Shown here in pieces: positions 1 to 64,000 of a DNA stretch of 64,000 nucleotides; position 1 is the stretch's first letter; every line of letters starts with the position of its first letter. The DNA lies in NCBI RefSeq assembly GCF_000266885.1, contig NC_018020.1:3968001-4032000 (forward strand), written 5' to 3'. The notes beneath the pieces were generated by a model. It had not been told where the DNA came from and did no database searches. It was given only the letters and a program-made list of their open reading frames with translations. The position numbers and the translations under genes were made by a program. Source of the DNA: Turneriella parva DSM 21527. Lineage in GTDB: Bacteria > Spirochaetota > Leptospiria > Turneriellales > Turneriellaceae.

Positions 1-1
1 T

Positions 2-355
2 CCGCTCAGCAACTGGACAGAACTCGACGTGTGGCTGTATCTGAAGCGCGAGAACGTTGAGCTGCCCTCGATCTATTTTTCGCATGAGCGCGAAGTTCTG
101 CCCTACATGGGGCAGATTTTTCCGACTTCAAAATTTGTGACGATAGACGCAGCCGATGAAATCAGCAAGCGTAAGGTGCGCTTTCGCACCGTCGGCGATA
201 TGACCTGCACTGCGGCGATGGAATCTGAAGCGGCCGACGTCGATGCAATCATTCATGAAATCATGACGACGCGCAGCGCCGAACGTGGCGCACGCCTCGA
301 CGACAAACGCTCCGAAGCGGCGATGGAAGAGCGCAAAAAGACGGGGTATTTCTGA
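2..355 (+). CDS. cysD: Sulfate adenylyltransferase subunit 2 (CysD), C-terminal part
   Basis: The reading frame is open at the left window edge, so only the last 117 residues are present and the true start lies outside. The first visible residues, PLSNWTELDVW, are the conserved CysD signature, and the protein ends in KKTGYF, also typical of CysD. CysD is the ATP-sulfurylase catalytic subunit that adenylates sulfate to APS with GTP energy from CysN. Its TGA stop overlaps the ATG of cysN (TGATG), indicating translational coupling. It is the first visible gene of a sulfate assimilation and siroheme operon. Identity is clear; the missing N-terminus cannot be judged. Confidence 0.93.
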   Translation, partial: PLSNWTELDVWLYLKRENVELPSIYFSHEREVLPYMGQIFPTSKFVTIDAADEISKRKVRFRTVGDMTCTAAMESEAADVDAIIHEIMTTRSAERGARLDDKRSEAAMEERKKTGYF

Positions 356-1632
356 TGGCGGGCGAGCAAGGTCAGACTATGGATCTGATGCGGGTCTTTA
401 CCTGTGGCTCGGTCGACGACGGCAAGAGTACGCTGATCGGCCGGCTGCTCTACGATTCTAAATCGATCTTTCAGGAACACCTCGACCACATCGAATCGAA
501 AGACCGCATCGGCGATGGCGAGCTGAACCTTGCATTGCTCACCGATGGCCTCAAGGCCGAACGCGAACAAGGTATCACGATCGACGTCGCGTACAAGTAT
601 TTCTCAACCCCCAAACGCAAGTTTATCATTGCAGACACTCCCGGCCATATTCAATACACGCGCAACATGGTGACCGGCGCATCGCTCGCCGACACCGCAA
701 TCATTCTGATCGATGCGCGCCAGGGCATTCTCGAGCAGACGCGACGCCATAGCTTCATCTCGCACCTGCTGCGCGTGCCGCACCTGATCGTCTGCGTCAA
801 CAAGATGGATCTTGTGGGTTACAGCGAGGCACGCTTCAATGAAATTGAACGCGATTTCAAAGTGATGGCTGCCTCACTCGATTTTCAGCAGACGACGCTG
901 ATTCCGATTTCGGCGCTGAAGGGTGATAACATCGTCAACACCTCGGCGGCGATGCCCTGGTTCAGGGGTGACGCACTTCTAAAAACGCTCGAAGAGAGTG
1001 CGGTACACAGCAAAGTTGCCAAAGGCACGCGTTTCACCGTGCAGTACGTTCTGCGTCCGCAAAACACCGAACTGCACGACTTTCGTGGTTTCGCCGGCAT
1101 CTTGCGTTCAGGTGAAATTACGGTTGGCGACCGGCTGCGCGTCGAGCCTTCGGGCGCCGAAGTGACCGTAACCGCACTGCACTACTCTGGCCAAAACACC
1201 GACCGACTCTACGCCGCTGATTCAGGCGTGATCGAAATCGACCGCGACGTCGATATCAGCCGGGGTGATCTCTTTGTGGCGGCGGCAGAGCCTGTGCAGC
1301 GCGCCTCGCTGTTTAAGGCGCGCCTGACGCACCTCGATACACAGGCGTTGAAACTCGGCTTTCCCTATTACCTGCTCTGCGGCACGCGCAAGATCAAGGC
1401 GATGGTGAAGTCGGTTGAGCGCAAGCTCGACATCCATTCGCTTGCGTTTGCCGACGCAGACCCGGGGTCGACGATTCAACTCAATGAAATCGCCGAGGTC
1501 ACGCTCAAAACGGCGCAACCGATTCAGTTTGACAGCTATGCAAATAACTGGACAACCGGCGCCGCCGTGCTCGTCGACTCGCAGACACATATGACCTCTG
1601 CTGCCCTGATGCTTACAGAGATCGCCGAATGA
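355..1632 (+). CDS. cysN: Sulfate adenylyltransferase subunit 1 (CysN), GTPase
   Basis: 425 aa. CysN is the EF-Tu-like GTPase subunit that drives sulfate adenylation by CysD. Visible GTPase motifs are G1 GSVDDGKST (residues 18-26), G3 DTPGH (94-98) and G4 NKMD (149-152), followed by beta-barrel domains. The length fits a stand-alone CysN; there is no C-terminal APS kinase (CysC) domain as in NodQ-type fusions, so APS would be reduced directly or phosphorylated by an enzyme elsewhere. The ATG overlaps the cysD stop by one base, and its own stop overlaps the next start as ATGA. Assigned with high certainty from motifs and context. Confidence 0.95.
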   Translation: MAGEQGQTMDLMRVFTCGSVDDGKSTLIGRLLYDSKSIFQEHLDHIESKDRIGDGELNLALLTDGLKAEREQGITIDVAYKYFSTPKRKFIIADTPGHIQYTRNMVTGASLADTAIILIDARQGILEQTRRHSFISHLLRVPHLIVCVNKMDLVGYSEARFNEIERDFKVMAASLDFQQTTLIPISALKGDNIVNTSAAMPWFRGDALLKTLEESAVHSKVAKGTRFTVQYVLRPQNTELHDFRGFAGILRSGEITVGDRLRVEPSGAEVTVTALHYSGQNTDRLYAADSGVIEIDRDVDISRGDLFVAAAEPVQRASLFKARLTHLDTQALKLGFPYYLLCGTRKIKAMVKSVERKLDIHSLAFADADPGSTIQLNEIAEVTLKTAQPIQFDSYANNWTTGAAVLVDSQTHMTSAALMLTEIAE

Positions 1633-2399
1633 AAACGGGCGCAGGTAAGGTCACGATCGCCGGTGCCGGGCCGGGACAACTCGACCACCTGACAATCGCC
1701 GCACTCAGGGCAATTCATGAGGCGGATGTCATTCTCTACGACGCGCTGATTGAAGATTCAATTATTGCCGAGTTTCCGCTAAAGGCCGAAAGCATTTTTG
1801 TAGGCAAACGCTGCGGTAACCATGCGTACACGCAGACCATGATTATCGCCGCCATGATAACCCATGCGATGCAGGGTAAACATGTTGTTCGCCTCAAGGG
1901 CGGTGACCCCGCAATCTTCGCGCATTTGACGAGCGAGCTCGAGGCACTCAGGGCGCTGCAGATTGAAGTGACAGTACTACCTGGAGTTACCGCGATGCTG
2001 TCGGCAGCGGCTGCGCTGAAAGCTCCGCTGACTTCGCGCAAGACCAACCGGCATATCTGGGTGACCGACGGGCACTCACCTGATCTGGCAAAACACGCGT
2101 CTGCAATGGCTGAATTTCCCGGCACGCTGGTATTTTACATGGGTGCCGAACGCGCAAACGAGATTGCAAAGCTACTCAGCAGCGCGGGACTTAGCGCCGG
2201 GACGACCGCGGCCCTCGTTGAAAATGCCGGCAAGGCCGACGCCGTGATTGCGTTTGATACGATCGCGGCCTTTGAACGCGGCGAATGTGCCAGAAAAACT
2301 TCAGGGCCAGGCCTATTCATCGTCGGTTCGGCAATAGCAGGCGAAGCAGAAAAAGACACATTCGCGACAGCCCAAGATGCTGCTACCGCTCAGCTTTAA
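1629..2399 (+). CDS. cobA: Uroporphyrinogen-III C-methyltransferase (SUMT)
   Basis: 256 aa. It makes precorrin-2 from uroporphyrinogen III using two SAM, the first step of siroheme synthesis. The N-terminal VTIAGAGPGQLDHLT and the central RLKGGDPAIF match the SAM-binding signatures of the family (VxLVGAGPGDxxLLT, RLKGGDP). The protein is a stand-alone SUMT rather than the trifunctional CysG; the other CysG half is the next gene. The start overlaps the cysN stop by 4 bp (ATGA) and the 3' end overlaps the next gene by 23 bp. In this operon it supplies siroheme for the sulfite reductase CysI rather than cobalamin, although the same product could feed B12. Confidence 0.93.
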   Translation: MKTGAGKVTIAGAGPGQLDHLTIAALRAIHEADVILYDALIEDSIIAEFPLKAESIFVGKRCGNHAYTQTMIIAAMITHAMQGKHVVRLKGGDPAIFAHLTSELEALRALQIEVTVLPGVTAMLSAAAALKAPLTSRKTNRHIWVTDGHSPDLAKHASAMAEFPGTLVFYMGAERANEIAKLLSSAGLSAGTTAALVENAGKADAVIAFDTIAAFERGECARKTSGPGLFIVGSAIAGEAEKDTFATAQDAATAQL

Positions 2400-2997
2400 T
2401 CTCCAGGGCAAGTCGGTATTGCTGGTCGGCGGAGGCAAGGCCGCGCTTGAAAAATTCGCGCAGCTCAGCCGCACCGGTTGCCATCTGCGCATCGTCGCGC
2501 CGGCTTTTTCTGAGGCGATGCAGGCTGAACTCGCGAAGCCGCACCTCTCGCAGATTGAGACAATCACCCGCAAATTTGAAGACGCGGATATCGAAAGGGC
2601 ATTTATGATTTTTACCGCCGTCGACGATGAGGCTGTCGCAGAGCATATCTTTCGCCTCTGCCGTGCGCGCGGCATTCTGATCAACAGCGCCGACGACAAG
2701 GCGCGCTGCGATTTCTATACAGCGGCGGTAATCGACCGGGGCAGCATACAGGTGGCGGTATCAACATATGGTCGGTTTGCAGGCCTTAGCGCTGTGCTGA
2801 GGCGCCACCTCGAAGCACTTCTGCCAGCCGAACTCGATGACGACTGGGAAAAAATATTCGCGCTGCGTGCCAGGGCAGTTACTTTACAGTCTGTTATTGA
2901 AAAAAAGTCTGTCATAACAGACATCGTGCGGCAGATCGAAAGCCGTTACTTTGGCAAACCAGCAACGGGAGTCGGTGATGAGCACAGACAAGATTGA
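2377..2997 (+). CDS. Precorrin-2 dehydrogenase / sirohydrochlorin ferrochelatase-like (SirC/Met8 type)
   Basis: 206 aa, matching the N-terminal half of CysG and Bacillus YlnF/SirC. The Rossmann motif LLVGGGKAALEK sits at residues 15-26, followed by TGCHLRIVAP, both typical of the family. It oxidises precorrin-2 to sirohydrochlorin with NAD; Met8-type members also insert iron, but whether this one does is not visible from sequence. It overlaps cobA at its start and the sulfite reductase start at its end, which fits a coupled siroheme-to-CysI operon. Confidence 0.85.
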   Translation: MLLPLSFNLQGKSVLLVGGGKAALEKFAQLSRTGCHLRIVAPAFSEAMQAELAKPHLSQIETITRKFEDADIERAFMIFTAVDDEAVAEHIFRLCRARGILINSADDKARCDFYTAAVIDRGSIQVAVSTYGRFAGLSAVLRRHLEALLPAELDDDWEKIFALRARAVTLQSVIEKKSVITDIVRQIESRYFGKPATGVGDEHRQD

Positions 2998-4657
2998 ACT
3001 TTCAGAAGTCGAGGGCGTCAAAGAAAAGTCGAACTTTCTTCGCGGCACCATCGCCGAGGGGCTCGTTGACGGTACCGACAAATTCAGCGACGACGACAAG
3101 CAGCTGCTGAAATTCCATGGCCTTTACCAGCAGAAAGACCGCGATAAGAGACAAGAGGGTGAGCCAGAAAAGGTCACAACCTTTATGCTGCGCGGGCGTA
3201 TACCCGGCGGCAGGCTGACAGCCGAGCAATACCTGGCATGGGATTATCTCGGTGACCGCTTTGGGGGCGGAGCACTACGGCTTACAACCCGCCAGTCGGT
3301 GCAGCTGCACGGGCTTTTGAAAGAAGATCTGCGCGCCGTCATGCAAGAGATCGACCGCGTTGGCTTAACTTCTGTGGGTGCCTGCGGCGATGTGGTGCGC
3401 AATGTCACTGAGGCGATTAATGTGACCGGGTCGCCGATCTACAACCAGCTTTCAGAATATTCTCAGATTCTCTCAGACTACTTTAAATTTGAATCCAGAT
3501 CGTATGTTGAGATCTGGCTGAATGATGTTCAGCAAAACCCGGTAACGAACGAGCGCATTTACGGTAAAACGTATTTACCGCGCAAGTTCAAAATTGCGGT
3601 GACGATGGCGGGCGACAACAGCGTCGACATTTACACCAACGACATGGCATTTGCCGCAACACACAGCAATGGCAAAATCGACGGTTTCTTCGTCTTCGCG
3701 GGCGGCGGGCTCGGCATGACGCACAACAAGCCCGAGACTTTCCCGCGCGCTGCCGATCTGTTGGGCTATATATCTGCAAGCGACCTGCTGCCGGTAGCGA
3801 CCGCGATCGTGACAGCTCACCGCGATTATGGCGACCGCACTGAGCGCAAGCATGCACGCCTAAAATACGTACTCGCCGATAAAGGCGTTGAATGGTTTCG
3901 TGGCGAAGTCGAAAGCCGTTCAGGCGTTAAACTCAACACAACGCGCGCGCTGCCCGCGTGGAAAGTACCTGAATACCACGGCTTCGTGCGCAAGGCCAAT
4001 GGCCTTTATAACTTTGGTCTCTATATCACCACCGGCCGCATTAAAGATATACCCGGTTATCGCCTGAAGACCGCGATTCAGCTCGTCGTGGCAAGACTCG
4101 GCATCAGCGTGCAGGTAACCCCCGACCAGGATCTGCTGTTTCTCGATATGACCGAAAAACAGCGCAATGAACTGATACACATCTTTAAGGCGCATGGCAT
4201 CAACACGAGCCGCCCGAACGCGCTCTACCGTCGCGCACTTGCGTGCGTTTCACTGCCGACCTGCGCTCTCGCCCTTACTGAAAGCGAAAGGTACTTTCCG
4301 CATGTGATGCGCGATCTGAATCGCTTGGTTGAAAAGCACAAGCTCATGGACCGCGCGCCGCTCGTCAGAATGACGGGTTGTCCGAACGGCTGCGCCCGCC
4401 CGTATTCGGCAGAAATCGGTATTGTCGGACAGCAGAACGGCGGCAAATATGCCATCTTTCTCGGTGGCAACCATGCGGGCACCCGTGTTGGCGAAGCGGT
4501 GCTGCAAAAAATTCAGATGAACGATCTGCCCGCGCACCTTGACCGCGCATTTGCATTCTGGAAAGCCGAGAGCGCGCCAACTGAACGCTTCGGTGATTTC
4601 GTCAACCGCGTCGGTACCGAACGCCTGAAGAGCGTCATGGCCGCCGAACCCGCCTAA
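2978..4657 (+). CDS. cysI: Assimilatory sulfite reductase hemoprotein (CysI)
   Basis: 559 aa with the start at ATG 2978, chosen because GGGAG lies six bases upstream; an in-frame TTG at 2951 is the alternative. The enzyme reduces sulfite to sulfide with siroheme coupled to a 4Fe-4S cluster. The four cluster cysteines are C423 and C429 (CVSLPTC) plus C468 and C472 (CPNGC). Their spacing of 6, 39 and 4 equals that of E. coli CysI. N-terminal LRGRIPGGRLT and RLTTRQSVQLHG are conserved siroheme-protein motifs. The length matches CysI (about 570) rather than ferredoxin nitrite reductase. No cysJ is visible, so the electron donor is unknown. Confidence 0.92.
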   Translation: MSTDKIELSEVEGVKEKSNFLRGTIAEGLVDGTDKFSDDDKQLLKFHGLYQQKDRDKRQEGEPEKVTTFMLRGRIPGGRLTAEQYLAWDYLGDRFGGGALRLTTRQSVQLHGLLKEDLRAVMQEIDRVGLTSVGACGDVVRNVTEAINVTGSPIYNQLSEYSQILSDYFKFESRSYVEIWLNDVQQNPVTNERIYGKTYLPRKFKIAVTMAGDNSVDIYTNDMAFAATHSNGKIDGFFVFAGGGLGMTHNKPETFPRAADLLGYISASDLLPVATAIVTAHRDYGDRTERKHARLKYVLADKGVEWFRGEVESRSGVKLNTTRALPAWKVPEYHGFVRKANGLYNFGLYITTGRIKDIPGYRLKTAIQLVVARLGISVQVTPDQDLLFLDMTEKQRNELIHIFKAHGINTSRPNALYRRALACVSLPTCALALTESERYFPHVMRDLNRLVEKHKLMDRAPLVRMTGCPNGCARPYSAEIGIVGQQNGGKYAIFLGGNHAGTRVGEAVLQKIQMNDLPAHLDRAFAFWKAESAPTERFGDFVNRVGTERLKSVMAAEPA

Positions 4658-4666
4658 AGCCCGGCG

Positions 4667-6295
4667 TTAGGTCTGCGGTGCGGGCGCGTGCTCGACCGGT
4701 AGCGCGATCGTGAACCGCGTGCAGCCGGGCTCACTTGAAAAAGCCAGCAAACCATTGTGTTTCAGCACGACATTGCGGATTATCCCCAGACCGAGGCCTG
4801 TACCCTCGCCGGGTGCCTTGGTCGTAAAAAACGGATCAAATATTTTCATCTGCAGAGCCTCGGGAATTCCCGGGCCTGAGTCTTGCAGCGTGATCAAGAC
4901 GTAGCGATTCGTCGGTTTGTCAGAGAGCAGACTTTCGAGCTTCTTGTCATCGTGCACATTCTTTGGGTCGAGCACCGCATCGAGCGATCTCTCTCTGATA
5001 AAGATATCGATGGCACCCTTGCCCTTCATGGCATGCACTGAATTGACGAGCAGGTTACTGTAGATCTGGTTTAGTTCACCCGGGTTGCAGGTAATTTTAG
5101 AAACACTCTCGTAGTGCCGGTTCACCTGCACACCATGCTTGAGCTGGTTTTGAAAAACCATGACGGTGTTTTCAACGCCTTCGCTGACATCGATATTCTC
5201 GGCCTCTGCCTGGTCACGGTGCGAATAGTGCTTCAGCGCCTTGACGATACTCAGAATCGAAGACAGTGCAAAACGCATGTTGCGCAGATTCTTGTCGATG
5301 TTGACGAGCGCGCGAAATATCACGAACTCCTGCTCGGCGGCGTTGGCTGTCAGACGAATGAGCCCCTCGTCATGGTAGAGCCCCAGGTCGATCAGAAAGT
5401 CGGCGCGTGCTCTTGCTTCGGTTTCATCGATAGAACCCGCAGCGGTCAGTTGCGCGACAATTTCACGAACCGTGCGCAGTTTTTCCGTCGCGCTGAGCAG
5501 CTTCGTGTCTTTAAGTTCGCGCGCGCGCTGCGCTTCTGTCAGCAGGTAGCGCATCGGCTCGGGTGGAATTCGGTCTGCAACGATTTCGCCGATAATGAGC
5601 TGTAAGTTGCTGTTCAGATTTTCGGTCGCCCCGCTGACGATGGACGTGGGGGTATTAATTTCGTGCGCGATACCGGCGACCATAACGCCGAGACTCGCCA
5701 TCTTTTCCTGCTGAATCAGCTGTGCCTGTGCATTCGAGAGTTCGCTCGTACGCTCTTTGACTTTTTCTTCGAGATGAAAGAGCATCGCGTGCAGGCGTTC
5801 ATAGAGCGCGGCGTTCGAAAGCGAGACTGTCGTTATGTCGCGAATTTCAAGCAAGAATCTCAGTTCTTTTTTCGTGTACGCTTTGCCGCCTTCACGGCCC
5901 ACCAGATAGAGCAGCGCCAAGACCGACTTATTGAGGTTAAACGGCACGATAATCTCAGCGCCCGTCGTTTTGAAAAACTCGAGCGCTGCCTCGCGCACGG
6001 CGGCGAATTTTTTACCATGCAGAAAGTCGTGCTTGCTGAAAATGCGGTCTTGATCGCCCAGCCACAGCATAAAATCGTCGAAAATGCGAAACTTGAGGTT
6101 GTCGTCGCGGTCTTCGGGCTTTACCGGTATAAACGCGCCGGCGGCGTCGTTCCAGTATAGCACGATCGAACGCGTGTCGGTGAAAATTTCATCGATCAGC
6201 TCTTGCACGCGGGCAATCGCGTCTTCGATGTTCAAGAGCGAAATGATGCTCTTCTGGTATTGGCGGCGTTTGAGTGATAGCGAGCTGTTTCGCAC
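4667..6295 (-). CDS. GAF-domain sensor histidine kinase
   Basis: 542 aa, GTG start placed directly after the stop codon of the upstream TPR gene. Residues about 20-160 look like a GAF domain. A coiled segment (HLEEKVKERTSEL) leads to the dimerisation domain with phosphoacceptor H211 in GIAHEINTPTS. The catalytic domain follows, with N-box NQIYSNLLVNSVHA, G1 DSGPGIPE and G2 GTGLGLGI. No membrane segment is visible, so it is probably a cytoplasmic sensor. There is a long insert between the H-box and ATPase domain (about residues 225-370). No dedicated response regulator is adjacent. It converges on cysI with only nine bases between stops and no clear terminator. Confidence 0.88.
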   Translation of the reverse strand: MRNSSLSLKRRQYQKSIISLLNIEDAIARVQELIDEIFTDTRSIVLYWNDAAGAFIPVKPEDRDDNLKFRIFDDFMLWLGDQDRIFSKHDFLHGKKFAAVREAALEFFKTTGAEIIVPFNLNKSVLALLYLVGREGGKAYTKKELRFLLEIRDITTVSLSNAALYERLHAMLFHLEEKVKERTSELSNAQAQLIQQEKMASLGVMVAGIAHEINTPTSIVSGATENLNSNLQLIIGEIVADRIPPEPMRYLLTEAQRARELKDTKLLSATEKLRTVREIVAQLTAAGSIDETEARARADFLIDLGLYHDEGLIRLTANAAEQEFVIFRALVNIDKNLRNMRFALSSILSIVKALKHYSHRDQAEAENIDVSEGVENTVMVFQNQLKHGVQVNRHYESVSKITCNPGELNQIYSNLLVNSVHAMKGKGAIDIFIRERSLDAVLDPKNVHDDKKLESLLSDKPTNRYVLITLQDSGPGIPEALQMKIFDPFFTTKAPGEGTGLGLGIIRNVVLKHNGLLAFSSEPGCTRFTIALPVEHAPAPQT

Positions 6296-7162
6296 CTAAG
6301 GCTTCTTGATTTTCTTTGCCTCGAGTGCAGCGGTGAGTTTTTCAAGAGTCGCCAGTGCGTGCTCGGGCTCACCGTCAAAGAACTGCAGCAGCGAGAGGTC
6401 AAGCATATCTTTTGCGGTCTTTTTCGCCTGCGTCTCGATCTTTTCGCGCTTCTGCCTGATCGATTTCTTCTTTTCCTGCGGTACTTCGCCGCGCAGCGAT
6501 TCGTAGAATTTCTTGAGTTCGGGGTCGCGGGCTGCGACTTTTCTAAAGCCTGCGGCGGCCTGTCTGAGGTCACCACCCGAAAGTGAAATTTTCGCCGACA
6601 GGCCGAGCAAAACCTTGTCTTCGGGCGCCTTGGTCAGAAGAATATTTACCTGGCGCAGGGCGAGCTCTGGCCGGTCGGTGTGAAAGTACAGCAGAGCAAG
6701 CGCAGTCTGCGCCTGGTAGTTCTGCGGGTCGATCTTGAGTGCGTTACGGATCGAAATTTCTGATTTGTCGTTTCGGCCCGTCTTGCCATACACATACCCC
6801 AAAAGCAGGTGTGCATTCAGGTAACGCGTGTCGAGCTTCAAGACAGACTTCAGCGCCTTTTCGGACTCTTTGAAATCCCCCTTTTTATAATACTCGACCG
6901 CGAGGTTGTAGTGCCCGCGAACGTCGTTCTTCGAGACCAAAGCCCGCTGGTAACAGGTGATCGCCTTGTCGCCCTTGCCCTGGCGGGTGTAGATCGCGCC
7001 CGCGTTCAGCCAGGCGTCGAAGAAATTCTGGTCGATTTGCAGCGCCATCTTGTATTTCTCCAGGGCGGCCTTCAGGTCGCCTTTTTTTTCGGCCTCAAGC
7101 GCCTGCTCGAAGAGCAGATTGCGCGTCCTGCGTGCCCTTCCCGTATCGTGCGCTTCGGCCAT
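6296..7162 (-). CDS. TPR-repeat protein
   Basis: About 288 aa from ATG 7162; a longer in-frame reading to 7288 is possible but its first 42 residues look non-coding. Several TPR units are visible from residue 15 onward (AALEKYKMALQIDQNFFDAW, AITCYQRAL, SEKALKSVLKLD, SEISIRNALKIDP). A basic, Lys/Arg-rich stretch follows (KKKSIRQKREK) and then a short helical tail. There is no signal peptide, so it is probably a cytoplasmic scaffold. It abuts the histidine kinase gene with no gap (TAG then GTG), implying one transcript and possibly a shared function. Specific role unknown. Confidence 0.8.
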   Translation of the reverse strand: MAEAHDTGRARRTRNLLFEQALEAEKKGDLKAALEKYKMALQIDQNFFDAWLNAGAIYTRQGKGDKAITCYQRALVSKNDVRGHYNLAVEYYKKGDFKESEKALKSVLKLDTRYLNAHLLLGYVYGKTGRNDKSEISIRNALKIDPQNYQAQTALALLYFHTDRPELALRQVNILLTKAPEDKVLLGLSAKISLSGGDLRQAAAGFRKVAARDPELKKFYESLRGEVPQEKKKSIRQKREKIETQAKKTAKDMLDLSLLQFFDGEPEHALATLEKLTAALEAKKIKKP

Positions 7163-7317
7163 GTCTTTCTTTAATTTCGGCTGATTTGCGGCTCTGCCGG
7201 CAGCAAAAAATAGCCGCAATTGCACCTGAGCTGAGGCCTGCTGACGCTGCGTGCCGCTCAGGTGCCTTGTCACTTTACACGGTGTCACAAATGAGGATTT
7301 ATCTCTCTCATAAACCC

Positions 7318-9018
7318 ATGACCCGAATTCAATCTTCTCGCCGAATCGTCATCATAGTTGCCTGCTTATTCGCGGTGGCACTCTACGCACAGAAAGGTAC
7401 CCCCGGCCTCAACATCGAAGACGAACTCAACCTGAACAAGACAAAGGGCAAGAAACCGGCTGCCAAGGCAGAAAAACCCGGCGAAGACATCGCCGAAAAA
7501 GATGCAACGGTCGAGGGCGAAGACGAACAGTACGCCCCACCCCGCAAGAGTGAAATTGAACTGCCGAAAATCTCAGACGGGCAGCTTTCGCGATGGGAAG
7601 ACGAGGTCAGCGCGCTCAGCGTAAAAGAAAAACAGGGCACTCGCCAGCTTGAACGCAAGGCGCTGATTCGCGCAGAATATGGCACGCAGAATGCGCTGGG
7701 TGCGCAGATATTTATCACGAAAAAAGACGAATTCGGCGCGTACCTGATCGACTACCGCCGCAACAAATATGACTACGAAGCCTATGGCAAAACTACCGTG
7801 GCGAATTCGGCGCTGTCGCATGACGCGCTTAAACTTTTGGGGCAACTTAATTTCTCGCAGTCTTACAAGATGTTGCTGCGCACCGAATATCTCGAAACCG
7901 CGCGCGGCCTGCAGGCAAACACTGTCTTTGGCGAAGAGAACAAGAAACTCGGGCTTTTCCAGTGGGAAAACCTGGTAAGGCCCGGCGACAACCAGAGGCT
8001 CACGGCCGGCATCACGGGCTCTCTCGGCAAAGGCACTGTCACCCAAACCGGAGCGACGACGACGCGCGACGCAGACTTTAAGAGCATCAAGGGTCAGGTC
8101 GAATGGCAATATATTTTCGGAGAACGCAATGCCTTCACGCTCGCGGCAAACCTGTGGTACGGTGAAAATACCGACTATGCCACGGCGCTGCCACAATATT
8201 ATCGCGCCGGCAATCTCGAAGCCCGCAATGTTTTTCCGTTGGCGAGATTTCTGATCGGTGAAGAACAGCAGGCGCTGCAGATCGACCTCACCGTCGGCGC
8301 AAAGGTTTTTTTCGCACAATCGATGCAGCCCATCATCGGGCCCCGGGTCGCGCTCGACTTTTTTTATCCCGGGTACCAGGGTACGCTCGAATTTGAACGT
8401 ACAGGGCAAATACCCGACTTCGACCGGTATTTCTTTTCGCCGGTTTATCAATCCCCCTATCGCTTTTTTCAGGCAGAGGACCAGTGGCGCGCCGCGGCGA
8501 AGAACAACTTTCGCGTGACGAAAGAGACGCATGTAAAGGCGTCTGCGGGGCTCATCAACTACCCGGTCTATTTCGACCGCAGGCTGAACAGCGCGACGGG
8601 GCTTCTCGAGCTCACGCCGATGAATTACCGTGCGGTCACCGCTGAGGCGTCGCTCGCGCAGAATTTCGGCGATGATTTTTACCACGACACCGGGCTAGCG
8701 CTCGAATACTTCATCGACGCCGCATCGCTGAGAGAACCACTCTCGCTCTTTACACGGCTGCACTACACCCCCAATACCTGGGATTTCAGCCTTGAAATCA
8801 AGTACGTACACATTCGCCGTGAAACTGAGCTCACAACTCTCGCGACCCGCGAACTGTCGGGATATCTGCTATTGGGTGCGGGTATTGAAAAGAGCCTGTT
8901 GCCTTCGGTCAAAGCGTTCATTCGCGGTGAAAACCTGTTGAACCAGAAATGGCAGCACATATCACTCTACCAGACCTCGGGTGCGCGCGGCTGGTTTGGC
9001 CTGAGTATGGTATATTGA
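7318..9018 (+). CDS. Outer-membrane beta-barrel protein, TonB-receptor-like barrel
   Basis: 566 aa from ATG 7318, chosen because the signal peptide begins there (basic start, hydrophobic IVIIVACLFAVALYA, then QKG); ATG 7291 is a possible earlier start. After an acidic/lysine-rich linker (about 35-90) the protein is a series of alternating amphipathic strands. It ends in FIRGENLLNQKW and a terminal aromatic (SMVY), both typical of outer-membrane barrels and reminiscent of the end of TonB-dependent receptors. No plug domain is visible. Transported substrate unknown. It is divergent from the TPR gene, with 155 bp between them. Confidence 0.75.
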   Translation: MTRIQSSRRIVIIVACLFAVALYAQKGTPGLNIEDELNLNKTKGKKPAAKAEKPGEDIAEKDATVEGEDEQYAPPRKSEIELPKISDGQLSRWEDEVSALSVKEKQGTRQLERKALIRAEYGTQNALGAQIFITKKDEFGAYLIDYRRNKYDYEAYGKTTVANSALSHDALKLLGQLNFSQSYKMLLRTEYLETARGLQANTVFGEENKKLGLFQWENLVRPGDNQRLTAGITGSLGKGTVTQTGATTTRDADFKSIKGQVEWQYIFGERNAFTLAANLWYGENTDYATALPQYYRAGNLEARNVFPLARFLIGEEQQALQIDLTVGAKVFFAQSMQPIIGPRVALDFFYPGYQGTLEFERTGQIPDFDRYFFSPVYQSPYRFFQAEDQWRAAAKNNFRVTKETHVKASAGLINYPVYFDRRLNSATGLLELTPMNYRAVTAEASLAQNFGDDFYHDTGLALEYFIDAASLREPLSLFTRLHYTPNTWDFSLEIKYVHIRRETELTTLATRELSGYLLLGAGIEKSLLPSVKAFIRGENLLNQKWQHISLYQTSGARGWFGLSMVY

Positions 9019-9061
9019 TTTTTTCGCTTCGCAGCCTGTCGGGCACGGTGCCGGCTGGCAT

Positions 9062-9892
9062 ATGAAACCACGTATGCTTTTTGTCCTCGCGCTCGTCGCC
9101 AGTCCATTTGTGGCGGCGAGCGCGCACACCGTGTCGGGCGTAACCGCGCCAGTCACCCAGTTTAAGCCCGGGCGCTACCCGGTAACCGTGAAACTCGACA
9201 ACGCTCTCTTCGCCAAAGCCGGCGTCGAAGGTACGCTTATTGTTCCCCCGGGGGTGAGCGGCGCTGCGCCGGTCGTGGTGTTCTTTCACGGCAACTCGCG
9301 CGACAAGAAGTTGCATAAGAAAGGAGCAGATTTTCTGGTTAAAGGCGCGGCCGCGAACCGTGTTATTCTGCTCAGCATGCAAAACTGGTGGTCACTTTCG
9401 GGCGATCACGTCGAAGGCTTCGACGATTCGCGGCGCGCGACGAACCTCTTGCTGCAACAGCTCGTCTCTTCAGGCGTCGCGCAGGGCGACAAAGTTTTTC
9501 TCAGCGGCTTTTCGGCGGGCGGTTTCACCGCAATCGCGAGTTTCATACAGAGTATTCACTATAACGAGATGATGGGCGACAAAGACGCAAATTATTTTGA
9601 CTATGCGGGCGTCATCAGCATGAAAGGCAATTTTTATCCGCAGTTCTTTATGCCTGACCCCATGCTCGACCCCGACCAGCGCCGGGCGCGGTATGGTGAA
9701 CTGACCCGCAATAAGAAGGTTATACTGACAGTCGGCGGCAAAAAAGACGCACCGCGCGTGCAGAAACAGGCGCCTGAGTGCCGCGATTTTTTACGCGACT
9801 GGGGAGTTCAGCCGGACTACCGTGAGTTTCCGAATGAGGGGCATAACCCCGCACAGACGAATATTGATCTGTTGTGGCAAATGATCAATTGA
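9062..9892 (+). CDS. Secreted alpha/beta-hydrolase
   Basis: 276 aa with an N-terminal signal peptide (MLFVLALVASPFVAASAHT). Alpha/beta-hydrolase features are the oxyanion segment VVVFFHGNS, the nucleophile elbow GFSAGG, and a C-terminal histidine in PNEGHNP. The acid is probably one of the Asp residues near GGKKDAPR. The fold class is confident; the substrate (ester, lipid or peptide) cannot be told. It follows the barrel gene by 43 bp in the same direction and is closed by a strong hairpin shared with the convergent radical SAM gene. Confidence 0.78.
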   Translation: MKPRMLFVLALVASPFVAASAHTVSGVTAPVTQFKPGRYPVTVKLDNALFAKAGVEGTLIVPPGVSGAAPVVVFFHGNSRDKKLHKKGADFLVKGAAANRVILLSMQNWWSLSGDHVEGFDDSRRATNLLLQQLVSSGVAQGDKVFLSGFSAGGFTAIASFIQSIHYNEMMGDKDANYFDYAGVISMKGNFYPQFFMPDPMLDPDQRRARYGELTRNKKVILTVGGKKDAPRVQKQAPECRDFLRDWGVQPDYREFPNEGHNPAQTNIDLLWQMIN

Positions 9893-9927
9893 TCCTGTAA
9901 CAGAACGCTTTGCGTTCTGTTACAGGA
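9893..9927. terminator. Bidirectional hairpin terminator, 15-bp perfect stem
   Basis: Arms 9893-9907 and 9913-9927 are perfect complements with a 5-nt loop. It starts one base after the hydrolase gene and contains the TAA stop (9922-9920) of the convergent radical SAM gene. No T-run follows on either strand, so it is terminator-like by position and stability rather than by the classical U-tract. Confidence 0.7.
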
Positions 9928-11233
9928 CGTCCATAAAGGCACTGACACTAAACACAGCCTTGCCGACACCAGCTTCGCCATAACCAGGCGGTACGGGCAG
10001 CTGGTATTTACGGTGTATCGCGCGGTAGTTGCGCAAGAGTTTTAGATAATAGGTGAGCGGCGGCGGCGCACTTTCACCCAATGGCGTGAAAGGTTCGGGA
10101 CACCATGTGGTGAAGCGCGGCACGATGCCTTTGCTCATAAAAAACTCGAGGCCCTCGCTCGTAGAGGCGACCGCCTGGTCTTCATCGCTGAATCCCACAC
10201 CGTCGGCCATTTCAACACCGCCGACGAAATTGGGTATCACGTTCATCGCCCCAAAAGCCTCAGCAGACGCGACGACGCGACTGATCCAGTTTTCACGGCC
10301 GATGAAGCGTTCTTTGCCTGGGCAGATTTTTTTAAACAGGTCTGCATCCCAAACTTCATAGTTGGGGTGGTAAATTCTCACGCCGGCATCGATCGCCTTC
10401 TTGCAGTCGTCGAGCTCCCACGCCTGAATCACCATCTTTGAAATGAACCGCTCTTTCAGTGCAGCGCTCATCGCCCGGGGATATTGCAGATAAAACTCTA
10501 TCTCATCTTTACCCTGCAGTTTGCCCGTAACCGACCCGCCGGTAATCGTAAAGGCTTTCGCGACACTGTCGCTCGCAGCGATTTTTTCGAGTGCTTCGAC
10601 GATGTGTGCGGGGTCTTTGACGCCGGTGTAAGGCCGGCCTTCGCGCTTTTGCTGCCGCCAGTTGTGGTTGATATCGCAGAACTGGCACTCTTCGTCTTTA
10701 CCGAAATACTGGCAATTGCGAAAGACCGTCAGATAGATGAGATATCCCCATTCGATCGCGGGCGCAACTTCGCCGATCGGTTTATCAAACGAAAATTGCT
10801 GCCGGTAATATTCGGGTACCGGAGGAAAAAGCACCTGCGCGAGCGCCTCGCCAGAGAGTAACAGAACGATGTTGCCGTCTGCACCGCGGTCGACGACGTA
10901 CGGTGAATCAGGGTTAAGGCGCACCGAAATTACCGTCGGCTGCAATGCTGCAGCAAAGCCCTGCGCAGCGCCAGATTCGGCCGGGGTGAAAATGCGGATT
11001 TCTTCGGGAACGCGTTTGTGGTCGGGCAATGAAGACAGCGGCGCGCGATCAAACGTGAAGATAAAATAGTCTTTCTTTTTGAAATCGGCATCGGCGAGCG
11101 CCGCCGGAGTGAAAGAAAGGCCTTGGCGCAAGACATCCTGTTTAACGACCGCTTCAAACGGCAGGTCGGCAAACTCATGGCGCCAGAGTTTAACGAGGCT
11201 CTGTGCGTTGTGCATATCTCGAACTGGAGTCAT
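9920..11233 (-). CDS. Radical SAM protein with CX8CX2C cluster motif
   Basis: 437 aa. C174, C183 and C186 (CQYFGKDEECQFC) form a CX8CX2C motif in place of the common CX3CX2C. It is followed by TITGGSVTG near residue 238, which fits the glycine-rich SAM-binding strand. About 165 residues precede the cluster and form an extra N-terminal domain of unknown fold. The likely chemistry is reductive SAM cleavage to a 5'-deoxyadenosyl radical; substrate unknown. No recognisable partner gene is adjacent. The chosen ATG at 11233 lies four bases from a 34-bp palindrome and shows no ribosome-binding site; ATG 11215 is an alternative. Confidence 0.75.
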   Translation of the reverse strand: MTPVRDMHNAQSLVKLWRHEFADLPFEAVVKQDVLRQGLSFTPAALADADFKKKDYFIFTFDRAPLSSLPDHKRVPEEIRIFTPAESGAAQGFAAALQPTVISVRLNPDSPYVVDRGADGNIVLLLSGEALAQVLFPPVPEYYRQQFSFDKPIGEVAPAIEWGYLIYLTVFRNCQYFGKDEECQFCDINHNWRQQKREGRPYTGVKDPAHIVEALEKIAASDSVAKAFTITGGSVTGKLQGKDEIEFYLQYPRAMSAALKERFISKMVIQAWELDDCKKAIDAGVRIYHPNYEVWDADLFKKICPGKERFIGRENWISRVVASAEAFGAMNVIPNFVGGVEMADGVGFSDEDQAVASTSEGLEFFMSKGIVPRFTTWCPEPFTPLGESAPPPLTYYLKLLRNYRAIHRKYQLPVPPGYGEAGVGKAVFSVSAFMDVL

Positions 11234-11237
11234 ATAA

Positions 11238-11271
11238 CCGCTTGCCCATGAATTAATTCATGGGCAAGCGG
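11238..11271. promoter_or_regulatory. 34-bp perfect palindrome between divergent genes
   Basis: Every base of 11238-11254 pairs with 11255-11271 (centre AATTAATT). It lies between the divergent radical SAM and heme A synthase genes, so an ordinary terminator role is not expected. It could be an operator for a dimeric regulator, or a hairpin in one of the leaders. No T-run is present on either side. Confidence 0.5.
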
Positions 11272-11316
11272 CAAAGTAAGTCTTGCCCCTTTGTCGCCAA
11301 AGCCAATTCTATCTTG

Positions 11317-12204
11317 ATGCGCAAGTATGCTGTATTTGTACTGATCTATACCCTGGTCGTGATTCTGTTCGGCGCCTATGTACGCATTTCAGGTTCTGGC
11401 GCCGGCTGCGGTGAACACTGGCCGACCTGCGATGGCGAAGTCGTACCCGGCGATCTCATCAAGAACCATGCAAAGACCATTGAATACACGCACCGGCTGA
11501 CGAGCGGCCTTTCGGGACTCTTCGTGCTGGCGCTGGTTTTGGGTGTCATGCGCGGCAGGCCACAAAACCAACCTGCCCGGCGCTGGGCACTCTTCTCGCT
11601 GCTTTTCATTATCAGCGAAGGTCTGCTCGGCGCGTCGCTCGTGCTGTTTCGCTGGGTAGGTATGGATGCCTCTATCGGTCGCGGCCTGATGATGCCGCTA
11701 CACCTCGGTAACACCTACCTGCTGCTGACGGCGCTCGCATTGACGGTGAAAGCGCTCGCTACCGAAGCCGCACCCCGTCTGACGCGCAACCGCGCTATAC
11801 TAATCGGTGCCGCGCTTTTGCTCATTACCGGCATGTTCGGCGCGATCGCAGCGCTCGGCGACACGCTTTTTCCCGGCACCAAAGGCATCGTGACCGAAGG
11901 GCACACTTATCTGAAACTCAGAAACATTCACCCGTTTATCGCGGTACTCACGATCGGTCATATTCTTGCAGTCGCGGTCAGGCGCCGCGACGAATATAAT
12001 GCAGAGACGATCGGCAGGTGGCACCTCTGCGATGCCGTGGCCTTTCTTGCCGCGCTTCAGGGTATCATCGGTATCGCGAACATCGTGCTGAGCGCCCCCG
12101 CCTATATGCAGATCGTACATCTGCTCGGCTCAGATATTCTCTGGATCACGTACAGTATCTGGCTATTTTCAGCGGCGCGGCCCCCTGAACCCGCCGCAGT
12201 CTGA
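11317..12204 (+). CDS. ctaA: Heme A synthase (COX15/CtaA family)
   Basis: 295 aa from ATG 11317; the earlier in-frame ATG (11260) lies inside the palindrome and would add a non-membrane extension. It hydroxylates heme O to heme A for aa3-type oxidases in the inner membrane. About eight membrane helices are visible, with the extracytoplasmic cysteine pair C31 and C38 (CGEHWPTC) and heme-ligand-type histidines in EYTHR (H59), HLGNT, RNIHP and VHLL. This indicates aerobic respiration with a heme A oxidase. Neighbouring genes show no other cytochrome oxidase components. Confidence 0.88.
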   Translation: MRKYAVFVLIYTLVVILFGAYVRISGSGAGCGEHWPTCDGEVVPGDLIKNHAKTIEYTHRLTSGLSGLFVLALVLGVMRGRPQNQPARRWALFSLLFIISEGLLGASLVLFRWVGMDASIGRGLMMPLHLGNTYLLLTALALTVKALATEAAPRLTRNRAILIGAALLLITGMFGAIAALGDTLFPGTKGIVTEGHTYLKLRNIHPFIAVLTIGHILAVAVRRRDEYNAETIGRWHLCDAVAFLAALQGIIGIANIVLSAPAYMQIVHLLGSDILWITYSIWLFSAARPPEPAAV

Positions 12205-12223
12205 GGAGTTCGAAGTTACCATT

Positions 12224-12994
12224 ATGCTGATACCCTACGAAAAACCCTTCGCCGAATTTCTGCGGTTTATTTCAGACACCTACGCCAAAGCCGAATATCC
12301 AGAAGCATACATACCCTATATCGCGCACAAAGCCACAGCCGGCTATGTACTCGAAAAATACTTTCCCGAATTGTTGTCAGAATTCAGCAGACGCAACGGT
12401 GAATTTGTTTACGCAATTTCAGAGCCCGGCTGGAAAAACTCTCCGCTGAATATGAAGAGCGAACTGCGAAAGAAAAATGATGGCACGTTCGAGCTTTACG
12501 CCAATAAAGGTTTCGTTCTCGACGCAGATTTGGGCGTTTTCGCAGTCAAACACGAATCGGAGTTTGCGCTCGTGATCGTCGATACGGATTATTACCGCAA
12601 TTCGCGAGTCGCGCTCGAAATGCCAGAAGCGACCTACAAAGTCGGGCCCGACAAGAGCATTACCCATTACCGCTGCGAATTCACGGCAACGCTCGACATC
12701 GTCCCCTTTCGCAAAATCAGCAAGCGCGATATTCTGCTCATTTCACGGACGGTCGTCTTCAGGGAGCAGGTAGCCTACGCAGTTCTGGCCGCTGCCGAGG
12801 CCGCGAAGCACCACGATATGGCAGGGCTGAAATCGCGTGTCGACCTGCTATGCCAGAGGGCCAAAGAAGAACCGGGTCATGACGACATCGCGGTGGCGCG
12901 CGAGATTCTCTCTGCGGCGATTGTACGCATTCTGGCACAGCCAAACGCGCATGGCTTCTGGAAATGGCTCGGGCGTTTTGTAAAACCCGATTAA
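12224..12994 (+). CDS. Hypothetical protein, possible shortened acyl-CoA dehydrogenase-like
   Basis: 256 aa, not confidently recognised. The middle segment (AISEPGWKNSP, then SELRKKNDGTFELYANKGFV at about 65-100) resembles the flavin-loop region of acyl-CoA dehydrogenases (LTEPxxGSD, DGxxYxLNGxKxFI). The C-terminal third is helical. The protein is about 120 residues shorter than that family and lacks a recognisable N-terminal helical domain and catalytic base. A GAGGAG lies about 15 bases before the ATG, rather far for a normal spacing. It follows ctaA by 19 bp. Treat the family link as a weak hypothesis. Confidence 0.6.
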   Translation: MLIPYEKPFAEFLRFISDTYAKAEYPEAYIPYIAHKATAGYVLEKYFPELLSEFSRRNGEFVYAISEPGWKNSPLNMKSELRKKNDGTFELYANKGFVLDADLGVFAVKHESEFALVIVDTDYYRNSRVALEMPEATYKVGPDKSITHYRCEFTATLDIVPFRKISKRDILLISRTVVFREQVAYAVLAAAEAAKHHDMAGLKSRVDLLCQRAKEEPGHDDIAVAREILSAAIVRILAQPNAHGFWKWLGRFVKPD

Positions 12995-12995
12995 G

Positions 12996-13508
12996 TCACG
13001 CAGTTCGCGTTCTGACGCTGAACGAATCGAAGAATTCAGTATCGGCCGCTGACAAATTCTCTTGTTTCAGGCCCATCTGTTCGAAATAACCCGCCAGAAT
13101 ACCGAGATGAATTTTCTCCTGGTCGTCGGCGCCGCGATCGGCTGCCGACTTCGCGAGGCTCTGGTGGTATTCATGCATGACGCTCTCTAAGAAAGCCGCC
13201 GGTCTGCCGGGAAAAACCATACAAGCGGCGATAAAGTCGAAAATTACGGTTTCGCAGATTTTTTCAAATTCTGCATCCCCCTTTTCCCAGTGGTCAGTCG
13301 CGATTTCTGAAGCAAAGAAATCACCCCAGGTCGTGACATCAGGGCCGACGCCGAACCGGTCGACGATCAGATCGAGCTCACGCTTTTCGATATAGGGCCT
13401 GGTGGCGAGGCGCTCGGCCGTCGTAGCAACTGTGACCAGGTTTCTGAGCTTGCGGGGTGTCAGCTTCTTTTGTAAGACAAATGATTCAAGCGCGCGACGG
13501 ATTTCCAT
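12996..13508 (-). CDS. Hypothetical protein (170 aa)
   Basis: I do not recognise this protein. It is largely helical, with a basic N-terminus (LQKKLTPRKLRNLVTVA) and an acidic middle (DHWEKGDAEFEKICETVIFDF). There is no signal peptide or membrane segment. It lies 51 bp downstream of thiC on the same strand and may share its transcript, which alone says little about function. It converges on the preceding gene with one base between the stops. Confidence 0.6.
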   Translation of the reverse strand: MEIRRALESFVLQKKLTPRKLRNLVTVATTAERLATRPYIEKRELDLIVDRFGVGPDVTTWGDFFASEIATDHWEKGDAEFEKICETVIFDFIAACMVFPGRPAAFLESVMHEYHQSLAKSAADRGADDQEKIHLGILAGYFEQMGLKQENLSAADTEFFDSFSVRTRTA

Positions 13509-13559
13509 GCTTAATTGTCGGCGATTTTCGCAATCGGCAAAGCGATTTCTGCCTGCCGC

Positions 13560-15095
<1,536 letters not shown>

Positions 15096-15539
15096 CTAAG
15101 GCGTCGATAAATAAACGGGTTGTGTGTGTGCGTCCGGGGCAGCGATTTTGGGGTAGAATAGCAGAGATTCAGTCAGAATGGCTGCATTGGGACTCCAAAT
15201 ACATAAGTGCAGCTCATAGTTAGTCACGTGCGCATTCGGCCGATTTCTGCGTGCTGGTTTCTTCCATAATAATATCAGCTGATATACAAGCCAGGAGACA
15301 CTCACACGCATCGACGCCGCGGCCATGTGCAACGTATCATACTCCGCCTCAGTAAACCGCGTCGTGACCACCAAAAACTCACCGGGCACACGGTTATAAC
15401 TCCGCTTTACACCCCGGCGCACCGCCTTCCCGCGCAGCTGCACCCTGAGCGACCGCACCGCGAGCCTCAAAATACTTCTTTGTCGTTTCCTCCACAAAAC
15501 CGCCTCATTTTCGGGCAATGACACACTCGTCGTCAGCAT
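15096..15539 (-). CDS. DUF1564-like small protein
   Basis: 147 aa. A good ribosome-binding site (GAGGGG) lies just before ATG 15539, supporting a real gene. The N-terminal half is strongly basic. Residues about 50-95 (VTTRFTEAEYDTLHMAAAS, then VSWLVYQLILLW) follow the pattern of the Leptospira DUF1564 family: a strand, a two-helix segment and a hydrophobic helix that may be a ribbon-helix-helix-like DNA-binding unit. The last third looks poorly structured. No partner gene is evident. It is divergent from the OmpA-type gene and precedes thiC by 21 bp. Family assignment is from pattern memory and is tentative. Confidence 0.55.
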   Translation of the reverse strand: MLTTSVSLPENEAVLWRKRQRSILRLAVRSLRVQLRGKAVRRGVKRSYNRVPGEFLVVTTRFTEAEYDTLHMAAASMRVSVSWLVYQLILLWKKPARRNRPNAHVTNYELHLCIWSPNAAILTESLLFYPKIAAPDAHTQPVYLSTP

Positions 15540-15640
15540 AGATACCCCTCTATCTATTAAATACCAAAAAATGCCTCTTTTTTCTCATGCCTGGCCGAAA
15601 AAAACACTTCAGCCCTACGGCAAACGTCCGAACAACAACT

Positions 15641-17191
15641 ATGAGGCTAATTCTGTCTGCGCGGCTACTCATTGCCGCCAACGCGCTTTTCGATGTGCTC
15701 GCCGCCGCCGAAATTCGGCAGCAGCCGGCGCTCGAGGCGATCAACACGGCTGCGCAAGAATTCGCCCCGACGTTCAGCGCCGATGGCAAGACGATGATCT
15801 TCTCATCGACGCGCGCCTCTGGCAAGGGGGGCTTCTCGCATCTCTACATGTCAAAACTGGTCGACGGCAAATGGTCGTCGCCGACGCCGCTGCACTCGGT
15901 CAACTCGCAGTTTAATGACGAGACGCCCTACCTCAGCGCCGACAGCAAGATTCTGCTGTTCGCCTCTGACCGTGACGGCAGCATCGAACTGCCCAAAGAT
16001 GCGCAGGGCCGGGTGCGCGTGAGCTTCGATATTTATCTGGCGCAGTGGGATGGCAAAACCTGGTCAAACCCGCGCCCTGTGCAAGAGATCAACACTCCCT
16101 GGAATGAGAAATCACCTTCGCTCAGCCGTGACGGCAGGTATCTTTTTTTCAGCAGCTGGCCTTTTGGCGACATGCAGCGCTCGCGTATTCGCGTGCTCGA
16201 TCTCAAGTCGAGCGGCAACACCATTGAAGACCTGCCTCCTCATATAAATTCTGGCAACCAGGAAACTGCGCTCGTGCCGGGCGAAGACAACACACGGTAT
16301 TATTTTTCTTCGCGCCGACCGGGCGGCAAAGGCGGGTGGGATATATGGCAGACACGATTCGACAAGGGTGTTTGGGCAGAACCCGAACTTCTAGGGGGCA
16401 ATGTCAACACCGAAGGGCATGAGGCTTTTCTCGCCGTCTCGAACGGAAATTATTTCATCTCGAGCACGTTCAACCGCGAGAAGAACGATTATGATCTGAA
16501 CATCGAACCGATTCAAGAGCCGAAGCCAGCCGTCGTGAAGAAAGAAGAACCCAAACCGCCGCAAAAGCACTGGCAGGTTCAGCTGATCGACGCCGATACG
16601 AAAGAAAAAATTGGCGGCTATGTGAGGCTAGAGGTTCTCGAAGCCGATTCTGAGAAAGACGCTGCCTACACCGCTGAACAGAACGGCGGCGCGAACCATG
16701 CAATCGAACTCGATGCACCGAAAAAAGTGACGAGCGAAGAAATTGTGCGCCTGACCGGCAAATCGGCGGGTTACCTGCCTTCGACCGAAGACACCGACGT
16801 GCCCACGATCGAAGCGGGCACGTATCTCTTGCCCCTCAAGAAAATGCAAAAGAATGCGAGCCTCGATATCCGTTCCATTTATTTTGATTTCGACTCGGCG
16901 CGACTGAAGAATTCGTCGGTGCCAACCCTAAAGCTGATTCTGGATTTTTTGAAACAGAACCCCAAAGCCGAGTTTGAAATCATTGGCCACACAGACCTTA
17001 AGGGCACAGCCGAATACAACCAGGCGCTTTCAGAGAAGCGCGCAGAGAGCGTGCGCAACTGGCTGGTGAAGAACGGCGTCGCCGAAAACCGCCTGTCGGT
17101 CTCGGGTGCGGGCGAATCGCGGCCGGTGGTCGCCCGCAAGGGCAAGCCTTACGACGAACAGAACCGGCGCACTGAGTTCAGAATGAAATAG
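15641..17191 (+). CDS. OmpA-family protein with PD40 (WD40-like) repeats
   Basis: 516 aa from ATG 15641, where a signal peptide begins (MRLILSARLLIAANALFDVL). Residues about 35-290 hold several PD40 strands of the FSADGKTMIFSSTR type (SADSKILLFASDR, SRDGRYLFFSSW, DNTRYYFSSRR). The C-terminal 120 residues are an OmpA/Pal peptidoglycan-binding domain (IYFDFDSARLK, EIIGHTDLKGTAEYN, LSEKRAESVRNWL, NRRTEFRM). It probably sits in the periplasm or outer membrane, anchored to the cell wall. The PD40 plus OmpA layout also occurs in gliding and envelope proteins of other phyla. It converges on the catalase-like gene with nine bases between. Confidence 0.85.
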   Translation: MRLILSARLLIAANALFDVLAAAEIRQQPALEAINTAAQEFAPTFSADGKTMIFSSTRASGKGGFSHLYMSKLVDGKWSSPTPLHSVNSQFNDETPYLSADSKILLFASDRDGSIELPKDAQGRVRVSFDIYLAQWDGKTWSNPRPVQEINTPWNEKSPSLSRDGRYLFFSSWPFGDMQRSRIRVLDLKSSGNTIEDLPPHINSGNQETALVPGEDNTRYYFSSRRPGGKGGWDIWQTRFDKGVWAEPELLGGNVNTEGHEAFLAVSNGNYFISSTFNREKNDYDLNIEPIQEPKPAVVKKEEPKPPQKHWQVQLIDADTKEKIGGYVRLEVLEADSEKDAAYTAEQNGGANHAIELDAPKKVTSEEIVRLTGKSAGYLPSTEDTDVPTIEAGTYLLPLKKMQKNASLDIRSIYFDFDSARLKNSSVPTLKLILDFLKQNPKAEFEIIGHTDLKGTAEYNQALSEKRAESVRNWLVKNGVAENRLSVSGAGESRPVVARKGKPYDEQNRRTEFRMK

Positions 17192-17200
17192 CGGTGGGGA

Positions 17201-18187
17201 CTACACTCCTCGTTCTTGCTGTGACGCGTAGTACGCGTGCTTACGGGCGCGCATGATATTGCCGAGCGGCTTGTGTGCTTCAATCGCATTCCACGGGTCA
17301 AATTTCATCTGTTCGACGCTCGCGGCAAATGCATCGTACGGGGCGCCTTCAAGATCTTGCGCCTTGATTTCGAGCTTGCCGACCGTGACGAACGGTGTTG
17401 CACTTTCTGGCCACTCGGCCGACGCATCTTCGATCGGCGTCGTTTCTGCATCGGTATAGAACTGCAGCTCGACTGCATATTCCAGCGGTGCGGATTTTAA
17501 GTGTGCTTTGAGATCGGTCGTGAGGTCAGCCTTTGAGGCCTTCACCGCAGGCTCTGAAACCGGACGAATACGCAGTTTCACCGCATAATCCCCGTTTCTG
17601 ATCGGCAGCACGGTGCTGAAAGTCTCGGTCGCAAAGCTGGTGAATTTCTTGCCAATGACTTTGGCAAAACGCGCCATCGCTTTGAACATGCCCAGAAAAC
17701 CGTAGGTTTTGTAGAGGTGCTTCAAAAGCGCCCCGCCGCCAGACGAGAGAGCCAGCAATAGATCAAGAAACTCTTCGGCACGCGCCGAAGAAAATGTCGT
17801 GTGGTTAATCATAACAAAATCCTGCTCGGTCGTGGGTTTACCGGTCATAACTGAATTGCCCTTGATGCCCTTGACCTTCAGTGCAAACCCGCGAATATCG
17901 GGAGTCTTATCGCTCTGAATTTCAAGGCTGCCATTCGAAAGGCGAATAACTGCATCGTACTTACCGGGAGTCGCGAAAATACCCTGTGCGGCATGGTCGG
18001 GCAAGTTCGCGTTGACAGTGAACTCGGCCTTCAACGCCAACAGGCCCTTACGGTGCAATAGGCGCCCTTTGCCGTATTTCTTCGATTTGGCTTTTTGAAT
18101 AGCCCTGAGTTTGGTGGTATAGGCGGCAAACTTTTCGTCTTCGCCCTGCGAGATAATTTCGCTGAAATTCTTCGATGGAGTTTTCAT
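17201..18187 (-). CDS. Catalase-family heme protein (short, non-classical)
   Basis: 328 aa, shorter than typical catalases (about 480). The distal histidine region is LLHRKGLLALKAEF; other family traits are QDFVMINHTTF and the C-terminal RARKHAYYAS, whose tyrosine would be the heme ligand. Such short catalase-like proteins may act as peroxidases or in fatty-acid hydroperoxide chemistry. No signal peptide is visible. The gene starts four bases after an intercistronic hairpin, without a visible ribosome-binding site, and lies 41 bp downstream of a diiron ferritin-like gene on the same strand. The pairing suggests linked oxidative chemistry. Confidence 0.75.
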   Translation of the reverse strand: MKTPSKNFSEIISQGEDEKFAAYTTKLRAIQKAKSKKYGKGRLLHRKGLLALKAEFTVNANLPDHAAQGIFATPGKYDAVIRLSNGSLEIQSDKTPDIRGFALKVKGIKGNSVMTGKPTTEQDFVMINHTTFSSARAEEFLDLLLALSSGGGALLKHLYKTYGFLGMFKAMARFAKVIGKKFTSFATETFSTVLPIRNGDYAVKLRIRPVSEPAVKASKADLTTDLKAHLKSAPLEYAVELQFYTDAETTPIEDASAEWPESATPFVTVGKLEIKAQDLEGAPYDAFAASVEQMKFDPWNAIEAHKPLGNIMRARKHAYYASQQERGV

Positions 18188-18190
18188 GAT

Positions 18191-18224
18191 TTACCACGGG
18201 GCTGCGATGCAGCCCCGCCGGTAA
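18191..18224 (-). promoter_or_regulatory. Intercistronic hairpin before the catalase-like gene
   Basis: A 9-bp GC stem (18197-18205 with 18209-18217, loop GAT) is extended by a second 5-bp stem (18191-18195 with 18220-18224). In the minus-strand mRNA it lies just after the diiron gene stop and ends four bases before the catalase-like ATG. No T-run follows. It could partly terminate, stabilise the upstream message or restrain translation of the downstream gene. Confidence 0.5.
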
Positions 18225-18228
18225 ACTC

Positions 18229-19341
18229 TTATTTGAGAAGATCGTCTGCTGTCAGGTGATCGGCAGAGCGCTCGTTTTCGTATTTCAAAATACCCAGCTG
18301 GGCATATTTCGGACGGATACGATCGCTGAGCAGACCAATCGCCTTCAGGTTCGGAATCATGCGCGTGAAGAGCTGCTTTCTGAACTCGCTCATCATCTCT
18401 GAGGTTTCGAGCAGGTGCAGCCAGTCTTTGCGGTTGATCGACTGGCCGTAGAACTCCTCATGGATTTCGAGAAAGTGAAAGCGGTTACGCAGCATGATAG
18501 CCACTTCATACGCCCAGTCTTCGCGCTCGCGGCGCTTGGCTTCTGAAATTTCTTTCGTGAAATAGTCGCGCAGCGCGACAACACCATAGTGCACGTGGCG
18601 CGCTTCGTCAGAAATTACCTGCTTCAAGAGTTGCTTTAAGAGCGGCTCTTCAGTAAACTTATAAAGCGTACCGAATGCGCCGAGCGCCAAACCTTCGATC
18701 ATGATCTGCATCCCCAAAAACTTCAGGTCCCAGTCTGAACCTGCGGTGATCGAACGCAGAATCACAAAGAGGTTATCGTTCACATGGTATAGCTTTTCAA
18801 GCTTCTGCTGCAGATAGCGCGCAAACACCTCGACGTGGCGGCCTTCGTCGACGACCTGTGTCGAACCGTAGAGTTTCGCGTCAAACCACGGGCTCGCTTC
18901 GACGGTTTCACCCGCGATGTAGAGTGCGCCCTGCTCGCCGTGCAAGAACTGCGAGAGCAAAAAGCTTATGGCAGAGTGCTGAATCTTCTGGCGCTCGCGC
19001 AGATCTTTCGGGTAGAACTTTTCGCCAAAACCCGGCACGAGGCGCTCAGGTATAATCGCGATGTTCGGGTTGAACGGGTCGACGTTGGTATGCCACGGCA
19101 GGTCTTCTGCATCCCACTGCCCTTTGTACGCGCGGCGGTAGAGCGTCTTGAACTCGGGGTTTCCAAAGTTCGAATAAGTCCAGTCGTAGTGCACGGCATG
19201 GCCAGAGACCACATCGAGCGTGTTGTTATGGCCGTGTTGCAGCACATAACCTGCGATTGCCGAAGGGAAAAGCTCAGCAGCCACCTTCGGATTGCGCAAT
19301 ACCATGTTGCCAATCGCCGAGATATTTTGGGTAATTTCCAT
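18229..19341 (-). CDS. Ferritin-like diiron oxidase/oxygenase family protein
   Basis: 370 aa from ATG 19341, chosen for the perfect GGAGG five bases upstream; an in-frame start seven codons earlier is possible. Two ExxH-type iron sites are visible: a Glu in FLHGEQGAL with VVDEGRHVEVF, and a Glu in MIEGLALG with ISDEARHVHYG. This is the four-helix diiron carboxylate pattern seen in AurF-like oxygenases and relatives. The likely chemistry is oxygen activation; the substrate is unknown. It precedes the catalase-like gene, which could remove peroxide or share the pathway. No ferredoxin or reductase is adjacent. Confidence 0.75.
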   Translation of the reverse strand: MEITQNISAIGNMVLRNPKVAAELFPSAIAGYVLQHGHNNTLDVVSGHAVHYDWTYSNFGNPEFKTLYRRAYKGQWDAEDLPWHTNVDPFNPNIAIIPERLVPGFGEKFYPKDLRERQKIQHSAISFLLSQFLHGEQGALYIAGETVEASPWFDAKLYGSTQVVDEGRHVEVFARYLQQKLEKLYHVNDNLFVILRSITAGSDWDLKFLGMQIMIEGLALGAFGTLYKFTEEPLLKQLLKQVISDEARHVHYGVVALRDYFTKEISEAKRREREDWAYEVAIMLRNRFHFLEIHEEFYGQSINRKDWLHLLETSEMMSEFRKQLFTRMIPNLKAIGLLSDRIRPKYAQLGILKYENERSADHLTADDLLK

Positions 19342-19460
19342 AGTTTCCTCCTTTAGTTTCAATTGCCGGGTGTTAGCCCGGAAAACTATTCACTACCTGA
19401 TAGTTTTCTCGTCGTTTTCGCACCCGCCGTCAACACTTTTTTTGTGCGCAGCGCACCAAA

Positions 19461-19578
19461 GGCCAAAAATCGCTGGTTCGGGCAAAGCCCGAATCCGCCT
19501 CGCTGGCAGGCGCAGCCGCTTTAGCAGGCGTTTCCTACGGAAACGCCGAGGCCTGCGAGGCGGAGGCGATTTTTGGCC
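19461..19578. repeat. 118-nt nested inverted-repeat element
   Basis: The outer arms 19461-19473 and 19566-19578 are perfect 13-bp complements (GGCCAAAAATCGC). Inside, TCCGCCTCGC...GGC near 19494 pairs with GCCTGCGAGGCGGA at 19551-19564, and a small GCGTTTCC/GGAAACGC hairpin sits at about 19528-19545. A diverged fragment of the right side recurs at about 19751-19800. No coding capacity is evident; it looks like a small non-autonomous repeat or a cruciform-forming element. Confidence 0.65.
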
Positions 19579-19935
19579 GCACATCCGAAACGCATGACAA
19601 CACCACCAAACAAAGCCATCTAGGTCATGCCCGCAAAAGCGGGCATCTAGGCTCGTTTCGTTTACATGACTATAGATTCCCGCTTTCGCGGGAATGACGG
19701 TGGGGGCCTACCGCCCCTCACGATATCCGAGGCTTTCCGCTGCGTCAGGCCATTTTTGCCGCCCCCGAGGCCTGCGCCAAACCAGGCGGTTCTTGGCCGC
19801 ACATACGCAACTCATGACAATACCACCAAACACCGCCGCCAAGGTCATGCCCGCAAAAGCGGGCATCTAGGCTCATGTACATGCCTCTAGATTCCCGCGC
19901 TTGCCCTGAGCACGGTCGAAGGGTACGCGGGAATG
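19574..19935. repeat. Two tandem ~220-bp repeat units carrying paired REP-like hairpins
   Basis: Unit 1 (about 19574-19710) and unit 2 (about 19794-19935) share TGGCCGCACAT, CATGACAA.ACCACCAAAC and GGTCATGCCCGC at an offset of 220 bp. Each has hairpin A (ATGCCCGC/GCGGGCAT, 19627-19646 and 19847-19866) and hairpin B (ATTCCCGC/GCGGGAAT, 19676-19695 and 19891-19934). In unit 2 the loop of hairpin B is enlarged by TGCCCTGAGCACGGTCGAAG, itself a widespread bacterial repeat type. The region from 19342 to 20059 holds no gene I can support. Confidence 0.75.
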
Positions 19936-20059
19936 ACCGTGATGAGCAGACCCGTCAAAATACCCCACCGCAATAAATGCAGATAAAACCTAAATCCTCA
20001 ACACATGGCGAAATAGCAAATTCCGTTGACTATCCATATAAATCACAATATTTATCCAT

Positions 20060-20287
20060 ATGAAAACGACTTTGGATATTCCCGAAGAGAAGTTTACCAC
20101 CGTACAGAACCTCTATGGCCTGCGCACCAAGCGCGAAGCTGTCATTCTGGCGCTCGACGAACTCGCCCGCCGCTACAAAATCGAGCGCCTGGTCGACCAA
20201 CTCGGCACTTTCAGCGATTTCATGACACAAGACGACCTGCGCGAAATGAGAGACCTTGATACTACTCGAGACATCAGCCTTAATTGA
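20060..20287 (+). CDS. vapB: VapB-type antitoxin
   Basis: 75 aa. The N-terminal MKTTLDIPEEKF and the segment LRTKREAVILALDELARR are typical of small VapB/DUF2191-type antitoxins, with a ribbon-helix-helix DNA-binding start and a toxin-binding tail. It should neutralise the adjacent PIN-domain toxin and autoregulate the operon. The toxin start lies inside its 3' end (32-bp overlap). The module sits next to the repeat patch at 19.4-19.9 kb, an accessory-looking position. Confidence 0.85.
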   Translation: MKTTLDIPEEKFTTVQNLYGLRTKREAVILALDELARRYKIERLVDQLGTFSDFMTQDDLREMRDLDTTRDISLN

Positions 20288-20639
20288 AGCCTGGCGCAAG
20301 CATGGCCGCGGCGACGCAAAAGCACGCGTCGAATCGGCGCTGCGCTCAGGCCGCGCGGCGCTATGCCAACCGGTAGTGCTCGAACTCAGCGCAGGCCTCA
20401 AAAAAAGTGAGGAATTCAAACTTCTTCAAGACTACCTCGAGGTGCTTCCGCTTTTGCCGATCACCGACGAGGTCTGGCAACTTGCTGCGACACGCGCCCG
20501 CCTCTTTCGCGCGAACGGGCTCACAGTTTCGAATTTCGATACACTGATTTTTGCGACAGCCGAATACCACAATTGCCATATCGTCACGGTCGACCGGCAT
20601 TTTGCGCGGATGCGTGACATGTTGAAAAAGGGTATGTAG
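20256..20639 (+). CDS. vapC: VapC-type PIN-domain toxin (ribonuclease)
   Basis: 127 aa, read from TTG 20256 since no ATG or GTG fits; it overlaps vapB by 32 bp. PIN-domain acidic positions are visible in VVLELSAG (Glu), SNFDTLIFATA (Asp) and VTVDRHFARM (Asp). The first, usually an Asp in MILLDTS, is Glu here (MILLETSALIEAW, E5). This is a conservative but uncommon change at a metal-binding site and may lower activity. VapC proteins are Mg-dependent endoribonucleases that cut tRNA or rRNA. A 36-bp perfect palindrome closes the operon. Confidence 0.85.
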   Translation: MILLETSALIEAWRKHGRGDAKARVESALRSGRAALCQPVVLELSAGLKKSEEFKLLQDYLEVLPLLPITDEVWQLAATRARLFRANGLTVSNFDTLIFATAEYHNCHIVTVDRHFARMRDMLKKGM

Positions 20640-20675
20640 GGGTCATAACACCCCATGCGAAAATCGCGCGATACC

Positions 20676-20711
20676 CTTTGTAGGGGTAGGTTTAAACCTA
20701 CCCCTACAAAG
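20676..20711. terminator. 36-bp perfect palindrome after vapC
   Basis: Bases 20676-20693 pair perfectly with 20694-20711 (centre TTTAAA), giving an 18-bp stem. It lies 37 bp after the vapC stop and before the promoter of the next gene. There is no T-run. A related GTAGGGGT stretch occurs at the vapC stop (20637-20644), so the hairpin may have arisen by local duplication. Confidence 0.6.
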
Positions 20712-20772
20712 CCGAATATGGATATATAGACATTTATATCTTTACATGCCCCGCGCCCGTCGTCTATTGGCA

Positions 20773-20801
20773 TTGACATAGTATCCGCGAGGATATATTG
20801 T
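20773..20801 (+). promoter_or_regulatory. Sigma-70-like promoter for the 20852 barrel gene
   Basis: A perfect -35 TTGACA (20773-20778) is followed by TATATT (20794-20799, 15-bp spacing) or TATTGT (20796-20801, 17-bp spacing). It lies about 50 bp before an ATG that has AAGGAGA as ribosome-binding site. Prediction by eye only. Confidence 0.5.
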
Positions 20802-20851
20802 CACGACAGCGGTCTTCGGGCCGAAAAAGAAAAAGTTTTTAAGGAGACAAC

Positions 20852-21514
20852 ATGAAGAAAATCATTTTCGCTTCAGCGCTGATGCTGGCAGCTACAACGT
20901 CGAGCTTCGGCGCAGTCAAGGCCGGCAAATTTGGTATGGATTTCAGTTTTGCAGGTTCGCTGGGAACGTGGACGACACGCTCAATGAATGATGGCCCCGG
21001 CGCACCAAACTTTGGTGGAATGCCCACGGTAGGTCTGCGTTACCATCTCACTGACATGATTGCAATTGCGCCTTCAGTAGGTTTTTATACGGCGACGACA
21101 ACTGACAACACAAACAATACAATAGCAACACAAACCAAGACAACTGAAGTGTCGCGTACTGCATGGGGTTTCGGTCTGGAAATTCCACTTTATCTCGTGA
21201 AACTTAACGCGATGGATCTTTACATAGCGCCGGGAGTTGGTTTCGCCCCCACATCAGCAACGACAAAAACTACGCGAGTAGATGGCCTTACCACTGAGGG
21301 AAAAAGCACAGGTAGCTACATTAGCGTATTTGCTGCACTGGGCTTGCAAGTCCCAATCAATGACCAGTTTCATGTTTTCGGCAAGACAACAGTAGGCTGG
21401 GCCTCAGGCACGACGAATCCAGATACTAATTCTAATCCTGCCGATGTAGATGACAAATCAACCTACTTCGGCCTGCAAAGCTGGGCCGTCGGCGCGATTT
21501 TCTACTTTAACTAA
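20852..21514 (+). CDS. Small outer-membrane beta-barrel protein
   Basis: 220 aa with a clear signal peptide (MKKIIFASALMLAATTSSFG) and a strong ribosome-binding site (AAGGAGA). The mature part alternates polar and hydrophobic residues in strands such as GLRYHLTDMIAIAPSVGFY, GFGLEIPLYLVKL and FGLQSWAVGAIFYFN, ending in an aromatic plus Asn. This is typical of 8-strand outer-membrane proteins. Loops are rich in Thr and Asn, unlike the more charged neighbours. Function unknown; probably surface exposed. It is flanked by repeats on both sides. Confidence 0.75.
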   Translation: MKKIIFASALMLAATTSSFGAVKAGKFGMDFSFAGSLGTWTTRSMNDGPGAPNFGGMPTVGLRYHLTDMIAIAPSVGFYTATTTDNTNNTIATQTKTTEVSRTAWGFGLEIPLYLVKLNAMDLYIAPGVGFAPTSATTKTTRVDGLTTEGKSTGSYISVFAALGLQVPINDQFHVFGKTTVGWASGTTNPDTNSNPADVDDKSTYFGLQSWAVGAIFYFN

Positions 21515-21527
21515 GAGTCGTTTCATC

Positions 21528-21671
21528 CTCACCCCCTGCCCCCTCGCCGAAGACGGAGACCCGTTGGGTCACCATAACATGGAGAGGGGGGTGAAAGGCG
21601 GTTCTACTAAAATTGGTAAGACTGTTTTGCCCCCCCTCTCTACTTCGTGGAGAGGGGGGCCGGGGGGGTGA
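21528..21671. repeat. Inverted-repeat element overlapping the end of the TPR gene
   Basis: CCTCACCCCCTGCCCCCTC begins at about 21528 and its complement GGGGGGCCGGGGGGGTGAGG ends at 21671, so the element is bounded by an inverted repeat of about 20 bp. Internal GGAGAGGGGGG and CCCCCCTCTC arms add further hairpins. The type (CCTCACCCCC...GGGGGTGAGG) is seen in many bacterial genomes. Its right end supplies the last ten codons and the stop of the minus-strand TPR gene. Confidence 0.7.
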
Positions 21672-23625
21672 GGACTCTCACCACATCACCTGCCTTCAGG
21701 TGGCGCGTTGCCATGGCATCAGTCGAACGGGCGCGTAAGATATCGAAATCCTTCTGTTCTATTTTAAACTCAAGCGCCTTGCCGAGTTTGTCGGTGACGA
21801 CAAATTTTGTCGCATTCGTGATGCCGTCGCGTTTGCCGGCGTTAACGAGAATCTGGTCGTCGTCGAGAATTTTGAGCACGTTGGCGCTTACCGGTGCATT
21901 TGCGTAGACAAATTCAGCGAGGCGCACAGCCGCCTTGTTCAGGTATTCGCGGCCCTCGGCCTTGAAGCGTATTTCTGCGACGCGAATGCCGGTTTCGGCA
22001 TCGACGAGTTCTGCGATGACTTCGATACCGTGCATAAGTTCGCTGACTTCGCCGGTTAAGACGAGGCTGAGTGTGCGGCGCTGAAACGCCTCGGTGTTGG
22101 CCTCACCCTTGAGGGCGTCGCTGTAGGTTTGCCTCAGCCTGCGCAGATTTTCAGGTGAAAATGCCTGGGCCTGAGGCAGGGCAGCCATTTCGCGCGAAAT
22201 CGAACGCACGCGGCCAAAGTCTTGCAGCGCGACGCGGGTTCGGTCGGCGACTGCAACTCCGCCGAGCGGGTGGTCATTGAGCGGATTTTTCACTCTGAAC
22301 GGAAAGATATGCACTGGTAACAGGTTTTTCACGCGCTCAGGCTGAGTCACGCCCGCCTTACGGTACCACAGGTCGCGCGATTCAATTTCGAATTGCTCGA
22401 ACATTTCGCGGTAAGCCTGATCGCCGGTTGAGTCGCGTAAGAATGTAAGTTCATCGGCGAGGCGTTCAAAATCTTTTCGCTGCCTGAAATATTTCAAGAG
22501 GTCGCGGTGCGCTTCGATATACGCAGGAAAAAGAAATTCAGTCCACCTGAGTTCGCTGAGCGCAAACTCGTCTGCGTTGCGGTCAGACTCGCGTTTGGCG
22601 ATCTGCCGGTGGTAGCGTGCGGCTTTGGTGGTCGCTGCCGTTTCGCGGCGCTTGTTCTGCGCCACAAGCGTCAGTTCGTACTGGTGGCGTGCGAGGTCAT
22701 CGTCTTCGTTGCGGCGAACGAAATCGCCGAGCAATTTGACAGCCTGCTCAGAACCGGGGGCGCAAAGCGACACATAGGCGACAATACTTCGTGATTCGGC
22801 GTCGGCCCCGGCAACACGCGCGAGGTATTCGCCTGCTTCGCTGCAGCGGTTTGTGACTGCCAGAAGCTGCGCGAGCATCAGGTTAACCGCGAGGTTTTCG
22901 GGGTTATTGGCGTGTGCGTGGCGCAGCGCATCGAGCGCCTTGACCGAACTTTCTTCTGAAGAGGCAAAAAGATTGAGCCTCGCCGATTCAAAGTAAGCGT
23001 CGAGCCTGGCCCGGGCTATCGCAACAGCGAGTTCGCTGCTCTCGGGCAAAAGAGTCTGCACTTTTCGAAACTGTGCTTCGGCCTTTTCAAACTGCCTGAG
23101 CTTGAGATAAAGTGAGGCGAGCCGCAGCTGTGTCTCTGTGTGGCCCGGGTTATCGCGCAGAATACCCTCGATTTTTCGCCGCGCAATCGAAAATTGCCCA
23201 CCATCGATCAAAAGCTGCGCGCGCAGCGATTGCGCATCGGCATTGTTGCGCTTCAGCTTTTCAGCCTGCGCGAGGCAGTTTTCCATCGCAGGGGTGTTGC
23301 GCAGCGCATACTCAACTCTGGCGCAGAGAATGAAGGCGGCTTCGTTCTGTTTTTCTAAACCGAGCGCCTTGGTAATGAGCTGCGACGCGAGCTTCGGTTG
23401 CTGCGCCTGCTGCGACAGGCGGGCCATCAGCAACAGCGACGGTACATGGTTGCCGTTCTTGCGCAGCGCCTCGCGCACCATGTCGGTCGCCTTCAGTGTG
23501 TCGCCGCTTTTGTCTATGCCGACGGCCTGATCGTAATAATACTGCGCCGATTGCTCGGCTGCGCCGAGAGCACAGAGCACGATAAGGGCCAGCAGAAAAC
23601 ACCCGTTTCTTTGCAGCCGTTTCAT
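21640..23625 (-). CDS. Exported TPR protein with C-terminal CsgG/FlgT-like region
   Basis: 661 aa. An N-terminal signal sequence (CFLLALIVLCALGAAEQ) is followed by many TPR-like helices to about residue 370. The C-terminal third contains VHIFPFRVKNPL, LVLTGEVSEL and NAGKRDGITNATKFVV, resembling CsgG/FlgT-type envelope modules; this link is tentative. The last residues (LTPPAPLSTK) are encoded by a dispersed repeat, so the native C-terminus has been replaced. The start overlaps the stop of the upstream NHL/VWA gene by 4 bp, indicating a two-gene operon. Probably a periplasmic or outer-membrane assembly factor; exact role unknown. Confidence 0.75.
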   Translation of the reverse strand: MKRLQRNGCFLLALIVLCALGAAEQSAQYYYDQAVGIDKSGDTLKATDMVREALRKNGNHVPSLLLMARLSQQAQQPKLASQLITKALGLEKQNEAAFILCARVEYALRNTPAMENCLAQAEKLKRNNADAQSLRAQLLIDGGQFSIARRKIEGILRDNPGHTETQLRLASLYLKLRQFEKAEAQFRKVQTLLPESSELAVAIARARLDAYFESARLNLFASSEESSVKALDALRHAHANNPENLAVNLMLAQLLAVTNRCSEAGEYLARVAGADAESRSIVAYVSLCAPGSEQAVKLLGDFVRRNEDDDLARHQYELTLVAQNKRRETAATTKAARYHRQIAKRESDRNADEFALSELRWTEFLFPAYIEAHRDLLKYFRQRKDFERLADELTFLRDSTGDQAYREMFEQFEIESRDLWYRKAGVTQPERVKNLLPVHIFPFRVKNPLNDHPLGGVAVADRTRVALQDFGRVRSISREMAALPQAQAFSPENLRRLRQTYSDALKGEANTEAFQRRTLSLVLTGEVSELMHGIEVIAELVDAETGIRVAEIRFKAEGREYLNKAAVRLAEFVYANAPVSANVLKILDDDQILVNAGKRDGITNATKFVVTDKLGKALEFKIEQKDFDILRARSTDAMATRHLKAGDVVRVLTPPAPLSTK

Positions 23626-25856
23626 GGAATAAAATACCCGCTCAGGTCAAGGCCCCGGCGCTCACGAAAGCGCGCGCTGACGCGCAGATCGACGTATTGA
23701 CCTCGCATCTGTTTTCTGGCAAAACTTTGATAGCTGAGCACATACCGTACTTCTTTTTGTCCGCGCAGTATTGCATCGATATTCGGGTCAATCTCGAGTG
23801 CCCGGTGGTAACTGCCGCCCGTGCGTTTTGCAAGGTCTTGCAGGGCTTCACGCGCGCCTGCAACGGCGGCCGATTGCGGGTGTTCGAACGAAATGACGTG
23901 AACGGGAATATGATTCGCCCGCGCATAATCGACTAGTCGGTCTTTGCTGTATGGTGTCAGGGCATCGTCGTCGGCCGAACCGTCGGTCAGATAAATGACC
24001 GCGCGCTTGCCCTCGCGCGAGATAAGCTCGCCGACCGCATCGTAAATTGCACTGCTCATTGAACCGACCGTTTGTTCGCTGAGCTGGTTTTCGGCGAGAG
24101 CCATTTTCACCGATTGCAGAATTTTCAGGCGCGACGAAATAAAGTCAGACTCGGTGCGCACGTCGCTACCATGGCTCATGATGCGGTACCGGTCTTTCTC
24201 GCGAATTTTCGTCAGCAGGTGATCGAGCACCCAGGGAATCTGCGTCTCATATTCTTGCATGCGCTTTGACCGCGAAATCACTATGGCAGCCTGCAAGACC
24301 TGATCGAACTGGCCGAGGTATTGTGTACCCAGGTTACCCACCGGCGCATCGTTCTCAAATATCTTGAAGTCTTCGGGCCTGAGCTCTGTGAGGTACTGCG
24401 GCAACGCCGACTTACCCATCGTCAGCGGTGAGGCCGAAACGGTCACGTACACCCCCACCGATGGAAACCTGGCCGCGTTGACCTTCTCAACCTGCATGTA
24501 GAGCTGGCCGAACTTTTCACTTACAGGAGCAAACTGCACGACTTCGCTCGAACCGTAGTCGGCGACGTAAAGATTGCGAAAGGCGTCGTACGTGGCAGCG
24601 TAAGGCCGCGCGAAGGTGACGAATTTTCCCGTCGGGCTGTTGTAGCCCGTCGTCTTACGCACAATCGAGCCGGCCGGGTTCATAAACAGAATGCCTGAAC
24701 TTTCGTCGGCGATCGTGAAGAGCTGCTGGTCTTCGTCCCATGTGATGTGGCGCGGTTTTTTCAGTTCAGGCGGAGAGAATTCTTTCACGACATTGCCGTA
24801 CCGGTCGAGCTGGGTGACCCTCCCTGCCCCCGATTCGGTCAGCCAGATGGACTCTTCGTTACACCACAGGCCAAATGGCGTCTGCAGCGCATCTGAATCT
24901 TCAGGGCGTGAGATGAAGGCGATAAACTTGCCGCTTTCATCGACACGCTGCAGGCGGTTGTTACCCGAATCGGCGACGATGAATTCTCCGGCACGGTGGC
25001 AGATACCCGCGGGTGCTCTGAACTGCAGTTCGCCTTCACCTGTGGAACCGACTGCATCGGGGTTGAAAAGGTATGCGAGATAACGCTTACCATTCTTGTC
25101 GAGCCGGTGAATGCGGTCGTCGCGAAAATCAGTGATCCAGATTTCACTGTCGCTCTGTGCAAACGCCATCGGATAGTTGAGCCTGCCCGAAACACGGTGG
25201 CGGTTTTCAACCGGCTCGCCCTGCGCTGAAAATGAAACCATATTGCCGATTTCAAAATTACCCAGCGACAAGACCGCCATCTGGTCTGACTGCAGCGCTC
25301 CGACGAAAGTCGGGCGGTTGTAACGGTAGCCCTGCGTTCGCGGTACGATGCGCAAGAATTCGGTGGTGCCATCACCCTGCGCCGCTTCGCCGAGGTTTAG
25401 AGCTTCGAGGCGATTGCGCAAAGTCATATCATGCGGCATTGCGCGCGCGAGAGTTTCGAACTCCTCAATTGCTTCTGAAGTCTGCCCCGACATAAAATAA
25501 GCCTGCGCCAGAAAGCGGCGCGCCCAGTGAAACTGCGGGTTGATCAACAACGCCTGCGAGAATTTCTCAATCGCGGCGTCGTACTTGCGGTCTTGGTAGA
25601 GCAACCAGGCTTTCTGAAATTCTTCTTCGGCAAGGTTCTGCCGAATGCCGAGCGTCGGATAAAAAACTGCATAGCCAAGGCCTGCCGTCAGCACGATTGC
25701 GGCGACGATGATGAGCGTGCGAATGCGGCGAAAGCCGGGTAAGCGAGATTTTGCGCCACCGAACGGCAAGCTTCGCACCACCTGGGGGCTGGCGCTCTTA
25801 ACGCCCCCATTTTCGGTGCTACGTCGAATCACTTGTGCTGAGGGATGTCGAACCAT
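23622..25856 (-). CDS. Membrane-anchored TPR-NHL-VWA protein
   Basis: 744 aa from ATG 25856; a TTG 11 codons upstream is possible. Order of parts: basic N-terminus, one membrane helix (LIIVAAIVLTAGLGYAVFY, about 47-65), two TPR units (about 80-145), NHL-type beta-propeller repeats (about 190-460; FIVADSGNNRLQRVDESGKF, LYVADYGSSEVVQF), then a VWA-related domain. The VWA part starts with LRPEDFKIFENDAPV and includes VISRSKRM and VIYLTDGSADDD. VWFA-related domains of this type are common in Acidobacteria and Leptospira. It is coupled to the downstream TPR gene by a 4-bp overlap. Likely a periplasm-facing protein-interaction hub; function unknown. Confidence 0.78.
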   Translation of the reverse strand: MVRHPSAQVIRRSTENGGVKSASPQVVRSLPFGGAKSRLPGFRRIRTLIIVAAIVLTAGLGYAVFYPTLGIRQNLAEEEFQKAWLLYQDRKYDAAIEKFSQALLINPQFHWARRFLAQAYFMSGQTSEAIEEFETLARAMPHDMTLRNRLEALNLGEAAQGDGTTEFLRIVPRTQGYRYNRPTFVGALQSDQMAVLSLGNFEIGNMVSFSAQGEPVENRHRVSGRLNYPMAFAQSDSEIWITDFRDDRIHRLDKNGKRYLAYLFNPDAVGSTGEGELQFRAPAGICHRAGEFIVADSGNNRLQRVDESGKFIAFISRPEDSDALQTPFGLWCNEESIWLTESGAGRVTQLDRYGNVVKEFSPPELKKPRHITWDEDQQLFTIADESSGILFMNPAGSIVRKTTGYNSPTGKFVTFARPYAATYDAFRNLYVADYGSSEVVQFAPVSEKFGQLYMQVEKVNAARFPSVGVYVTVSASPLTMGKSALPQYLTELRPEDFKIFENDAPVGNLGTQYLGQFDQVLQAAIVISRSKRMQEYETQIPWVLDHLLTKIREKDRYRIMSHGSDVRTESDFISSRLKILQSVKMALAENQLSEQTVGSMSSAIYDAVGELISREGKRAVIYLTDGSADDDALTPYSKDRLVDYARANHIPVHVISFEHPQSAAVAGAREALQDLAKRTGGSYHRALEIDPNIDAILRGQKEVRYVLSYQSFARKQMRGQYVDLRVSARFRERRGLDLSGYFIP

Positions 25857-25950
25857 GAAAGATGCGACATAATATAGCAATTTATGCAATGCGTCAAGTG
25901 CAATTGAAGCAACTCTTTAACCCGCAGGCGGAGTTAAAGGATAACCGTGA

Positions 25951-26274
25951 TTAAATGCGCCGGCGGCGTTTCAGTTTTGGTTTTTGCGTTTCGCGCTTGA
26001 GAGTTTTGGGTTGCACGATGTCGAGAACCGTGTCGGGGCCCGCCTCTTCAATGCCGACTATTTTCTGGCCATCTAGCAGCCGATGCGCTCGCGGCTTAAA
26101 CGCCATTACCGACCAGCGTGCGACGGCTGCAGCACAGCCAAAAAGCACCAGATTTTGTCCAAGAGCCTGCCACGTCGGCGCGGCCGCGCGCGCTGCCGCG
26201 TCACCGCCGAAAAATAGCAGGCCCAGCACAGCATATAGCCCGAACAGAAAGACGTAAAGTATTACGTCTTTCAC
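25951..26274 (-). CDS. Small membrane protein, unknown
   Basis: 107 aa, not recognised. Two hydrophobic helices are visible (about 5-24 and 42-60), then a short soluble region and a very basic tail (KLKRRRRI). Length and topology suggest an inner-membrane protein with a cytoplasmic C-terminus. It lies between the VWA gene and the AsmA-like gene on the same strand, with gaps of 94 and 30 bp. Confidence 0.6.
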   Translation of the reverse strand: MKDVILYVFLFGLYAVLGLLFFGGDAAARAAAPTWQALGQNLVLFGCAAAVARWSVMAFKPRAHRLLDGQKIVGIEEAGPDTVLDIVQPKTLKRETQKPKLKRRRRI

Positions 26275-26304
26275 GTCAGGCGTTGTGTAAATGCCGGGGA
26301 GATA

Positions 26305-27921
26305 TCAGAACCCCGGAATCTTGGGCATGTTCTTCTTGAGCTCTTCTTGCGCTTTACGCTTGGCTTCTTCTTCAGCTGCTTTTTTCGCGGCATCGGCCTT
26401 GGCCTTCGCCTCGCCCACAGCCTTATCTTTTGCAGCGTTCAGCTGGCCGGTGATCGCACCTGTCAGATTGCCCGTACCTTTTTTGATCTCGTTCGAGATC
26501 AGATCTTTGAGGCTCGGGAACTCAGGCCGCACCACCTTCACGTTAGGCGAAGAGATAGTGCCGCTCGAATCGATGCCAAAAGTGATCAGGCCGTTTTTCA
26601 TCGCCGGCGCCAGCACCTGTGCACGAATCTTCTCGGGTGCGAGGCCATCTGCCACTGCCTTGCGGGCTGGCTCTGGAACCTGCGCCAGCGCAGGCGTTAC
26701 GGCCGCTCCAATCGACTTATCGAGATCAGATTCGACAGTTTTTGTGTGCTGCGCTGCGAGCGAGAAATCGCCGCGCATCTTGTGGTCCAGAGATTTTACG
26801 TTAACATAGTCTTCAGCCGTCAGGCGAAACTCAAAGTCTTTTGTGATGAGCGCAGGCGGCTCTTTGATGCGCACGACGCCACCGCCATAGGTAATCGTCG
26901 CGTACGCGTCCCGTGAAAGCGTCTGCGTTTCGCCGAGAAAGCCCAGTTTGATGCCAATCTTGTTCAGCATTTCGGTCTGCCCTTTCAGCTTTTCAAAGAT
27001 TGAGAGGCCGGTCACGAAGCTGCCTTCCAGCAAGCCCATTTTCAGCATAACAGATTCTGCCGGGCCACCGGTCTTGGGGTTGAACGGATTGATAGCACCC
27101 GCAAGGTCAAATGCGATCTTGAATGACTTCACTCCGCCGCCTTTTGATTCTTGCAGTTCGAGCACGAACTGTGTGGTGAGGCCGATGTGGTTATGTTTTT
27201 CGAGATTTTTTGGGTCGATATGTGTGTCGCGCAGGTAAACATTCACTCCGCTTACCTTCAGCGTCTGGCCAAGCGATTCGACGTTGACTGTGAAGAAACC
27301 TTTTTCAATGCCTATTTTTCCCATTTTGATCTCAGTCGGTATTTCGCGGATATCAAAAGGTTTTGCGGGTTCTTTGTTTTTCTTTTCGGCGGCTTTTTTC
27401 GCCGCGGCCTTTTTATCTTCTTCTTTTTTGGCGGCAGCTTCTTCTGCTTCTTTTGCCAGTTCTTCTTTGGTCTTGGGTTTCAGCAGCAGCGGCTGCAGGT
27501 TATTGCCACCGTTTTTGCCGAGCACGATATGCGCCACCGGCTCAGTGAAGAGCAGCGATTTAAGTTCGAATTTCTTACCGAATGAAGTGATGAGCGCGCC
27601 GATCGCGACCTGAAAATTGAATTTTTTGAAGCCAATTACCTCGCCTTTCATCGGCGTGCGTTCTGCCATGGGCTTAGCGACCTCTGCGTCACGGTAGCCA
27701 ATCTTGAAGCCGTCGATCGTGATGCCCGAAAAAGCAGCCCAAATCGGCACCGAGATGTCTTGAATTTCGACGCGGCCGTTGATATTCTCTTCAATCTTTG
27801 TGGCGACAAAGTCTTTCGTGACCACTGCCTTGATGGCGATGAAACCACCGACCATCACGACGACGATCAGTATGCCTAGCCCTATCAGGCATTTCTTCAG
27901 AATCTTGAGTGCTTTTTTCAT
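26305..27921 (-). CDS. AsmA-like envelope protein
   Basis: 538 aa from ATG 27921; a TTG start at 27957 overlapping the kefB-like stop (TTGA) is an alternative, and neither has a clear ribosome-binding site. A single N-terminal membrane helix (LIGLGILIVVVMVGGFIAI) is followed by a periplasmic body with AsmA-type features (INGRVEIQDISV, ITIDGFKI). A highly charged Ala/Lys/Glu coiled coil runs at about 155-185. The body continues and ends in a second Ala/Lys-rich helix before MPKIPGF. AsmA-family proteins bridge the envelope and are linked to phospholipid transport to the outer membrane. It follows the antiporter gene closely. Confidence 0.72.
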   Translation of the reverse strand: MKKALKILKKCLIGLGILIVVVMVGGFIAIKAVVTKDFVATKIEENINGRVEIQDISVPIWAAFSGITIDGFKIGYRDAEVAKPMAERTPMKGEVIGFKKFNFQVAIGALITSFGKKFELKSLLFTEPVAHIVLGKNGGNNLQPLLLKPKTKEELAKEAEEAAAKKEEDKKAAAKKAAEKKNKEPAKPFDIREIPTEIKMGKIGIEKGFFTVNVESLGQTLKVSGVNVYLRDTHIDPKNLEKHNHIGLTTQFVLELQESKGGGVKSFKIAFDLAGAINPFNPKTGGPAESVMLKMGLLEGSFVTGLSIFEKLKGQTEMLNKIGIKLGFLGETQTLSRDAYATITYGGGVVRIKEPPALITKDFEFRLTAEDYVNVKSLDHKMRGDFSLAAQHTKTVESDLDKSIGAAVTPALAQVPEPARKAVADGLAPEKIRAQVLAPAMKNGLITFGIDSSGTISSPNVKVVRPEFPSLKDLISNEIKKGTGNLTGAITGQLNAAKDKAVGEAKAKADAAKKAAEEEAKRKAQEELKKNMPKIPGF

Positions 27922-27953
27922 AGGGGGAGATAGTCTCACCCTCAACACGCCGG

Positions 27954-29735
27954 TCAATCTTTTTCTTCAGCGATTGCATCTTGCCGAAAGACTTCGGCGA
28001 GCTGCAGACCTGCCTGGTTCGAATAATCGACAAAAAGCTTCTCATTGTCACGGTATTTCCTCTGCGCATGCAGCATCTCTTCGTCGTGTTTGCGAAAGGT
28101 GCGCACCATCTGGTCTGCGCGTTTTTCACTGAAGCCGAGCTCGCGCAGCATCACATGCGCTGTTTCTAAACTCGAAGCAAGAGTTTCGCGCCGCAGATCG
28201 TCGACCCCAACGTCGATAAGCTCATGTGCATGCGCGCGGTTGCGTGCGCGCGCGATCAGCTTCAGATGCGGAAAGTGCTGCTTGACAATTCGGGCAATTT
28301 CGACCGACGCTTCTATATCGTCGACCGCCAGCACGAATATTTTGGCATTGGCGGCCCCGGCCGCCTCGAGCAGATCGAGCCGGCTCGCATCGCCATAATA
28401 GACCTTGCTGCCAAATTTGCGCACGGTCTGCACCTGCTCGTAATCGACCTCGAGCGCCGTAAAATCGATTTCGTTAAGCCTCAGCATGCGGCCGATAATC
28501 TGGCCGTAACGACCGAACCCCGCCAGAATTACCGGGCTGCCTTCATTCGGCACTTCATCAAATTTCCAAGGCGAAGCGGCGAACCTGGAGCGCAGAAAGC
28601 GCTGGTTGAACGCAAACACGAACGGCGTGGCTACAAGACTCACCGCCACCACAACGTTAGCCAGCGCTGCGGTCTCAGGCGTGAAGAGGTTCTTGCCTGC
28701 AGCCAGCTTAAAAAGTACGAAAGCAAACTCGCCGCCCTGGCAGATCAAAAAAGCGATATTGCGCGACGCCTCTTTGTCGTAGCGAAAGAGCTGCCCTGCC
28801 CCATAGATCGCAACGACTTTAATTGCCATGAGCGCTGCAACTGCAGCGAATACCAAAAGGGGTTGGTTGAGCAGCAGCGAGAAGTCGATGCTCATGCCAA
28901 CAGCCATGAAAAACAGGCCCAGCAATAAACCTTTGAAGGGTTCGATACTCGCCTCAAGTTCGTGGCGGTATTCTGATTCTGAGAGTAATACGCCCGCGAC
29001 GAACGTGCCGAACGCCATCGAGAAGCCCGCATGCTCCATGAGAGCAGCGACAGAAAAAACCATGAGCAGCGAGGCCGCTGTGAAGAGCTCTCGACTTTCA
29101 GCGCGCACGATGACACGAAAAAAAGGCCGCACGAGGTATTTGCCGCCGACAAGCACCGCGGCAAGCGCGCCGAGCCCCGCGAGAAACCCCGGCGAACTAT
29201 GGCCTGGCGTGGCAGGCGCCGTGGTCAAAAACGGAATTGCGACCAAAACGGGTATTACCGCGATATCCTGAAACAGTAAGACTGCAAAGGCTGCCCGACC
29301 ATAGCTTGTATTGAGCTCGTGTTTTTCGCGCAGCAGCTGCAACGCAAACGCTGTCGAAGACAAGGCAGACCCGAACGATAAAATCGCCAACGCGCTGCCG
29401 CTCACGCCGTAGGCGAGAAGTGCGCCCCCAATACCCAGCATGCAAAAAATGATCTGCATGAGCCCGAACCCGAAGATGTCGCGCCGCATGTTCCATAAGC
29501 GCCCGGGACGTAGCTCTAACCCGATAATAAAGAGCAGAAGCACAACGCCAAATTCAGACAGCGTCAGAATATCGGAGACGTTCCAGATCAGCTTGAGGCC
29601 CGATGGCCCGATGACTGCGCCGGCGATCAGGTAGCCCAGAATGCTGCCCAGCCCGAGTCGCGTCGCGAGCGGCACCGCAACGACAGCGGCCGCCATAAAG
29701 AGCAGCATGTTTGAAAGTACAGAGTGTGAATCCAT
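27954..29735 (-). CDS. CPA2-family cation:proton antiporter with RCK_N domain (KefB/KefC type)
   Basis: 593 aa. About 12 membrane helices span residues 5-380 with the family motifs GYLIAGAVIGPSGL, LFIIGLELRP, LLFQDIAVIPV and FAFVLFKLA. From about 405 there is a cytoplasmic NAD-binding RCK_N domain starting with VILAGFGRYGQIIGRML and containing GDASRLDLLEAAGA. It resembles glutathione-gated K+ efflux systems, though ligand gating cannot be inferred. The charged helical C-terminal tail is typical. Likely role is K+ or Na+ efflux coupled to proton uptake. The gene is followed within 33 bp by the AsmA-like gene. Confidence 0.88.
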   Translation of the reverse strand: MDSHSVLSNMLLFMAAAVVAVPLATRLGLGSILGYLIAGAVIGPSGLKLIWNVSDILTLSEFGVVLLLFIIGLELRPGRLWNMRRDIFGFGLMQIIFCMLGIGGALLAYGVSGSALAILSFGSALSSTAFALQLLREKHELNTSYGRAAFAVLLFQDIAVIPVLVAIPFLTTAPATPGHSSPGFLAGLGALAAVLVGGKYLVRPFFRVIVRAESRELFTAASLLMVFSVAALMEHAGFSMAFGTFVAGVLLSESEYRHELEASIEPFKGLLLGLFFMAVGMSIDFSLLLNQPLLVFAAVAALMAIKVVAIYGAGQLFRYDKEASRNIAFLICQGGEFAFVLFKLAAGKNLFTPETAALANVVVAVSLVATPFVFAFNQRFLRSRFAASPWKFDEVPNEGSPVILAGFGRYGQIIGRMLRLNEIDFTALEVDYEQVQTVRKFGSKVYYGDASRLDLLEAAGAANAKIFVLAVDDIEASVEIARIVKQHFPHLKLIARARNRAHAHELIDVGVDDLRRETLASSLETAHVMLRELGFSEKRADQMVRTFRKHDEEMLHAQRKYRDNEKLFVDYSNQAGLQLAEVFRQDAIAEEKD

Positions 29736-29748
29736 AATGTGAATGCGC

Positions 29749-30450
29749 TTAAGTTAAGCGGTCATACGTTTCGCGCATCAGGGACTCAACGTGTTGCGTC
29801 AACTTCTGCGCATCTTGTCGCTGCATACCGCCGGTCGCGATCGGCGGCAGCACTCGCGCCTTCAGCGTGCCGCTACGCATTTTGCCGCTTGCCTTGTCGT
29901 AGAGGCGCTTATACGACTCTATCACGACCGGCACCACAGGAACCTGCGCGTCGATTGCCATCACAAACCCACCCTTTTTGAACGGGAGAAATCCTACCTG
30001 ATCGCGATTACGCGACCCTTCGGGAAAAATCGCGATGGAAACCCGGCGCGTTGTAATCGCTTCGACCCCGGCATCGAGTTGGCCGCGCGCCTGTTTGCCG
30101 TCACCCCGCTTAATCAGCACGTTTCCGCCGAGGTAAAAGGCCCAGCCAATGAAGGGAATATAAGCAACTTCTTTCTTACCAATGATCGCCAACCGCGGAA
30201 TCTTCATCAACCCGAGCGGAAGGCCATCGAGCGAGCTCTGGTGGTTGAAAACATAGACCGCAGGCTCAACCTGAATATTTTCGCGGCCCAAAATGTCGAA
30301 GCGCCAGCCGCTGATCAGCTCGCCGACGCGCGCGTAAAAATACATCAACTGCGAAGTGGCAGCATTGTCTCTGAACCTGATCAGCAGGTAAGGCAGCGAG
30401 ACGGCCGTCAGAAACATCAGCCAGAAATTGGTGAGGTACGCGCGCCACAT
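29749..30450 (-). CDS. plsC: 1-acyl-sn-glycerol-3-phosphate acyltransferase (PlsC family)
   Basis: 233 aa. The acyltransferase catalytic motif HX4D is H70-D75 (NHQSSLD), and the substrate-binding motif FPEGSRNR lies near residue 140. An N-terminal hydrophobic stretch (NFWLMFLTAVSLPYLLI) anchors it in the membrane. It would acylate lysophosphatidate to phosphatidate. It lies 13 bp upstream of the antiporter gene and divergent from the 30555 gene. Substrate chain preference is not visible. Confidence 0.88.
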   Translation of the reverse strand: MWRAYLTNFWLMFLTAVSLPYLLIRFRDNAATSQLMYFYARVGELISGWRFDILGRENIQVEPAVYVFNHQSSLDGLPLGLMKIPRLAIIGKKEVAYIPFIGWAFYLGGNVLIKRGDGKQARGQLDAGVEAITTRRVSIAIFPEGSRNRDQVGFLPFKKGGFVMAIDAQVPVVPVVIESYKRLYDKASGKMRSGTLKARVLPPIATGGMQRQDAQKLTQHVESLMRETYDRLT

Positions 30451-30554
30451 TGCGTGAGCAGATTACGGCGCTCGCGAAGCCTGTCAATCGCAAGGCCGTA
30501 CCGGCGCTGCATGAAACACTTGCTGTCACGACTAAACGATCGGGCCATGCCCCC

Positions 30555-31112
30555 ATGGCTCAGGCACACCAGCTGATTGACGTGCGCAAGAACGGTGCTT
30601 TCATTTTCAATGATATACTGCTGATCGATTACCGCCAGCAAAATCTGGTGCAGCTGCTGCAAGAAATCGCGACGCAGCGCACGCACCTCGAGCATATGAT
30701 GAAACGCTATCTGCGCGAAGATGAGCGCATGCTCGGCCAGGAAAAGGCGAATGTCGCCAATGCGCTGCACATGATTATCCGCAACCTCGCCGCGCTCTAT
30801 TTGCGGGTTTATGACCCCGAATTTGCTGCTGCATTCGGCGACGGGCTTGAGGTGAGCGAAGGCAAAGACGGCTTTCTCGTGAAGGGCAAGATGGATGTTG
30901 AAGAGGTGAACATTCATTTTTCTGTGTCGAAGTGGGCGACGGATTACCTCGACAAGTCAGTGCACGAGCTCATCGATGCATTTCAAGAGGCGGCGCGCGA
31001 CCGCAAGATCACTCTTGAAGAGAAAGTACTGCTGATCAACAAGATCCGCACTATTCTGCTGCAGTGCATTCAATCTTTCTACCTGATCAGAACCGGCGCG
31101 GTCTTTAGGTGA
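30555..31112 (+). CDS. Hypothetical helical protein
   Basis: About 185 aa from ATG 30555; a longer in-frame reading from 30450 would overlap the plsC start and looks non-coding. Not recognised. It is soluble and rich in long helices (LLQEIATQRTHLEHMMKRYLREDERM, and a C-terminal helical segment). The middle is a strand-containing part (GDGLEVSEGKDGFLVKGKMD). No catalytic motif is visible. It lies between plsC (divergent) and the greA-like gene and is closed by a 17-bp perfect hairpin. Confidence 0.65.
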   Translation: MAQAHQLIDVRKNGAFIFNDILLIDYRQQNLVQLLQEIATQRTHLEHMMKRYLREDERMLGQEKANVANALHMIIRNLAALYLRVYDPEFAAAFGDGLEVSEGKDGFLVKGKMDVEEVNIHFSVSKWATDYLDKSVHELIDAFQEAARDRKITLEEKVLLINKIRTILLQCIQSFYLIRTGAVFR

Positions 31113-31114
31113 CT

Positions 31115-31152
31115 CCTGAGCTGGAAATCACAGGAGTGATTTCCAGCTCAGG
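31115..31152 (+). terminator. 17-bp perfect hairpin after the 30555 gene
   Basis: Arms 31115-31131 and 31136-31152 are fully complementary with an AGGA loop. It begins two bases after the stop codon. No T-run follows, matching other gene-end hairpins in this window. Confidence 0.6.
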
Positions 31153-31202
31153 ACCCCAAATGAGAGTTGACAACCTGATTTTCGGCGGCAGCGTGCCTGA
31201 GA

Positions 31203-31229
31203 GCAGTGGCTGTTGCTACTGCTTTTTTT
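31203..31229 (+). terminator. Classical intrinsic terminator upstream of the greA-like gene
   Basis: GCAGTGGC (31203-31210) pairs with GCTACTGC (31215-31222), 8 bp with one G-U pair and a TGTT loop, followed by seven T (31223-31229). It lies about 90 bp before the greA-like ATG and after the separate hairpin that closes the previous gene. It could be an attenuator in the greA leader or the end of a small RNA. A TTGACA at 31167 has no convincing -10 partner. Confidence 0.65.
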
Positions 31230-31319
31230 ATGCCCTGATCTGCGATCGCCTGTGCGGCGCACAATAAAGCAGGGTATAGGCCAAGCGGAAACATTCTGCA
31301 GCGCTAAAGGGGATATCGA

Positions 31320-34088
31320 ATGAGCGAAACCGAAACAGTACAAGAGACAAAACCCGCGGGTGAAGCAGAAACTCTTGAAGCACGCATTCAAAGCCAGTTC
31401 AACGAAGAAAAATGGACACGCCTGTCGGCGAAAGACGTCAGCATTTCACGCTTTAAAATTCTCGAACAGATTTTAGACGAAGTTAAGAAACAAGGCAAAC
31501 ACGACCTTTTGCGCAGTGAGTCGCTTAACCACCTCGGTGAGTATGAGTCGTCGATTGCGGCGCACTACTTCATCGGCATGATGGCACTCGAAAAGAATAT
31601 TCCCGACGAAATTGTGCACCTCAAGACCCTGCTCGACCAATTTCAAGAGGCGTCGAAATGGGCGGTTGTCGATTATCTTTCAGAAAAGATGCTCGCGGTC
31701 ACCAAGACTCGCACAATTCTGCGCGCGCGCGCCAATGCCCTCGAAAAACTCGGCAAGCATAAAGAGGCGATTCCCGTTCTCGAGCAACTTGCCGTGCTCG
31801 ACCGCAAAAACCCTGACATCGCCCTGAAATACGCGGATGCAATCATCAACGAAGACCTCGAGAAGGGCCTGCAGTTCTACAAACAGGCGGCTGAAGCGTT
31901 TGCGCGCAACCTGCAGTTCGAAAAGCTGAAAACCACCTGGAACCGGCTCATCGAGCTTCTGCCAGACGATTTCAATTTCTACAAGAAAATTGAGCGTATC
32001 CTTACCGGCCACCGCCAGCGTGAGATGATCGCCGAACTTTATGTTCTGCTCGCCAACTACTTCATAAAGAAAGAAGACCATGACAAGGTCATGCTGCTCA
32101 GTAAAAAAATTCTCGAATACAACCCGAATTTTGCCCGTTTCAAGAACGAACTGATACGCACCTACCGCGAAAAATACAAGTCGCATTCGCTGCTTGAGGA
32201 TTTCATAAAGTACTCGGGTCTGACCGACACACGCAAGAGCCTGCAGTCATCGATTCTGAATTTTGAAACCAACATCGTTTTCGATAAAGGCAACTACGTC
32301 TTTCACCGCAGCTGGGGTGTCGGCAAAATAACCGAACTCAATACCGCTGAGATGGTCATCGACTTCAAAGACAAAAAAGCCCACAAGATGGATATCCAGA
32401 TGGCGCTGAAATCTCTGAAGCCACTGCGCGAAGAGCACTTCTGGGTGATGCAGTTCGAGAAGCCAGAAGAGATGACAAAGCTCTTTAAAGAAGATATTAC
32501 TGCTTTCTTCAAGATATTGCTGCAATCATTCGGCGGTCGCCTCTCGCTCGCCGACATCAAGACCGAACTGACTGACAAGTATGTACCGCTGTCGCAGTGG
32601 TCTAAATGGTGGAGCAAAATTCGCCCTGAACTTCTGAAAGACGCACTGATCGGCAATTCTGCGCAGAAAAAAGACGTGATCGAGCTGCATGACACGCCGA
32701 TCACAACTTCTGAATCGGCGATCGAGCAGTTTCAGGCGGCGCAGGGTTTTGAAGACCGCGTGCAGGCATTTATCGATGTGCTCAAGGCCCCAGAAGAGAA
32801 CCTCGAAGCCATTGAATTTATCGCTCCTCACTTTCGCGAGACGCTGAAAAGCCTCGACCCAAACACCCGGCTGAAAAGTTTGTGGTTGCTCGAAATGGCA
32901 ACCGAAGCGCTGGCCGACGACGAGCCGCTTTTCTCTAAGGAGCAGCAGGCTGACATCATTCAGGCCTTCAAGACCCGAACACCCGCAGATCTCGCTGAAC
33001 TTTATGAAGAAGTGAAGCAGACTGAACTCAAGCGCCACGCCTTGAAATTTGCCAAACGGCACCATAACGAGTGGCGTCGTATCTTTCTCGAAATGCTGTT
33101 TGAAACCCCGGTCAAGCTGCATAAGTCGATTATTTCTGACCTTACTGCGGCAAACGCCACCGAAGAGATTTCAGAATTTATTAACCGCCTGAAAAAAGAC
33201 GTGAAAACAAATGCCGAGGTCTTTCTCTGGACCGTAAAATCAGTGATTGCCGGCCAGCTCGAACTACCCGCAGGCCAGACGCAAGAAGCCCTGCTCGGTC
33301 TCTTTCGTATGATGAAGTCGATTCCGAAGATCGAACCGAAGGGCTCGAAGCTGCGCAACAGCGTTCGCGATATTTTCTTCGGCTCGGGCAAAGACGACCT
33401 GCTGAACGTGATTTCGCGCGAGGCTAAAGATTCGGTGCGCAGATTCTCTGCCCTGCTAAAAGACGTGCCCTTCTTCAATGACGGTGAAAAAATTCAGATC
33501 GTATCGCAGCTGCGTGAACTGAACCCCGCGGCGTTTGCTGAACAAGAAGACGACCACGATCAGACAGAAATCCAAGAAAGCCTTGCAGCACGCCTCGAAA
33601 AATCGGGCGGTACAGTGGCAAGTCTCGATGCGATCGAAGCGATGCGCGCAAAACTGGATAACCTAATCAACGTCGAGATACCGAAGAACTCAGAAGAGAT
33701 CGGCGTCGCGCAGGAAAAAGGCGACCTGCGTGAAAACTCTGAATACAAGGCGGCACTCGAAAACCAGACGATTCTTCAGGCAACAGTCACGCAGCTTGAA
33801 GCCGACCTCAAGGCTCTGCAACAGATTACTGCTGAAGATATTGATACCAACGCAGTTTCAATCGGTACGCGGGTGAAACTACGCGATGGCGCGAGCGGCG
33901 ACATCTTCGTCTACTCGATTCTCGACCAGTGGGATGCAGACGTCGACAAGGGCATTATCTCGTATAAGTCGCCGCTCGGCAAAGTGCTCATGGGTGCGCG
34001 CAAAGGTTCGACACAGACCTTTAACGCGCAGAAGCTTGAGATCATCGGTATCGAAAAAGCAATCGACGCCGCAGGCCGCGTGGTCTGA
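31320..34088 (+). CDS. greA: Extended GreA/GreB transcript-cleavage factor (spirochaete type)
   Basis: 922 aa, about 760 residues longer than E. coli GreA. The C-terminal 160 residues are a complete GreA. The coiled-coil tip is GDLRENSEYKAA with acidic residues D802 and E805 that reach the RNA polymerase active site. The FKBP-like domain is ISYKSPLGKVLMGARKGS. Residues 1-300 are helical, TPR-like. A small beta segment (VFHRSWGVGKITELN, near 330) recalls a KOW/CarD-like fold, and a long helical region follows. Similar giant GreA proteins are known in Borrelia and Treponema. AGGGGA precedes the ATG, and an intrinsic terminator sits in the leader. Confidence 0.88.
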   Translation: MSETETVQETKPAGEAETLEARIQSQFNEEKWTRLSAKDVSISRFKILEQILDEVKKQGKHDLLRSESLNHLGEYESSIAAHYFIGMMALEKNIPDEIVHLKTLLDQFQEASKWAVVDYLSEKMLAVTKTRTILRARANALEKLGKHKEAIPVLEQLAVLDRKNPDIALKYADAIINEDLEKGLQFYKQAAEAFARNLQFEKLKTTWNRLIELLPDDFNFYKKIERILTGHRQREMIAELYVLLANYFIKKEDHDKVMLLSKKILEYNPNFARFKNELIRTYREKYKSHSLLEDFIKYSGLTDTRKSLQSSILNFETNIVFDKGNYVFHRSWGVGKITELNTAEMVIDFKDKKAHKMDIQMALKSLKPLREEHFWVMQFEKPEEMTKLFKEDITAFFKILLQSFGGRLSLADIKTELTDKYVPLSQWSKWWSKIRPELLKDALIGNSAQKKDVIELHDTPITTSESAIEQFQAAQGFEDRVQAFIDVLKAPEENLEAIEFIAPHFRETLKSLDPNTRLKSLWLLEMATEALADDEPLFSKEQQADIIQAFKTRTPADLAELYEEVKQTELKRHALKFAKRHHNEWRRIFLEMLFETPVKLHKSIISDLTAANATEEISEFINRLKKDVKTNAEVFLWTVKSVIAGQLELPAGQTQEALLGLFRMMKSIPKIEPKGSKLRNSVRDIFFGSGKDDLLNVISREAKDSVRRFSALLKDVPFFNDGEKIQIVSQLRELNPAAFAEQEDDHDQTEIQESLAARLEKSGGTVASLDAIEAMRAKLDNLINVEIPKNSEEIGVAQEKGDLRENSEYKAALENQTILQATVTQLEADLKALQQITAEDIDTNAVSIGTRVKLRDGASGDIFVYSILDQWDADVDKGIISYKSPLGKVLMGARKGSTQTFNAQKLEIIGIEKAIDAAGRVV

Positions 34089-34096
34089 AGTTAGCC

Positions 34097-34888
34097 ATGA
34101 CCCGCCGCCGAATCACGATACTTGCGAGCCTCACCTGCCTGCTTCTGCTCGGGCAGGTGAATGCACAGGGTAAAACCGGTATCGGCGGCACCGCGTTCGA
34201 AATCATGGACAGAGTGTTTCAGCAGCTGCAATACGCCGAAGGACACCAGAAATTGCAGCTGACGATCACGACCCGCGAGGGTAAGTCGGTTGTCTACAAA
34301 GCATCGCTGTACCAAAAGCAGAATGCGAGTTTTTTTGTATTCGATTCGATGACCCGCGGCACTGAGCTCAAGCTGCTCTACAACGACCAGGGCCAGAACA
34401 TCTACGCTTATCTGACGCACGATAAGCGCATGTTCCATAAGAAATATCTTGATCGGTTTGAGAATGTACTTGGGTCAGGGTTTGCGTACATCGACATCGC
34501 GAACGCCTCTTTCATCGACAACTACCAACAAAAGATAAAGGGCTCAGAAAAGAATGAAGAGGGCGAATTCACAATCATCGAGAACCTGCCGCTCGACAAG
34601 GGCCATTATGGCAAGCTACTGGTATTGGTAGACCCGAAGAAAGACAACCGCGTGCGGCGCATAGATTATTACGATTCGGCGATGGTACTCATGAAAACAC
34701 TCACACTCACCTATGGCAGTCTTTCGGTGCGTGAAGAGAAAAATCTGACGAAACAGATCGAGTTTCCCATTCGCTGGGACATGGCCGACGTCAGCCGCGG
34801 CACGGTAAGCACGCTTGAATTCTTTTCGGTCGACAAGACAGCACGACTCGACGCGTCGCTGTTCAAAAAAGAAAATATCGAAAAATAA
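34097..34888 (+). CDS. LolA-like outer-membrane lipoprotein-sorting family protein
   Basis: 263 aa with a signal peptide (LASLTCLLLLGQVNAQG). The mature domain has the beta-sheet pattern and wording of the LolA-like family: KLQLTITTREGKSVVYKASL, ELKLLYNDQGQNIYAYL, LLVLVDPKKDNRVRRIDYYD. Members probably act as periplasmic lipid or lipoprotein carriers. Whether this one handles lipoproteins is not visible. It lies eight bases after the greA-like gene and two bases before rsmE in a tight operon. Confidence 0.75.
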   Translation: MTRRRITILASLTCLLLLGQVNAQGKTGIGGTAFEIMDRVFQQLQYAEGHQKLQLTITTREGKSVVYKASLYQKQNASFFVFDSMTRGTELKLLYNDQGQNIYAYLTHDKRMFHKKYLDRFENVLGSGFAYIDIANASFIDNYQQKIKGSEKNEEGEFTIIENLPLDKGHYGKLLVLVDPKKDNRVRRIDYYDSAMVLMKTLTLTYGSLSVREEKNLTKQIEFPIRWDMADVSRGTVSTLEFFSVDKTARLDASLFKKENIEK

Positions 34889-34890
34889 CC

Positions 34891-35625
34891 GTGACCGAAG
34901 CCGCCCCGCCGCTGCGCAGGCTGCAAAAAGACCATGCGCTGATTCTGCTGACAGCGCATGAATACCTCGCGCTGCAAGAGCGCGGTTCGCTCGCAATGCC
35001 CGACAGACACCGCGAGCACTTCGTCAAAGTCATGCGCAGGGCGAATACCTGGCAGGCAATCGTGGGCGATGGCTCAGGCAAAATCTCACCTGCAATGGTT
35101 GAAAAATCCACCCTGTTGCTCACCGACAGGCAGCGTGAAATCACGTTGCAACGCAAGGCTCGCGCAGTGACACTCGTGCAGGCCTGGATCAAGCCGAAAG
35201 CGCTGAGCCTCGTGTTACAGAAAGCGGCCGAACTGGGCGCGAGCCACATTCATCTCATCGACTGCGACCGTTCCCAGGCGATGCACGAAAAAACGGCGCG
35301 TATCGAGGCGGTGGTCGAAAATGCCTGTATGCAGGCGTATAACCCCGTGAGGCCGCACGTTACCACGGGAAATCTCGCCGCGTGGCTGACGGCACCTCAA
35401 TCTGAGATGCTTTACGGCGACCTCGAAGCCGAAGCGCGCATTACAGATTTTTCGGCTTCGGCTGGCAGCAGCCTGTGCTTCATCAACGGCCCCGAAGGCG
35501 GGTTCAGTGACGCCGAAATCGCACGGCTGAGGCAGGTCGCACGGCCGGTTCTGCTTTCTGAAAATGTTTTGCGCTCTGAAACGGCCGCAATATTTGCCTT
35601 AGGGTATCTGTGTCTTCAGCCATGA
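34891..35625 (+). CDS. rsmE: 16S rRNA (uracil-1498-N3)-methyltransferase
   Basis: 244 aa, GTG start. The C-terminal SPOUT knot is recognised by INGPEGGFSDAEI and LLSENVLRSETAAIFALGYL, the SAM-binding and knot motifs of RsmE. AVTLVQAWIKPKALSLVLQKAAELG is also typical. It methylates U1498 of 16S rRNA in the 30S decoding region. Its stop overlaps the thiS ATG as ATGA. Confidence 0.92.
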   Translation: MTEAAPPLRRLQKDHALILLTAHEYLALQERGSLAMPDRHREHFVKVMRRANTWQAIVGDGSGKISPAMVEKSTLLLTDRQREITLQRKARAVTLVQAWIKPKALSLVLQKAAELGASHIHLIDCDRSQAMHEKTARIEAVVENACMQAYNPVRPHVTTGNLAAWLTAPQSEMLYGDLEAEARITDFSASAGSSLCFINGPEGGFSDAEIARLRQVARPVLLSENVLRSETAAIFALGYLCLQP

Positions 35626-35822
35626 CAGTGAACGGAGAAAATATTCCCCTGCAGGGTATCGGCGACGCGACCCTTGCGGGGCTAATCGCTCACTTAAAGC
35701 TGTCGCCGAACCGCATCGCAGTCGAGCTCAACGGCGAACTCGTAGACCGCCTGGCCTTTGCGAGCACGACACTCAATGACAGCGACGTGCTTGAGCTGAT
35801 ACACTATGTGGGGGGTGGCTGA
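35622..35822 (+). CDS. thiS: Thiamine biosynthesis sulfur carrier ThiS
   Basis: 66 aa from ATG 35622 (overlapping the rsmE stop as ATGA; an in-frame GTG lies four codons earlier). The ubiquitin-like fold is indicated by MTVNGENI, NRIAVELNGELV, LNDSDVLELIHYVGGG. The C-terminal Gly-Gly would be adenylated and thiocarboxylated by ThiF and then serve ThiG. No thiF, thiG or thiH is adjacent; thiC is 20 kb away. The end TGA overlaps the ATG of the next gene. Confidence 0.88.
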   Translation: MTVNGENIPLQGIGDATLAGLIAHLKLSPNRIAVELNGELVDRLAFASTTLNDSDVLELIHYVGGG

Positions 35823-36373
35823 TGCCCTCTCTCGCGCAGGCGCTCGAACAGGCCTCAGATCTCTTCATCACTGTGCCGAGCGCCCTGACGGTGCTGCTCA
35901 CGCGCGAGTGGTTCTGCGCGCGCATGGCCGGCGACAGCGAATCAAGCCCCCTCGCCGACTTTTCTCTCGTGTCGTTTGCCTCACTGACGCTGAATGGCAG
36001 CGCCCCCGGCGGCCTGCTCAGAGACCGCCCGATGGCGCTGCTCAGGTTCATGCATGGGCAACTCTGGCTCGTTATTCTGCTGACCATCGGCGTTGCGTAC
36101 GCGGCGATCAAAGCGCCGGCACCGATGAGTTTTTCAGCAGGTTTCTCGGCTGTGTTTCTGAAACAAACCTGGGCGCTCTTTATCATCAACTGGATTCCCC
36201 TGCCCCCGTTCGATGCGGCTTCGGTATATTTCGCCCCATTCATGCAATGGAAAATGTTTCACGCGCTCAATCTGGCGTTTGCGATTGTTGTCGCCGTCGC
36301 GCTCAGTTTCAGCTTCTGGCGGATTGATTTTTTTACGGGTAATTTTTTAGTGCAATGGTTAAAGCTCGCATGA
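35822..36373 (+). CDS. Membrane protein, possibly a degenerate site-2-protease relative
   Basis: 183 aa. Three to four hydrophobic helices are visible (about 78-95, 102-128, 142-165). NWIPLPPFDAA at about residue 121 resembles the NxxPxPPxDG motif of M50/site-2 proteases, which provides one zinc ligand. However, the partner HExxH motif is absent, so any protease activity is unlikely. An alternative is an unrelated membrane protein with a chance match. It is translationally linked to thiS upstream and trpS downstream by overlapping start/stop codons. Confidence 0.6.
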   Translation: MPSLAQALEQASDLFITVPSALTVLLTREWFCARMAGDSESSPLADFSLVSFASLTLNGSAPGGLLRDRPMALLRFMHGQLWLVILLTIGVAYAAIKAPAPMSFSAGFSAVFLKQTWALFIINWIPLPPFDAASVYFAPFMQWKMFHALNLAFAIVVAVALSFSFWRIDFFTGNFLVQWLKLA

Positions 36374-37392
36374 ATACACAAGACCCAAAGCCACGGCGAA
36401 TACTCAGCGGTATGCAGGCGACGGGCGAACTGCATGTGGGCCACTATCTGGGCGTACTGACCAATTTCAGCCGCCTGCAGCACGAAGCCGAATGCTTCTT
36501 CATGGTGGCCAACCTGCATTCTCTGACAGCGTTTTATCCGAATTATCCCGATGCGCACCGATTTATCGCGCCGATGGTTTCAGACTGGCTGGCGGCAGGC
36601 ATAGCCCCTGAAAAGGCGACGATCTTCGTGCAGTCCGACGTGCCCGAACACAGCGAACTGGCGCAGCTTCTGGCGATGTTCACGCCGGTTTCATGGCTCG
36701 AACGCAACCCGACGTATAAAGACAAACAGGCGAATACTGAAAAAGATCTGGATTCGTTTGGCTTTCTGGGTTACCCTGTTTTGCAGGCGGCCGATATTGT
36801 CTTGTACGATGCGACACACGTACCGATCGGCGAAGACCAGCTGCCGCACCTCGAACTCACGCGTGAAATCGCGCGGCGTTTCAACCACTATTACCGCGCG
36901 GGCAAAGCGGACGTTTTGACAGTGCCGCAGGCGATTCTTTCGTCGTTCCCCAAAGTTGCGGGCCTTGACGGGCGTAAGATGAGCAAGAGCTACAACAATT
37001 CGCTGAATCTGGCCGAAAGTGCAGAATCGCTGAGCAAGAAATTCATGGTCATGAAAACCGACACGGCCCGGGTCAAGCGCACCGACCCAGGCAACCCCGA
37101 AAATTGTACCGTCTTTACCTACTATGACTTTTTCGCGGCCGACCTCAAAGAAGAAGTAAATCAGGGGTGCCGCAGCGCGGCTCTCGGCTGCGTCGACTGT
37201 AAAAAGCAGCTGCTGACACGCTTTTTGCCGGCGATGGCTCCCTTTAATGCGAAGCGCCGTGAGCTTGCTGAAAAGTCAGGTTTGGTAAACGATATATTGC
37301 ACGCCGGTGCTGAACGGGCGCGCAAGGTCGCTGCGGCAACCATGGCACGCGTGAAAGATTCTATGGGGCTCGTTTCGAGGTATTCGCTGTGA
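36370..37392 (+). CDS. trpS: Tryptophan-tRNA ligase
   Basis: 340 aa from ATG 36370, which overlaps the preceding stop as ATGA; an ATG five codons earlier is possible. It is a class I synthetase with the HIGH-type motif GELHVGHYLG (HVGH 22-25) and a KMSKS motif at 203-207 (GRKMSKSYNN). GEDQLPHLELTREIARRFN is the TrpRS signature around the tryptophan/ATP site. Its stop overlaps the scpA GTG (GTGA). Confidence 0.95.
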   Translation: MNTQDPKPRRILSGMQATGELHVGHYLGVLTNFSRLQHEAECFFMVANLHSLTAFYPNYPDAHRFIAPMVSDWLAAGIAPEKATIFVQSDVPEHSELAQLLAMFTPVSWLERNPTYKDKQANTEKDLDSFGFLGYPVLQAADIVLYDATHVPIGEDQLPHLELTREIARRFNHYYRAGKADVLTVPQAILSSFPKVAGLDGRKMSKSYNNSLNLAESAESLSKKFMVMKTDTARVKRTDPGNPENCTVFTYYDFFAADLKEEVNQGCRSAALGCVDCKKQLLTRFLPAMAPFNAKRRELAEKSGLVNDILHAGAERARKVAAATMARVKDSMGLVSRYSL

Positions 37393-38180
37393 GCATCGCG
37401 ACTCTGCCGGGGTTCGAAGATGCCTCCCGGTTTCAGGTTGCATTTTCAACGCGCGCCGGCTCTGAACAAAAAGGCCCTCTCGCCATTTTATGGACTCTGA
37501 TCGAAAGTTACGAAGTCGATATCTTCTCGGTTTCACTTTCGCGCATCACACACGACTTTATCGGCTATATGGAAAAAACGCCGATTTCTCTCGAAGAACA
37601 GGCAGAGTTCACGCACACCGCTGCGCGGTTACTCTTTTACAAAAGCCGGCTGCTGCTGCCGAACGCAGTCATCGGAGAAGATACTCCTCCCGATACGCTG
37701 CCATATGAACTTGTCGAGCAGCTGCTCGAGTACAAGAAAATGCAGGCCGCGGCGCTCGAAATGCGCCAGCTCGAAGAACGCGCGCAGCTTCGCCTGACAC
37801 GCGAGGCGGGCTGGGGCCATTTTGAGCAAGACGGCGACTACCTTGAAGTCGATCTGCTGTCTTTCTTGCGCACCTTTCGTGATTTTCTCGAACGCGAAGA
37901 GAAATCGCGGCCGATGCAGATACACGATGAGACGATTACCGTTGAAGAAATGATCGAATACATGGCGGGCCGTCTTGCCGGCGGCGGTGAAGCATCTTTC
38001 TTTCGCTCAGTGACAGGCTTTTCAATCGCGCGTATCATCGCCTGCTTTCTGGCGCTGCTCGAAATGGCGAAACAAAAACTGGTCAAACTGCGGCAAGACG
38101 ACTGGCTGGGAGATATACACTTTTCACCCTACACCGGCGACAACACAGAGCAGCTCGCCATAGAGTTTGAGGCAACATGA
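37389..38180 (+). CDS. scpA: Segregation and condensation protein A
   Basis: 263 aa, GTG start overlapping the trpS stop. This is the kleisin subunit of the bacterial SMC-ScpAB condensin. The N-terminal helical domain (GPLAILWTLIESYEVDIFSV, then FTHTAARLLFYKSRLLLP) and the C-terminal winged-helix segment (ACFLALLEMAKQKLVKLRQDD) match ScpA. Its stop overlaps the scpB start as ATGA, the usual scpA-scpB order. No smc gene is in the window. Confidence 0.92.
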   Translation: MSIATLPGFEDASRFQVAFSTRAGSEQKGPLAILWTLIESYEVDIFSVSLSRITHDFIGYMEKTPISLEEQAEFTHTAARLLFYKSRLLLPNAVIGEDTPPDTLPYELVEQLLEYKKMQAAALEMRQLEERAQLRLTREAGWGHFEQDGDYLEVDLLSFLRTFRDFLEREEKSRPMQIHDETITVEEMIEYMAGRLAGGGEASFFRSVTGFSIARIIACFLALLEMAKQKLVKLRQDDWLGDIHFSPYTGDNTEQLAIEFEAT

Positions 38181-38716
38181 ACGACTCCGCGTATCTCAAA
38201 GCTGCTGTTGAAGGCCTGCTTTTCTTATCGGGCGCGGGGCTTACCGTGGCTGAAATTGCCGCGGGTCTTGGCATGAACAGCGAGCAGGTACAGATCGCGC
38301 TCGATTCACTGGTAGACGAATATGCCGAGCGCGAATCGGGCATCGGCATACATGAAATTTCTGGCCGGTATACTTTTGCCACCGCGCCCGGTATTCACCC
38401 CGCGATACAGAATTTTCTGCGGCAAAAGAAAAAAGAAACGCTGACCAAATCGGCTCTCGAGACTCTCGCCATTATCACTTACAAGCAGCCGATTACCCTG
38501 CCAGAAATTGAAGAAATCCGCAGTGTTGGCTCGCGCGCGCAGCTGATTGCACTGCAGCAGAAAAAGCTCGTGAAGGCAGTGGGCCAGAAAGAGACCGTGG
38601 GCAAACCCACGCTCTATGGCACGACTAAAGATTTCTTGCGCTACTTTGGCTTGAACAGCCTCGACGAACTGCCGCCGCCGCAAGACGTCAAAGAGCTGAA
38701 TTTCGACGAGCTCTGA
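38177..38716 (+). CDS. scpB: Segregation and condensation protein B
   Basis: 179 aa with two winged-helix domains. Characteristic segments are AAVEGLLFLSGAGLTVAEIA, TKSALETLAIITYKQPITLPE and RSVGSRAQLIALQQKKLVKAVG. It binds ScpA and regulates SMC condensin in chromosome segregation. It is the last gene of the rsmE-thiS-trpS-scpAB run; a large nested hairpin follows before pheA. Confidence 0.92.
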   Translation: MNDSAYLKAAVEGLLFLSGAGLTVAEIAAGLGMNSEQVQIALDSLVDEYAERESGIGIHEISGRYTFATAPGIHPAIQNFLRQKKKETLTKSALETLAIITYKQPITLPEIEEIRSVGSRAQLIALQQKKLVKAVGQKETVGKPTLYGTTKDFLRYFGLNSLDELPPPQDVKELNFDEL

Positions 38717-38737
38717 TATGCGAGCAGTGATTAGGAG

Positions 38738-38821
38738 CGAGTCTCAAAACCGCCTGCGCCTGGCTCGCGATAAGTTCAAGGCCGAACCCGGCTTGTCGCG
38801 AGACGAGGGTTTTGAGACTCG
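38738..38821 (+). promoter_or_regulatory. 84-nt nested hairpin in the pheA leader
   Basis: The outer arms 38738-38751 and 38808-38821 are perfect 14-bp complements. An inner stem of about 11 bp pairs CTCGCGATAAG near 38764 with CTTGTCGCGAG near 38792, with one G-U. It starts 22 bp after the scpB stop and ends six bases before the pheA GTG. It may terminate scpB transcripts or control pheA initiation. No T-run is present. Confidence 0.6.
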
Positions 38822-38827
38822 TTCTAA

Positions 38828-39904
38828 GTGAAACAGTACCGAGACCAGATTGACCGCATCGACTCTGAAATTGTGCGCCTCATCGGCCAGCGCGCAGAGA
38901 TCGCGCGTGAGATAGCAGCGGCGAAACAAAAAGACAATCTGCCGCTTTACCAACCAGACCGCGAGCAGCAGGTCTATGACAAAATCGCGAAACTGAACCC
39001 CGGCATTGTCGACGACGAATCGCTGCGCAATATTTACCGCGAAATCATGAGTGCCACGCTGAAGCTTGAAGGGTCGATACAGGTCGGCTACTTCGGTGCT
39101 GAAGGCAGTTTCAGCCACCAGGCAACGCTCAAGAAATTCGGCCGCAGCCTCAGCCTCGCGCCGTTCAGAACCATCGACGATGTGTTTCAGGCGACCGAGC
39201 GCGGCGAAATTCGTTACGGTGTGGTGCCGATTGAAAACTCAACTGAAGGTATGGTCAAAGCGACGCTTGACGCGCTCGTAAAATACAACCTGCAGATTTA
39301 TTCTGATATCGTGCTGCAGATTACGCAGAGCCTGCTGACGCGCGCCAAAGACCTGAAGTCAATCGAGCGTATCTATACGCACCCGCAGGCTTATGCCCAG
39401 GCTCGTAATTTTATCATGAAGAACATCGCGCAGGCTGAGTGGATCGAGACGCCTTCGACCTCAGAAGCGGTAAAGATTGTCGCCGAAGACGGCAGCGAAC
39501 GCCTGGCGGCAGTTGCGTCGCATGTCGCCGGCGAAATTTACGGTGTGCCAGTTCTGCTCGACGACATCACCGATTACAAGCGCAACTTCACCCGCTTCGT
39601 GGTGATCGGCCGCGATACCGCAAACCGGGCCGAACGCAACCGTACCATGATTTCTTTCAACCTGCCCGACAGCACGGGCTCACTCTACCGTGCTCTCGCG
39701 CCGCTTTATGAAGAAAAAATCAACATGCGCGGCATCGAGTCAAGGCCCGACCGCTCGCAGGTGTGGAGTTATATTTTCTTCATCGACCTTGAAGGCCACG
39801 CAGACGATGCGCCGATGCAGGCGGCTTTTGCCAAAATACGCGATCTGACGACAGGTTTCAGAATTCTGGGTTCATACCCGGTCGAAAAGGGTCCCGAAGA
39901 TTGA
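38828..39904 (+). CDS. pheA: Bifunctional chorismate mutase / prephenate dehydratase (P-protein)
   Basis: 358 aa, GTG start fixed by an in-frame TAA immediately upstream. Residues 1-80 are an AroQ-type chorismate mutase (YRDQIDRIDSEIVRLIGQR). Residues about 85-265 are prephenate dehydratase with GAEGSFSHQA, VVPIENSTEGMV and the catalytic Thr-Arg-Phe in NFTRFVVIGRD. Residues about 275-350 are an ACT domain with GIESRPDRSQVWSY, the phenylalanine-binding ESRP motif, so feedback inhibition by Phe is expected. No ribosome-binding site is visible, as a hairpin occupies the space before the start. Confidence 0.93.
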   Translation: MKQYRDQIDRIDSEIVRLIGQRAEIAREIAAAKQKDNLPLYQPDREQQVYDKIAKLNPGIVDDESLRNIYREIMSATLKLEGSIQVGYFGAEGSFSHQATLKKFGRSLSLAPFRTIDDVFQATERGEIRYGVVPIENSTEGMVKATLDALVKYNLQIYSDIVLQITQSLLTRAKDLKSIERIYTHPQAYAQARNFIMKNIAQAEWIETPSTSEAVKIVAEDGSERLAAVASHVAGEIYGVPVLLDDITDYKRNFTRFVVIGRDTANRAERNRTMISFNLPDSTGSLYRALAPLYEEKINMRGIESRPDRSQVWSYIFFIDLEGHADDAPMQAAFAKIRDLTTGFRILGSYPVEKGPED

Positions 39905-40179
39905 GCAGGGCCGAACGCCGCATAGTCATCCATTGCCCAGGGGTCGAAAAGGCGGCGGACTTTTTCGGCTACTTTCGTGACGTTTTGCACTCCACATTTG
40001 ACAACAACCTTGAAATGCTGCAGCGCGTGATCGAAAGCGATGTAGAAGGCCCACTCGTTGTCGAACTCAGGGACTACCACCACGCGAGCGAAGAAAGCCG
40101 GCTCGTTCTGTCATCACTGACTCGCATTATTGAGAAAGCTGCGGCCAAAACCGGCAACATACGCAGCGAAGTGACCTGA
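39901..40179 (+). CDS. Small protein, possibly barstar-like
   Basis: 92 aa, TTG start overlapping the pheA stop (TTGA). The order of elements (RIVIHCPG, a helix, STFDNNLEMLQRVI, then GPLVVELRDY and a final helix) recalls the barstar ribonuclease-inhibitor fold, where YGxNLDALWD is a hallmark. The similarity is weak and by eye. No barnase-type RNase gene is adjacent, so an immunity role is not supported here. It may be co-translated with pheA. Confidence 0.6.
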   Translation: MSRAERRIVIHCPGVEKAADFFGYFRDVLHSTFDNNLEMLQRVIESDVEGPLVVELRDYHHASEESRLVLSSLTRIIEKAAAKTGNIRSEVT

Positions 40180-40184
40180 GTTGT

Positions 40185-41051
40185 TCAGTAAATGGCGCGC
40201 AAATGGGTATCATGCGCGCGAATGTGCAGGTGCTCCCCCAGCGCAATCGGCACCCGGTGGTGCGAGCCGTCGACGAACAGCGCACCGTTCATCATGCTGC
40301 TGACGATACCGAGAGTTTCTCCCGATTTGACGGAACCCGCCCCGAGGCGGCGGCCGTCGTCGCTGTAAAGCTCGCGCACAATGAACCTCAGCTCTTTTTG
40401 TCTGAATGGTTTGCCGCCTGCCGATGCGTAGGCAGCGGTCGAGCCGGTTGGCGTCGTCACCCAGATACCAGAACTTTTTTGGTGGTGCGTGCTGCGGCGG
40501 TAGCGCAGCGTATACCTTGACGTCGCCGCCGGGTTCGCCTCGGTAAAGAGCACGTCATTCAGCACGGGAAAAGCCACCGCCCGGCCCTGAACGCCGACGT
40601 GCATACGCAATAGCTGTGTTTCGGCAACGGCAGGCTTTTTGCCCTCAAGCATCGCCCCGAGCTGGGCTTCGAGGCGCCGGGTAGCCGTGGCCGACTTAAG
40701 GTTGAAACGGCAGTAGTGCCCGACGCTGTTTTCGGGCGATGAATTCACCCCGAGCAGAACCGAACGCTCGATAAAGTGCGAAGCATTGATAAACGTTCCG
40801 TCGCCGCCGAATGAAACCACAAGCCGGTATGCATCGAGGCTCTGCTGCAACGAATCGCGCTCAAAGTACGTGATCGAAGCGCGCGTTGACTGCAGCAGCT
40901 TGCGAAAGCGATCGAGCGCGCGCGCATGGTCGTCGTGCGCTGCCTCGAGGCGCACGCTGAGTTCGGGGTTCAGTTCACGGTGCTTTCTGATCTGGCGCGG
41001 TGAATAACTTTCAAGCGCAGAAAATTTATAGACGACAGCGATATCTTTCAT
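40185..41051 (-). CDS. nadK: NAD kinase family protein
   Basis: 288 aa from ATG 41051; an open frame continues upstream to 41261 but overlaps cimA and looks non-coding. The kinase signature GGDGT occurs in VVSFGGDGTFINAS, and WVTTPTGSTAAYASAGG is the second conserved motif of NAD/diacylglycerol-kinase-fold proteins. It would phosphorylate NAD to NADP. The motif GGDGTFI differs slightly from the usual GGDGTLL. It lies eight bases downstream of cimA on the same strand. Confidence 0.85.
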   Translation of the reverse strand: MKDIAVVYKFSALESYSPRQIRKHRELNPELSVRLEAAHDDHARALDRFRKLLQSTRASITYFERDSLQQSLDAYRLVVSFGGDGTFINASHFIERSVLLGVNSSPENSVGHYCRFNLKSATATRRLEAQLGAMLEGKKPAVAETQLLRMHVGVQGRAVAFPVLNDVLFTEANPAATSRYTLRYRRSTHHQKSSGIWVTTPTGSTAAYASAGGKPFRQKELRFIVRELYSDDGRRLGAGSVKSGETLGIVSSMMNGALFVDGSHHRVPIALGEHLHIRAHDTHLRAIY

Positions 41052-41059
41052 TCGGCCGC

Positions 41060-42706
41060 TTACCTGCGCAGAATTACGTTCAGCATGCGCTCGGTTGCGC
41101 GAATTGCGGCAATGATCTGGTCGGTATCGACCCCGCGGGTCGTCAGGTTGTTCTTGCTGCTGCCAAAGCCCGCGAGTTCGCCGCCGAGCATCGCTTTGTC
41201 GGGCTCGCCCCGGCCTTTGTCTTGCGAAACGTGCTGCGCCAGACTCCAGGTGATTTTGCACTCGACCAGCGCCGATGTCTGCCCGCCCGGCGGTATGCGC
41301 ACCTCGTAGTCGATGAGCCGCGGCAGGCCAAGTTTGTTCTCTTTGGCCCAGATGCTCAGCGCATTCATGAAGGCATCGTAACCGCCTTCGCCCTGGCCAG
41401 AAACCTGCGAGGCCTTGCCCTTATATTCAACGGTGAGCGAACACATGGGTGTCACGTGCAACCCCGACGTGACCGTCACCTGCGTGATCTCAATAATCTT
41501 TTCTTCAGGCCGTTTCAGAACCTCGCCAATAATGAACGGCAGATCATCCATCGTGACCTGCTTTTTCTGGTCGCCGAGTTCGATAATGCGCTGCAGCACC
41601 TGCGCGCGTTCGTCGTCGGTCAGCGTGATGCCGAGAGTTTTGAGATTCTGGTCGACAGAAGCTTTGCCCGCGAGTTTGCCGAGCGCGTAGCGGCGGTCAC
41701 GGCCGAATCGGGCCGGTAAGAGCCTGCTTTCGTAGAGCCCGCCTTTTTTATCGCCGTCAGCGTGAATGCCCGCAGTCTGCGTGAAAACATCTTCGCCCAC
41801 AATCGGCGCATTCGCCGCAAGGCGTTTACCTGAGAATGTCTCTACGGTGCGCGACAGCTGAAAGAGGCTTTTTTCATTCACGCTTGTCTTCATCTGCAGA
41901 TGGTCGTGAATGCCGGCGACGACTTCGGCGAGCGAAGCATTGCCCGTGCGTTCGCCGAGGCAGTTCACGGTCGTGTGCACTCCGTGCGCGCCTGCCCGTA
42001 TCGCTTCGAGCACATTCACCGTGCCGAGGCCATAATCGTTATGCGGATGAAAATCAAAATGCTGCCCGGCATAGCGCGCGGTAATTTCACGCAGCGCTTC
42101 TGAAACCTGGCTCGGATAAAGCACACCCAGCGTATCGGGCAGCATCACCCTGCCGACAGGCTGCGCCACGATAAAATCGAGAAACTGAAACATATAATCG
42201 CGCGAGTGCAGCCAGCCATTTGACCAGTCTTCAAGGTAGACGTTGACCGCCCGGTCGTGCTTCACCGCGTAATCGATCGTGCGCTCAATATCGGCAAAAT
42301 GTTCTTCGGGTGTCTTTTTTAGTTGGTGTGTCAGGTGATTGAGGCTGCCTTTTGTCAGCATGTTGAGCGTCATCGCGCCCGCGTCGATCAGCCAGTTGAC
42401 CGAACGTTTTTCATCGACAAAGCCCAGAATCTCAATGCGCTGCAAGAGCTTACGGCCCCCGCTTTTCTTTGCCCAGTCGGTAATCAGCTGCACACTCTCA
42501 AGCTCGCCCTTCGAAACGCGCGCCGATGCGACCTCGATAAAGTCGACGTTTGCCTTTTCAATCAATAGGCGCGCCATCTGCAGTTTTTCAGACGGCGCAA
42601 AGGCAACATTGTAAGTCTGCTCGCCGTCGCGCAGCGTCGTATCCATGATCGTGACGGTGCGTGTTTTTAACGCTTTTGAGGATTTCTTAAGTGCTGTTTT
42701 TTTCAA
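41060..42706 (-). CDS. cimA: (R)-citramalate synthase, Leptospira type
   Basis: 548 aa. It condenses pyruvate and acetyl-CoA to citramalate for the threonine-independent isoleucine pathway. The catalytic TIM barrel begins with MDTTLRDGEQT. Strings such as EVASARVSKGELE, RIEILGFVDE, VYLEDWSNGW, FSGKRLAANAPIVGEDVFTQ and GIHADGDKKGGLYES match what I recall of Leptospira CimA. The C-terminal regulatory domain (about 400-530) would bind isoleucine. It is distinguished from LeuA by these strings and is one of the best clues to the organism. Confidence 0.92.
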   Translation of the reverse strand: MKKTALKKSSKALKTRTVTIMDTTLRDGEQTYNVAFAPSEKLQMARLLIEKANVDFIEVASARVSKGELESVQLITDWAKKSGGRKLLQRIEILGFVDEKRSVNWLIDAGAMTLNMLTKGSLNHLTHQLKKTPEEHFADIERTIDYAVKHDRAVNVYLEDWSNGWLHSRDYMFQFLDFIVAQPVGRVMLPDTLGVLYPSQVSEALREITARYAGQHFDFHPHNDYGLGTVNVLEAIRAGAHGVHTTVNCLGERTGNASLAEVVAGIHDHLQMKTSVNEKSLFQLSRTVETFSGKRLAANAPIVGEDVFTQTAGIHADGDKKGGLYESRLLPARFGRDRRYALGKLAGKASVDQNLKTLGITLTDDERAQVLQRIIELGDQKKQVTMDDLPFIIGEVLKRPEEKIIEITQVTVTSGLHVTPMCSLTVEYKGKASQVSGQGEGGYDAFMNALSIWAKENKLGLPRLIDYEVRIPPGGQTSALVECKITWSLAQHVSQDKGRGEPDKAMLGGELAGFGSSKNNLTTRGVDTDQIIAAIRATERMLNVILRR

Positions 42707-42822
42707 TGTTTCTCAGGCGGCACGCTGCTCCAATCTGTGCAGGCACACCATGTGCCCCGATGCGTATGCTTTTCATGCGGAGAAGAAGATTTCAAGAGAT
42801 AGAACCAATGAAGATCAGGGCG

Positions 42823-42838
42823 TGGCGGCTAGCCGCCA
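42823..42838. terminator. 16-bp perfect palindrome between GH31 gene and cimA
   Basis: TGGCGGCTAGCCGCCA is a perfect 16-bp palindrome placed 22 bp from the GH31 stop and upstream of cimA on the minus strand. It is terminator-like by position only, with no T-run. The rest of 42707-42860 shows nothing I can support. Confidence 0.4.
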
Positions 42839-42860
42839 AACAACCTGCAGCGCAACCCCA

Positions 42861-45041
42861 TCAGTTTTCTGGCTTCTTCTCGGGAGCAAGCAGTGCCTCG
42901 AGCGCCGCAACTTCGGGGGCGTCGGCGCGAATAAACGCCACGGGCACCCCTAAAGGCGCAGCAAACTCGTGCCAACCCGAACTGCGTATCAAGGTACCGG
43001 TTGAGGACTCAATCCAACCGCCGGCAGGCAGATAAACTCTGCCTTTTAGAGCCCCTTCTTTAATGACCGGGGCTACAATCACGTCACGCCCGAGCATGAA
43101 CTGGTGGCGCAGCGCAAAGGTGTTGTGGTCAGCCGGGTAGTGCAAGAACAGCGGCCGCATTAGCGGCATACCGCTTGCAGCGGCTTCGGCCATCAGCTGC
43201 TTCATGAGCGGAGCAAGCCGCTGGTGCAGGCGGCCCAACGCGGCAAATTCGCCCGTGATACGTTCGTCGCTGTAGACCTGGTAGTTTTTCTCAGGGCGGT
43301 TGCCCTCGTGGTTGCGAAAGAACGGGGTAAAGACCGCCATTTCAGCCCAGCGAAGCAAGAGCTCGCGGCTGCGGTGGTAGTTTTTGAGCGGGTTGTTGAT
43401 CGTCGTATAACCGCCGATGTCGCTGTGGTTGAGCGTCAGGCCCGAAACGCCGCCCGTAAGCATACCCGTAATTGCCGAAGCTAGCCCGTCGAATTCGTCG
43501 AAGGTCACAAGCTGATCGCCCGCCCAGAACAAAGTCGAATGCGCTGCTGAGCCGGTGAAGCCCGAACGCGTGAAGAACACGACTTCGCCCTCAAGCCCGC
43601 TTTCGCGAATCACCTCGCGGTTGAGACGCGCCCATTCGGTAGCGTAGCGATTATGCCAGGCTGCGCCGCGTTCGCCGTCGGCCATTTGCGAATCCCACGG
43701 CAGCCATTCGCCGAAATCAGCCATGTACCCCGCAAGGCCAGCCTGCAACATATTCTGTTTAATAATACCTTTGAGATACGTGCGTGCATTGGCATTGGCA
43801 AGATCAATCAAATAAGCAGGAAAACCCACGGTACGAATTTTGTACGGCTGCCCAAGGCGGTCGCGCACGAGAAATCCTCTCTGCTTCGCTTCTTCGAAGA
43901 TCGGCCCCTCGTCTGCCAGAAACGGATTAACATAGCCGAGCACGCGAATGCCGCGCGCGCGCAGCGATGCTACCCACCCTCTAAAATTGGGGTAGGCCTT
44001 TTCATCGGGCAGCCAGCGCCACCACAGCTGCGAGCCAAAATTGGTCAGGCGCCGGCCAACCCAATCCTGAATCCAGATTGCAGTAACGGGGTTTCCTGCC
44101 GCAAGCGCAGCGTTCAAGACCTGCTCGACCTTGTCTTTGCCGCCCTGAACCCCCAGAATCGTGCCGAGCGCCCAATCGGGCAGCGGCCGCATGCGGCCAG
44201 TGCGTGCGGTATATTTCTCGATGAGCGCTGCATAGCTGCCAGAAGTGTTAAAGCTCAGCTGCAATTCATTCTGCCAGATGTCGACGCTGTAGCAGCTGCG
44301 GCCAAAATTCCAGACCTGGTATTCATTCTGCACTGTATCGAATGATCGGTAAGCTGATGTGAAAAAGAACGGAACCGGCGCATAGGTCGTCACGTCGCTG
44401 CCGCCGGCGCCTGCGGTGATATTCGCCCCCGCAGTGATCGGCTGAGCGCCGCGCCCCACGCCCTGCTCTTCTGTCAGCATCGGCAGCCGTTTGCCCCGCA
44501 GATCGAGATGCGTGAACTGCTCGCCGCCGCCAAAAATATGCTCATCGGGCTCGGCCTGAAATACGAGTTGAAGGCGATTGAAGCGGTGATCGCGCGCCTT
44601 GATTGCCATAACGGGAGCACCATCGACCAACCGTATCGTCAGGTCGGCGATCGCTGTGGCACCGCTGCTGCAATTCAGGTGCGCTTCGATCAAGATCCCC
44701 TCCGGTTCGACCTTGCCAGAGGCGAGTTGTTTTAACCGGCAGTTTTCTTTGACCGTGTCGGCCATCGTATAGCTCGCCATACGCTCGCGCACCATGTCTT
44801 CTGCCCTGCGCAAAGAGAGAAAAGCGTCGCTGAGACTCAAACGCAGCAGCACCCGGTTTTGCCGCTCGTCGAGTATGCGCATCTCTGACTGGGTCGTATC
44901 GACGATTATGGGCTTCAGCTCCATGTGGCGCATGAAAGACGGCGCCAGTTTTACGGGCTCGTGAAAGCAGCCTGCGGGTATCGCCACGAGAGCCGAAAAC
45001 AAGACGCATCTGAATCCTACTGATTGCCCTGAAGATTTCAT
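42861..45041 (-). CDS. GH31 glycoside hydrolase lipoprotein, sulfoquinovosidase-like
   Basis: 726 aa from ATG 45041. The N-terminus is a lipoprotein signal with lipobox-type AIPAGC (C25). The GH31 domain has nucleophile D442 (MADFGEWLPWD) and acid/base D509 (FWAGDQ). Both motifs and their 67-residue spacing equal those I recall for E. coli sulfoquinovosidase YihQ (D405, D472). Counting without gaps, YihQ Q262, Q288, W304 and Y508 correspond to Q299, Q325, W341 and Y545, but sulfonate-binding R301 corresponds to Q338. It may act on sulfoquinovosides or a related anionic or neutral glycoside outside the cytoplasm. No sulfoglycolysis gene is adjacent. Confidence 0.82.
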   Translation of the reverse strand: MKSSGQSVGFRCVLFSALVAIPAGCFHEPVKLAPSFMRHMELKPIIVDTTQSEMRILDERQNRVLLRLSLSDAFLSLRRAEDMVRERMASYTMADTVKENCRLKQLASGKVEPEGILIEAHLNCSSGATAIADLTIRLVDGAPVMAIKARDHRFNRLQLVFQAEPDEHIFGGGEQFTHLDLRGKRLPMLTEEQGVGRGAQPITAGANITAGAGGSDVTTYAPVPFFFTSAYRSFDTVQNEYQVWNFGRSCYSVDIWQNELQLSFNTSGSYAALIEKYTARTGRMRPLPDWALGTILGVQGGKDKVEQVLNAALAAGNPVTAIWIQDWVGRRLTNFGSQLWWRWLPDEKAYPNFRGWVASLRARGIRVLGYVNPFLADEGPIFEEAKQRGFLVRDRLGQPYKIRTVGFPAYLIDLANANARTYLKGIIKQNMLQAGLAGYMADFGEWLPWDSQMADGERGAAWHNRYATEWARLNREVIRESGLEGEVVFFTRSGFTGSAAHSTLFWAGDQLVTFDEFDGLASAITGMLTGGVSGLTLNHSDIGGYTTINNPLKNYHRSRELLLRWAEMAVFTPFFRNHEGNRPEKNYQVYSDERITGEFAALGRLHQRLAPLMKQLMAEAAASGMPLMRPLFLHYPADHNTFALRHQFMLGRDVIVAPVIKEGALKGRVYLPAGGWIESSTGTLIRSSGWHEFAAPLGVPVAFIRADAPEVAALEALLAPEKKPEN

Positions 45042-45147
45042 AGGCGAAAATCTGAGCAGCACCTGACCGGACAATCACCTTCAGCGACTTTCTGCAGAGT
45101 CAGTAATCTGTTGCCTCTGCGGGCCTGCTTTGCAGACTTGCTCTCTT

Positions 45148-46542
45148 ATGAATGAAATTATTGCGCGTAAAAAAGCGGGCCTTAAACTCACGAAAGCTGA
45201 AATCGACCGCGTGGTGAAGGGCGTCACCACCGGCGAAATACCCGATTACCAGATTACTGCATTGCTCATGGCAATCTGCTTTCAGGGAATGGATGTTGAG
45301 GAGCGCTCGCAGCTCACCAGGGCGATGGCCGAAAGCGGTAAGCGGCTCGACTTCTCTGCCGTTAAAGGCGTGAAGGTCGACAAACATTCTACCGGCGGCG
45401 TCGGTGACAAAACGTCGCTCATGCTCGCCCCCTGGCTCGCCGCCGCCGGCCGCAAGGTGCCGATGATCTCGGGCCGCGGCCTTGGCTTCACCGGCGGCAC
45501 ACTCGATAAACTCGCCGCAATACCGGGCTATTACTTTGAACACGAGCAGGCGCGCCTGACTGCGCATCTCAACACCACAGGTTGTTTTATCATCGGTCAG
45601 AGCGCCGACATCGCGCCTGCAGATAAAAAAATCTATGCGCTGCGCGACGTCACCGCAACGGTCGATGAAATATCTCTCATCACCGCTTCGATTCTGAGCA
45701 AGAAACTCACCGAAGACCTCGACGTACTCGTTATGGACGTCAAATGCGGCAGCGGGGCGTTCATGCAGAATTTGAAAGACGCACGCGCACTCGCAACTTC
45801 GATCGCCAATACCGCAAACAAGGCCGGGGTCAAAACCACCTGCCTCATCACCGCGATGGATTTTCCGCTCGGGCGCTATACTGGCAACACAATCGAGACC
45901 TGGGAGGCCTTCGAGTTCTGCAAACCCACTGGAATCTATCTGGAAACCGCAGAAAAACTTTTTGTCAAAAAGGCGAAACTCAACCGCGAAGAACTGCTGG
46001 TAGCTTCTCTCGTCGAAATCACTGTCGAACTCGCGGTCGCCATGCTCGAGCCTGCGTCGCGCACAAACTTAAAGGCCCGCAAGAATGCCTTGGCGTCGCT
46101 GATGGGCCTGTGGCGCAGCGGCGCCCTGAGGCAGAAGATGGAAGCCTGGGTCAAGGCACAGCTGGGCGACGTGGCGGGCCTCGAAAAGAAGGCTGAAAAT
46201 ATTCTAAAGGCGTTCGCGGCGAACGATACCAAAACTGTTTACAACTACCGCGCTCCGGCGGCTGGCTACTTCTCTCACGCCGACAGCCGGGCGATTGGCA
46301 ACCTTATGGTCGATCTGGGCGCCGGTCGCAAAAAATCGACCGACGCGGTGGTCGACCAGGTCTCGCTCGAAATGCTGAAATACCCTGGCGAACCGGTCAA
46401 GAAAGGCGAGAGCCTGCTGCGTATTTATAAAGAAGACCTGCAAGCAAACGATTGTAAACAGGTTGATGCCGTCTGTAAACTGGCTCTCAAGATTGGCAAA
46501 TCGAAGCCGAAAATTGCGAAAAATATATTAGCCCGCATCTGA
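45148..46542 (+). CDS. deoA: Pyrimidine-nucleoside / thymidine phosphorylase
   Basis: 464 aa from ATG 45148; a TTG six codons upstream is a weaker option. Family signatures are VDKHSTGGVGDKTSL (phosphate binding), SGRGLGFTGGTLDKLAAIPG and VMDVKCGSGAFM. The length is slightly above DeoA/Pdp (about 435-440). It cleaves thymidine or uridine with phosphate to base and (deoxy)ribose-1-phosphate. Thymidine versus broad pyrimidine specificity is not decided by sequence, so deoA is used loosely. It is divergent from the GH31 gene. Confidence 0.9.
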   Translation: MNEIIARKKAGLKLTKAEIDRVVKGVTTGEIPDYQITALLMAICFQGMDVEERSQLTRAMAESGKRLDFSAVKGVKVDKHSTGGVGDKTSLMLAPWLAAAGRKVPMISGRGLGFTGGTLDKLAAIPGYYFEHEQARLTAHLNTTGCFIIGQSADIAPADKKIYALRDVTATVDEISLITASILSKKLTEDLDVLVMDVKCGSGAFMQNLKDARALATSIANTANKAGVKTTCLITAMDFPLGRYTGNTIETWEAFEFCKPTGIYLETAEKLFVKKAKLNREELLVASLVEITVELAVAMLEPASRTNLKARKNALASLMGLWRSGALRQKMEAWVKAQLGDVAGLEKKAENILKAFAANDTKTVYNYRAPAAGYFSHADSRAIGNLMVDLGAGRKKSTDAVVDQVSLEMLKYPGEPVKKGESLLRIYKEDLQANDCKQVDAVCKLALKIGKSKPKIAKNILARI

Positions 46543-46570
46543 TCTGCTGCGCACGCTGCAGATCAGGTGC
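46535..46570. terminator. Hairpin at the end of the nucleoside phosphorylase gene
   Basis: Arms 46535-46547 and 46558-46570 pair over 13 bp with one G-U and a 10-nt loop. The TGA stop (46540-46542) lies inside the left arm, and the convergent YaaR-like gene ends eight bases further on. No T-run. Confidence 0.55.
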
Positions 46571-46577
46571 GGCAGCC

Positions 46578-47054
46578 TTAAGCGCGTAGATCAAAAATCA
46601 ATCCGCGAATCTGCCCCATGAGGTGCAGCGCGATCACGACGTCCTGGTTGCGGCGCATGAGGCCGCTGTAAAGCTGCGCCAGTCGCGTGTCGATGGTCTT
46701 GATGATTTCGTAGCGACGCTGGCGTTTGTCTTCCCAGCCCTGCAGGCGGTAGCTGCGCTGAATGAGCATGTTGCAGAGAAGTTTCACCGTCTGCTTGTAT
46801 TTTTCATAACGATCACGCGAAGGGGCATCGGCAAAGTCGCGTTCGTCGTTGTCGAGGTTCGCCATCAGATCTTCGAGGGTGCTACCCCGCTGTGTCGCCG
46901 TCTTCTTCTGTAGAATCTGCGAGACCATGCCTGAGAAGCCCGATTGCGCAGCAGCTGCGCTGTTTTTTTCGCCTGCCTGGGCATGTGAGATTCCGGCGCG
47001 CTGTGCAAGATCACCCGTTGCGGGTCTTAAGTGCGATGGCTGCACCTGCTGCAT
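46578..47054 (-). CDS. YaaR/DUF327-like protein
   Basis: 158 aa. The first 45 residues are low-complexity and polar. The rest is helical, with MANLDNDERDFADAPS, RYKQTVKLLCNMLIQRSYRLQ and a long C-terminal helix ending IRGLIFDLRA. This matches the YaaR family pattern (RYK...FL, then IRGLLLDL at the end). Function of YaaR is poorly known. It lies just downstream of the bactofilin and M23-like genes on the same strand, a position that hints at an envelope or shape role. Confidence 0.75.
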   Translation of the reverse strand: MQQVQPSHLRPATGDLAQRAGISHAQAGEKNSAAAAQSGFSGMVSQILQKKTATQRGSTLEDLMANLDNDERDFADAPSRDRYEKYKQTVKLLCNMLIQRSYRLQGWEDKRQRRYEIIKTIDTRLAQLYSGLMRRNQDVVIALHLMGQIRGLIFDLRA

Positions 47055-47082
47055 GCACGATTATCGGCAGATTTATTGATTT

Positions 47083-47116
47083 AGCTGATCGTTTTCCCTT
47101 CGGGAAACGATCAGCT
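47083..47116. terminator. Hairpin over the bactofilin stop codon
   Basis: AGCTGATCGTTTTCCC (47083-47098) pairs with GGGAAACGATCAGCT (47102-47116) apart from one bulged T; the loop is TTC. The bactofilin TGA (47113-47111) lies inside the right arm. On the minus strand there is no T-run after it. Confidence 0.6.
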
Positions 47117-47467
47117 ACCGACGTTCAAATGATTAATGCGCGCCCGGCCTTCAAAGATGACGCCTTCATCGACCAAAAGATTTGCGGCGACGATGTCACC
47201 CATGACTCGCGCGTTTTTCATCAGGTGCACGAAATCGAGCGCATAGATATTACCATCGACACGACCTGAGACGATGACGCTATCGGCTTCGACATTGGTT
47301 TTCACATGACCCGTGGGCCCGATAATCACCTGCGTCGTCGAGCGCACGGTGCCGCTGACGGTACCGTCGACGCGCAATGCGCCTGTGAGCTGAAAATCGC
47401 CATGAAAGCTGTCGCCTTGCCCGACGTAACTCGAAATGACCGCGACCGCATCTATCTGTTTTTTCAT
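47111..47467 (-). CDS. Bactofilin
   Basis: 118 aa. The right-handed beta-helix core of bactofilins is visible as repeating strands: GDFQLTGALRVDGTVSGTV, QVIIGPTGHVKTNVEADSV, VSGRVDGNIYALDFVHL, ARVMGDIVAANLLVDEG. Bactofilins self-assemble into filaments on the inner membrane and organise peptidoglycan enzymes; in spirochaetes they affect helical cell shape. It lies 17 bp downstream of an M23-like membrane protein, the usual bactofilin partner. Confidence 0.92.
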   Translation of the reverse strand: MKKQIDAVAVISSYVGQGDSFHGDFQLTGALRVDGTVSGTVRSTTQVIIGPTGHVKTNVEADSVIVSGRVDGNIYALDFVHLMKNARVMGDIVAANLLVDEGVIFEGRARINHLNVGS

Positions 47468-47484
47468 CGCTTATGCTCCTGCAA

Positions 47485-48594
47485 TTACGCGCCGGCGAGC
47501 GGCAGGTAGGGCATCGGATTCACCGCTTCGACCCCGATGTGCACTTCGTAGTGCAAGATACTCTCAAAGTTGTCATCGGCATGGCCGACGTTGCCGATCG
47601 GTTCGCCCTTGTTGACCTTCTCTTCTTGCGAAACCGTCACGACTTCGATGCCCTTGTAGACCGTCTCGTAGCCGTAATTGTGGCGGATTTTGACCGTATA
47701 GGTCAGGTTTGCCTCTTTGTTGATGCTGACGACGATTCCCGGGGCTGTCGCGGCCACCGCTGCGCCATGCGGCACCGCAATGTCGACACCGGCATTGTAG
47801 CCGACGTTCAGCCGGTGCGACATGCGCACAAAACCGAACGGGTTAATGATGTAACCCTGTACGGGCCAGATCGTCGGCGTATTCTTCAGCACACGCTCTC
47901 GCTTCTTCAGATATTCCTGCACCTGCCCCAGCGAACCGCGCGAAATCTCCATGTCGTGCAGCATGCGGTTCATGAGAAATATTTCGAGCGGTATTTTTTC
48001 AGGGTCTTTGCTCTCTCTGGTCTTTTGCTGCAGTTCTGCCAGCTGCGCGGCGAAACTATCGCTCGCGCTCGCCGGCTTTTCATTCGTGCCCTTCGACAAT
48101 GACTGCAGCGACGAAAGGTTCTGGCGAATATCTTCGTAAGACTTGCTGAGTTCGATAATTTCTTGCCGAACCTTCGCGAACTGTACCTCGGCATCTTTGT
48201 GCGAAACGCGCAGCTTATCGACTTCTTGAATCGTGCTGTTATGGCGAATCACCAGAAATGCACTGACGAGTAGCACGAGCCCCAAAACCGAGGTGACGAT
48301 AATCAGCGTCAGATTGCTGATGTGGTAATTGCGTATTTTGAGCTCGTTGTGGGGAATAAACATGAGCGTCAGACGCTCATTGCGCTTTTTCTTGATCCAC
48401 AAGAGCAGCTTCTGCTGGCTCTTGGCGAGGCGGCCAATCGCGGGTGCGGCCATTTTGACCGTCGCTTTGCCCTTCATCGCCCAGGCGCCGAGGCCTTTCG
48501 GGGCACCCGTCGGGGTGATTTCGACTTCTATTGCAGCCTTGCGCGAATTTTCACCGCCTGACTTTGCCGATCGACTGGACTTATTCTTCTTCAT
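47485..48594 (-). CDS. Membrane-anchored LytM/M23-like protein, degenerate zinc site
   Basis: 369 aa. A basic cytoplasmic N-terminus (1-90) is followed by a membrane helix (about 92-116), a coiled coil (about 120-200) and a C-terminal M23 domain (about 243-365). In active M23 enzymes the zinc site is HxxxD plus the second His of HxH. Here the first His is N267 (NAGVD, D271 kept), the first His of HxH is I346 and only H348 remains (SILHYE). Activity is therefore doubtful; it may be a scaffold or activator like EnvC/NlpD. It is coupled to the bactofilin gene, consistent with a cell-shape module. Confidence 0.85.
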   Translation of the reverse strand: MKKNKSSRSAKSGGENSRKAAIEVEITPTGAPKGLGAWAMKGKATVKMAAPAIGRLAKSQQKLLLWIKKKRNERLTLMFIPHNELKIRNYHISNLTLIIVTSVLGLVLLVSAFLVIRHNSTIQEVDKLRVSHKDAEVQFAKVRQEIIELSKSYEDIRQNLSSLQSLSKGTNEKPASASDSFAAQLAELQQKTRESKDPEKIPLEIFLMNRMLHDMEISRGSLGQVQEYLKKRERVLKNTPTIWPVQGYIINPFGFVRMSHRLNVGYNAGVDIAVPHGAAVAATAPGIVVSINKEANLTYTVKIRHNYGYETVYKGIEVVTVSQEEKVNKGEPIGNVGHADDNFESILHYEVHIGVEAVNPMPYLPLAGA

Positions 48595-48662
48595 GGGGAG
48601 CGAGTACGGTGTCAGCCTTGGGGCAGATTTTGCACCGTCAAACCATATGTAAAAACAGAACT

Positions 48663-49748
48663 TTAGCTGCTGAAAAACACCGCATCGGTGCCGGTCGCCG
48701 CTGCCTTATGCGCCAGGCCATCGACGAGAAAAATCTCCATCGGCTGCGTGCGGCCACGCACCCGACTCACCTGCAGTTTTCGCACTTTCAGGTCTTGACC
48801 TGCCAGATCGCGGGTTTTGCGATCGATGATGAGATCAAAGCGTGTCTGCTTGGTTAACCCTTCGAGGCGCGCGGCAATATTGACGGTGTCACCAATCACG
48901 GTGTAATCCCTTTTGCGGTATGAGCCGATGGTACCGGCAAATACGCGCCCGGTTGCAATGCCCATGCCGATAGAGATATCTTCTTGTATGTAGGCCGGTT
49001 TCGTGCTGTTGAACAGGTGAAGCGTGTCGCGAATCGCCAGGGCGCACTCAACGGCATTGCGGGCATCGCGTTCACCCCGCACCGGGCAGCCAAAGGTCGA
49101 TAACAGGGCGTCGCCGATAATTTTATTGACTGACCCCTTGTACGTCAGTATTAAATCCATAATATCTGTATAGAGGCGGTTCAACAACGCTGCAATGAGG
49201 TTGGGTTCGACGCCTTCGCTGATGCGTGTAAAATTGCGAATGTCGAGAAAGAAGATTGTGGCTTCGAGATTCTCGCCATAATCGTGGTTTGTGGCTTGCT
49301 GGCCCAGAATCATCTTTACCACATCGCCCGAAAAATACGCTGAAAGTTTCTCGATATGGCCATCGAGTTCGGCGATGCGGCCCGCCAGATTGACCGCCTC
49401 GATCACGCGCCGTACTTTTATGATGAGTTCTGCGTGGTCGATATCAGGTTCAAGAATTTCTGCTACGCCCATCTGCAGCATTTGCTGCCTCTGAGGTTTC
49501 GCGAGGTTCGCACAGATCACAATGACAGATCGCTTTCCCGCATTGCAGTGATGTTGAATTTCGGGCAGAAAGTCAGTATCGACTACCGGAGCATAAAACA
49601 CGAGAAGCTGCGCAGTGTCTGAAACAGGCGGCAGTGGCCGGGTGCCTGAAAAAACGCGGACTTCAGAAAGTGTGCTGAGTGCTGCTATGATACCTTCAGG
49701 GGGTGAATCTGACCGGTGCACCAGGCAGATTGCCGGTTTGCTGCTCAC
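48663..49748 (-). CDS. Class III adenylate/guanylate cyclase with N-terminal receiver-like domain
   Basis: 361 aa. Residues 1-115 fold like a receiver but lack a phosphorylatable Asp at the expected strand (LLVFYAP). After a coiled linker, the cyclase domain (about 155-340) has the two metal aspartates in FFLDIRNFT and KIIGDALLSTF. The Lys in NKIIGD and the segment YTVIGDTVNIAARLE fit an adenylate cyclase, including the transition-state Asn and Arg. cAMP is the likely product. Its start overlaps the stop of the upstream kinase gene by 4 bp, so it is probably its output partner. Confidence 0.85.
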   Translation of the reverse strand: MSSKPAICLVHRSDSPPEGIIAALSTLSEVRVFSGTRPLPPVSDTAQLLVFYAPVVDTDFLPEIQHHCNAGKRSVIVICANLAKPQRQQMLQMGVAEILEPDIDHAELIIKVRRVIEAVNLAGRIAELDGHIEKLSAYFSGDVVKMILGQQATNHDYGENLEATIFFLDIRNFTRISEGVEPNLIAALLNRLYTDIMDLILTYKGSVNKIIGDALLSTFGCPVRGERDARNAVECALAIRDTLHLFNSTKPAYIQEDISIGMGIATGRVFAGTIGSYRKRDYTVIGDTVNIAARLEGLTKQTRFDLIIDRKTRDLAGQDLKVRKLQVSRVRGRTQPMEIFLVDGLAHKAAATGTDAVFFSS

Positions 49749-50992
49749 CCTGCCCTCTGCAACGTCAACTCAGCGACGATGCGATTTGCGCGCTCTGCGC
49801 CGTCGGCCGCAACTTCGGTTGCAGGCAATTCAATCTGGTACAGATATAGCCGCGCGCCACACTGCTCGGCCGCATGCTCGGCCAGAGTCAGGCCAATACC
49901 GAGACCATATTTCTGCTCGCGAAACCGGTCGTCCCACGTATTGTTTAACCTGAAGAACGGCTCGAACACCCGTTTTTCAAAGGCAGCGGGCACGCCGGTG
50001 ACACCGCCGCGCATCGTCTCGATCTCACTCACGACCACCACCGAGTAGATCTCGGGCGTCACATAACACATAAGCCGTACTTTACTTTTCGCGGGAGAGT
50101 ATTTGTAAGCGTTCAAGAGCAGCTCGGCGATGATTTCACCGATCGCCTCAGCGTTGCCGCGCACCGTGCCGACAAATTCGCTCAGCGCCATCACTACTTC
50201 ATGACCCTTAATCGCTCTGAAATGCTCACTGTTTTTGACGGCAGCGGTTATCGCATTATTCACGGTCGTGAACGGCAGCAGATCGGCCTCGTAACGTTTC
50301 TGCAGGCCGGTCAGAATATTTTCAAACGCGGCCAGCCACTGCCGCGCGGCGCTCGCATTCTTGACGAGGCCACTGATCGTTTCGTCACCCTCTTTGATTG
50401 CCTGTATCGCCGGTGACATCTGCAACAGATCGATATAGGTCAATACAGCGCCGATGCCCAGACCCTGTGATGCCGAGTGCAGAATGTTTCGAATCAGTGA
50501 CCGTGCGTATTCGAGCTGGCGGTGGCGTTCTGCATTTTCTTCACCCATGAGCCACTGCGCGGGGTTCTGCCGCCGCAATTGCCGTTTACGCTGCAGCTCT
50601 TGCTGCTCACGCTTCTGCAAGACGAAGGCGAACGCCTTCTTGAGAATCGCGATGATATCGAGCGTGCCGGCATCGCCATCGACGATCGCGAATGTACTCT
50701 GGCACAGATCTTTTTCTGCAGAAAGCCTGCCGTTCTCGGCGTTCCAGATTATGATCAGCAGCGCCGGGTTCTCGCGGCGGCAGAGTAAAATCAGGTTGCG
50801 GCATGAATTGGCATCGCCGGTGGCGAGCAGTGCAATTTCGGGTACTGCTGTGCGTATCGTCTCACCGAGCTTGTCACGTTCGGTGACAAAATGCCGCCGC
50901 GCCTTGAGAACTCCTGAAAGTGCGCTCGAACACCAGGCGACCTGCGCTTCGGTACCGAATATAACGATACCAATGTTCTCTTCGCCGCTCAT
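49745..50992 (-). CDS. Histidine kinase-like ATPase with receiver-like N-terminus
   Basis: 415 aa. Residues 1-125 resemble a degenerate receiver without a clear phosphoacceptor Asp. A helical region follows with a candidate H-box (RNILHSASQGLGIG). The ATPase domain has N-box EIIAELLLNAYKYSP and the G-rich GLGIGLTLAEHAAEQCGA. It is cytoplasmic. The gene overlaps the CheY-like gene upstream and the cyclase gene downstream by 4 bp each, forming a three-gene signalling unit. Whether it phosphorylates the CheY protein cannot be shown here. Confidence 0.8.
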   Translation of the reverse strand: MSGEENIGIVIFGTEAQVAWCSSALSGVLKARRHFVTERDKLGETIRTAVPEIALLATGDANSCRNLILLCRRENPALLIIIWNAENGRLSAEKDLCQSTFAIVDGDAGTLDIIAILKKAFAFVLQKREQQELQRKRQLRRQNPAQWLMGEENAERHRQLEYARSLIRNILHSASQGLGIGAVLTYIDLLQMSPAIQAIKEGDETISGLVKNASAARQWLAAFENILTGLQKRYEADLLPFTTVNNAITAAVKNSEHFRAIKGHEVVMALSEFVGTVRGNAEAIGEIIAELLLNAYKYSPAKSKVRLMCYVTPEIYSVVVVSEIETMRGGVTGVPAAFEKRVFEPFFRLNNTWDDRFREQKYGLGIGLTLAEHAAEQCGARLYLYQIELPATEVAADGAERANRIVAELTLQRAG

Positions 50993-51345
50993 GTCAGAAT
51001 CTGCTTTACGATCGCGAGAAACTGAGCGGGTTTAATGGGCTTGACTATCCAGCCGTCGACGCCGGCATCTTCGCCTGCCTTGCGCTGGCTTTCTTGCCCT
51101 TCTGTCGTCAGCGCGAGAATCGGAATATCGCCGTTCAGCGCCCGCACCGCCTTGACGAATGCGTAGCCATCCATCACCGGCATATTGATGTCGGTAATGA
51201 TCAGGTCGAATTCGCCTGACTTGAATTTTGTCAGCGCGTCTTCGCCCTCTTCGGCCAGGGTAACCTCATGCCCGCCCGACCTTAATGCCTGCGACACGAT
51301 GGCGCGCATCGGCTCTGAATCGTCGACCGCAAGAATGTTTGCCAT
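50989..51345 (-). CDS. Single-domain response regulator (CheY-like)
   Basis: 118 aa, receiver domain only. Acid pocket D8/D9, phosphoacceptor D52 (LIITDINMP), switch Thr in LALTTEG and Lys in VKPIKP are all present. It is very similar to the three other stand-alone receivers at 52.1-53.5 kb. Its 3' end overlaps the kinase gene by 4 bp, so it is the first gene of the kinase-cyclase operon and probably its regulator or relay. Confidence 0.9.
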   Translation of the reverse strand: MANILAVDDSEPMRAIVSQALRSGGHEVTLAEEGEDALTKFKSGEFDLIITDINMPVMDGYAFVKAVRALNGDIPILALTTEGQESQRKAGEDAGVDGWIVKPIKPAQFLAIVKQILT

Positions 51346-51438
51346 GGGTTAGAGAACCATATTTTATCTGAAAAGTCAATTGGTTTAAGGGCGCATCGCC
51401 TTAGGTAGAATTACGTAGCAGCGAGTTATCTGCTGCGA

Positions 51439-52095
51439 TTACAATAGATTGTGGTCCATTGCATACTTGACGAGTTCGCTCATCGTCGTGATGCCCAGCT
51501 TTTCGCGCACGTTGCCGCGGTGCGCTTCTACTGTGCGTGCGCTGATATCGAGCCGTTCGGCAATCTCTTTGCTCGTGAGGCCATTGGCGGTCAGGCTCAG
51601 AATTTCTTTTTCGCGCTGCGTCAACAGGTCTGCAGTCAGCGGGCTCGAAAGGTCGGTCGAATAGTCGTCGACGATGAGGCTCGTCATCTCTGCCGAAATA
51701 ACACGTTTGCCCTGGCGAATATCGCTTATGGCGGATATCAATTTATCATGCGTCTCTTCTTTGAGAAGATAGCCTTTCGCCCCTTTTGCGAGAGCCCGCT
51801 TCAGGAAAGGTTTTTCTTTATGAGTCGTCAGCACGAGCACCGCCACCCGGGGAAAGTGCATTTGCATGTATTCGAGAGCTTCGATGCCGTTCATGAGCGG
51901 CATATTCAGGTCGAGCACGACCATATCACAGGGAATTTTCGCCAACAGGTCGAGCAGGTCTTGACCGTTACCGACTTCGCCGACAACCTTGAACCCGGGT
52001 TTGCCTTCGATCAGCACTTTCACGCCGGCGCGCAAGATCGAATGATCGTCTGCGAGAATAATCTGGTAGTCTTTGGGGGCAGCCGTTGTTGACAT
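51439..52095 (-). CDS. NarL/FixJ-family response regulator
   Basis: 218 aa. The N-terminal receiver has D62 as phosphoacceptor (VVLDLNMPLMNG). The C-terminal LuxR-type helix-turn-helix is recognised by LTQREKEILSLTANGLTSKE and IAERLDISARTVEAHRGNV. It is a DNA-binding transcription regulator. The nearest kinase of the matching HisKA_3 class is the LOV kinase at 53.6-56.2 kb, making it the best candidate partner although three CheY-like genes lie between. Confidence 0.92.
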   Translation of the reverse strand: MSTTAAPKDYQIILADDHSILRAGVKVLIEGKPGFKVVGEVGNGQDLLDLLAKIPCDMVVLDLNMPLMNGIEALEYMQMHFPRVAVLVLTTHKEKPFLKRALAKGAKGYLLKEETHDKLISAISDIRQGKRVISAEMTSLIVDDYSTDLSSPLTADLLTQREKEILSLTANGLTSKEIAERLDISARTVEAHRGNVREKLGITTMSELVKYAMDHNLL

Positions 52096-52147
52096 GACGC
52101 TGCTAGCAGGCTGCGCCGGCGTTTATCTGCGTCAAGCGTTATCGAAT

Positions 52148-52504
52148 CTACAGAATCTGTTTGATGATATCGATGAACTGCGCTGGCTTGAAAGGTTTTA
52201 CAAGCCAGCCGTTCGCACCTGCATCCGCACCTTTTTTTCTCATGCCTTCTTCAGATTCTGTGGTGAGCGCCAGAATCGGCACATCGGCGTTGCGCGAGCG
52301 TATTTCACGAATAAGACCAATACCATCCATCTTGGGCATGTTGATATCGGTGACGACTAGCCCAATATCACTCGTGCTGACGAATTTTTCAAGACCGTCT
52401 TCACCGTCATTCGCGAGAATCACGTTATAATTGCCCGCCGTGAGGGTCATTTTGACCATCTGCCGCATGGTTTCTGAATCGTCTACCGCCAGAATTGTTT
52501 GCAT
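52148..52504 (-). CDS. Single-domain response regulator (CheY-like)
   Basis: 118 aa from ATG 52504 (a GTG six codons upstream is possible). Receiver with D53 as phosphoacceptor (VVTDINMPKMDG), LALTTESEEGMRKKG and WLVKPFKP. It belongs to the local family of near-identical stand-alone receivers. It is separated from the NarL gene by 52 bp. Output target unknown: flagellar switch, kinase or phosphorelay. Confidence 0.9.
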   Translation of the reverse strand: MQTILAVDDSETMRQMVKMTLTAGNYNVILANDGEDGLEKFVSTSDIGLVVTDINMPKMDGIGLIREIRSRNADVPILALTTESEEGMRKKGADAGANGWLVKPFKPAQFIDIIKQIL

Positions 52505-52567
52505 GTTCGCTGAGCCTGCCACGAGACGAGGCTATAGCACGGTTTTCGGCAAAAGTCAATTGAGCAG

Positions 52568-52613
52568 CCTACCTGCCCAGGTAGGTATAGTTACTATACG
52601 TAAGTTTACGTAT
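52568..52613. terminator. Two small hairpins at the end of the third receiver gene
   Basis: CCTACCTG/CAGGTAGG (52568-52585, 8-bp stem, CC loop) and ATACGTAA/TTACGTAT (52596-52613, 8-bp stem, GT loop) lie side by side. The second contains the TAA stop (52608-52606) of the receiver gene. Likely a terminator on the minus strand; no long T-run. Confidence 0.5.
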
Positions 52614-52968
52614 GGCTGACGAGTTGGCGAATCACTTCGAGAAATTGCACAGGTTTAAAGGGTTTCTGCACCCAGCCGTTCGCCCCGGCATCTTGCCCAC
52701 GTTTGCGCATCGCCTCTTGCCCTTCGGTTGTGAGCGCCAGAATCGGCAACTCTTCATGCAGGCGCCGCGCATGCTGAATCAGGTCGATACCATGCATCAC
52801 CGGCATATTAATGTCAGTCACCAGCAGATCAAAATCCTCTGCCCTGAGTTTCTCGAGCGCGTCTGCGCCATTTTGCGCCAGAGTCACCTCGAACCCGGCC
52901 GAGCCGAGCACGAGCCCCACCATTTTGCGCATCGGCTCTGAATCATCGACTGCGAGTACCTTTCCCAT
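52606..52968 (-). CDS. Single-domain response regulator (CheY-like)
   Basis: 120 aa with a good ribosome-binding site (GGAG) before ATG 52968. Receiver with acid pocket D8/D9, phosphoacceptor D52 (LLVTDINMPVMHG), LALTTEGQEAMRKRG and WVQKPFKP. It differs from its neighbours by MHG in place of MDG after the phosphoacceptor loop and Gln before the conserved Lys. It has its own leader and flanking hairpins, so it may be transcribed separately. Confidence 0.9.
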   Translation of the reverse strand: MGKVLAVDDSEPMRKMVGLVLGSAGFEVTLAQNGADALEKLRAEDFDLLVTDINMPVMHGIDLIQHARRLHEELPILALTTEGQEAMRKRGQDAGANGWVQKPFKPVQFLEVIRQLVSHT

Positions 52969-53062
52969 TTGTAGCTCCTGTTACAATGAGTATAATCGGT
53001 ACCGCGGCAATCGACGAATTTTTGTCTTATGTTTCAAAAAAACCTTTGACAATTATTCAGAA

Positions 53063-53116
53063 GGGGGATATCCCCCGTTCTGGCCGCAGAAACGCTGATT
53101 CGGGGTAGATCCCCCG
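53063..53116. terminator. Two GC-rich hairpins between receiver genes
   Basis: GGGGGATATCCCCC (53063-53076) is a perfect palindrome, and CGGGG...CCCCG (53101-53116) forms a second short stem with similar sequence (GATCCCCC). They sit downstream of the 53126 receiver and upstream of the 52606 receiver. The shared motif suggests a duplicated site; terminator or operator cannot be separated by eye. Confidence 0.45.
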
Positions 53117-53125
53117 CTATTTTCA

Positions 53126-53482
53126 TTAACGCAGAAGCTGCCTGATATAGTCGAGTAACGGCTGCGGTTTAAAAGGCTTCACCACCCAGCCGTTCGCCCC
53201 TGCATCATGGCCGCGACGCCGCATTGTTTCTTCTGATTCGGTGGTCAGGGCGACGATTGGCACATCGGGAGAAATAAGGCGCACCTGGCGAATAAACTCG
53301 ATGCCGTCCATATAAGGCATGTTGATGTCGGTAATAATGAGATCGACCGGTGACTTCTGGTACAGCTCTAGCGCCTCGGCGCCATCACCCGCCGAGACGA
53401 CGTCGTAGCCCCCGGCTTTGAGCACCAAGGCGAGCATCTTGCGCATGGGTTCTGAGTCGTCGACAGTGAGAATTTTTGGCAT
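53126..53482 (-). CDS. Single-domain response regulator (CheY-like)
   Basis: 118 aa; AGG about nine bases before ATG 53482 is a possible ribosome-binding site. Receiver with D52 as phosphoacceptor (LIITDINMPYMDG), VALTTESEETMRRRG and WVVKPFKP. It lies 80 bp downstream of the LOV histidine kinase gene on the same strand and is the closest receiver to it, so it is a candidate phosphotransfer partner. Confidence 0.9.
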   Translation of the reverse strand: MPKILTVDDSEPMRKMLALVLKAGGYDVVSAGDGAEALELYQKSPVDLIITDINMPYMDGIEFIRQVRLISPDVPIVALTTESEETMRRRGHDAGANGWVVKPFKPQPLLDYIRQLLR

Positions 53483-53562
53483 CGCCTACCTGCGGCGAAA
53501 AACCCGGTCAGCCCGATAACGCGTCAATCGTTAAGGCTACGAGAAGTTGCCGTGCCGTCATC

Positions 53563-56193
53563 TCAAGCGGTGGGTGACTGCTGCTCGGGCGGCAGCAGAA
53601 CGTGCAGCGTGAGTCCCTGTGGTGAACTGGTGAAGAACATATGCCCGCGTAAACCGCGAACCCGCTCGCGCATCAGCGCAAGGCCTATGCCTTCGGCGTC
53701 CGCTGCGTCGCTGAATCCTTTACCGTTATCGGTGATTTCGATTTCGAGATTCTTATCGATTCTGCGCGTGGCGATCACGACGCGCGAAGCACCCGAATGC
53801 TTGAGCGCATTCGTGACCGCTTCTTGTAAAATTCGGTAGCAGTTGATACTCCAGTTTTCCGGAAAGAAATTTTCTAGCGCAGCCAGGTCGTGCTGAATCT
53901 CGACGCGCGAGAGTGTCGCCGCAGACTGCAGCATATCTTCAACCGCCAGCGCCAGGCCAACTTTTTTCATGTGGCTCGGGGTGAGCCGGCGTGAAATCTC
54001 ACGGGCTTTGCGCAGCGTCTCTGAAATCGGCTCGAGCAGCAGTTTTTCGTTCTCTGGTGTGCGCAGGTTCTTGTCGTCAAGAAAGCGCAGCAGATTGAGT
54101 TTGGTGAGCACCAGGCTCTGCCCGAGCACGTCGTGCAGCTCGCTCGAGATTTCTGCCCGTTCGGTTTCTGAAATCGCGATGAGTCGCTGCGAGAGTTCGA
54201 GTATGCGCTCGCTCTGTTCTTTGCGCTCGGTGATATCCAGAATCGTGCCGGTATAGCGTTTGGGTGTGCCATCGGCTGCCCGTGCAACGATTCGTCCCCG
54301 GGCGAGAATCCAGACCCAGCGGCCGGTTTTGTGGCGCATGCGGTATTCCTGTTCCATACGGTCTGCAAGTCCGTTTATATGATCGGCCAGAGCCTGCTGC
54401 ATGCGATCGACATCATCAGCATGCAGATGTGTCCACAGGTCTGCCGCCTTATTGACGATCAGCTCGCCTTGATCGTACCCAAGAATTTCGGCGAAGCGGG
54501 CATTAAAGAAAGTCTCGCCGGTCACCATGTCGGTATCGATCAGCCCCAGCTGCGCGCCGGTCAACGCCAGCTCCATTCGTTCGCGAGCCGATTCGAGTTC
54601 AGCTTCGGCCCGCATTTTCTCTGTGACATCCGTCTGAATCGCCACAAAATGTGTCACAGCCCCGGCTTCGTTGCTGACCGGTGCGATATTGAGGCTCGAA
54701 TAAAAGACCTTACCCGACTTATCGTAATTACGCAAAACGAAATCGCCGCCCTCGAAGCGTTTTAGCGCCTCGCGCAGGCGGCGAAGATCTTCTTGGTCGT
54801 TGTCGCCCCGGTGCAAGAAGCGGCAATTTTTGCCGATAACCTCATGCGCGGCGAAACCCGTTATTTTAGTGAAAGCGGCGTTTACATAGGTGACGGGCAT
54901 ATCGGGCAATCTCGCGTCAGAGATGATGACTCCGCTCGCCGAACTGTTCATTGCATGCTCTTGCAGGCGCAGACGCTGTAATTGCTGCAGGTTGCGTTCG
55001 CGCTGCAGATAAACTTCGGTGATTTCGAGAAAACTGGCAACGGCCCCGTTTTGCGTGCCACCGGCCGCCCTTATCGGCGCTGCCGAAACGGACAGCCATT
55101 TGGTAGTGCCATCGGGAAACACGATACCGTGCTCAAACCCCGTTACCGTTTGCCCCTGCTGCAGCGCGCGGCTGAGCGGCAGCACCTCGACAGGCAGCGG
55201 CTGAAAGTTCAGATCAATCTGTTTCCAGTAGTCTGCTTGTTGATAATATCTGCCGGTTACCTTGTCGCGCTGAAGCTCAAGAATCTGTGCTGCGCTGTCG
55301 TTGGCCAAAGTAATTTCGCCCGTAGCTGAAACCACGACAATGCCGTTGATCTGGCTTTCGATCACCGACTGCAGAAACATTTCACGCTCAACAACTTCGA
55401 TTTCGAGTTTTTTTCTTTCGGTGATATCCTGACAGGTGCCAAATGCCTTTTGCGGATTGCCAGCCTCATCGAATACAATGCCCCAGCGTTCTTCGACAAA
55501 TTTAGTGGAGCCATCTGTCGCCACGATTCGGTGCACTATCGAATGCCGCTCAGGGGATTGCAGAGATTCACGAAACGCCTGATCGACCGCTGCCCGGTCG
55601 TCAAGGTGCACAAACGAGAGAAAAGCTTCATGCGTCGCGGCAAAACTCTGCGGATTCAGACCAAATATGCGGTACGTCTCGTGCGACCAGTTTACGGCGA
55701 GTGTTTTCAAGTCGGTTTCCCAACTGCCGATTTTTGCCACTTCTTGCGCGGCCCTGAGGCGCTGCTCGTTTTCGCTGAGTGCCCGCGCGCTTTCACGTGC
55801 GGCCGCGCGCACCCGGGCCTCGCGCACCTCGCGCTCAACTGCTGGCCCCAGGCGCTTCAGCGACGACTTCATGATGTAGTCGACCGCGCCGGCGCGCATC
55901 AACTCGACCGCGACCCCCTCGCCGATTGCCTGCGAGACGATAATAAAAGGAATATCTTTACCGGTGCGGCTCAGAATCTCAAGCGCTGTAATCGCATTAA
56001 ACTGCGGCAGGCGAAAATCTGAGATGACAATATCCCACGGTTGCTCGAGCGCCTTGTTCAGTTCGGCAGAAGTTTCGACGCGCAGGCTGCGCACGGCAAA
56101 GCCCTGCGAGACGATGTGGTGCTCGATCAGCGCCGCGTCGCTGATCGAATCTTCAATGATGATGACCGCGAGCTCTTTGGGCATTGAATTCAT
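53563..56193 (-). CDS. Receiver-PAS-LOV-PAS histidine kinase (putative blue-light sensor)
   Basis: 876 aa, cytoplasmic. Order: receiver (1-125, Asp in VISDFRLP), PAS (about 150-265), PAS (about 275-395), LOV (about 420-530), PAS (about 545-660), HisKA_3 with H687 (SELHDVLGQ) and a HATPase domain. The LOV unit reads SDARLPDMPVTYVN, then GKNCRFLH with adduct cysteine C457, then NYDKSGKVF and FVAIQTDVTE with Q520. The C-to-Q spacing of 63 equals that of oat phototropin LOV2 (C450, Q513). The Asn equivalent to N492 is Ser here. Flavin-based blue-light control of autophosphorylation is the likely role. The start overlaps the upstream kinase gene by 4 bp. Confidence 0.88.
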   Translation of the reverse strand: MNSMPKELAVIIIEDSISDAALIEHHIVSQGFAVRSLRVETSAELNKALEQPWDIVISDFRLPQFNAITALEILSRTGKDIPFIIVSQAIGEGVAVELMRAGAVDYIMKSSLKRLGPAVEREVREARVRAAARESARALSENEQRLRAAQEVAKIGSWETDLKTLAVNWSHETYRIFGLNPQSFAATHEAFLSFVHLDDRAAVDQAFRESLQSPERHSIVHRIVATDGSTKFVEERWGIVFDEAGNPQKAFGTCQDITERKKLEIEVVEREMFLQSVIESQINGIVVVSATGEITLANDSAAQILELQRDKVTGRYYQQADYWKQIDLNFQPLPVEVLPLSRALQQGQTVTGFEHGIVFPDGTTKWLSVSAAPIRAAGGTQNGAVASFLEITEVYLQRERNLQQLQRLRLQEHAMNSSASGVIISDARLPDMPVTYVNAAFTKITGFAAHEVIGKNCRFLHRGDNDQEDLRRLREALKRFEGGDFVLRNYDKSGKVFYSSLNIAPVSNEAGAVTHFVAIQTDVTEKMRAEAELESARERMELALTGAQLGLIDTDMVTGETFFNARFAEILGYDQGELIVNKAADLWTHLHADDVDRMQQALADHINGLADRMEQEYRMRHKTGRWVWILARGRIVARAADGTPKRYTGTILDITERKEQSERILELSQRLIAISETERAEISSELHDVLGQSLVLTKLNLLRFLDDKNLRTPENEKLLLEPISETLRKAREISRRLTPSHMKKVGLALAVEDMLQSAATLSRVEIQHDLAALENFFPENWSINCYRILQEAVTNALKHSGASRVVIATRRIDKNLEIEITDNGKGFSDAADAEGIGLALMRERVRGLRGHMFFTSSPQGLTLHVLLPPEQQSPTA

Positions 56194-59100
56194 CTGGCAC
56201 CTGCCTCGCTTGCCTGATTGCGCAGCGTAAACGAAATAGTTGTGCCTGAGTCAACAGCCGATTCGGCGCTGATTGTACCCTGGTGGCGGTGTACGATACG
56301 TTGCGCCGTAGCGAGACCGATTCCATGACCGGGGTAATCCTTCTCAGAATGCAGACGCTGAAACGGCGCGAACAGGCGGTCGGCGTATTGCATATCAAAA
56401 CCGATACCGTTGTCGCGAATGCAGTAACAGGGCGAGCCTGTGGCTTCTTTCTGAAAGAAGCTAATCTGAACGGCGGGCTTCTGCCGACTGTATTTGACGG
56501 CGTTCTCGAGCAGGTTTCTGATGAGCACTCTGGCAAGCGCGGCATCGGCATAAACGACCATCGCCGGCTGAATTTCTGCTTCGATCTTACTCTCGGGGTT
56601 TTCGATGCGCAGATCGTTCAAAATTTGCTCTGCAATCTGCGAGAGATCGACAGCCGTTATCACCAATTCAGATTGTGAAACGCGCGCAAGCTGCATCATC
56701 GCTTCGCCCATCGAAGTCATGGCAGCCAGCTCACGCCTCACGTACTGCAAGATGTCTTCTGCATTCTGGTCGAATGCACCCCTGAGTTTCTGCTGCAGAA
56801 TATTCAGCCAGCTTTCAGCGCGTACCAACGGTGCCTTCAGATCATGCGAAAGCGAATAGCTGAATGCTTCGAGTTCTTTATTAATCTCTTCAAGCTCGAG
56901 CGTTCGCTCTTTGACCCGTTGCTCGAGCACCTGCGCCAGGTCGCGAACCGACCTCTGCGATTCGACGAGATCGGTAATGTCTGAGGTGACACAGATTGCC
57001 GATTCGATGGCCGGTACAAAACGGCTGATTGCGTGAACCCAGCGAAGCTCTTTGCCCTCTGCCCGGCGCACTCCGAAAGTCTGCGCAAAAGCCTGCTCAG
57101 TAGCCTGATTCGCGATGACTTGCGGCAGCACGCCCTCGGGATAAGGCTGGTGGTTTTCGTCGTAGAATATTGCCCCGCTTGCCGCCACCCCAGAACCGAG
57201 AGCGCTCTGAACTCCGGCGACTTCAATTACCTTGGGGTTTGATCGCAAAACATTGCCCTGCCTGTCGATAACCATTAAACCCACAGGTGCGGCATTAAAT
57301 ACTTCATCGAGCAGAATGGCGTTACGACGCGCTTCTTCGCGGCTGCGCACTTCGCTGTCGATATTCTTGAGAGTGCCCACAAGACGCGAAGCTTTACCCG
57401 CTTCGTCGCGCTCGACGACGACACCGCGGTCTTTTACCCAAATATAGTCGCCGCGTTTGCTGCGCATGCGCAGCGTCATGTCAAATGCTTCCATATCGCC
57501 GCGCAGATACCCCTGCAGATTTTCGTTCATCGCCTGCAAATCTTGCGGATGGATAAGTTTTTCCCAGTCGACGAGGCTGTGCTTGAGTTCGCCCTTGTCA
57601 TAACCGAGCATCGATTCCCAGTGGTGTGAAAATTTTACGGTGTTGGCCCTCGGGTCAAAGTCCCAGACAGCATCGACTGTTGATTCGATGGCAAAGTCGA
57701 GCAGAATCTGGTTTTCCCTGATCTGCTGCTCGGCATAGGTGCGCCAGCGATCGATGGCAAAACGTTCGAGCGCCAGCGAAATTTCGTGCGCCAGCTGCTC
57801 GAAAGATTCAATCATGTGGGCTGAGAAGAAGTTTCCGGGCGCTGCGTAGATATTCAGGCTCATCGGCCGGCCGTTCGAGTGAATGAAATACACACTCGCG
57901 CATGAGTACATGCCATACTTCAGGCGCCCGGGAGTAAAAATGTCATGCGATGTGATATCGAGATGATTAACGAAGACACTGCGCTTCTCGCGCATAGCCC
58001 GGCCGGTAGGCCCCCGCCCTTCGGGCAGGGTTTCGTCTGTAGAAATTTTATGCTCGTCCAGGTACGCCATGGCCTTACCTGCGGCCGCCTTCACGATTAC
58101 CTCTTGCGAATCTGCCGCCTCTTCACCTATCCAGGCGAGCAGCACGTCGTCAGAAACTGTACACGAATTCACAATCTGTTCGAGCAGCACCTCAGCGTCA
58201 GCGGCCTCACCAAACGCCTTGCGGCAATGGCTCAAGAGCTCATAGATAAGCTTGAGCTGCTTTAGCTCCTCATCTTTCTTCTTGCGTGCGGTAATGTCGA
58301 CCATTACGCCGCGCAGCCACCGGGGTTCGCCCGCTTCGGCGACTACCGTCACCAGATCGCGCAACCAGACGATTCGGCCGTCTAACGCCACAAAGCGGTA
58401 CTCAAACTCATGCGGCTGAAGCAATCGCGCGCGCTCGGCACAAAATTGCGGCGCCCAAATTTGGTCGTCTTTGTAAATGTGTGCCTGCCAAAAGCCAGGC
58501 TTCAGCCAGTCGCTCGCCGGGTAACCGAGCAGCCGTTCGGCTTTGCTGCTCACATACGTGAAAGTCACCGTGCGTGCATCAGCCTCCCACACGATACCGT
58601 CAATCGAAGCCACCAGGTCGTCGAGGCGATTGGCGACGCTGATGCGCCTGCGTTCACTCGCTTCGTTTGAAATTGCCAGAAAAATGAACGACGGCATGAA
58701 CGCTGTAGCAAAAAATAAAATGGTCGTTGCAAGGTCGATGCCCGCATCGGTCAGGGTAGAATAATGCGGATCGCTCAGGTACAGAAAATTCGCGATCGTG
58801 CGCAGAGCGAGCGCTAACCCAATGAGGCTGAGAACCGCACGCAGGCCCAGACGCATTCGTTTCGAAACCGCCTCTGAATTGCCGGGCAACACAAATGCCA
58901 TCCAGAGAATGACGAAGGTATGGTATGCAGACGAGATGATTCCCCTGACGGGGCTGCGGTAATCTGCATAGGTAAAATACAGCAACAACAATTCAAAGTT
59001 GATCAAGATCACCCACTGAATACGGGGTACGGGTCTGGCATTGAGCAGCCGATAAAAGCCATCGAGCAAGAGAAGCGTTCCCGGCAGCATGACCGTCGCC

Positions 59101-59309
59101 CCAGGCAAGAGCCAGGCCCATTGGGGGTCATTGCCCCGCAGTACGATAATAATCCAACCTGCGCCGTGCAGCGCCATACCGGCCGCCCATGACAGCATAC
59201 CCACAACGGAATTCTGGCTGCGCCACCGAAGAATCAGAAACCAGCCTGCAAAGAGCAGGCAGTTGACACCGGTCATGAAAGTCAGCGCTGCCGATGATAA
59301 CTGTGGCAT
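56190..59309 (-). CDS. Membrane multi-PAS/GAF histidine kinase
   Basis: 1039 aa. Residues 8-220 carry about seven membrane helices without a large periplasmic loop, like a 7TM sensory module. PAS (about 228-345), GAF (about 355-525), PAS (about 540-665) and a weaker PAS (about 675-795) follow. The coiled coil leads to HisKA with H822 (FSYSLSHDLKAPL, phytochrome-like) and a HATPase domain with NLLENAVKYS, DNGIGF and GHGIGLATAQRIV. Its stop overlaps the LOV kinase start, so both kinases are co-translated. It lies 28 bp downstream of cheR, making it part of the chemosensory unit. Confidence 0.88.
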   Translation of the reverse strand: MPQLSSAALTFMTGVNCLLFAGWFLILRWRSQNSVVGMLSWAAGMALHGAGWIIIVLRGNDPQWAWLLPGATVMLPGTLLLLDGFYRLLNARPVPRIQWVILINFELLLLYFTYADYRSPVRGIISSAYHTFVILWMAFVLPGNSEAVSKRMRLGLRAVLSLIGLALALRTIANFLYLSDPHYSTLTDAGIDLATTILFFATAFMPSFIFLAISNEASERRRISVANRLDDLVASIDGIVWEADARTVTFTYVSSKAERLLGYPASDWLKPGFWQAHIYKDDQIWAPQFCAERARLLQPHEFEYRFVALDGRIVWLRDLVTVVAEAGEPRWLRGVMVDITARKKKDEELKQLKLIYELLSHCRKAFGEAADAEVLLEQIVNSCTVSDDVLLAWIGEEAADSQEVIVKAAAGKAMAYLDEHKISTDETLPEGRGPTGRAMREKRSVFVNHLDITSHDIFTPGRLKYGMYSCASVYFIHSNGRPMSLNIYAAPGNFFSAHMIESFEQLAHEISLALERFAIDRWRTYAEQQIRENQILLDFAIESTVDAVWDFDPRANTVKFSHHWESMLGYDKGELKHSLVDWEKLIHPQDLQAMNENLQGYLRGDMEAFDMTLRMRSKRGDYIWVKDRGVVVERDEAGKASRLVGTLKNIDSEVRSREEARRNAILLDEVFNAAPVGLMVIDRQGNVLRSNPKVIEVAGVQSALGSGVAASGAIFYDENHQPYPEGVLPQVIANQATEQAFAQTFGVRRAEGKELRWVHAISRFVPAIESAICVTSDITDLVESQRSVRDLAQVLEQRVKERTLELEEINKELEAFSYSLSHDLKAPLVRAESWLNILQQKLRGAFDQNAEDILQYVRRELAAMTSMGEAMMQLARVSQSELVITAVDLSQIAEQILNDLRIENPESKIEAEIQPAMVVYADAALARVLIRNLLENAVKYSRQKPAVQISFFQKEATGSPCYCIRDNGIGFDMQYADRLFAPFQRLHSEKDYPGHGIGLATAQRIVHRHQGTISAESAVDSGTTISFTLRNQASEAGAR

Positions 59310-59337
59310 ATATATTTCTTAACCTGCGGCTTAGCCG

Positions 59338-60204
59338 CTATTCAGTTTTTTTCTTTCGCGCAAACAAAGTCACATTTGCGGTATTCATTTCGTAATAGCG
59401 CGCGAGACCGAATTCGCGCAGAACATAATCGGTTAAAATGCCGTTCAGTGATTCGGCTGACCCCAGAACCAGTACACCTTCGGGCTTGAGGGCGGCTTTC
59501 ATCTTTTGAAATAGCGCGAGGCGCAGATCGGGCGCAAAATAATACGCGACGTTTCGGCAGAAAATGATATCGAAGCGGTCGGGTGCGGGCTCGGTGACGA
59601 GGTTCATCGGCTTGAATTCGATCGCCGGTAGCAGAGTGCGGTTGATCTGGGCACCCCCGTCGGTTTCGCTGAAGAATTTCTTGCGAAATTTTTCGGGTAA
59701 CCCCCGCGATAGTTCGAAAGAGGTATAGCGCCCCTGAACGGCCTTTGCGACCGACTCTTCAGAAATATCTGTCGCGATAATCTGCGTCTTGCGTACCAGT
59801 TGCAGATGAAACTCAGCGAGCATCATGGCGATTGAGTATGGCTCTTGCCCCGTTGAGCATGCGGCAGACCAGATCTTGAGCGGCGGGTACTGGCCATCGC
59901 CTGCCCCTTGAAAATTGCGCTCTTTCCATTCGGGAATTATCTGCTCAACGAGTGCATCGAAAATACTCTCGTCACGAAAAAAACGCGTTTCGTGGGTCGT
60001 GATTTTTTCAATCACGCGGCTGATGAGTTTCTGGTTGGTACCTTTCTCGATTTCATGCAGCAGGGCGGCATAACTTGAGACACCATGCTCTTTCATCACC
60101 TCGGGAAAGCGGTGTTCGAACAGATAATATTTTTCGGGTTCAATATGCAGGCCGGTGAGCCGTTTGATGGCGTTGGCGATCGCGGGAAAAGCCTGATCAG
60201 ACAT
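59338..60204 (-). CDS. cheR: Chemotaxis protein methyltransferase CheR
   Basis: 288 aa. It methylates glutamates on chemoreceptors with SAM. The N-terminal helical domain is followed by the SAM-binding motif WSAACSTGQEPYSIAMML. TTHETRFFRD, FDIIFCRNVAYYF and VLVLGSAESLNG are standard CheR segments. No C-terminal receptor-tethering repeat or TPR is visible. Its start shares one base with the cheB stop, giving a coupled cheB-cheR pair. Confidence 0.93.
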   Translation of the reverse strand: MSDQAFPAIANAIKRLTGLHIEPEKYYLFEHRFPEVMKEHGVSSYAALLHEIEKGTNQKLISRVIEKITTHETRFFRDESIFDALVEQIIPEWKERNFQGAGDGQYPPLKIWSAACSTGQEPYSIAMMLAEFHLQLVRKTQIIATDISEESVAKAVQGRYTSFELSRGLPEKFRKKFFSETDGGAQINRTLLPAIEFKPMNLVTEPAPDRFDIIFCRNVAYYFAPDLRLALFQKMKAALKPEGVLVLGSAESLNGILTDYVLREFGLARYYEMNTANVTLFARKKKTE

Positions 60205-61247
60205 TATCGCAGATACTCCGTGATTTTTTTTGCCAGCCCTTCGACGTCATGTTCTTCGTCGATGATGCCATCGCGAATGGGCTTTGCCGGCATGCCGAAG
60301 ATGACGCAATCTTCTTGCTGCTGCGCCATAAGGTACGCGCCACCGGCTGACAGGGCCTTCATGCCCATATAACCGTCTTCGCCCATACCCGTCATGATAA
60401 TCGCGGTCGTCTCGGGCGCGCAGAATTCGGCCGCCGAGTTAAACAAGATATTCACCGAGGGTTTGCAAAGCTCTTTCGGATCGCTCTCTTCGACTATAAT
60501 GACTGCGTCGCCGTGGGCATCTGGTTTCAGCCGCATCTGTTTGCCGCCGGGTGCGATGTAGACAGTCGCAGGCTGCGGCCTTACCCCTGTCGTCGCCTCA
60601 ACAATGGTCAGGGCACTTTCTTCGTTGAGGCTTTCTGCGAGCTGTGCGGTAAAAAGGGGTGGCATGTGTTGCACCACAAGAATGCTGCCTTTCAAATCTG
60701 CCGGCAAGAGCTTGAACAGGCGGCGCAGCGCGGGCGGGCCGCCGGTTGAAATGCCGATGAGGCAATAGCGAAACTTCTTGACGGCCCTGGCATCGCGGGC
60801 CTTTAACAGCGGCTTAGGTTCTGCCGGCGCGACCCGGGTGGTGTTGGTTACAACAAACCCCCGAATGTGTTCGAGAAGTTTTGCTCGCAGGTCGTCTGCG
60901 ACGGTGCCGCCGAGGGCCCCCGCCGGCTTGGCAATAAAGTCGTCAGCCCCGAGTTCGAGTGCCTTAAGCGTCAGCCGCGCACCCTGAGTGGTGTGCGTGC
61001 TGAACATGATAATGCGCGTCTTGGGCGAGAGCCGCTTGATTTCGGGTATCGCCGCAAGACCATCCATCTCGGGCATGTCGTAGTCAAGCAACACGATATC
61101 GGGCTTGTAGTGATTGACGCGCGGCATCGCGAGCCGCCCGTTCGAGGCCACCGACACAACCTCTACATCGGTAACCCCTGCCAGCGCGTTTCTGAGAAAG
61201 AGCCTGTAGACTTCAGAATCGTCGACAATCAGAACCTGAGTCTTCAT
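60204..61247 (-). CDS. cheB: Chemotaxis response regulator methylesterase CheB
   Basis: 347 aa. The N-terminal receiver has phosphoacceptor D55 (IVLLDYDMPEMDG). The C-terminal methylesterase has the triad S167 (GISTGGP), H194 (VVQHMPP) and D291 (TGMGEDGYMGM), corresponding to S164, H190 and D286 of Salmonella CheB. It demethylates or deamidates receptors after phosphorylation by CheA. It lies 11 bp downstream of the Aer-like receptor gene. Confidence 0.95.
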   Translation of the reverse strand: MKTQVLIVDDSEVYRLFLRNALAGVTDVEVVSVASNGRLAMPRVNHYKPDIVLLDYDMPEMDGLAAIPEIKRLSPKTRIIMFSTHTTQGARLTLKALELGADDFIAKPAGALGGTVADDLRAKLLEHIRGFVVTNTTRVAPAEPKPLLKARDARAVKKFRYCLIGISTGGPPALRRLFKLLPADLKGSILVVQHMPPLFTAQLAESLNEESALTIVEATTGVRPQPATVYIAPGGKQMRLKPDAHGDAVIIVEESDPKELCKPSVNILFNSAAEFCAPETTAIIMTGMGEDGYMGMKALSAGGAYLMAQQQEDCVIFGMPAKPIRDGIIDEEHDVEGLAKKITEYLR

Positions 61248-61258
61248 CGCCCGGCGAA

Positions 61259-62836
61259 CTACTTGATGACTTTGAATTCCTGAACGACACCGGTCAAGAA
61301 ATCAGAGAGTTTCTTCAGCGCCGACGAAAGCTCAGAAATTTTATGCGCGTCTTTCGCACTGTCAGTCACCGCAGTGCTGATACCAGAGATGTTCTTGTTT
61401 ATCTCGGCCGAAGCGCCCGATATCTGGTTAACGTTGCTCGCAATCTCTTTTGTCGTCATCGATTGTTCTTCGACGGCAGAGGCGATGCTTGCGTTGCCTT
61501 CATTGACACGGTTGATGATGCCGGCTATATTGCCGATCGCCGAGATCGTATCGTCGGTACTTTTCTGAATCGCCTGAATCTGCTTCTTGATGTCTTCTGA
61601 AGAAGCTGCTGTCTGTCGGGCGAGTTCTTTCACTTCAGAGGCCACCACTGCAAAACCTTTGCCCGCTTCGCCTGCGCCGGCCGCTTCAATCGAAGCATTG
61701 AGCGCGAGCATGTTGGTCTGCTCGGCAATTTTGGCGATGATTTCGATCACCTTGCCAATACTTTCAGCACCGGTGCCAAGATCGCGTACAAGCCCCTGCG
61801 CATCTTGCGCGATCGATGCGGCTTCTTTAGAGACGCGCGCGCCTTCTGAAGCTTTGGTTGCCACTTCGCCGATCGATATCGACATCTCTTCGACCGCGCT
61901 CGAAACAACCTGTAGATTCTGATTCATCTGGTTTGCGGCAGATGAAATGCTCGTCGTCTGCTGCGAAATCTGTTCGATACCTGTTGAAAGATTCTGGCTC
62001 GAATCGGCGAGTGTTTTGGCGCCGCTGTTCAGATCTTTGCCCGTTTCAGTCATCTGAAAGATGAGGCCCGAGATATTCGTGTTCATGATCTGAAGCGACT
62101 CGAGAACGCGCCCGGTCTCGGTACTGTCGCGAACGTCTATAGAACGGGTGAAATCCCCCTCGCCCATGTCTTTCAATAGTTCGTTCGCGAGCTTCACGTG
62201 TTTCAAGACGACGCTGCGCGTCCAAAGCAGCACCGGCAGCTTCAGAATGCCGATCGTGAGTCCCGCGCCGACAATGACGACTGCCGGGTAGTTGAGCAGG
62301 TAAAGCGTCAGCGGCACTATGCCCGTCGAAATCGAACCGACGACGAGAAAGCCGAGCCTTGCCCCAATGGGAATTCGGTTCAGAAACCGGGCGAAAGCCG
62401 ATCGGGTGTCGACTTTGGCGTCTTTGCCCTGTTTGTTCAGCTTGAGGTAAAACTGTTCTGCTTTTTCAACCTCTGAGCGCGCCGGGGGCCGGCGCACCGA
62501 CATGAAGCCTGCAAGCCGGCCATTCTTGTACTGCGGTGAAACCTGCGCTTCGACCCAATAGTGGTCGCCCGAATTCGCGCGGTTTTTGACGAGGCCGCGC
62601 CAGGGGTGACCAGTGCGGATTCTTTCCCACATGTCGCCGAACGCCGCCTGCGGCATTTCGGGATGCCTGACGATATTGTGCGGTTCGCCCACCATCGCGG
62701 CATTGTCATATTCAGAGATGTCGCTGAAGTCTTTGCTCGCGTAGACAATGACACCTTTCGGGTCTGTCTTCGAGACGAGCGTTGCTCCCTGCGGTATCGC
62801 TTTTTCTCTGTTGGTTATTGGCTGGTTGTTGCGCAT
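61259..62836 (-). CDS. Aer-like methyl-accepting chemotaxis receptor
   Basis: 525 aa. Residues about 10-115 are an Aer-type PAS domain: [37 protein letters not shown] and [20 protein letters not shown] match the FAD-binding Aer family. A hydrophobic hairpin (about 160-205) without a periplasmic domain anchors it, then a HAMP-like segment and the signalling domain with [20 protein letters not shown]. It probably senses redox state or oxygen through FAD. Encoded between cheW and cheB in one operon. Confidence 0.9.
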
Positions 62837-62851
62837 TTGAACTCCTTGGGC

Positions 62852-63289
62852 TCAGTTGATTCTCGATGCAATGGAATGAAGATCTGGCACGAGAACCAAT
62901 CCATCTTTGGTTTTCGCTACTTTGCGGATAAAATTGCTTTCTGATTCTGTCAGGTTGGCAGGCGGCCTTTCGAGTTCGTCTGCGCCCAGAAACGCCGTGT
63001 CGTTGATCGCATCGGCAACCACGGCGATCGGGTAACCCTGCACGCGCAGACGAATAATGTTGCAGAACTCGGTGAAGGCAGCTTCTTTGCGGTAACCGAG
63101 CAAGACTTCAAGATCGATGACCGTGATCACCGTGCCGCGCAGATTGGCAAGGCCGCGCACAAACGCGGGTGACCGAGGCAGGCGGGTCAGCTGCACGTCG
63201 TTGACAATTTCGCGGCAATGCGCAAGCTCGAGCCCAAACAGGTAAGCGCCCGAAGTCCACCGCAGGTATTCGGTCACAGTATTTGTCAT
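62852..63289 (-). CDS. cheW: Chemotaxis coupling protein CheW
   Basis: 145 aa single CheW domain. LFGLELAHCREIVNDVQLTRLP, VRGLANLRGTVITVIDLEVLLG and YPIAVVADAIND are the conserved CheW segments. It links CheA to receptors. The ATG overlaps the cheA stop by 4 bp, and the gene precedes the Aer-like receptor by 15 bp. Confidence 0.92.
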   Translation of the reverse strand: MTNTVTEYLRWTSGAYLFGLELAHCREIVNDVQLTRLPRSPAFVRGLANLRGTVITVIDLEVLLGYRKEAAFTEFCNIIRLRVQGYPIAVVADAINDTAFLGADELERPPANLTESESNFIRKVAKTKDGLVLVPDLHSIASRIN

Positions 63290-64000
63290 GGGTTTACCGC
63301 CGTGGCTGCGAGCGAATTCTGCATCAGCGCAGTGAGGCTCAGCACGATGACAGTCTCATCTTTAATTATGGCATAACCTTCAATCTCAGCCCGGTCATTG
63401 GCCTCACGCCTGAGAGTGACCTTGTCTTCGACGATGTCCAGAATCGTATCGGCGAGCAATCCGTAACGTCTGCCTTCTGACTGCAGCAGAATCATATTGC
63501 GCTGCGGCACGGCTTCAAAGTTTTCGGGTTTCAGAAAGCCCATCGGCAGAATCGGAATTATCTCATTGCGGTAGTGCACGACCTGGCGATCGACGATCGT
63601 TTCGATATCTTTCGGGTCGACCGATTCGATGCGCGGCAATGCCATAACGCGAAAGGCAATACTGCGGCCATAAAGCTTAAAGAGCAGGTACTGCACTGTG
63701 GCCTCGGCGATCTGTTTTGTGGCGCGCGAAATCTGTTCGTCGGCAGCTGTCGAGTGCAGGTTTGAATGCCTGCCGACCAAAGCTGCGTCGATAATCGGCG
63801 CGATGCGGCCGTCGCCCATGATTGCAGCGCCCGAAAAAACCTGCCGGTCTTGCCCGAACTGCGGCAGCGTCTTCACCACCACTTCTTCGGTCTCGAGAAT
63901 TTTCTGCACACGCAGGCCAAAATAGTATTTTTCGGTTCGCACGACGACGATGTAGGCCATGCGGCGTTCTTTGGCGGGCATCTCGAGTAATTCGTCGGTT
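63286..64000 (-). CDS. cheA: CheA C-terminal part with two CheW-like regions
   Basis: Only the last 238 codons are inside the window; the frame stays open to base 64000, so an internal ATG at 63981 is not the true start. The first part (YYFGLRVQKILETEEVVVKT, then FSGAAIMGDGRIAPIIDAAL) is the second half of a CheA P5 regulatory domain. It is followed by a further CheW-like domain of about 130 residues (YLLFKLYGRSIAFRVMALPR, YGLLADTILDIVEDKV, EGYAIIKDETVIVLSL). The kinase, dimerisation and Hpt domains must lie to the right. Its gene leads the cheW-aer-cheB-cheR operon. Confidence 0.82.
   Translation of the reverse strand, partial: TDELLEMPAKERRMAYIVVVRTEKYYFGLRVQKILETEEVVVKTLPQFGQDRQVFSGAAIMGDGRIAPIIDAALVGRHSNLHSTAADEQISRATKQIAEATVQYLLFKLYGRSIAFRVMALPRIESVDPKDIETIVDRQVVHYRNEIIPILPMGFLKPENFEAVPQRNMILLQSEGRRYGLLADTILDIVEDKVTLRREANDRAEIEGYAIIKDETVIVLSLTALMQNSLAATAVNP

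Follow-up and report, generated by a model that had tools for sequence, protein, structure and literature searches.

Organization of the Locus

The window analyzed here, a 64,000-nucleotide stretch of the genome of Turneriella parva DSM 21527 (4,409,302 bp in two contigs; published as complete, with 1,675x Illumina coverage, PMC3746428), carries on its minus strand a gene with an ATG start (53563..56193) for a histidine kinase of 876 residues, in which the Pfam domain order is REC-PAS-PAS-LOV-PAS-HisKA_3-HATPase_c. All features given below by window position lie on the same strand. The N-terminal receiver domain (55819..56172; Response_reg, 4.5e-12) contains the acidic pair E14/D15, the phospho-acceptor D59, and K109. 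It is followed by PAS1 (55414..55758), a region essentially missing in the aligned kinases of three relatives (genomes G152, G141, and G062), and by PAS2 (55012..55356, Pfam PAS_4). The LOV domain spans approximately residues 412–530 (54604..54960) and is separated from the kinase by PAS4 (54241..54513, Pfam PAS_3). HisKA_3 (53977..54162; 4.1e-06) carries the HDxxxQ motif within ELHDVLGQ, including the phospho-acceptor His687, and the catalytic domain HATPase_c (53584..53841; 1.2e-11) ends the chain. Both kinase domains score above the Pfam cut-offs, identifying the protein as a HisKA_3 histidine kinase and, with the receiver ahead of the kinase core, by its sequence also as a Rec-HK. The HDxxxQ motif is essential to the phosphatase reaction of HisKA_3 kinases (PMC6798134). 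A sequence-only reading of this DNA had named a receiver/PAS kinase of the HisKA_3 type in a chemosensory operon; the Pfam domains bear out the former, the neighboring genes the latter, and the strings that it quoted, SDARLPDMPVTYVN, GKNCRFLH, NYDKSGKVF, and FVAIQTDVTE, are all present in the 876-residue frame.

The minus-strand gene order opens with a 118-residue protein, followed by CheA (818 residues; the window edge cuts it, leaving the C-terminal end at 63286..64000, and the entire gene was read on L044:1787-4243), CheW (62852..63289), an MCP with an N-terminal Aer-type PAS domain (61259..62836; match to 8dik, 1.6e-34), CheB (60204..61247), CheR (59338..60204), and a partner kinase of 1039 residues (56190..59309) with a hydrophobic N terminus and PAS, GAF, PAS, HisKA, and HATPase domains. 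A CheW-like frame of 231 residues at 63286 was considered as a separate CheW and rejected, since it is the end of the 818-residue CheA. The junctions from CheA to the LOV kinase are overlaps or gaps of less than 30 nt, with the partner kinase and the start of the LOV kinase sharing 4 nt.

Past the LOV kinase come three single-domain receivers (53126..53482, CheY-like; 52606..52968; and 52148..52522), a NarL/LuxR-type response regulator (51439..52095), a fourth receiver (50989..51345), an HATPase_c protein (49745..50992) that overlaps the genes on both sides by 4 nt, and a class III nucleotide cyclase (48663..49748; Guanylate_cyc, 2.9e-25). The gaps here are 52–157 nt up to the last three genes, so the downstream genes may be separate transcripts. 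The N-terminal part of the cyclase appears receiver-like by eye. A link from chemotaxis to cyclic nucleotides through this enzyme is possible, and the Aer-type PAS of the MCP may be a second flavin-type sensor in the operon. Only three HisKA_3 genes are present in the T. parva genome (C1:1949070, 1569455, and 4021974), and a GerE regulator lies no more than 3 kb from each of them (1950139, 1570963, and 4019460), which makes the regulator at 51439..52095 the best candidate partner of the LOV kinase and its proposed output.

The LOV Pocket

The GxNCRFL motif is present as G454-K-N-C457-R-F-L. The candidate adduct-forming Cys457 (TGC, 54823..54825) and Gln520 (CAG, 54634..54636), the counterpart of Q513 of AsLOV2 and the active-site glutamine, were both placed by codon position and alignment; their spacing of 63 residues agrees with the earlier count. 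Asn456 is kept beside the cysteine, Arg458 and Arg474, equivalent to the phosphate-contacting R451 and R467, are conserved, and so is Asn489 (N482 equivalent), the first of the two pocket asparagines and the one that is retained. The exceptions are His461 in the position of Q454 and Ser499 in that of N492, exactly the two differences previously noticed. Because of these two residues, the domain has seven of the nine residues of an auxiliary rule that asks for eight of nine (PMC9098866), falling short of what is a search filter and not a definition of LOV domains.

The flavin pocket was assessed from residue identities alone. The N492A variant of AsLOV2 still photocycles, with a τ of 54 s against 80 s in the wild type, and N492Q was expressed too poorly for study (PMC3903614); in the alignment, a LOV domain encoded on a Sphingomonas plasmid, with an otherwise canonical motif, also has serine in the column of Ser499. 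Since the N492A variant photocycles and the Sphingomonas domain has the same serine, flavin binding by the T. parva domain is to be expected.

Comparison with LOV and PAS Domains

In a phmmer search of the PDB, the best match of the domain is MrLOV (9vf7, E 3.6e-29), and all 60 of the best matches listed are LOV proteins or fusions containing LOV; with such an E value and such company, the likeness to LOV is far beyond chance. Two discriminating profiles were made, one from 19 LOV domains (15 plasmid records and four PDB rows) and one from 22 spirochaete PAS domains. The T. parva domain scores 112.6 bits on the PAS profile and higher on the LOV profile, the difference being +31.5 bits, compared with −3.4, −6.2, and −14.9 for PAS1, PAS2, and PAS4 of the same kinase. 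When each reference was left out in turn, LOV domains gave +39.6 to +68.2 and PAS domains −81.7 to +16.7. The domain is thus on the LOV side and yet lies between the groups, under every reference LOV and above every reference PAS. Inspection of rows L013–L038 found PAS domains without the cysteine, save L021, and L039 lacks it as well. The value of +16.7 belongs to L021 (genome G217, match 1501-1809), where GQTCIMLQ includes the cysteine and not the arginine that would follow it; this domain is possibly a divergent LOV.

The tree places the T. parva domain and that of G152 as sisters (support 100/98) within the LOV reference group, in which the forks have moderate support (81/88 and 80/85), with bootstrap values not yet settled. 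The AlphaFold model, computed from an alignment of 11 rows, has a pLDDT of 87.7; its top structural match is MrLOV (Z 21.1, 1.2 Å over 134 residues), and LOV structures make up all Foldseek and VIA rows listed for it. Taken by sequence search, profiles, tree, and predicted fold, the domain belongs with the LOV photoreceptors, as the sequence-only reading had proposed, and the profile comparison that it called for came out on that side.

Scanning viral_contigs with a single-sequence query returned no match. An alignment-based scan of the same collection gave 13 LOV-type loci, ten of which served only to deepen the alignment for structure prediction. Two IMG/VR contigs catalogued as viral (L061 and L062, 155 and 212 kb) encode a full LOV domain with NCRFLQ, and in the LOV domain on a plasmid of Vibrio coralliilyticus (L060) the cysteine is retained and the active-site glutamine is replaced by leucine.

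Distribution in Spirochaetota

The census of Spirochaetota covered 393 genomes by protein search and an equal number, drawn from the phylum, by motif search. An intact Cys-LOV with NCRFL was found in at least three of the 393 sampled genomes, namely T. parva, G156, and G208, two of them from the protein search and a third added by the pattern. These counts are lower bounds, since the pattern is strict on NCRFL and the protein loci come from the 30 best matches. Five of the eight pattern matches were rejected, the motif being outside any LOV reading frame. G156, from the same family as T. parva, has a multi-PAS kinase of another architecture whose LOV reads NCRFLQ (L086, 1-2409), with the position of the glutamine falling in a run of N. 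G208, from the same class, has a PAS-LOV-HisKA protein with an intact Cys-LOV. A search of 48 genomes found no further strong Cys-bearing match in the class, and a scan of genome_contigs with the full LOV kinase found one distant PAS kinase only.

The kinases of the Turneriella relatives, whose placement in the genus follows a database kinship listing, were compared by alignment. The G152 kinase is REC-PAS-LOV-PAS-HisKA_3; its cysteine is replaced by Asn (AAC) and the adjacent Arg by Ser, with Gln, Asn, and the remainder of the domain kept. The G062 kinase combines a receiver without its Asp, a LOV-derived PAS in which Ile replaces Cys, a further PAS, and HisKA_3; that of G141 is REC-PAS-HisKA_3, with LOV absent. 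Identity to T. parva in G152, G141, and G062 is 61, 65, and 22% for the receiver and 65, 51, and 47% for HisKA_3, respectively; G062 is the most divergent, so the term orthologue is used most safely of the other two. The light chemistry is therefore not conserved across the genus, and such a kinase can serve without the adduct.

Outside the class, a hybrid histidine kinase of G305 (L011, match 1501-1833) includes a domain of the LOV clade with Ala for Cys and Ser for Gln. The Cys-less domains of G152 and G305 are nested in the tree amid Cys-bearing LOVs and are consequently read as losses; with so few genomes, the cysteine may instead have been gained separately in T. parva.

G141 and G152 likewise have a homologue of the partner kinase ahead of the kinase. 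In G141, the two follow an MCP-CheB-CheR run. The G062 kinase is preceded by a STAS-like protein, CheA, an MCP, CheW, and a receiver, and a NarL-type regulator lies close by. In G152 the che cluster (L075) is without the kinase pair, which is located on another contig. The association with a che cluster is thus repeated, not universal.

Comparison with Known Systems

The closest solved relative is MrLOV from the Mrub_1259 histidine kinase of Meiothermus ruber (9vf7/9vf8), at approximately 40–46% identity over the LOV domain, to which the comparison is confined. Both have the GxNCRFL motif and the glutamine, but in T. parva two residues of the pocket differ, being His and Ser. A LOV domain joined to a histidine kinase is also found in LovK of Caulobacter, LOV-HK of Brucella, and the engineered YF1; to this arrangement T. 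parva adds an N-terminal receiver, extra PAS domains, a HisKA_3 kinase, and a chemotaxis operon. The NCBIfam model of blue-light-activated histidine kinases (NF052306) matches residues 406–539 only, at 122 bits against a cut-off of 450, so the kinase is not assigned to that family.

The pair of adjacent kinase genes resembles LvrA-LvrB of Leptospira, a PAS kinase next to a receiver-led kinase. LvrA phosphorylates LvrB in vitro (PMC5863495), and LvrB is activated by phosphorylation of its receiver (PMC13269768). Transfer between kinases, shown for Lvr, is proposed for the T. parva pair by analogy, with the difference that LvrB, a short receiver-kinase, has no LOV domain. The best NCBIfam score of the partner kinase is to LvrA, and the receiver part of the LOV kinase matches LvrB, but at 168 bits against 1200 and 78 against 500 these scores are far under the family cut-offs, so that Lvr is used as a working model and not as a family assignment.

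Photosensing had been described as unusual for this group, a claim that did not hold. The motility of Leptospira kobayashii is controlled by light, and Spirochaetes already appear in the figure of a 2014 survey of LOV and BLUF proteins. T. parva itself is the source of TpPAC, a light-activated BLUF adenylyl cyclase that has served in optogenetics (PMC6218482), and the one BLUF protein in its genome (G000:C1:1401437-1401715) is taken as TpPAC. Like the LOV kinase, TpPAC is a flavin-based blue-light sensor of the same species, but it is BLUF and not LOV, a cyclase and not a kinase, and is encoded at another locus. No paper on a T. parva LOV kinase turned up among openly accessible publications, and supplementary tables of surveys could hold an earlier annotation. 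Natural LOV domains without the cysteine have been described (PMC4682037), and the LOV-clade domains of G152 and G305 are of this kind, whereas T. parva keeps the cysteine, in a genus that mixes Cys-plus, Cys-minus, and LOV-less related kinases.

Putative Mechanism and Alternative Explanations

We estimate a probability of roughly 0.7 that the domain carrying Cys457 is a blue-light LOV module of the flavin-cysteinyl-adduct type in a receiver-gated histidine kinase, a reading built on sequence comparison and the predicted fold. FMN would occupy the LOV pocket, and blue light would yield an adduct between Cys457 and FMN, with N5 protonated. From there, Gln520 and the β-sheet could carry the signal into the helix that comes next, PAS4, and the HisKA_3 dimer, so that the balance of kinase and phosphatase would shift. 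Whether the kinase can be active would be decided by its receiver, which probably obtains its phosphoryl group from the kinase of the gene just upstream or from CheA. The NarL-type regulator, whose gene lies a few genes further downstream, would be the next to receive the phosphoryl group, presumably changing transcription. Because the LOV margin is slightly below that of all 19 references and because relatives in Turneriella lost the cysteine or the domain, light control of the kinase is something that we infer.

Redox sensing is already a theme of the operon through the Aer-type PAS of the MCP, Cys-less LOV domains sense flavin reduction (PMC4682037), and G152, with Asn for Cys, has kept the Gln, the Asn, and the rest of its LOV domain. 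All of this would suit a LOV fold that was kept for a signal other than light, the redox state of the flavin or oxygen, with Cys457 incidental or decaying. We consider this unlikely, as T. parva retains Cys457 together with Arg458, Asn456, and Gln520, and as G152 is represented by one MAG contig only, with the adjacent Arg lost as well. Still less probable is a domain that has ceased to bind flavin in any useful way and serves as a simple dimer or linker module of the PAS type, for which His461 and Ser499, the score margin under the reference LOVs, and the LOV-less relatives could be cited; AsLOV2 N492A photocycles nonetheless (τ of 54 s, PMC3903614), the Sphingomonas LOV combines the same serine with an otherwise canonical motif, and one would not expect the reactive Cys and the Gln to survive unused. 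An ordinary PAS domain with a cysteine by chance is hardly credible. PAS and LOV have one fold in common and the domain does reach 112.6 bits on the PAS profile, but it scores higher as LOV and stands among LOV references in the tree, and the reference PAS rows score opposite or near zero, save the Cys-bearing L021.

Returning to the blue-light module, a more specific and rather doubtful proposal is that the kinase is a gate with two inputs, in which a kinase of the chemosensory operon phosphorylates the receiver and blue light acts via LOV, only jointly switching the transcription factor, and that the relatives keep the gate and lost the light chemistry. If so, the Turneriella kinases would be a natural series for a LOV photosensor being repurposed or discarded.

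Implications

A LOV histidine kinase is an ordinary kind of protein, real in the T. parva genome, and the series of losses in its relatives adds interest; what is new is the rarity of Cys-LOV in Spirochaetota (at least three of 393 genomes) and the loss of the cysteine or of LOV in Turneriella relatives. With this finding, a spirochaete already known for a BLUF cyclase gains a LOV-type sensor, linked by its operon with chemotaxis of the Aer type and with a nucleotide cyclase, so that control of gene expression or motility by light is directly testable in a free-living spirochaete. Kinases with and without the reactive cysteine in one genus offer a natural comparison for the loss of LOV signaling, and with the REC-LOV-HisKA_3 layout, receiver-controlled kinases, LvrB among them, gain a test case that can be addressed by light.
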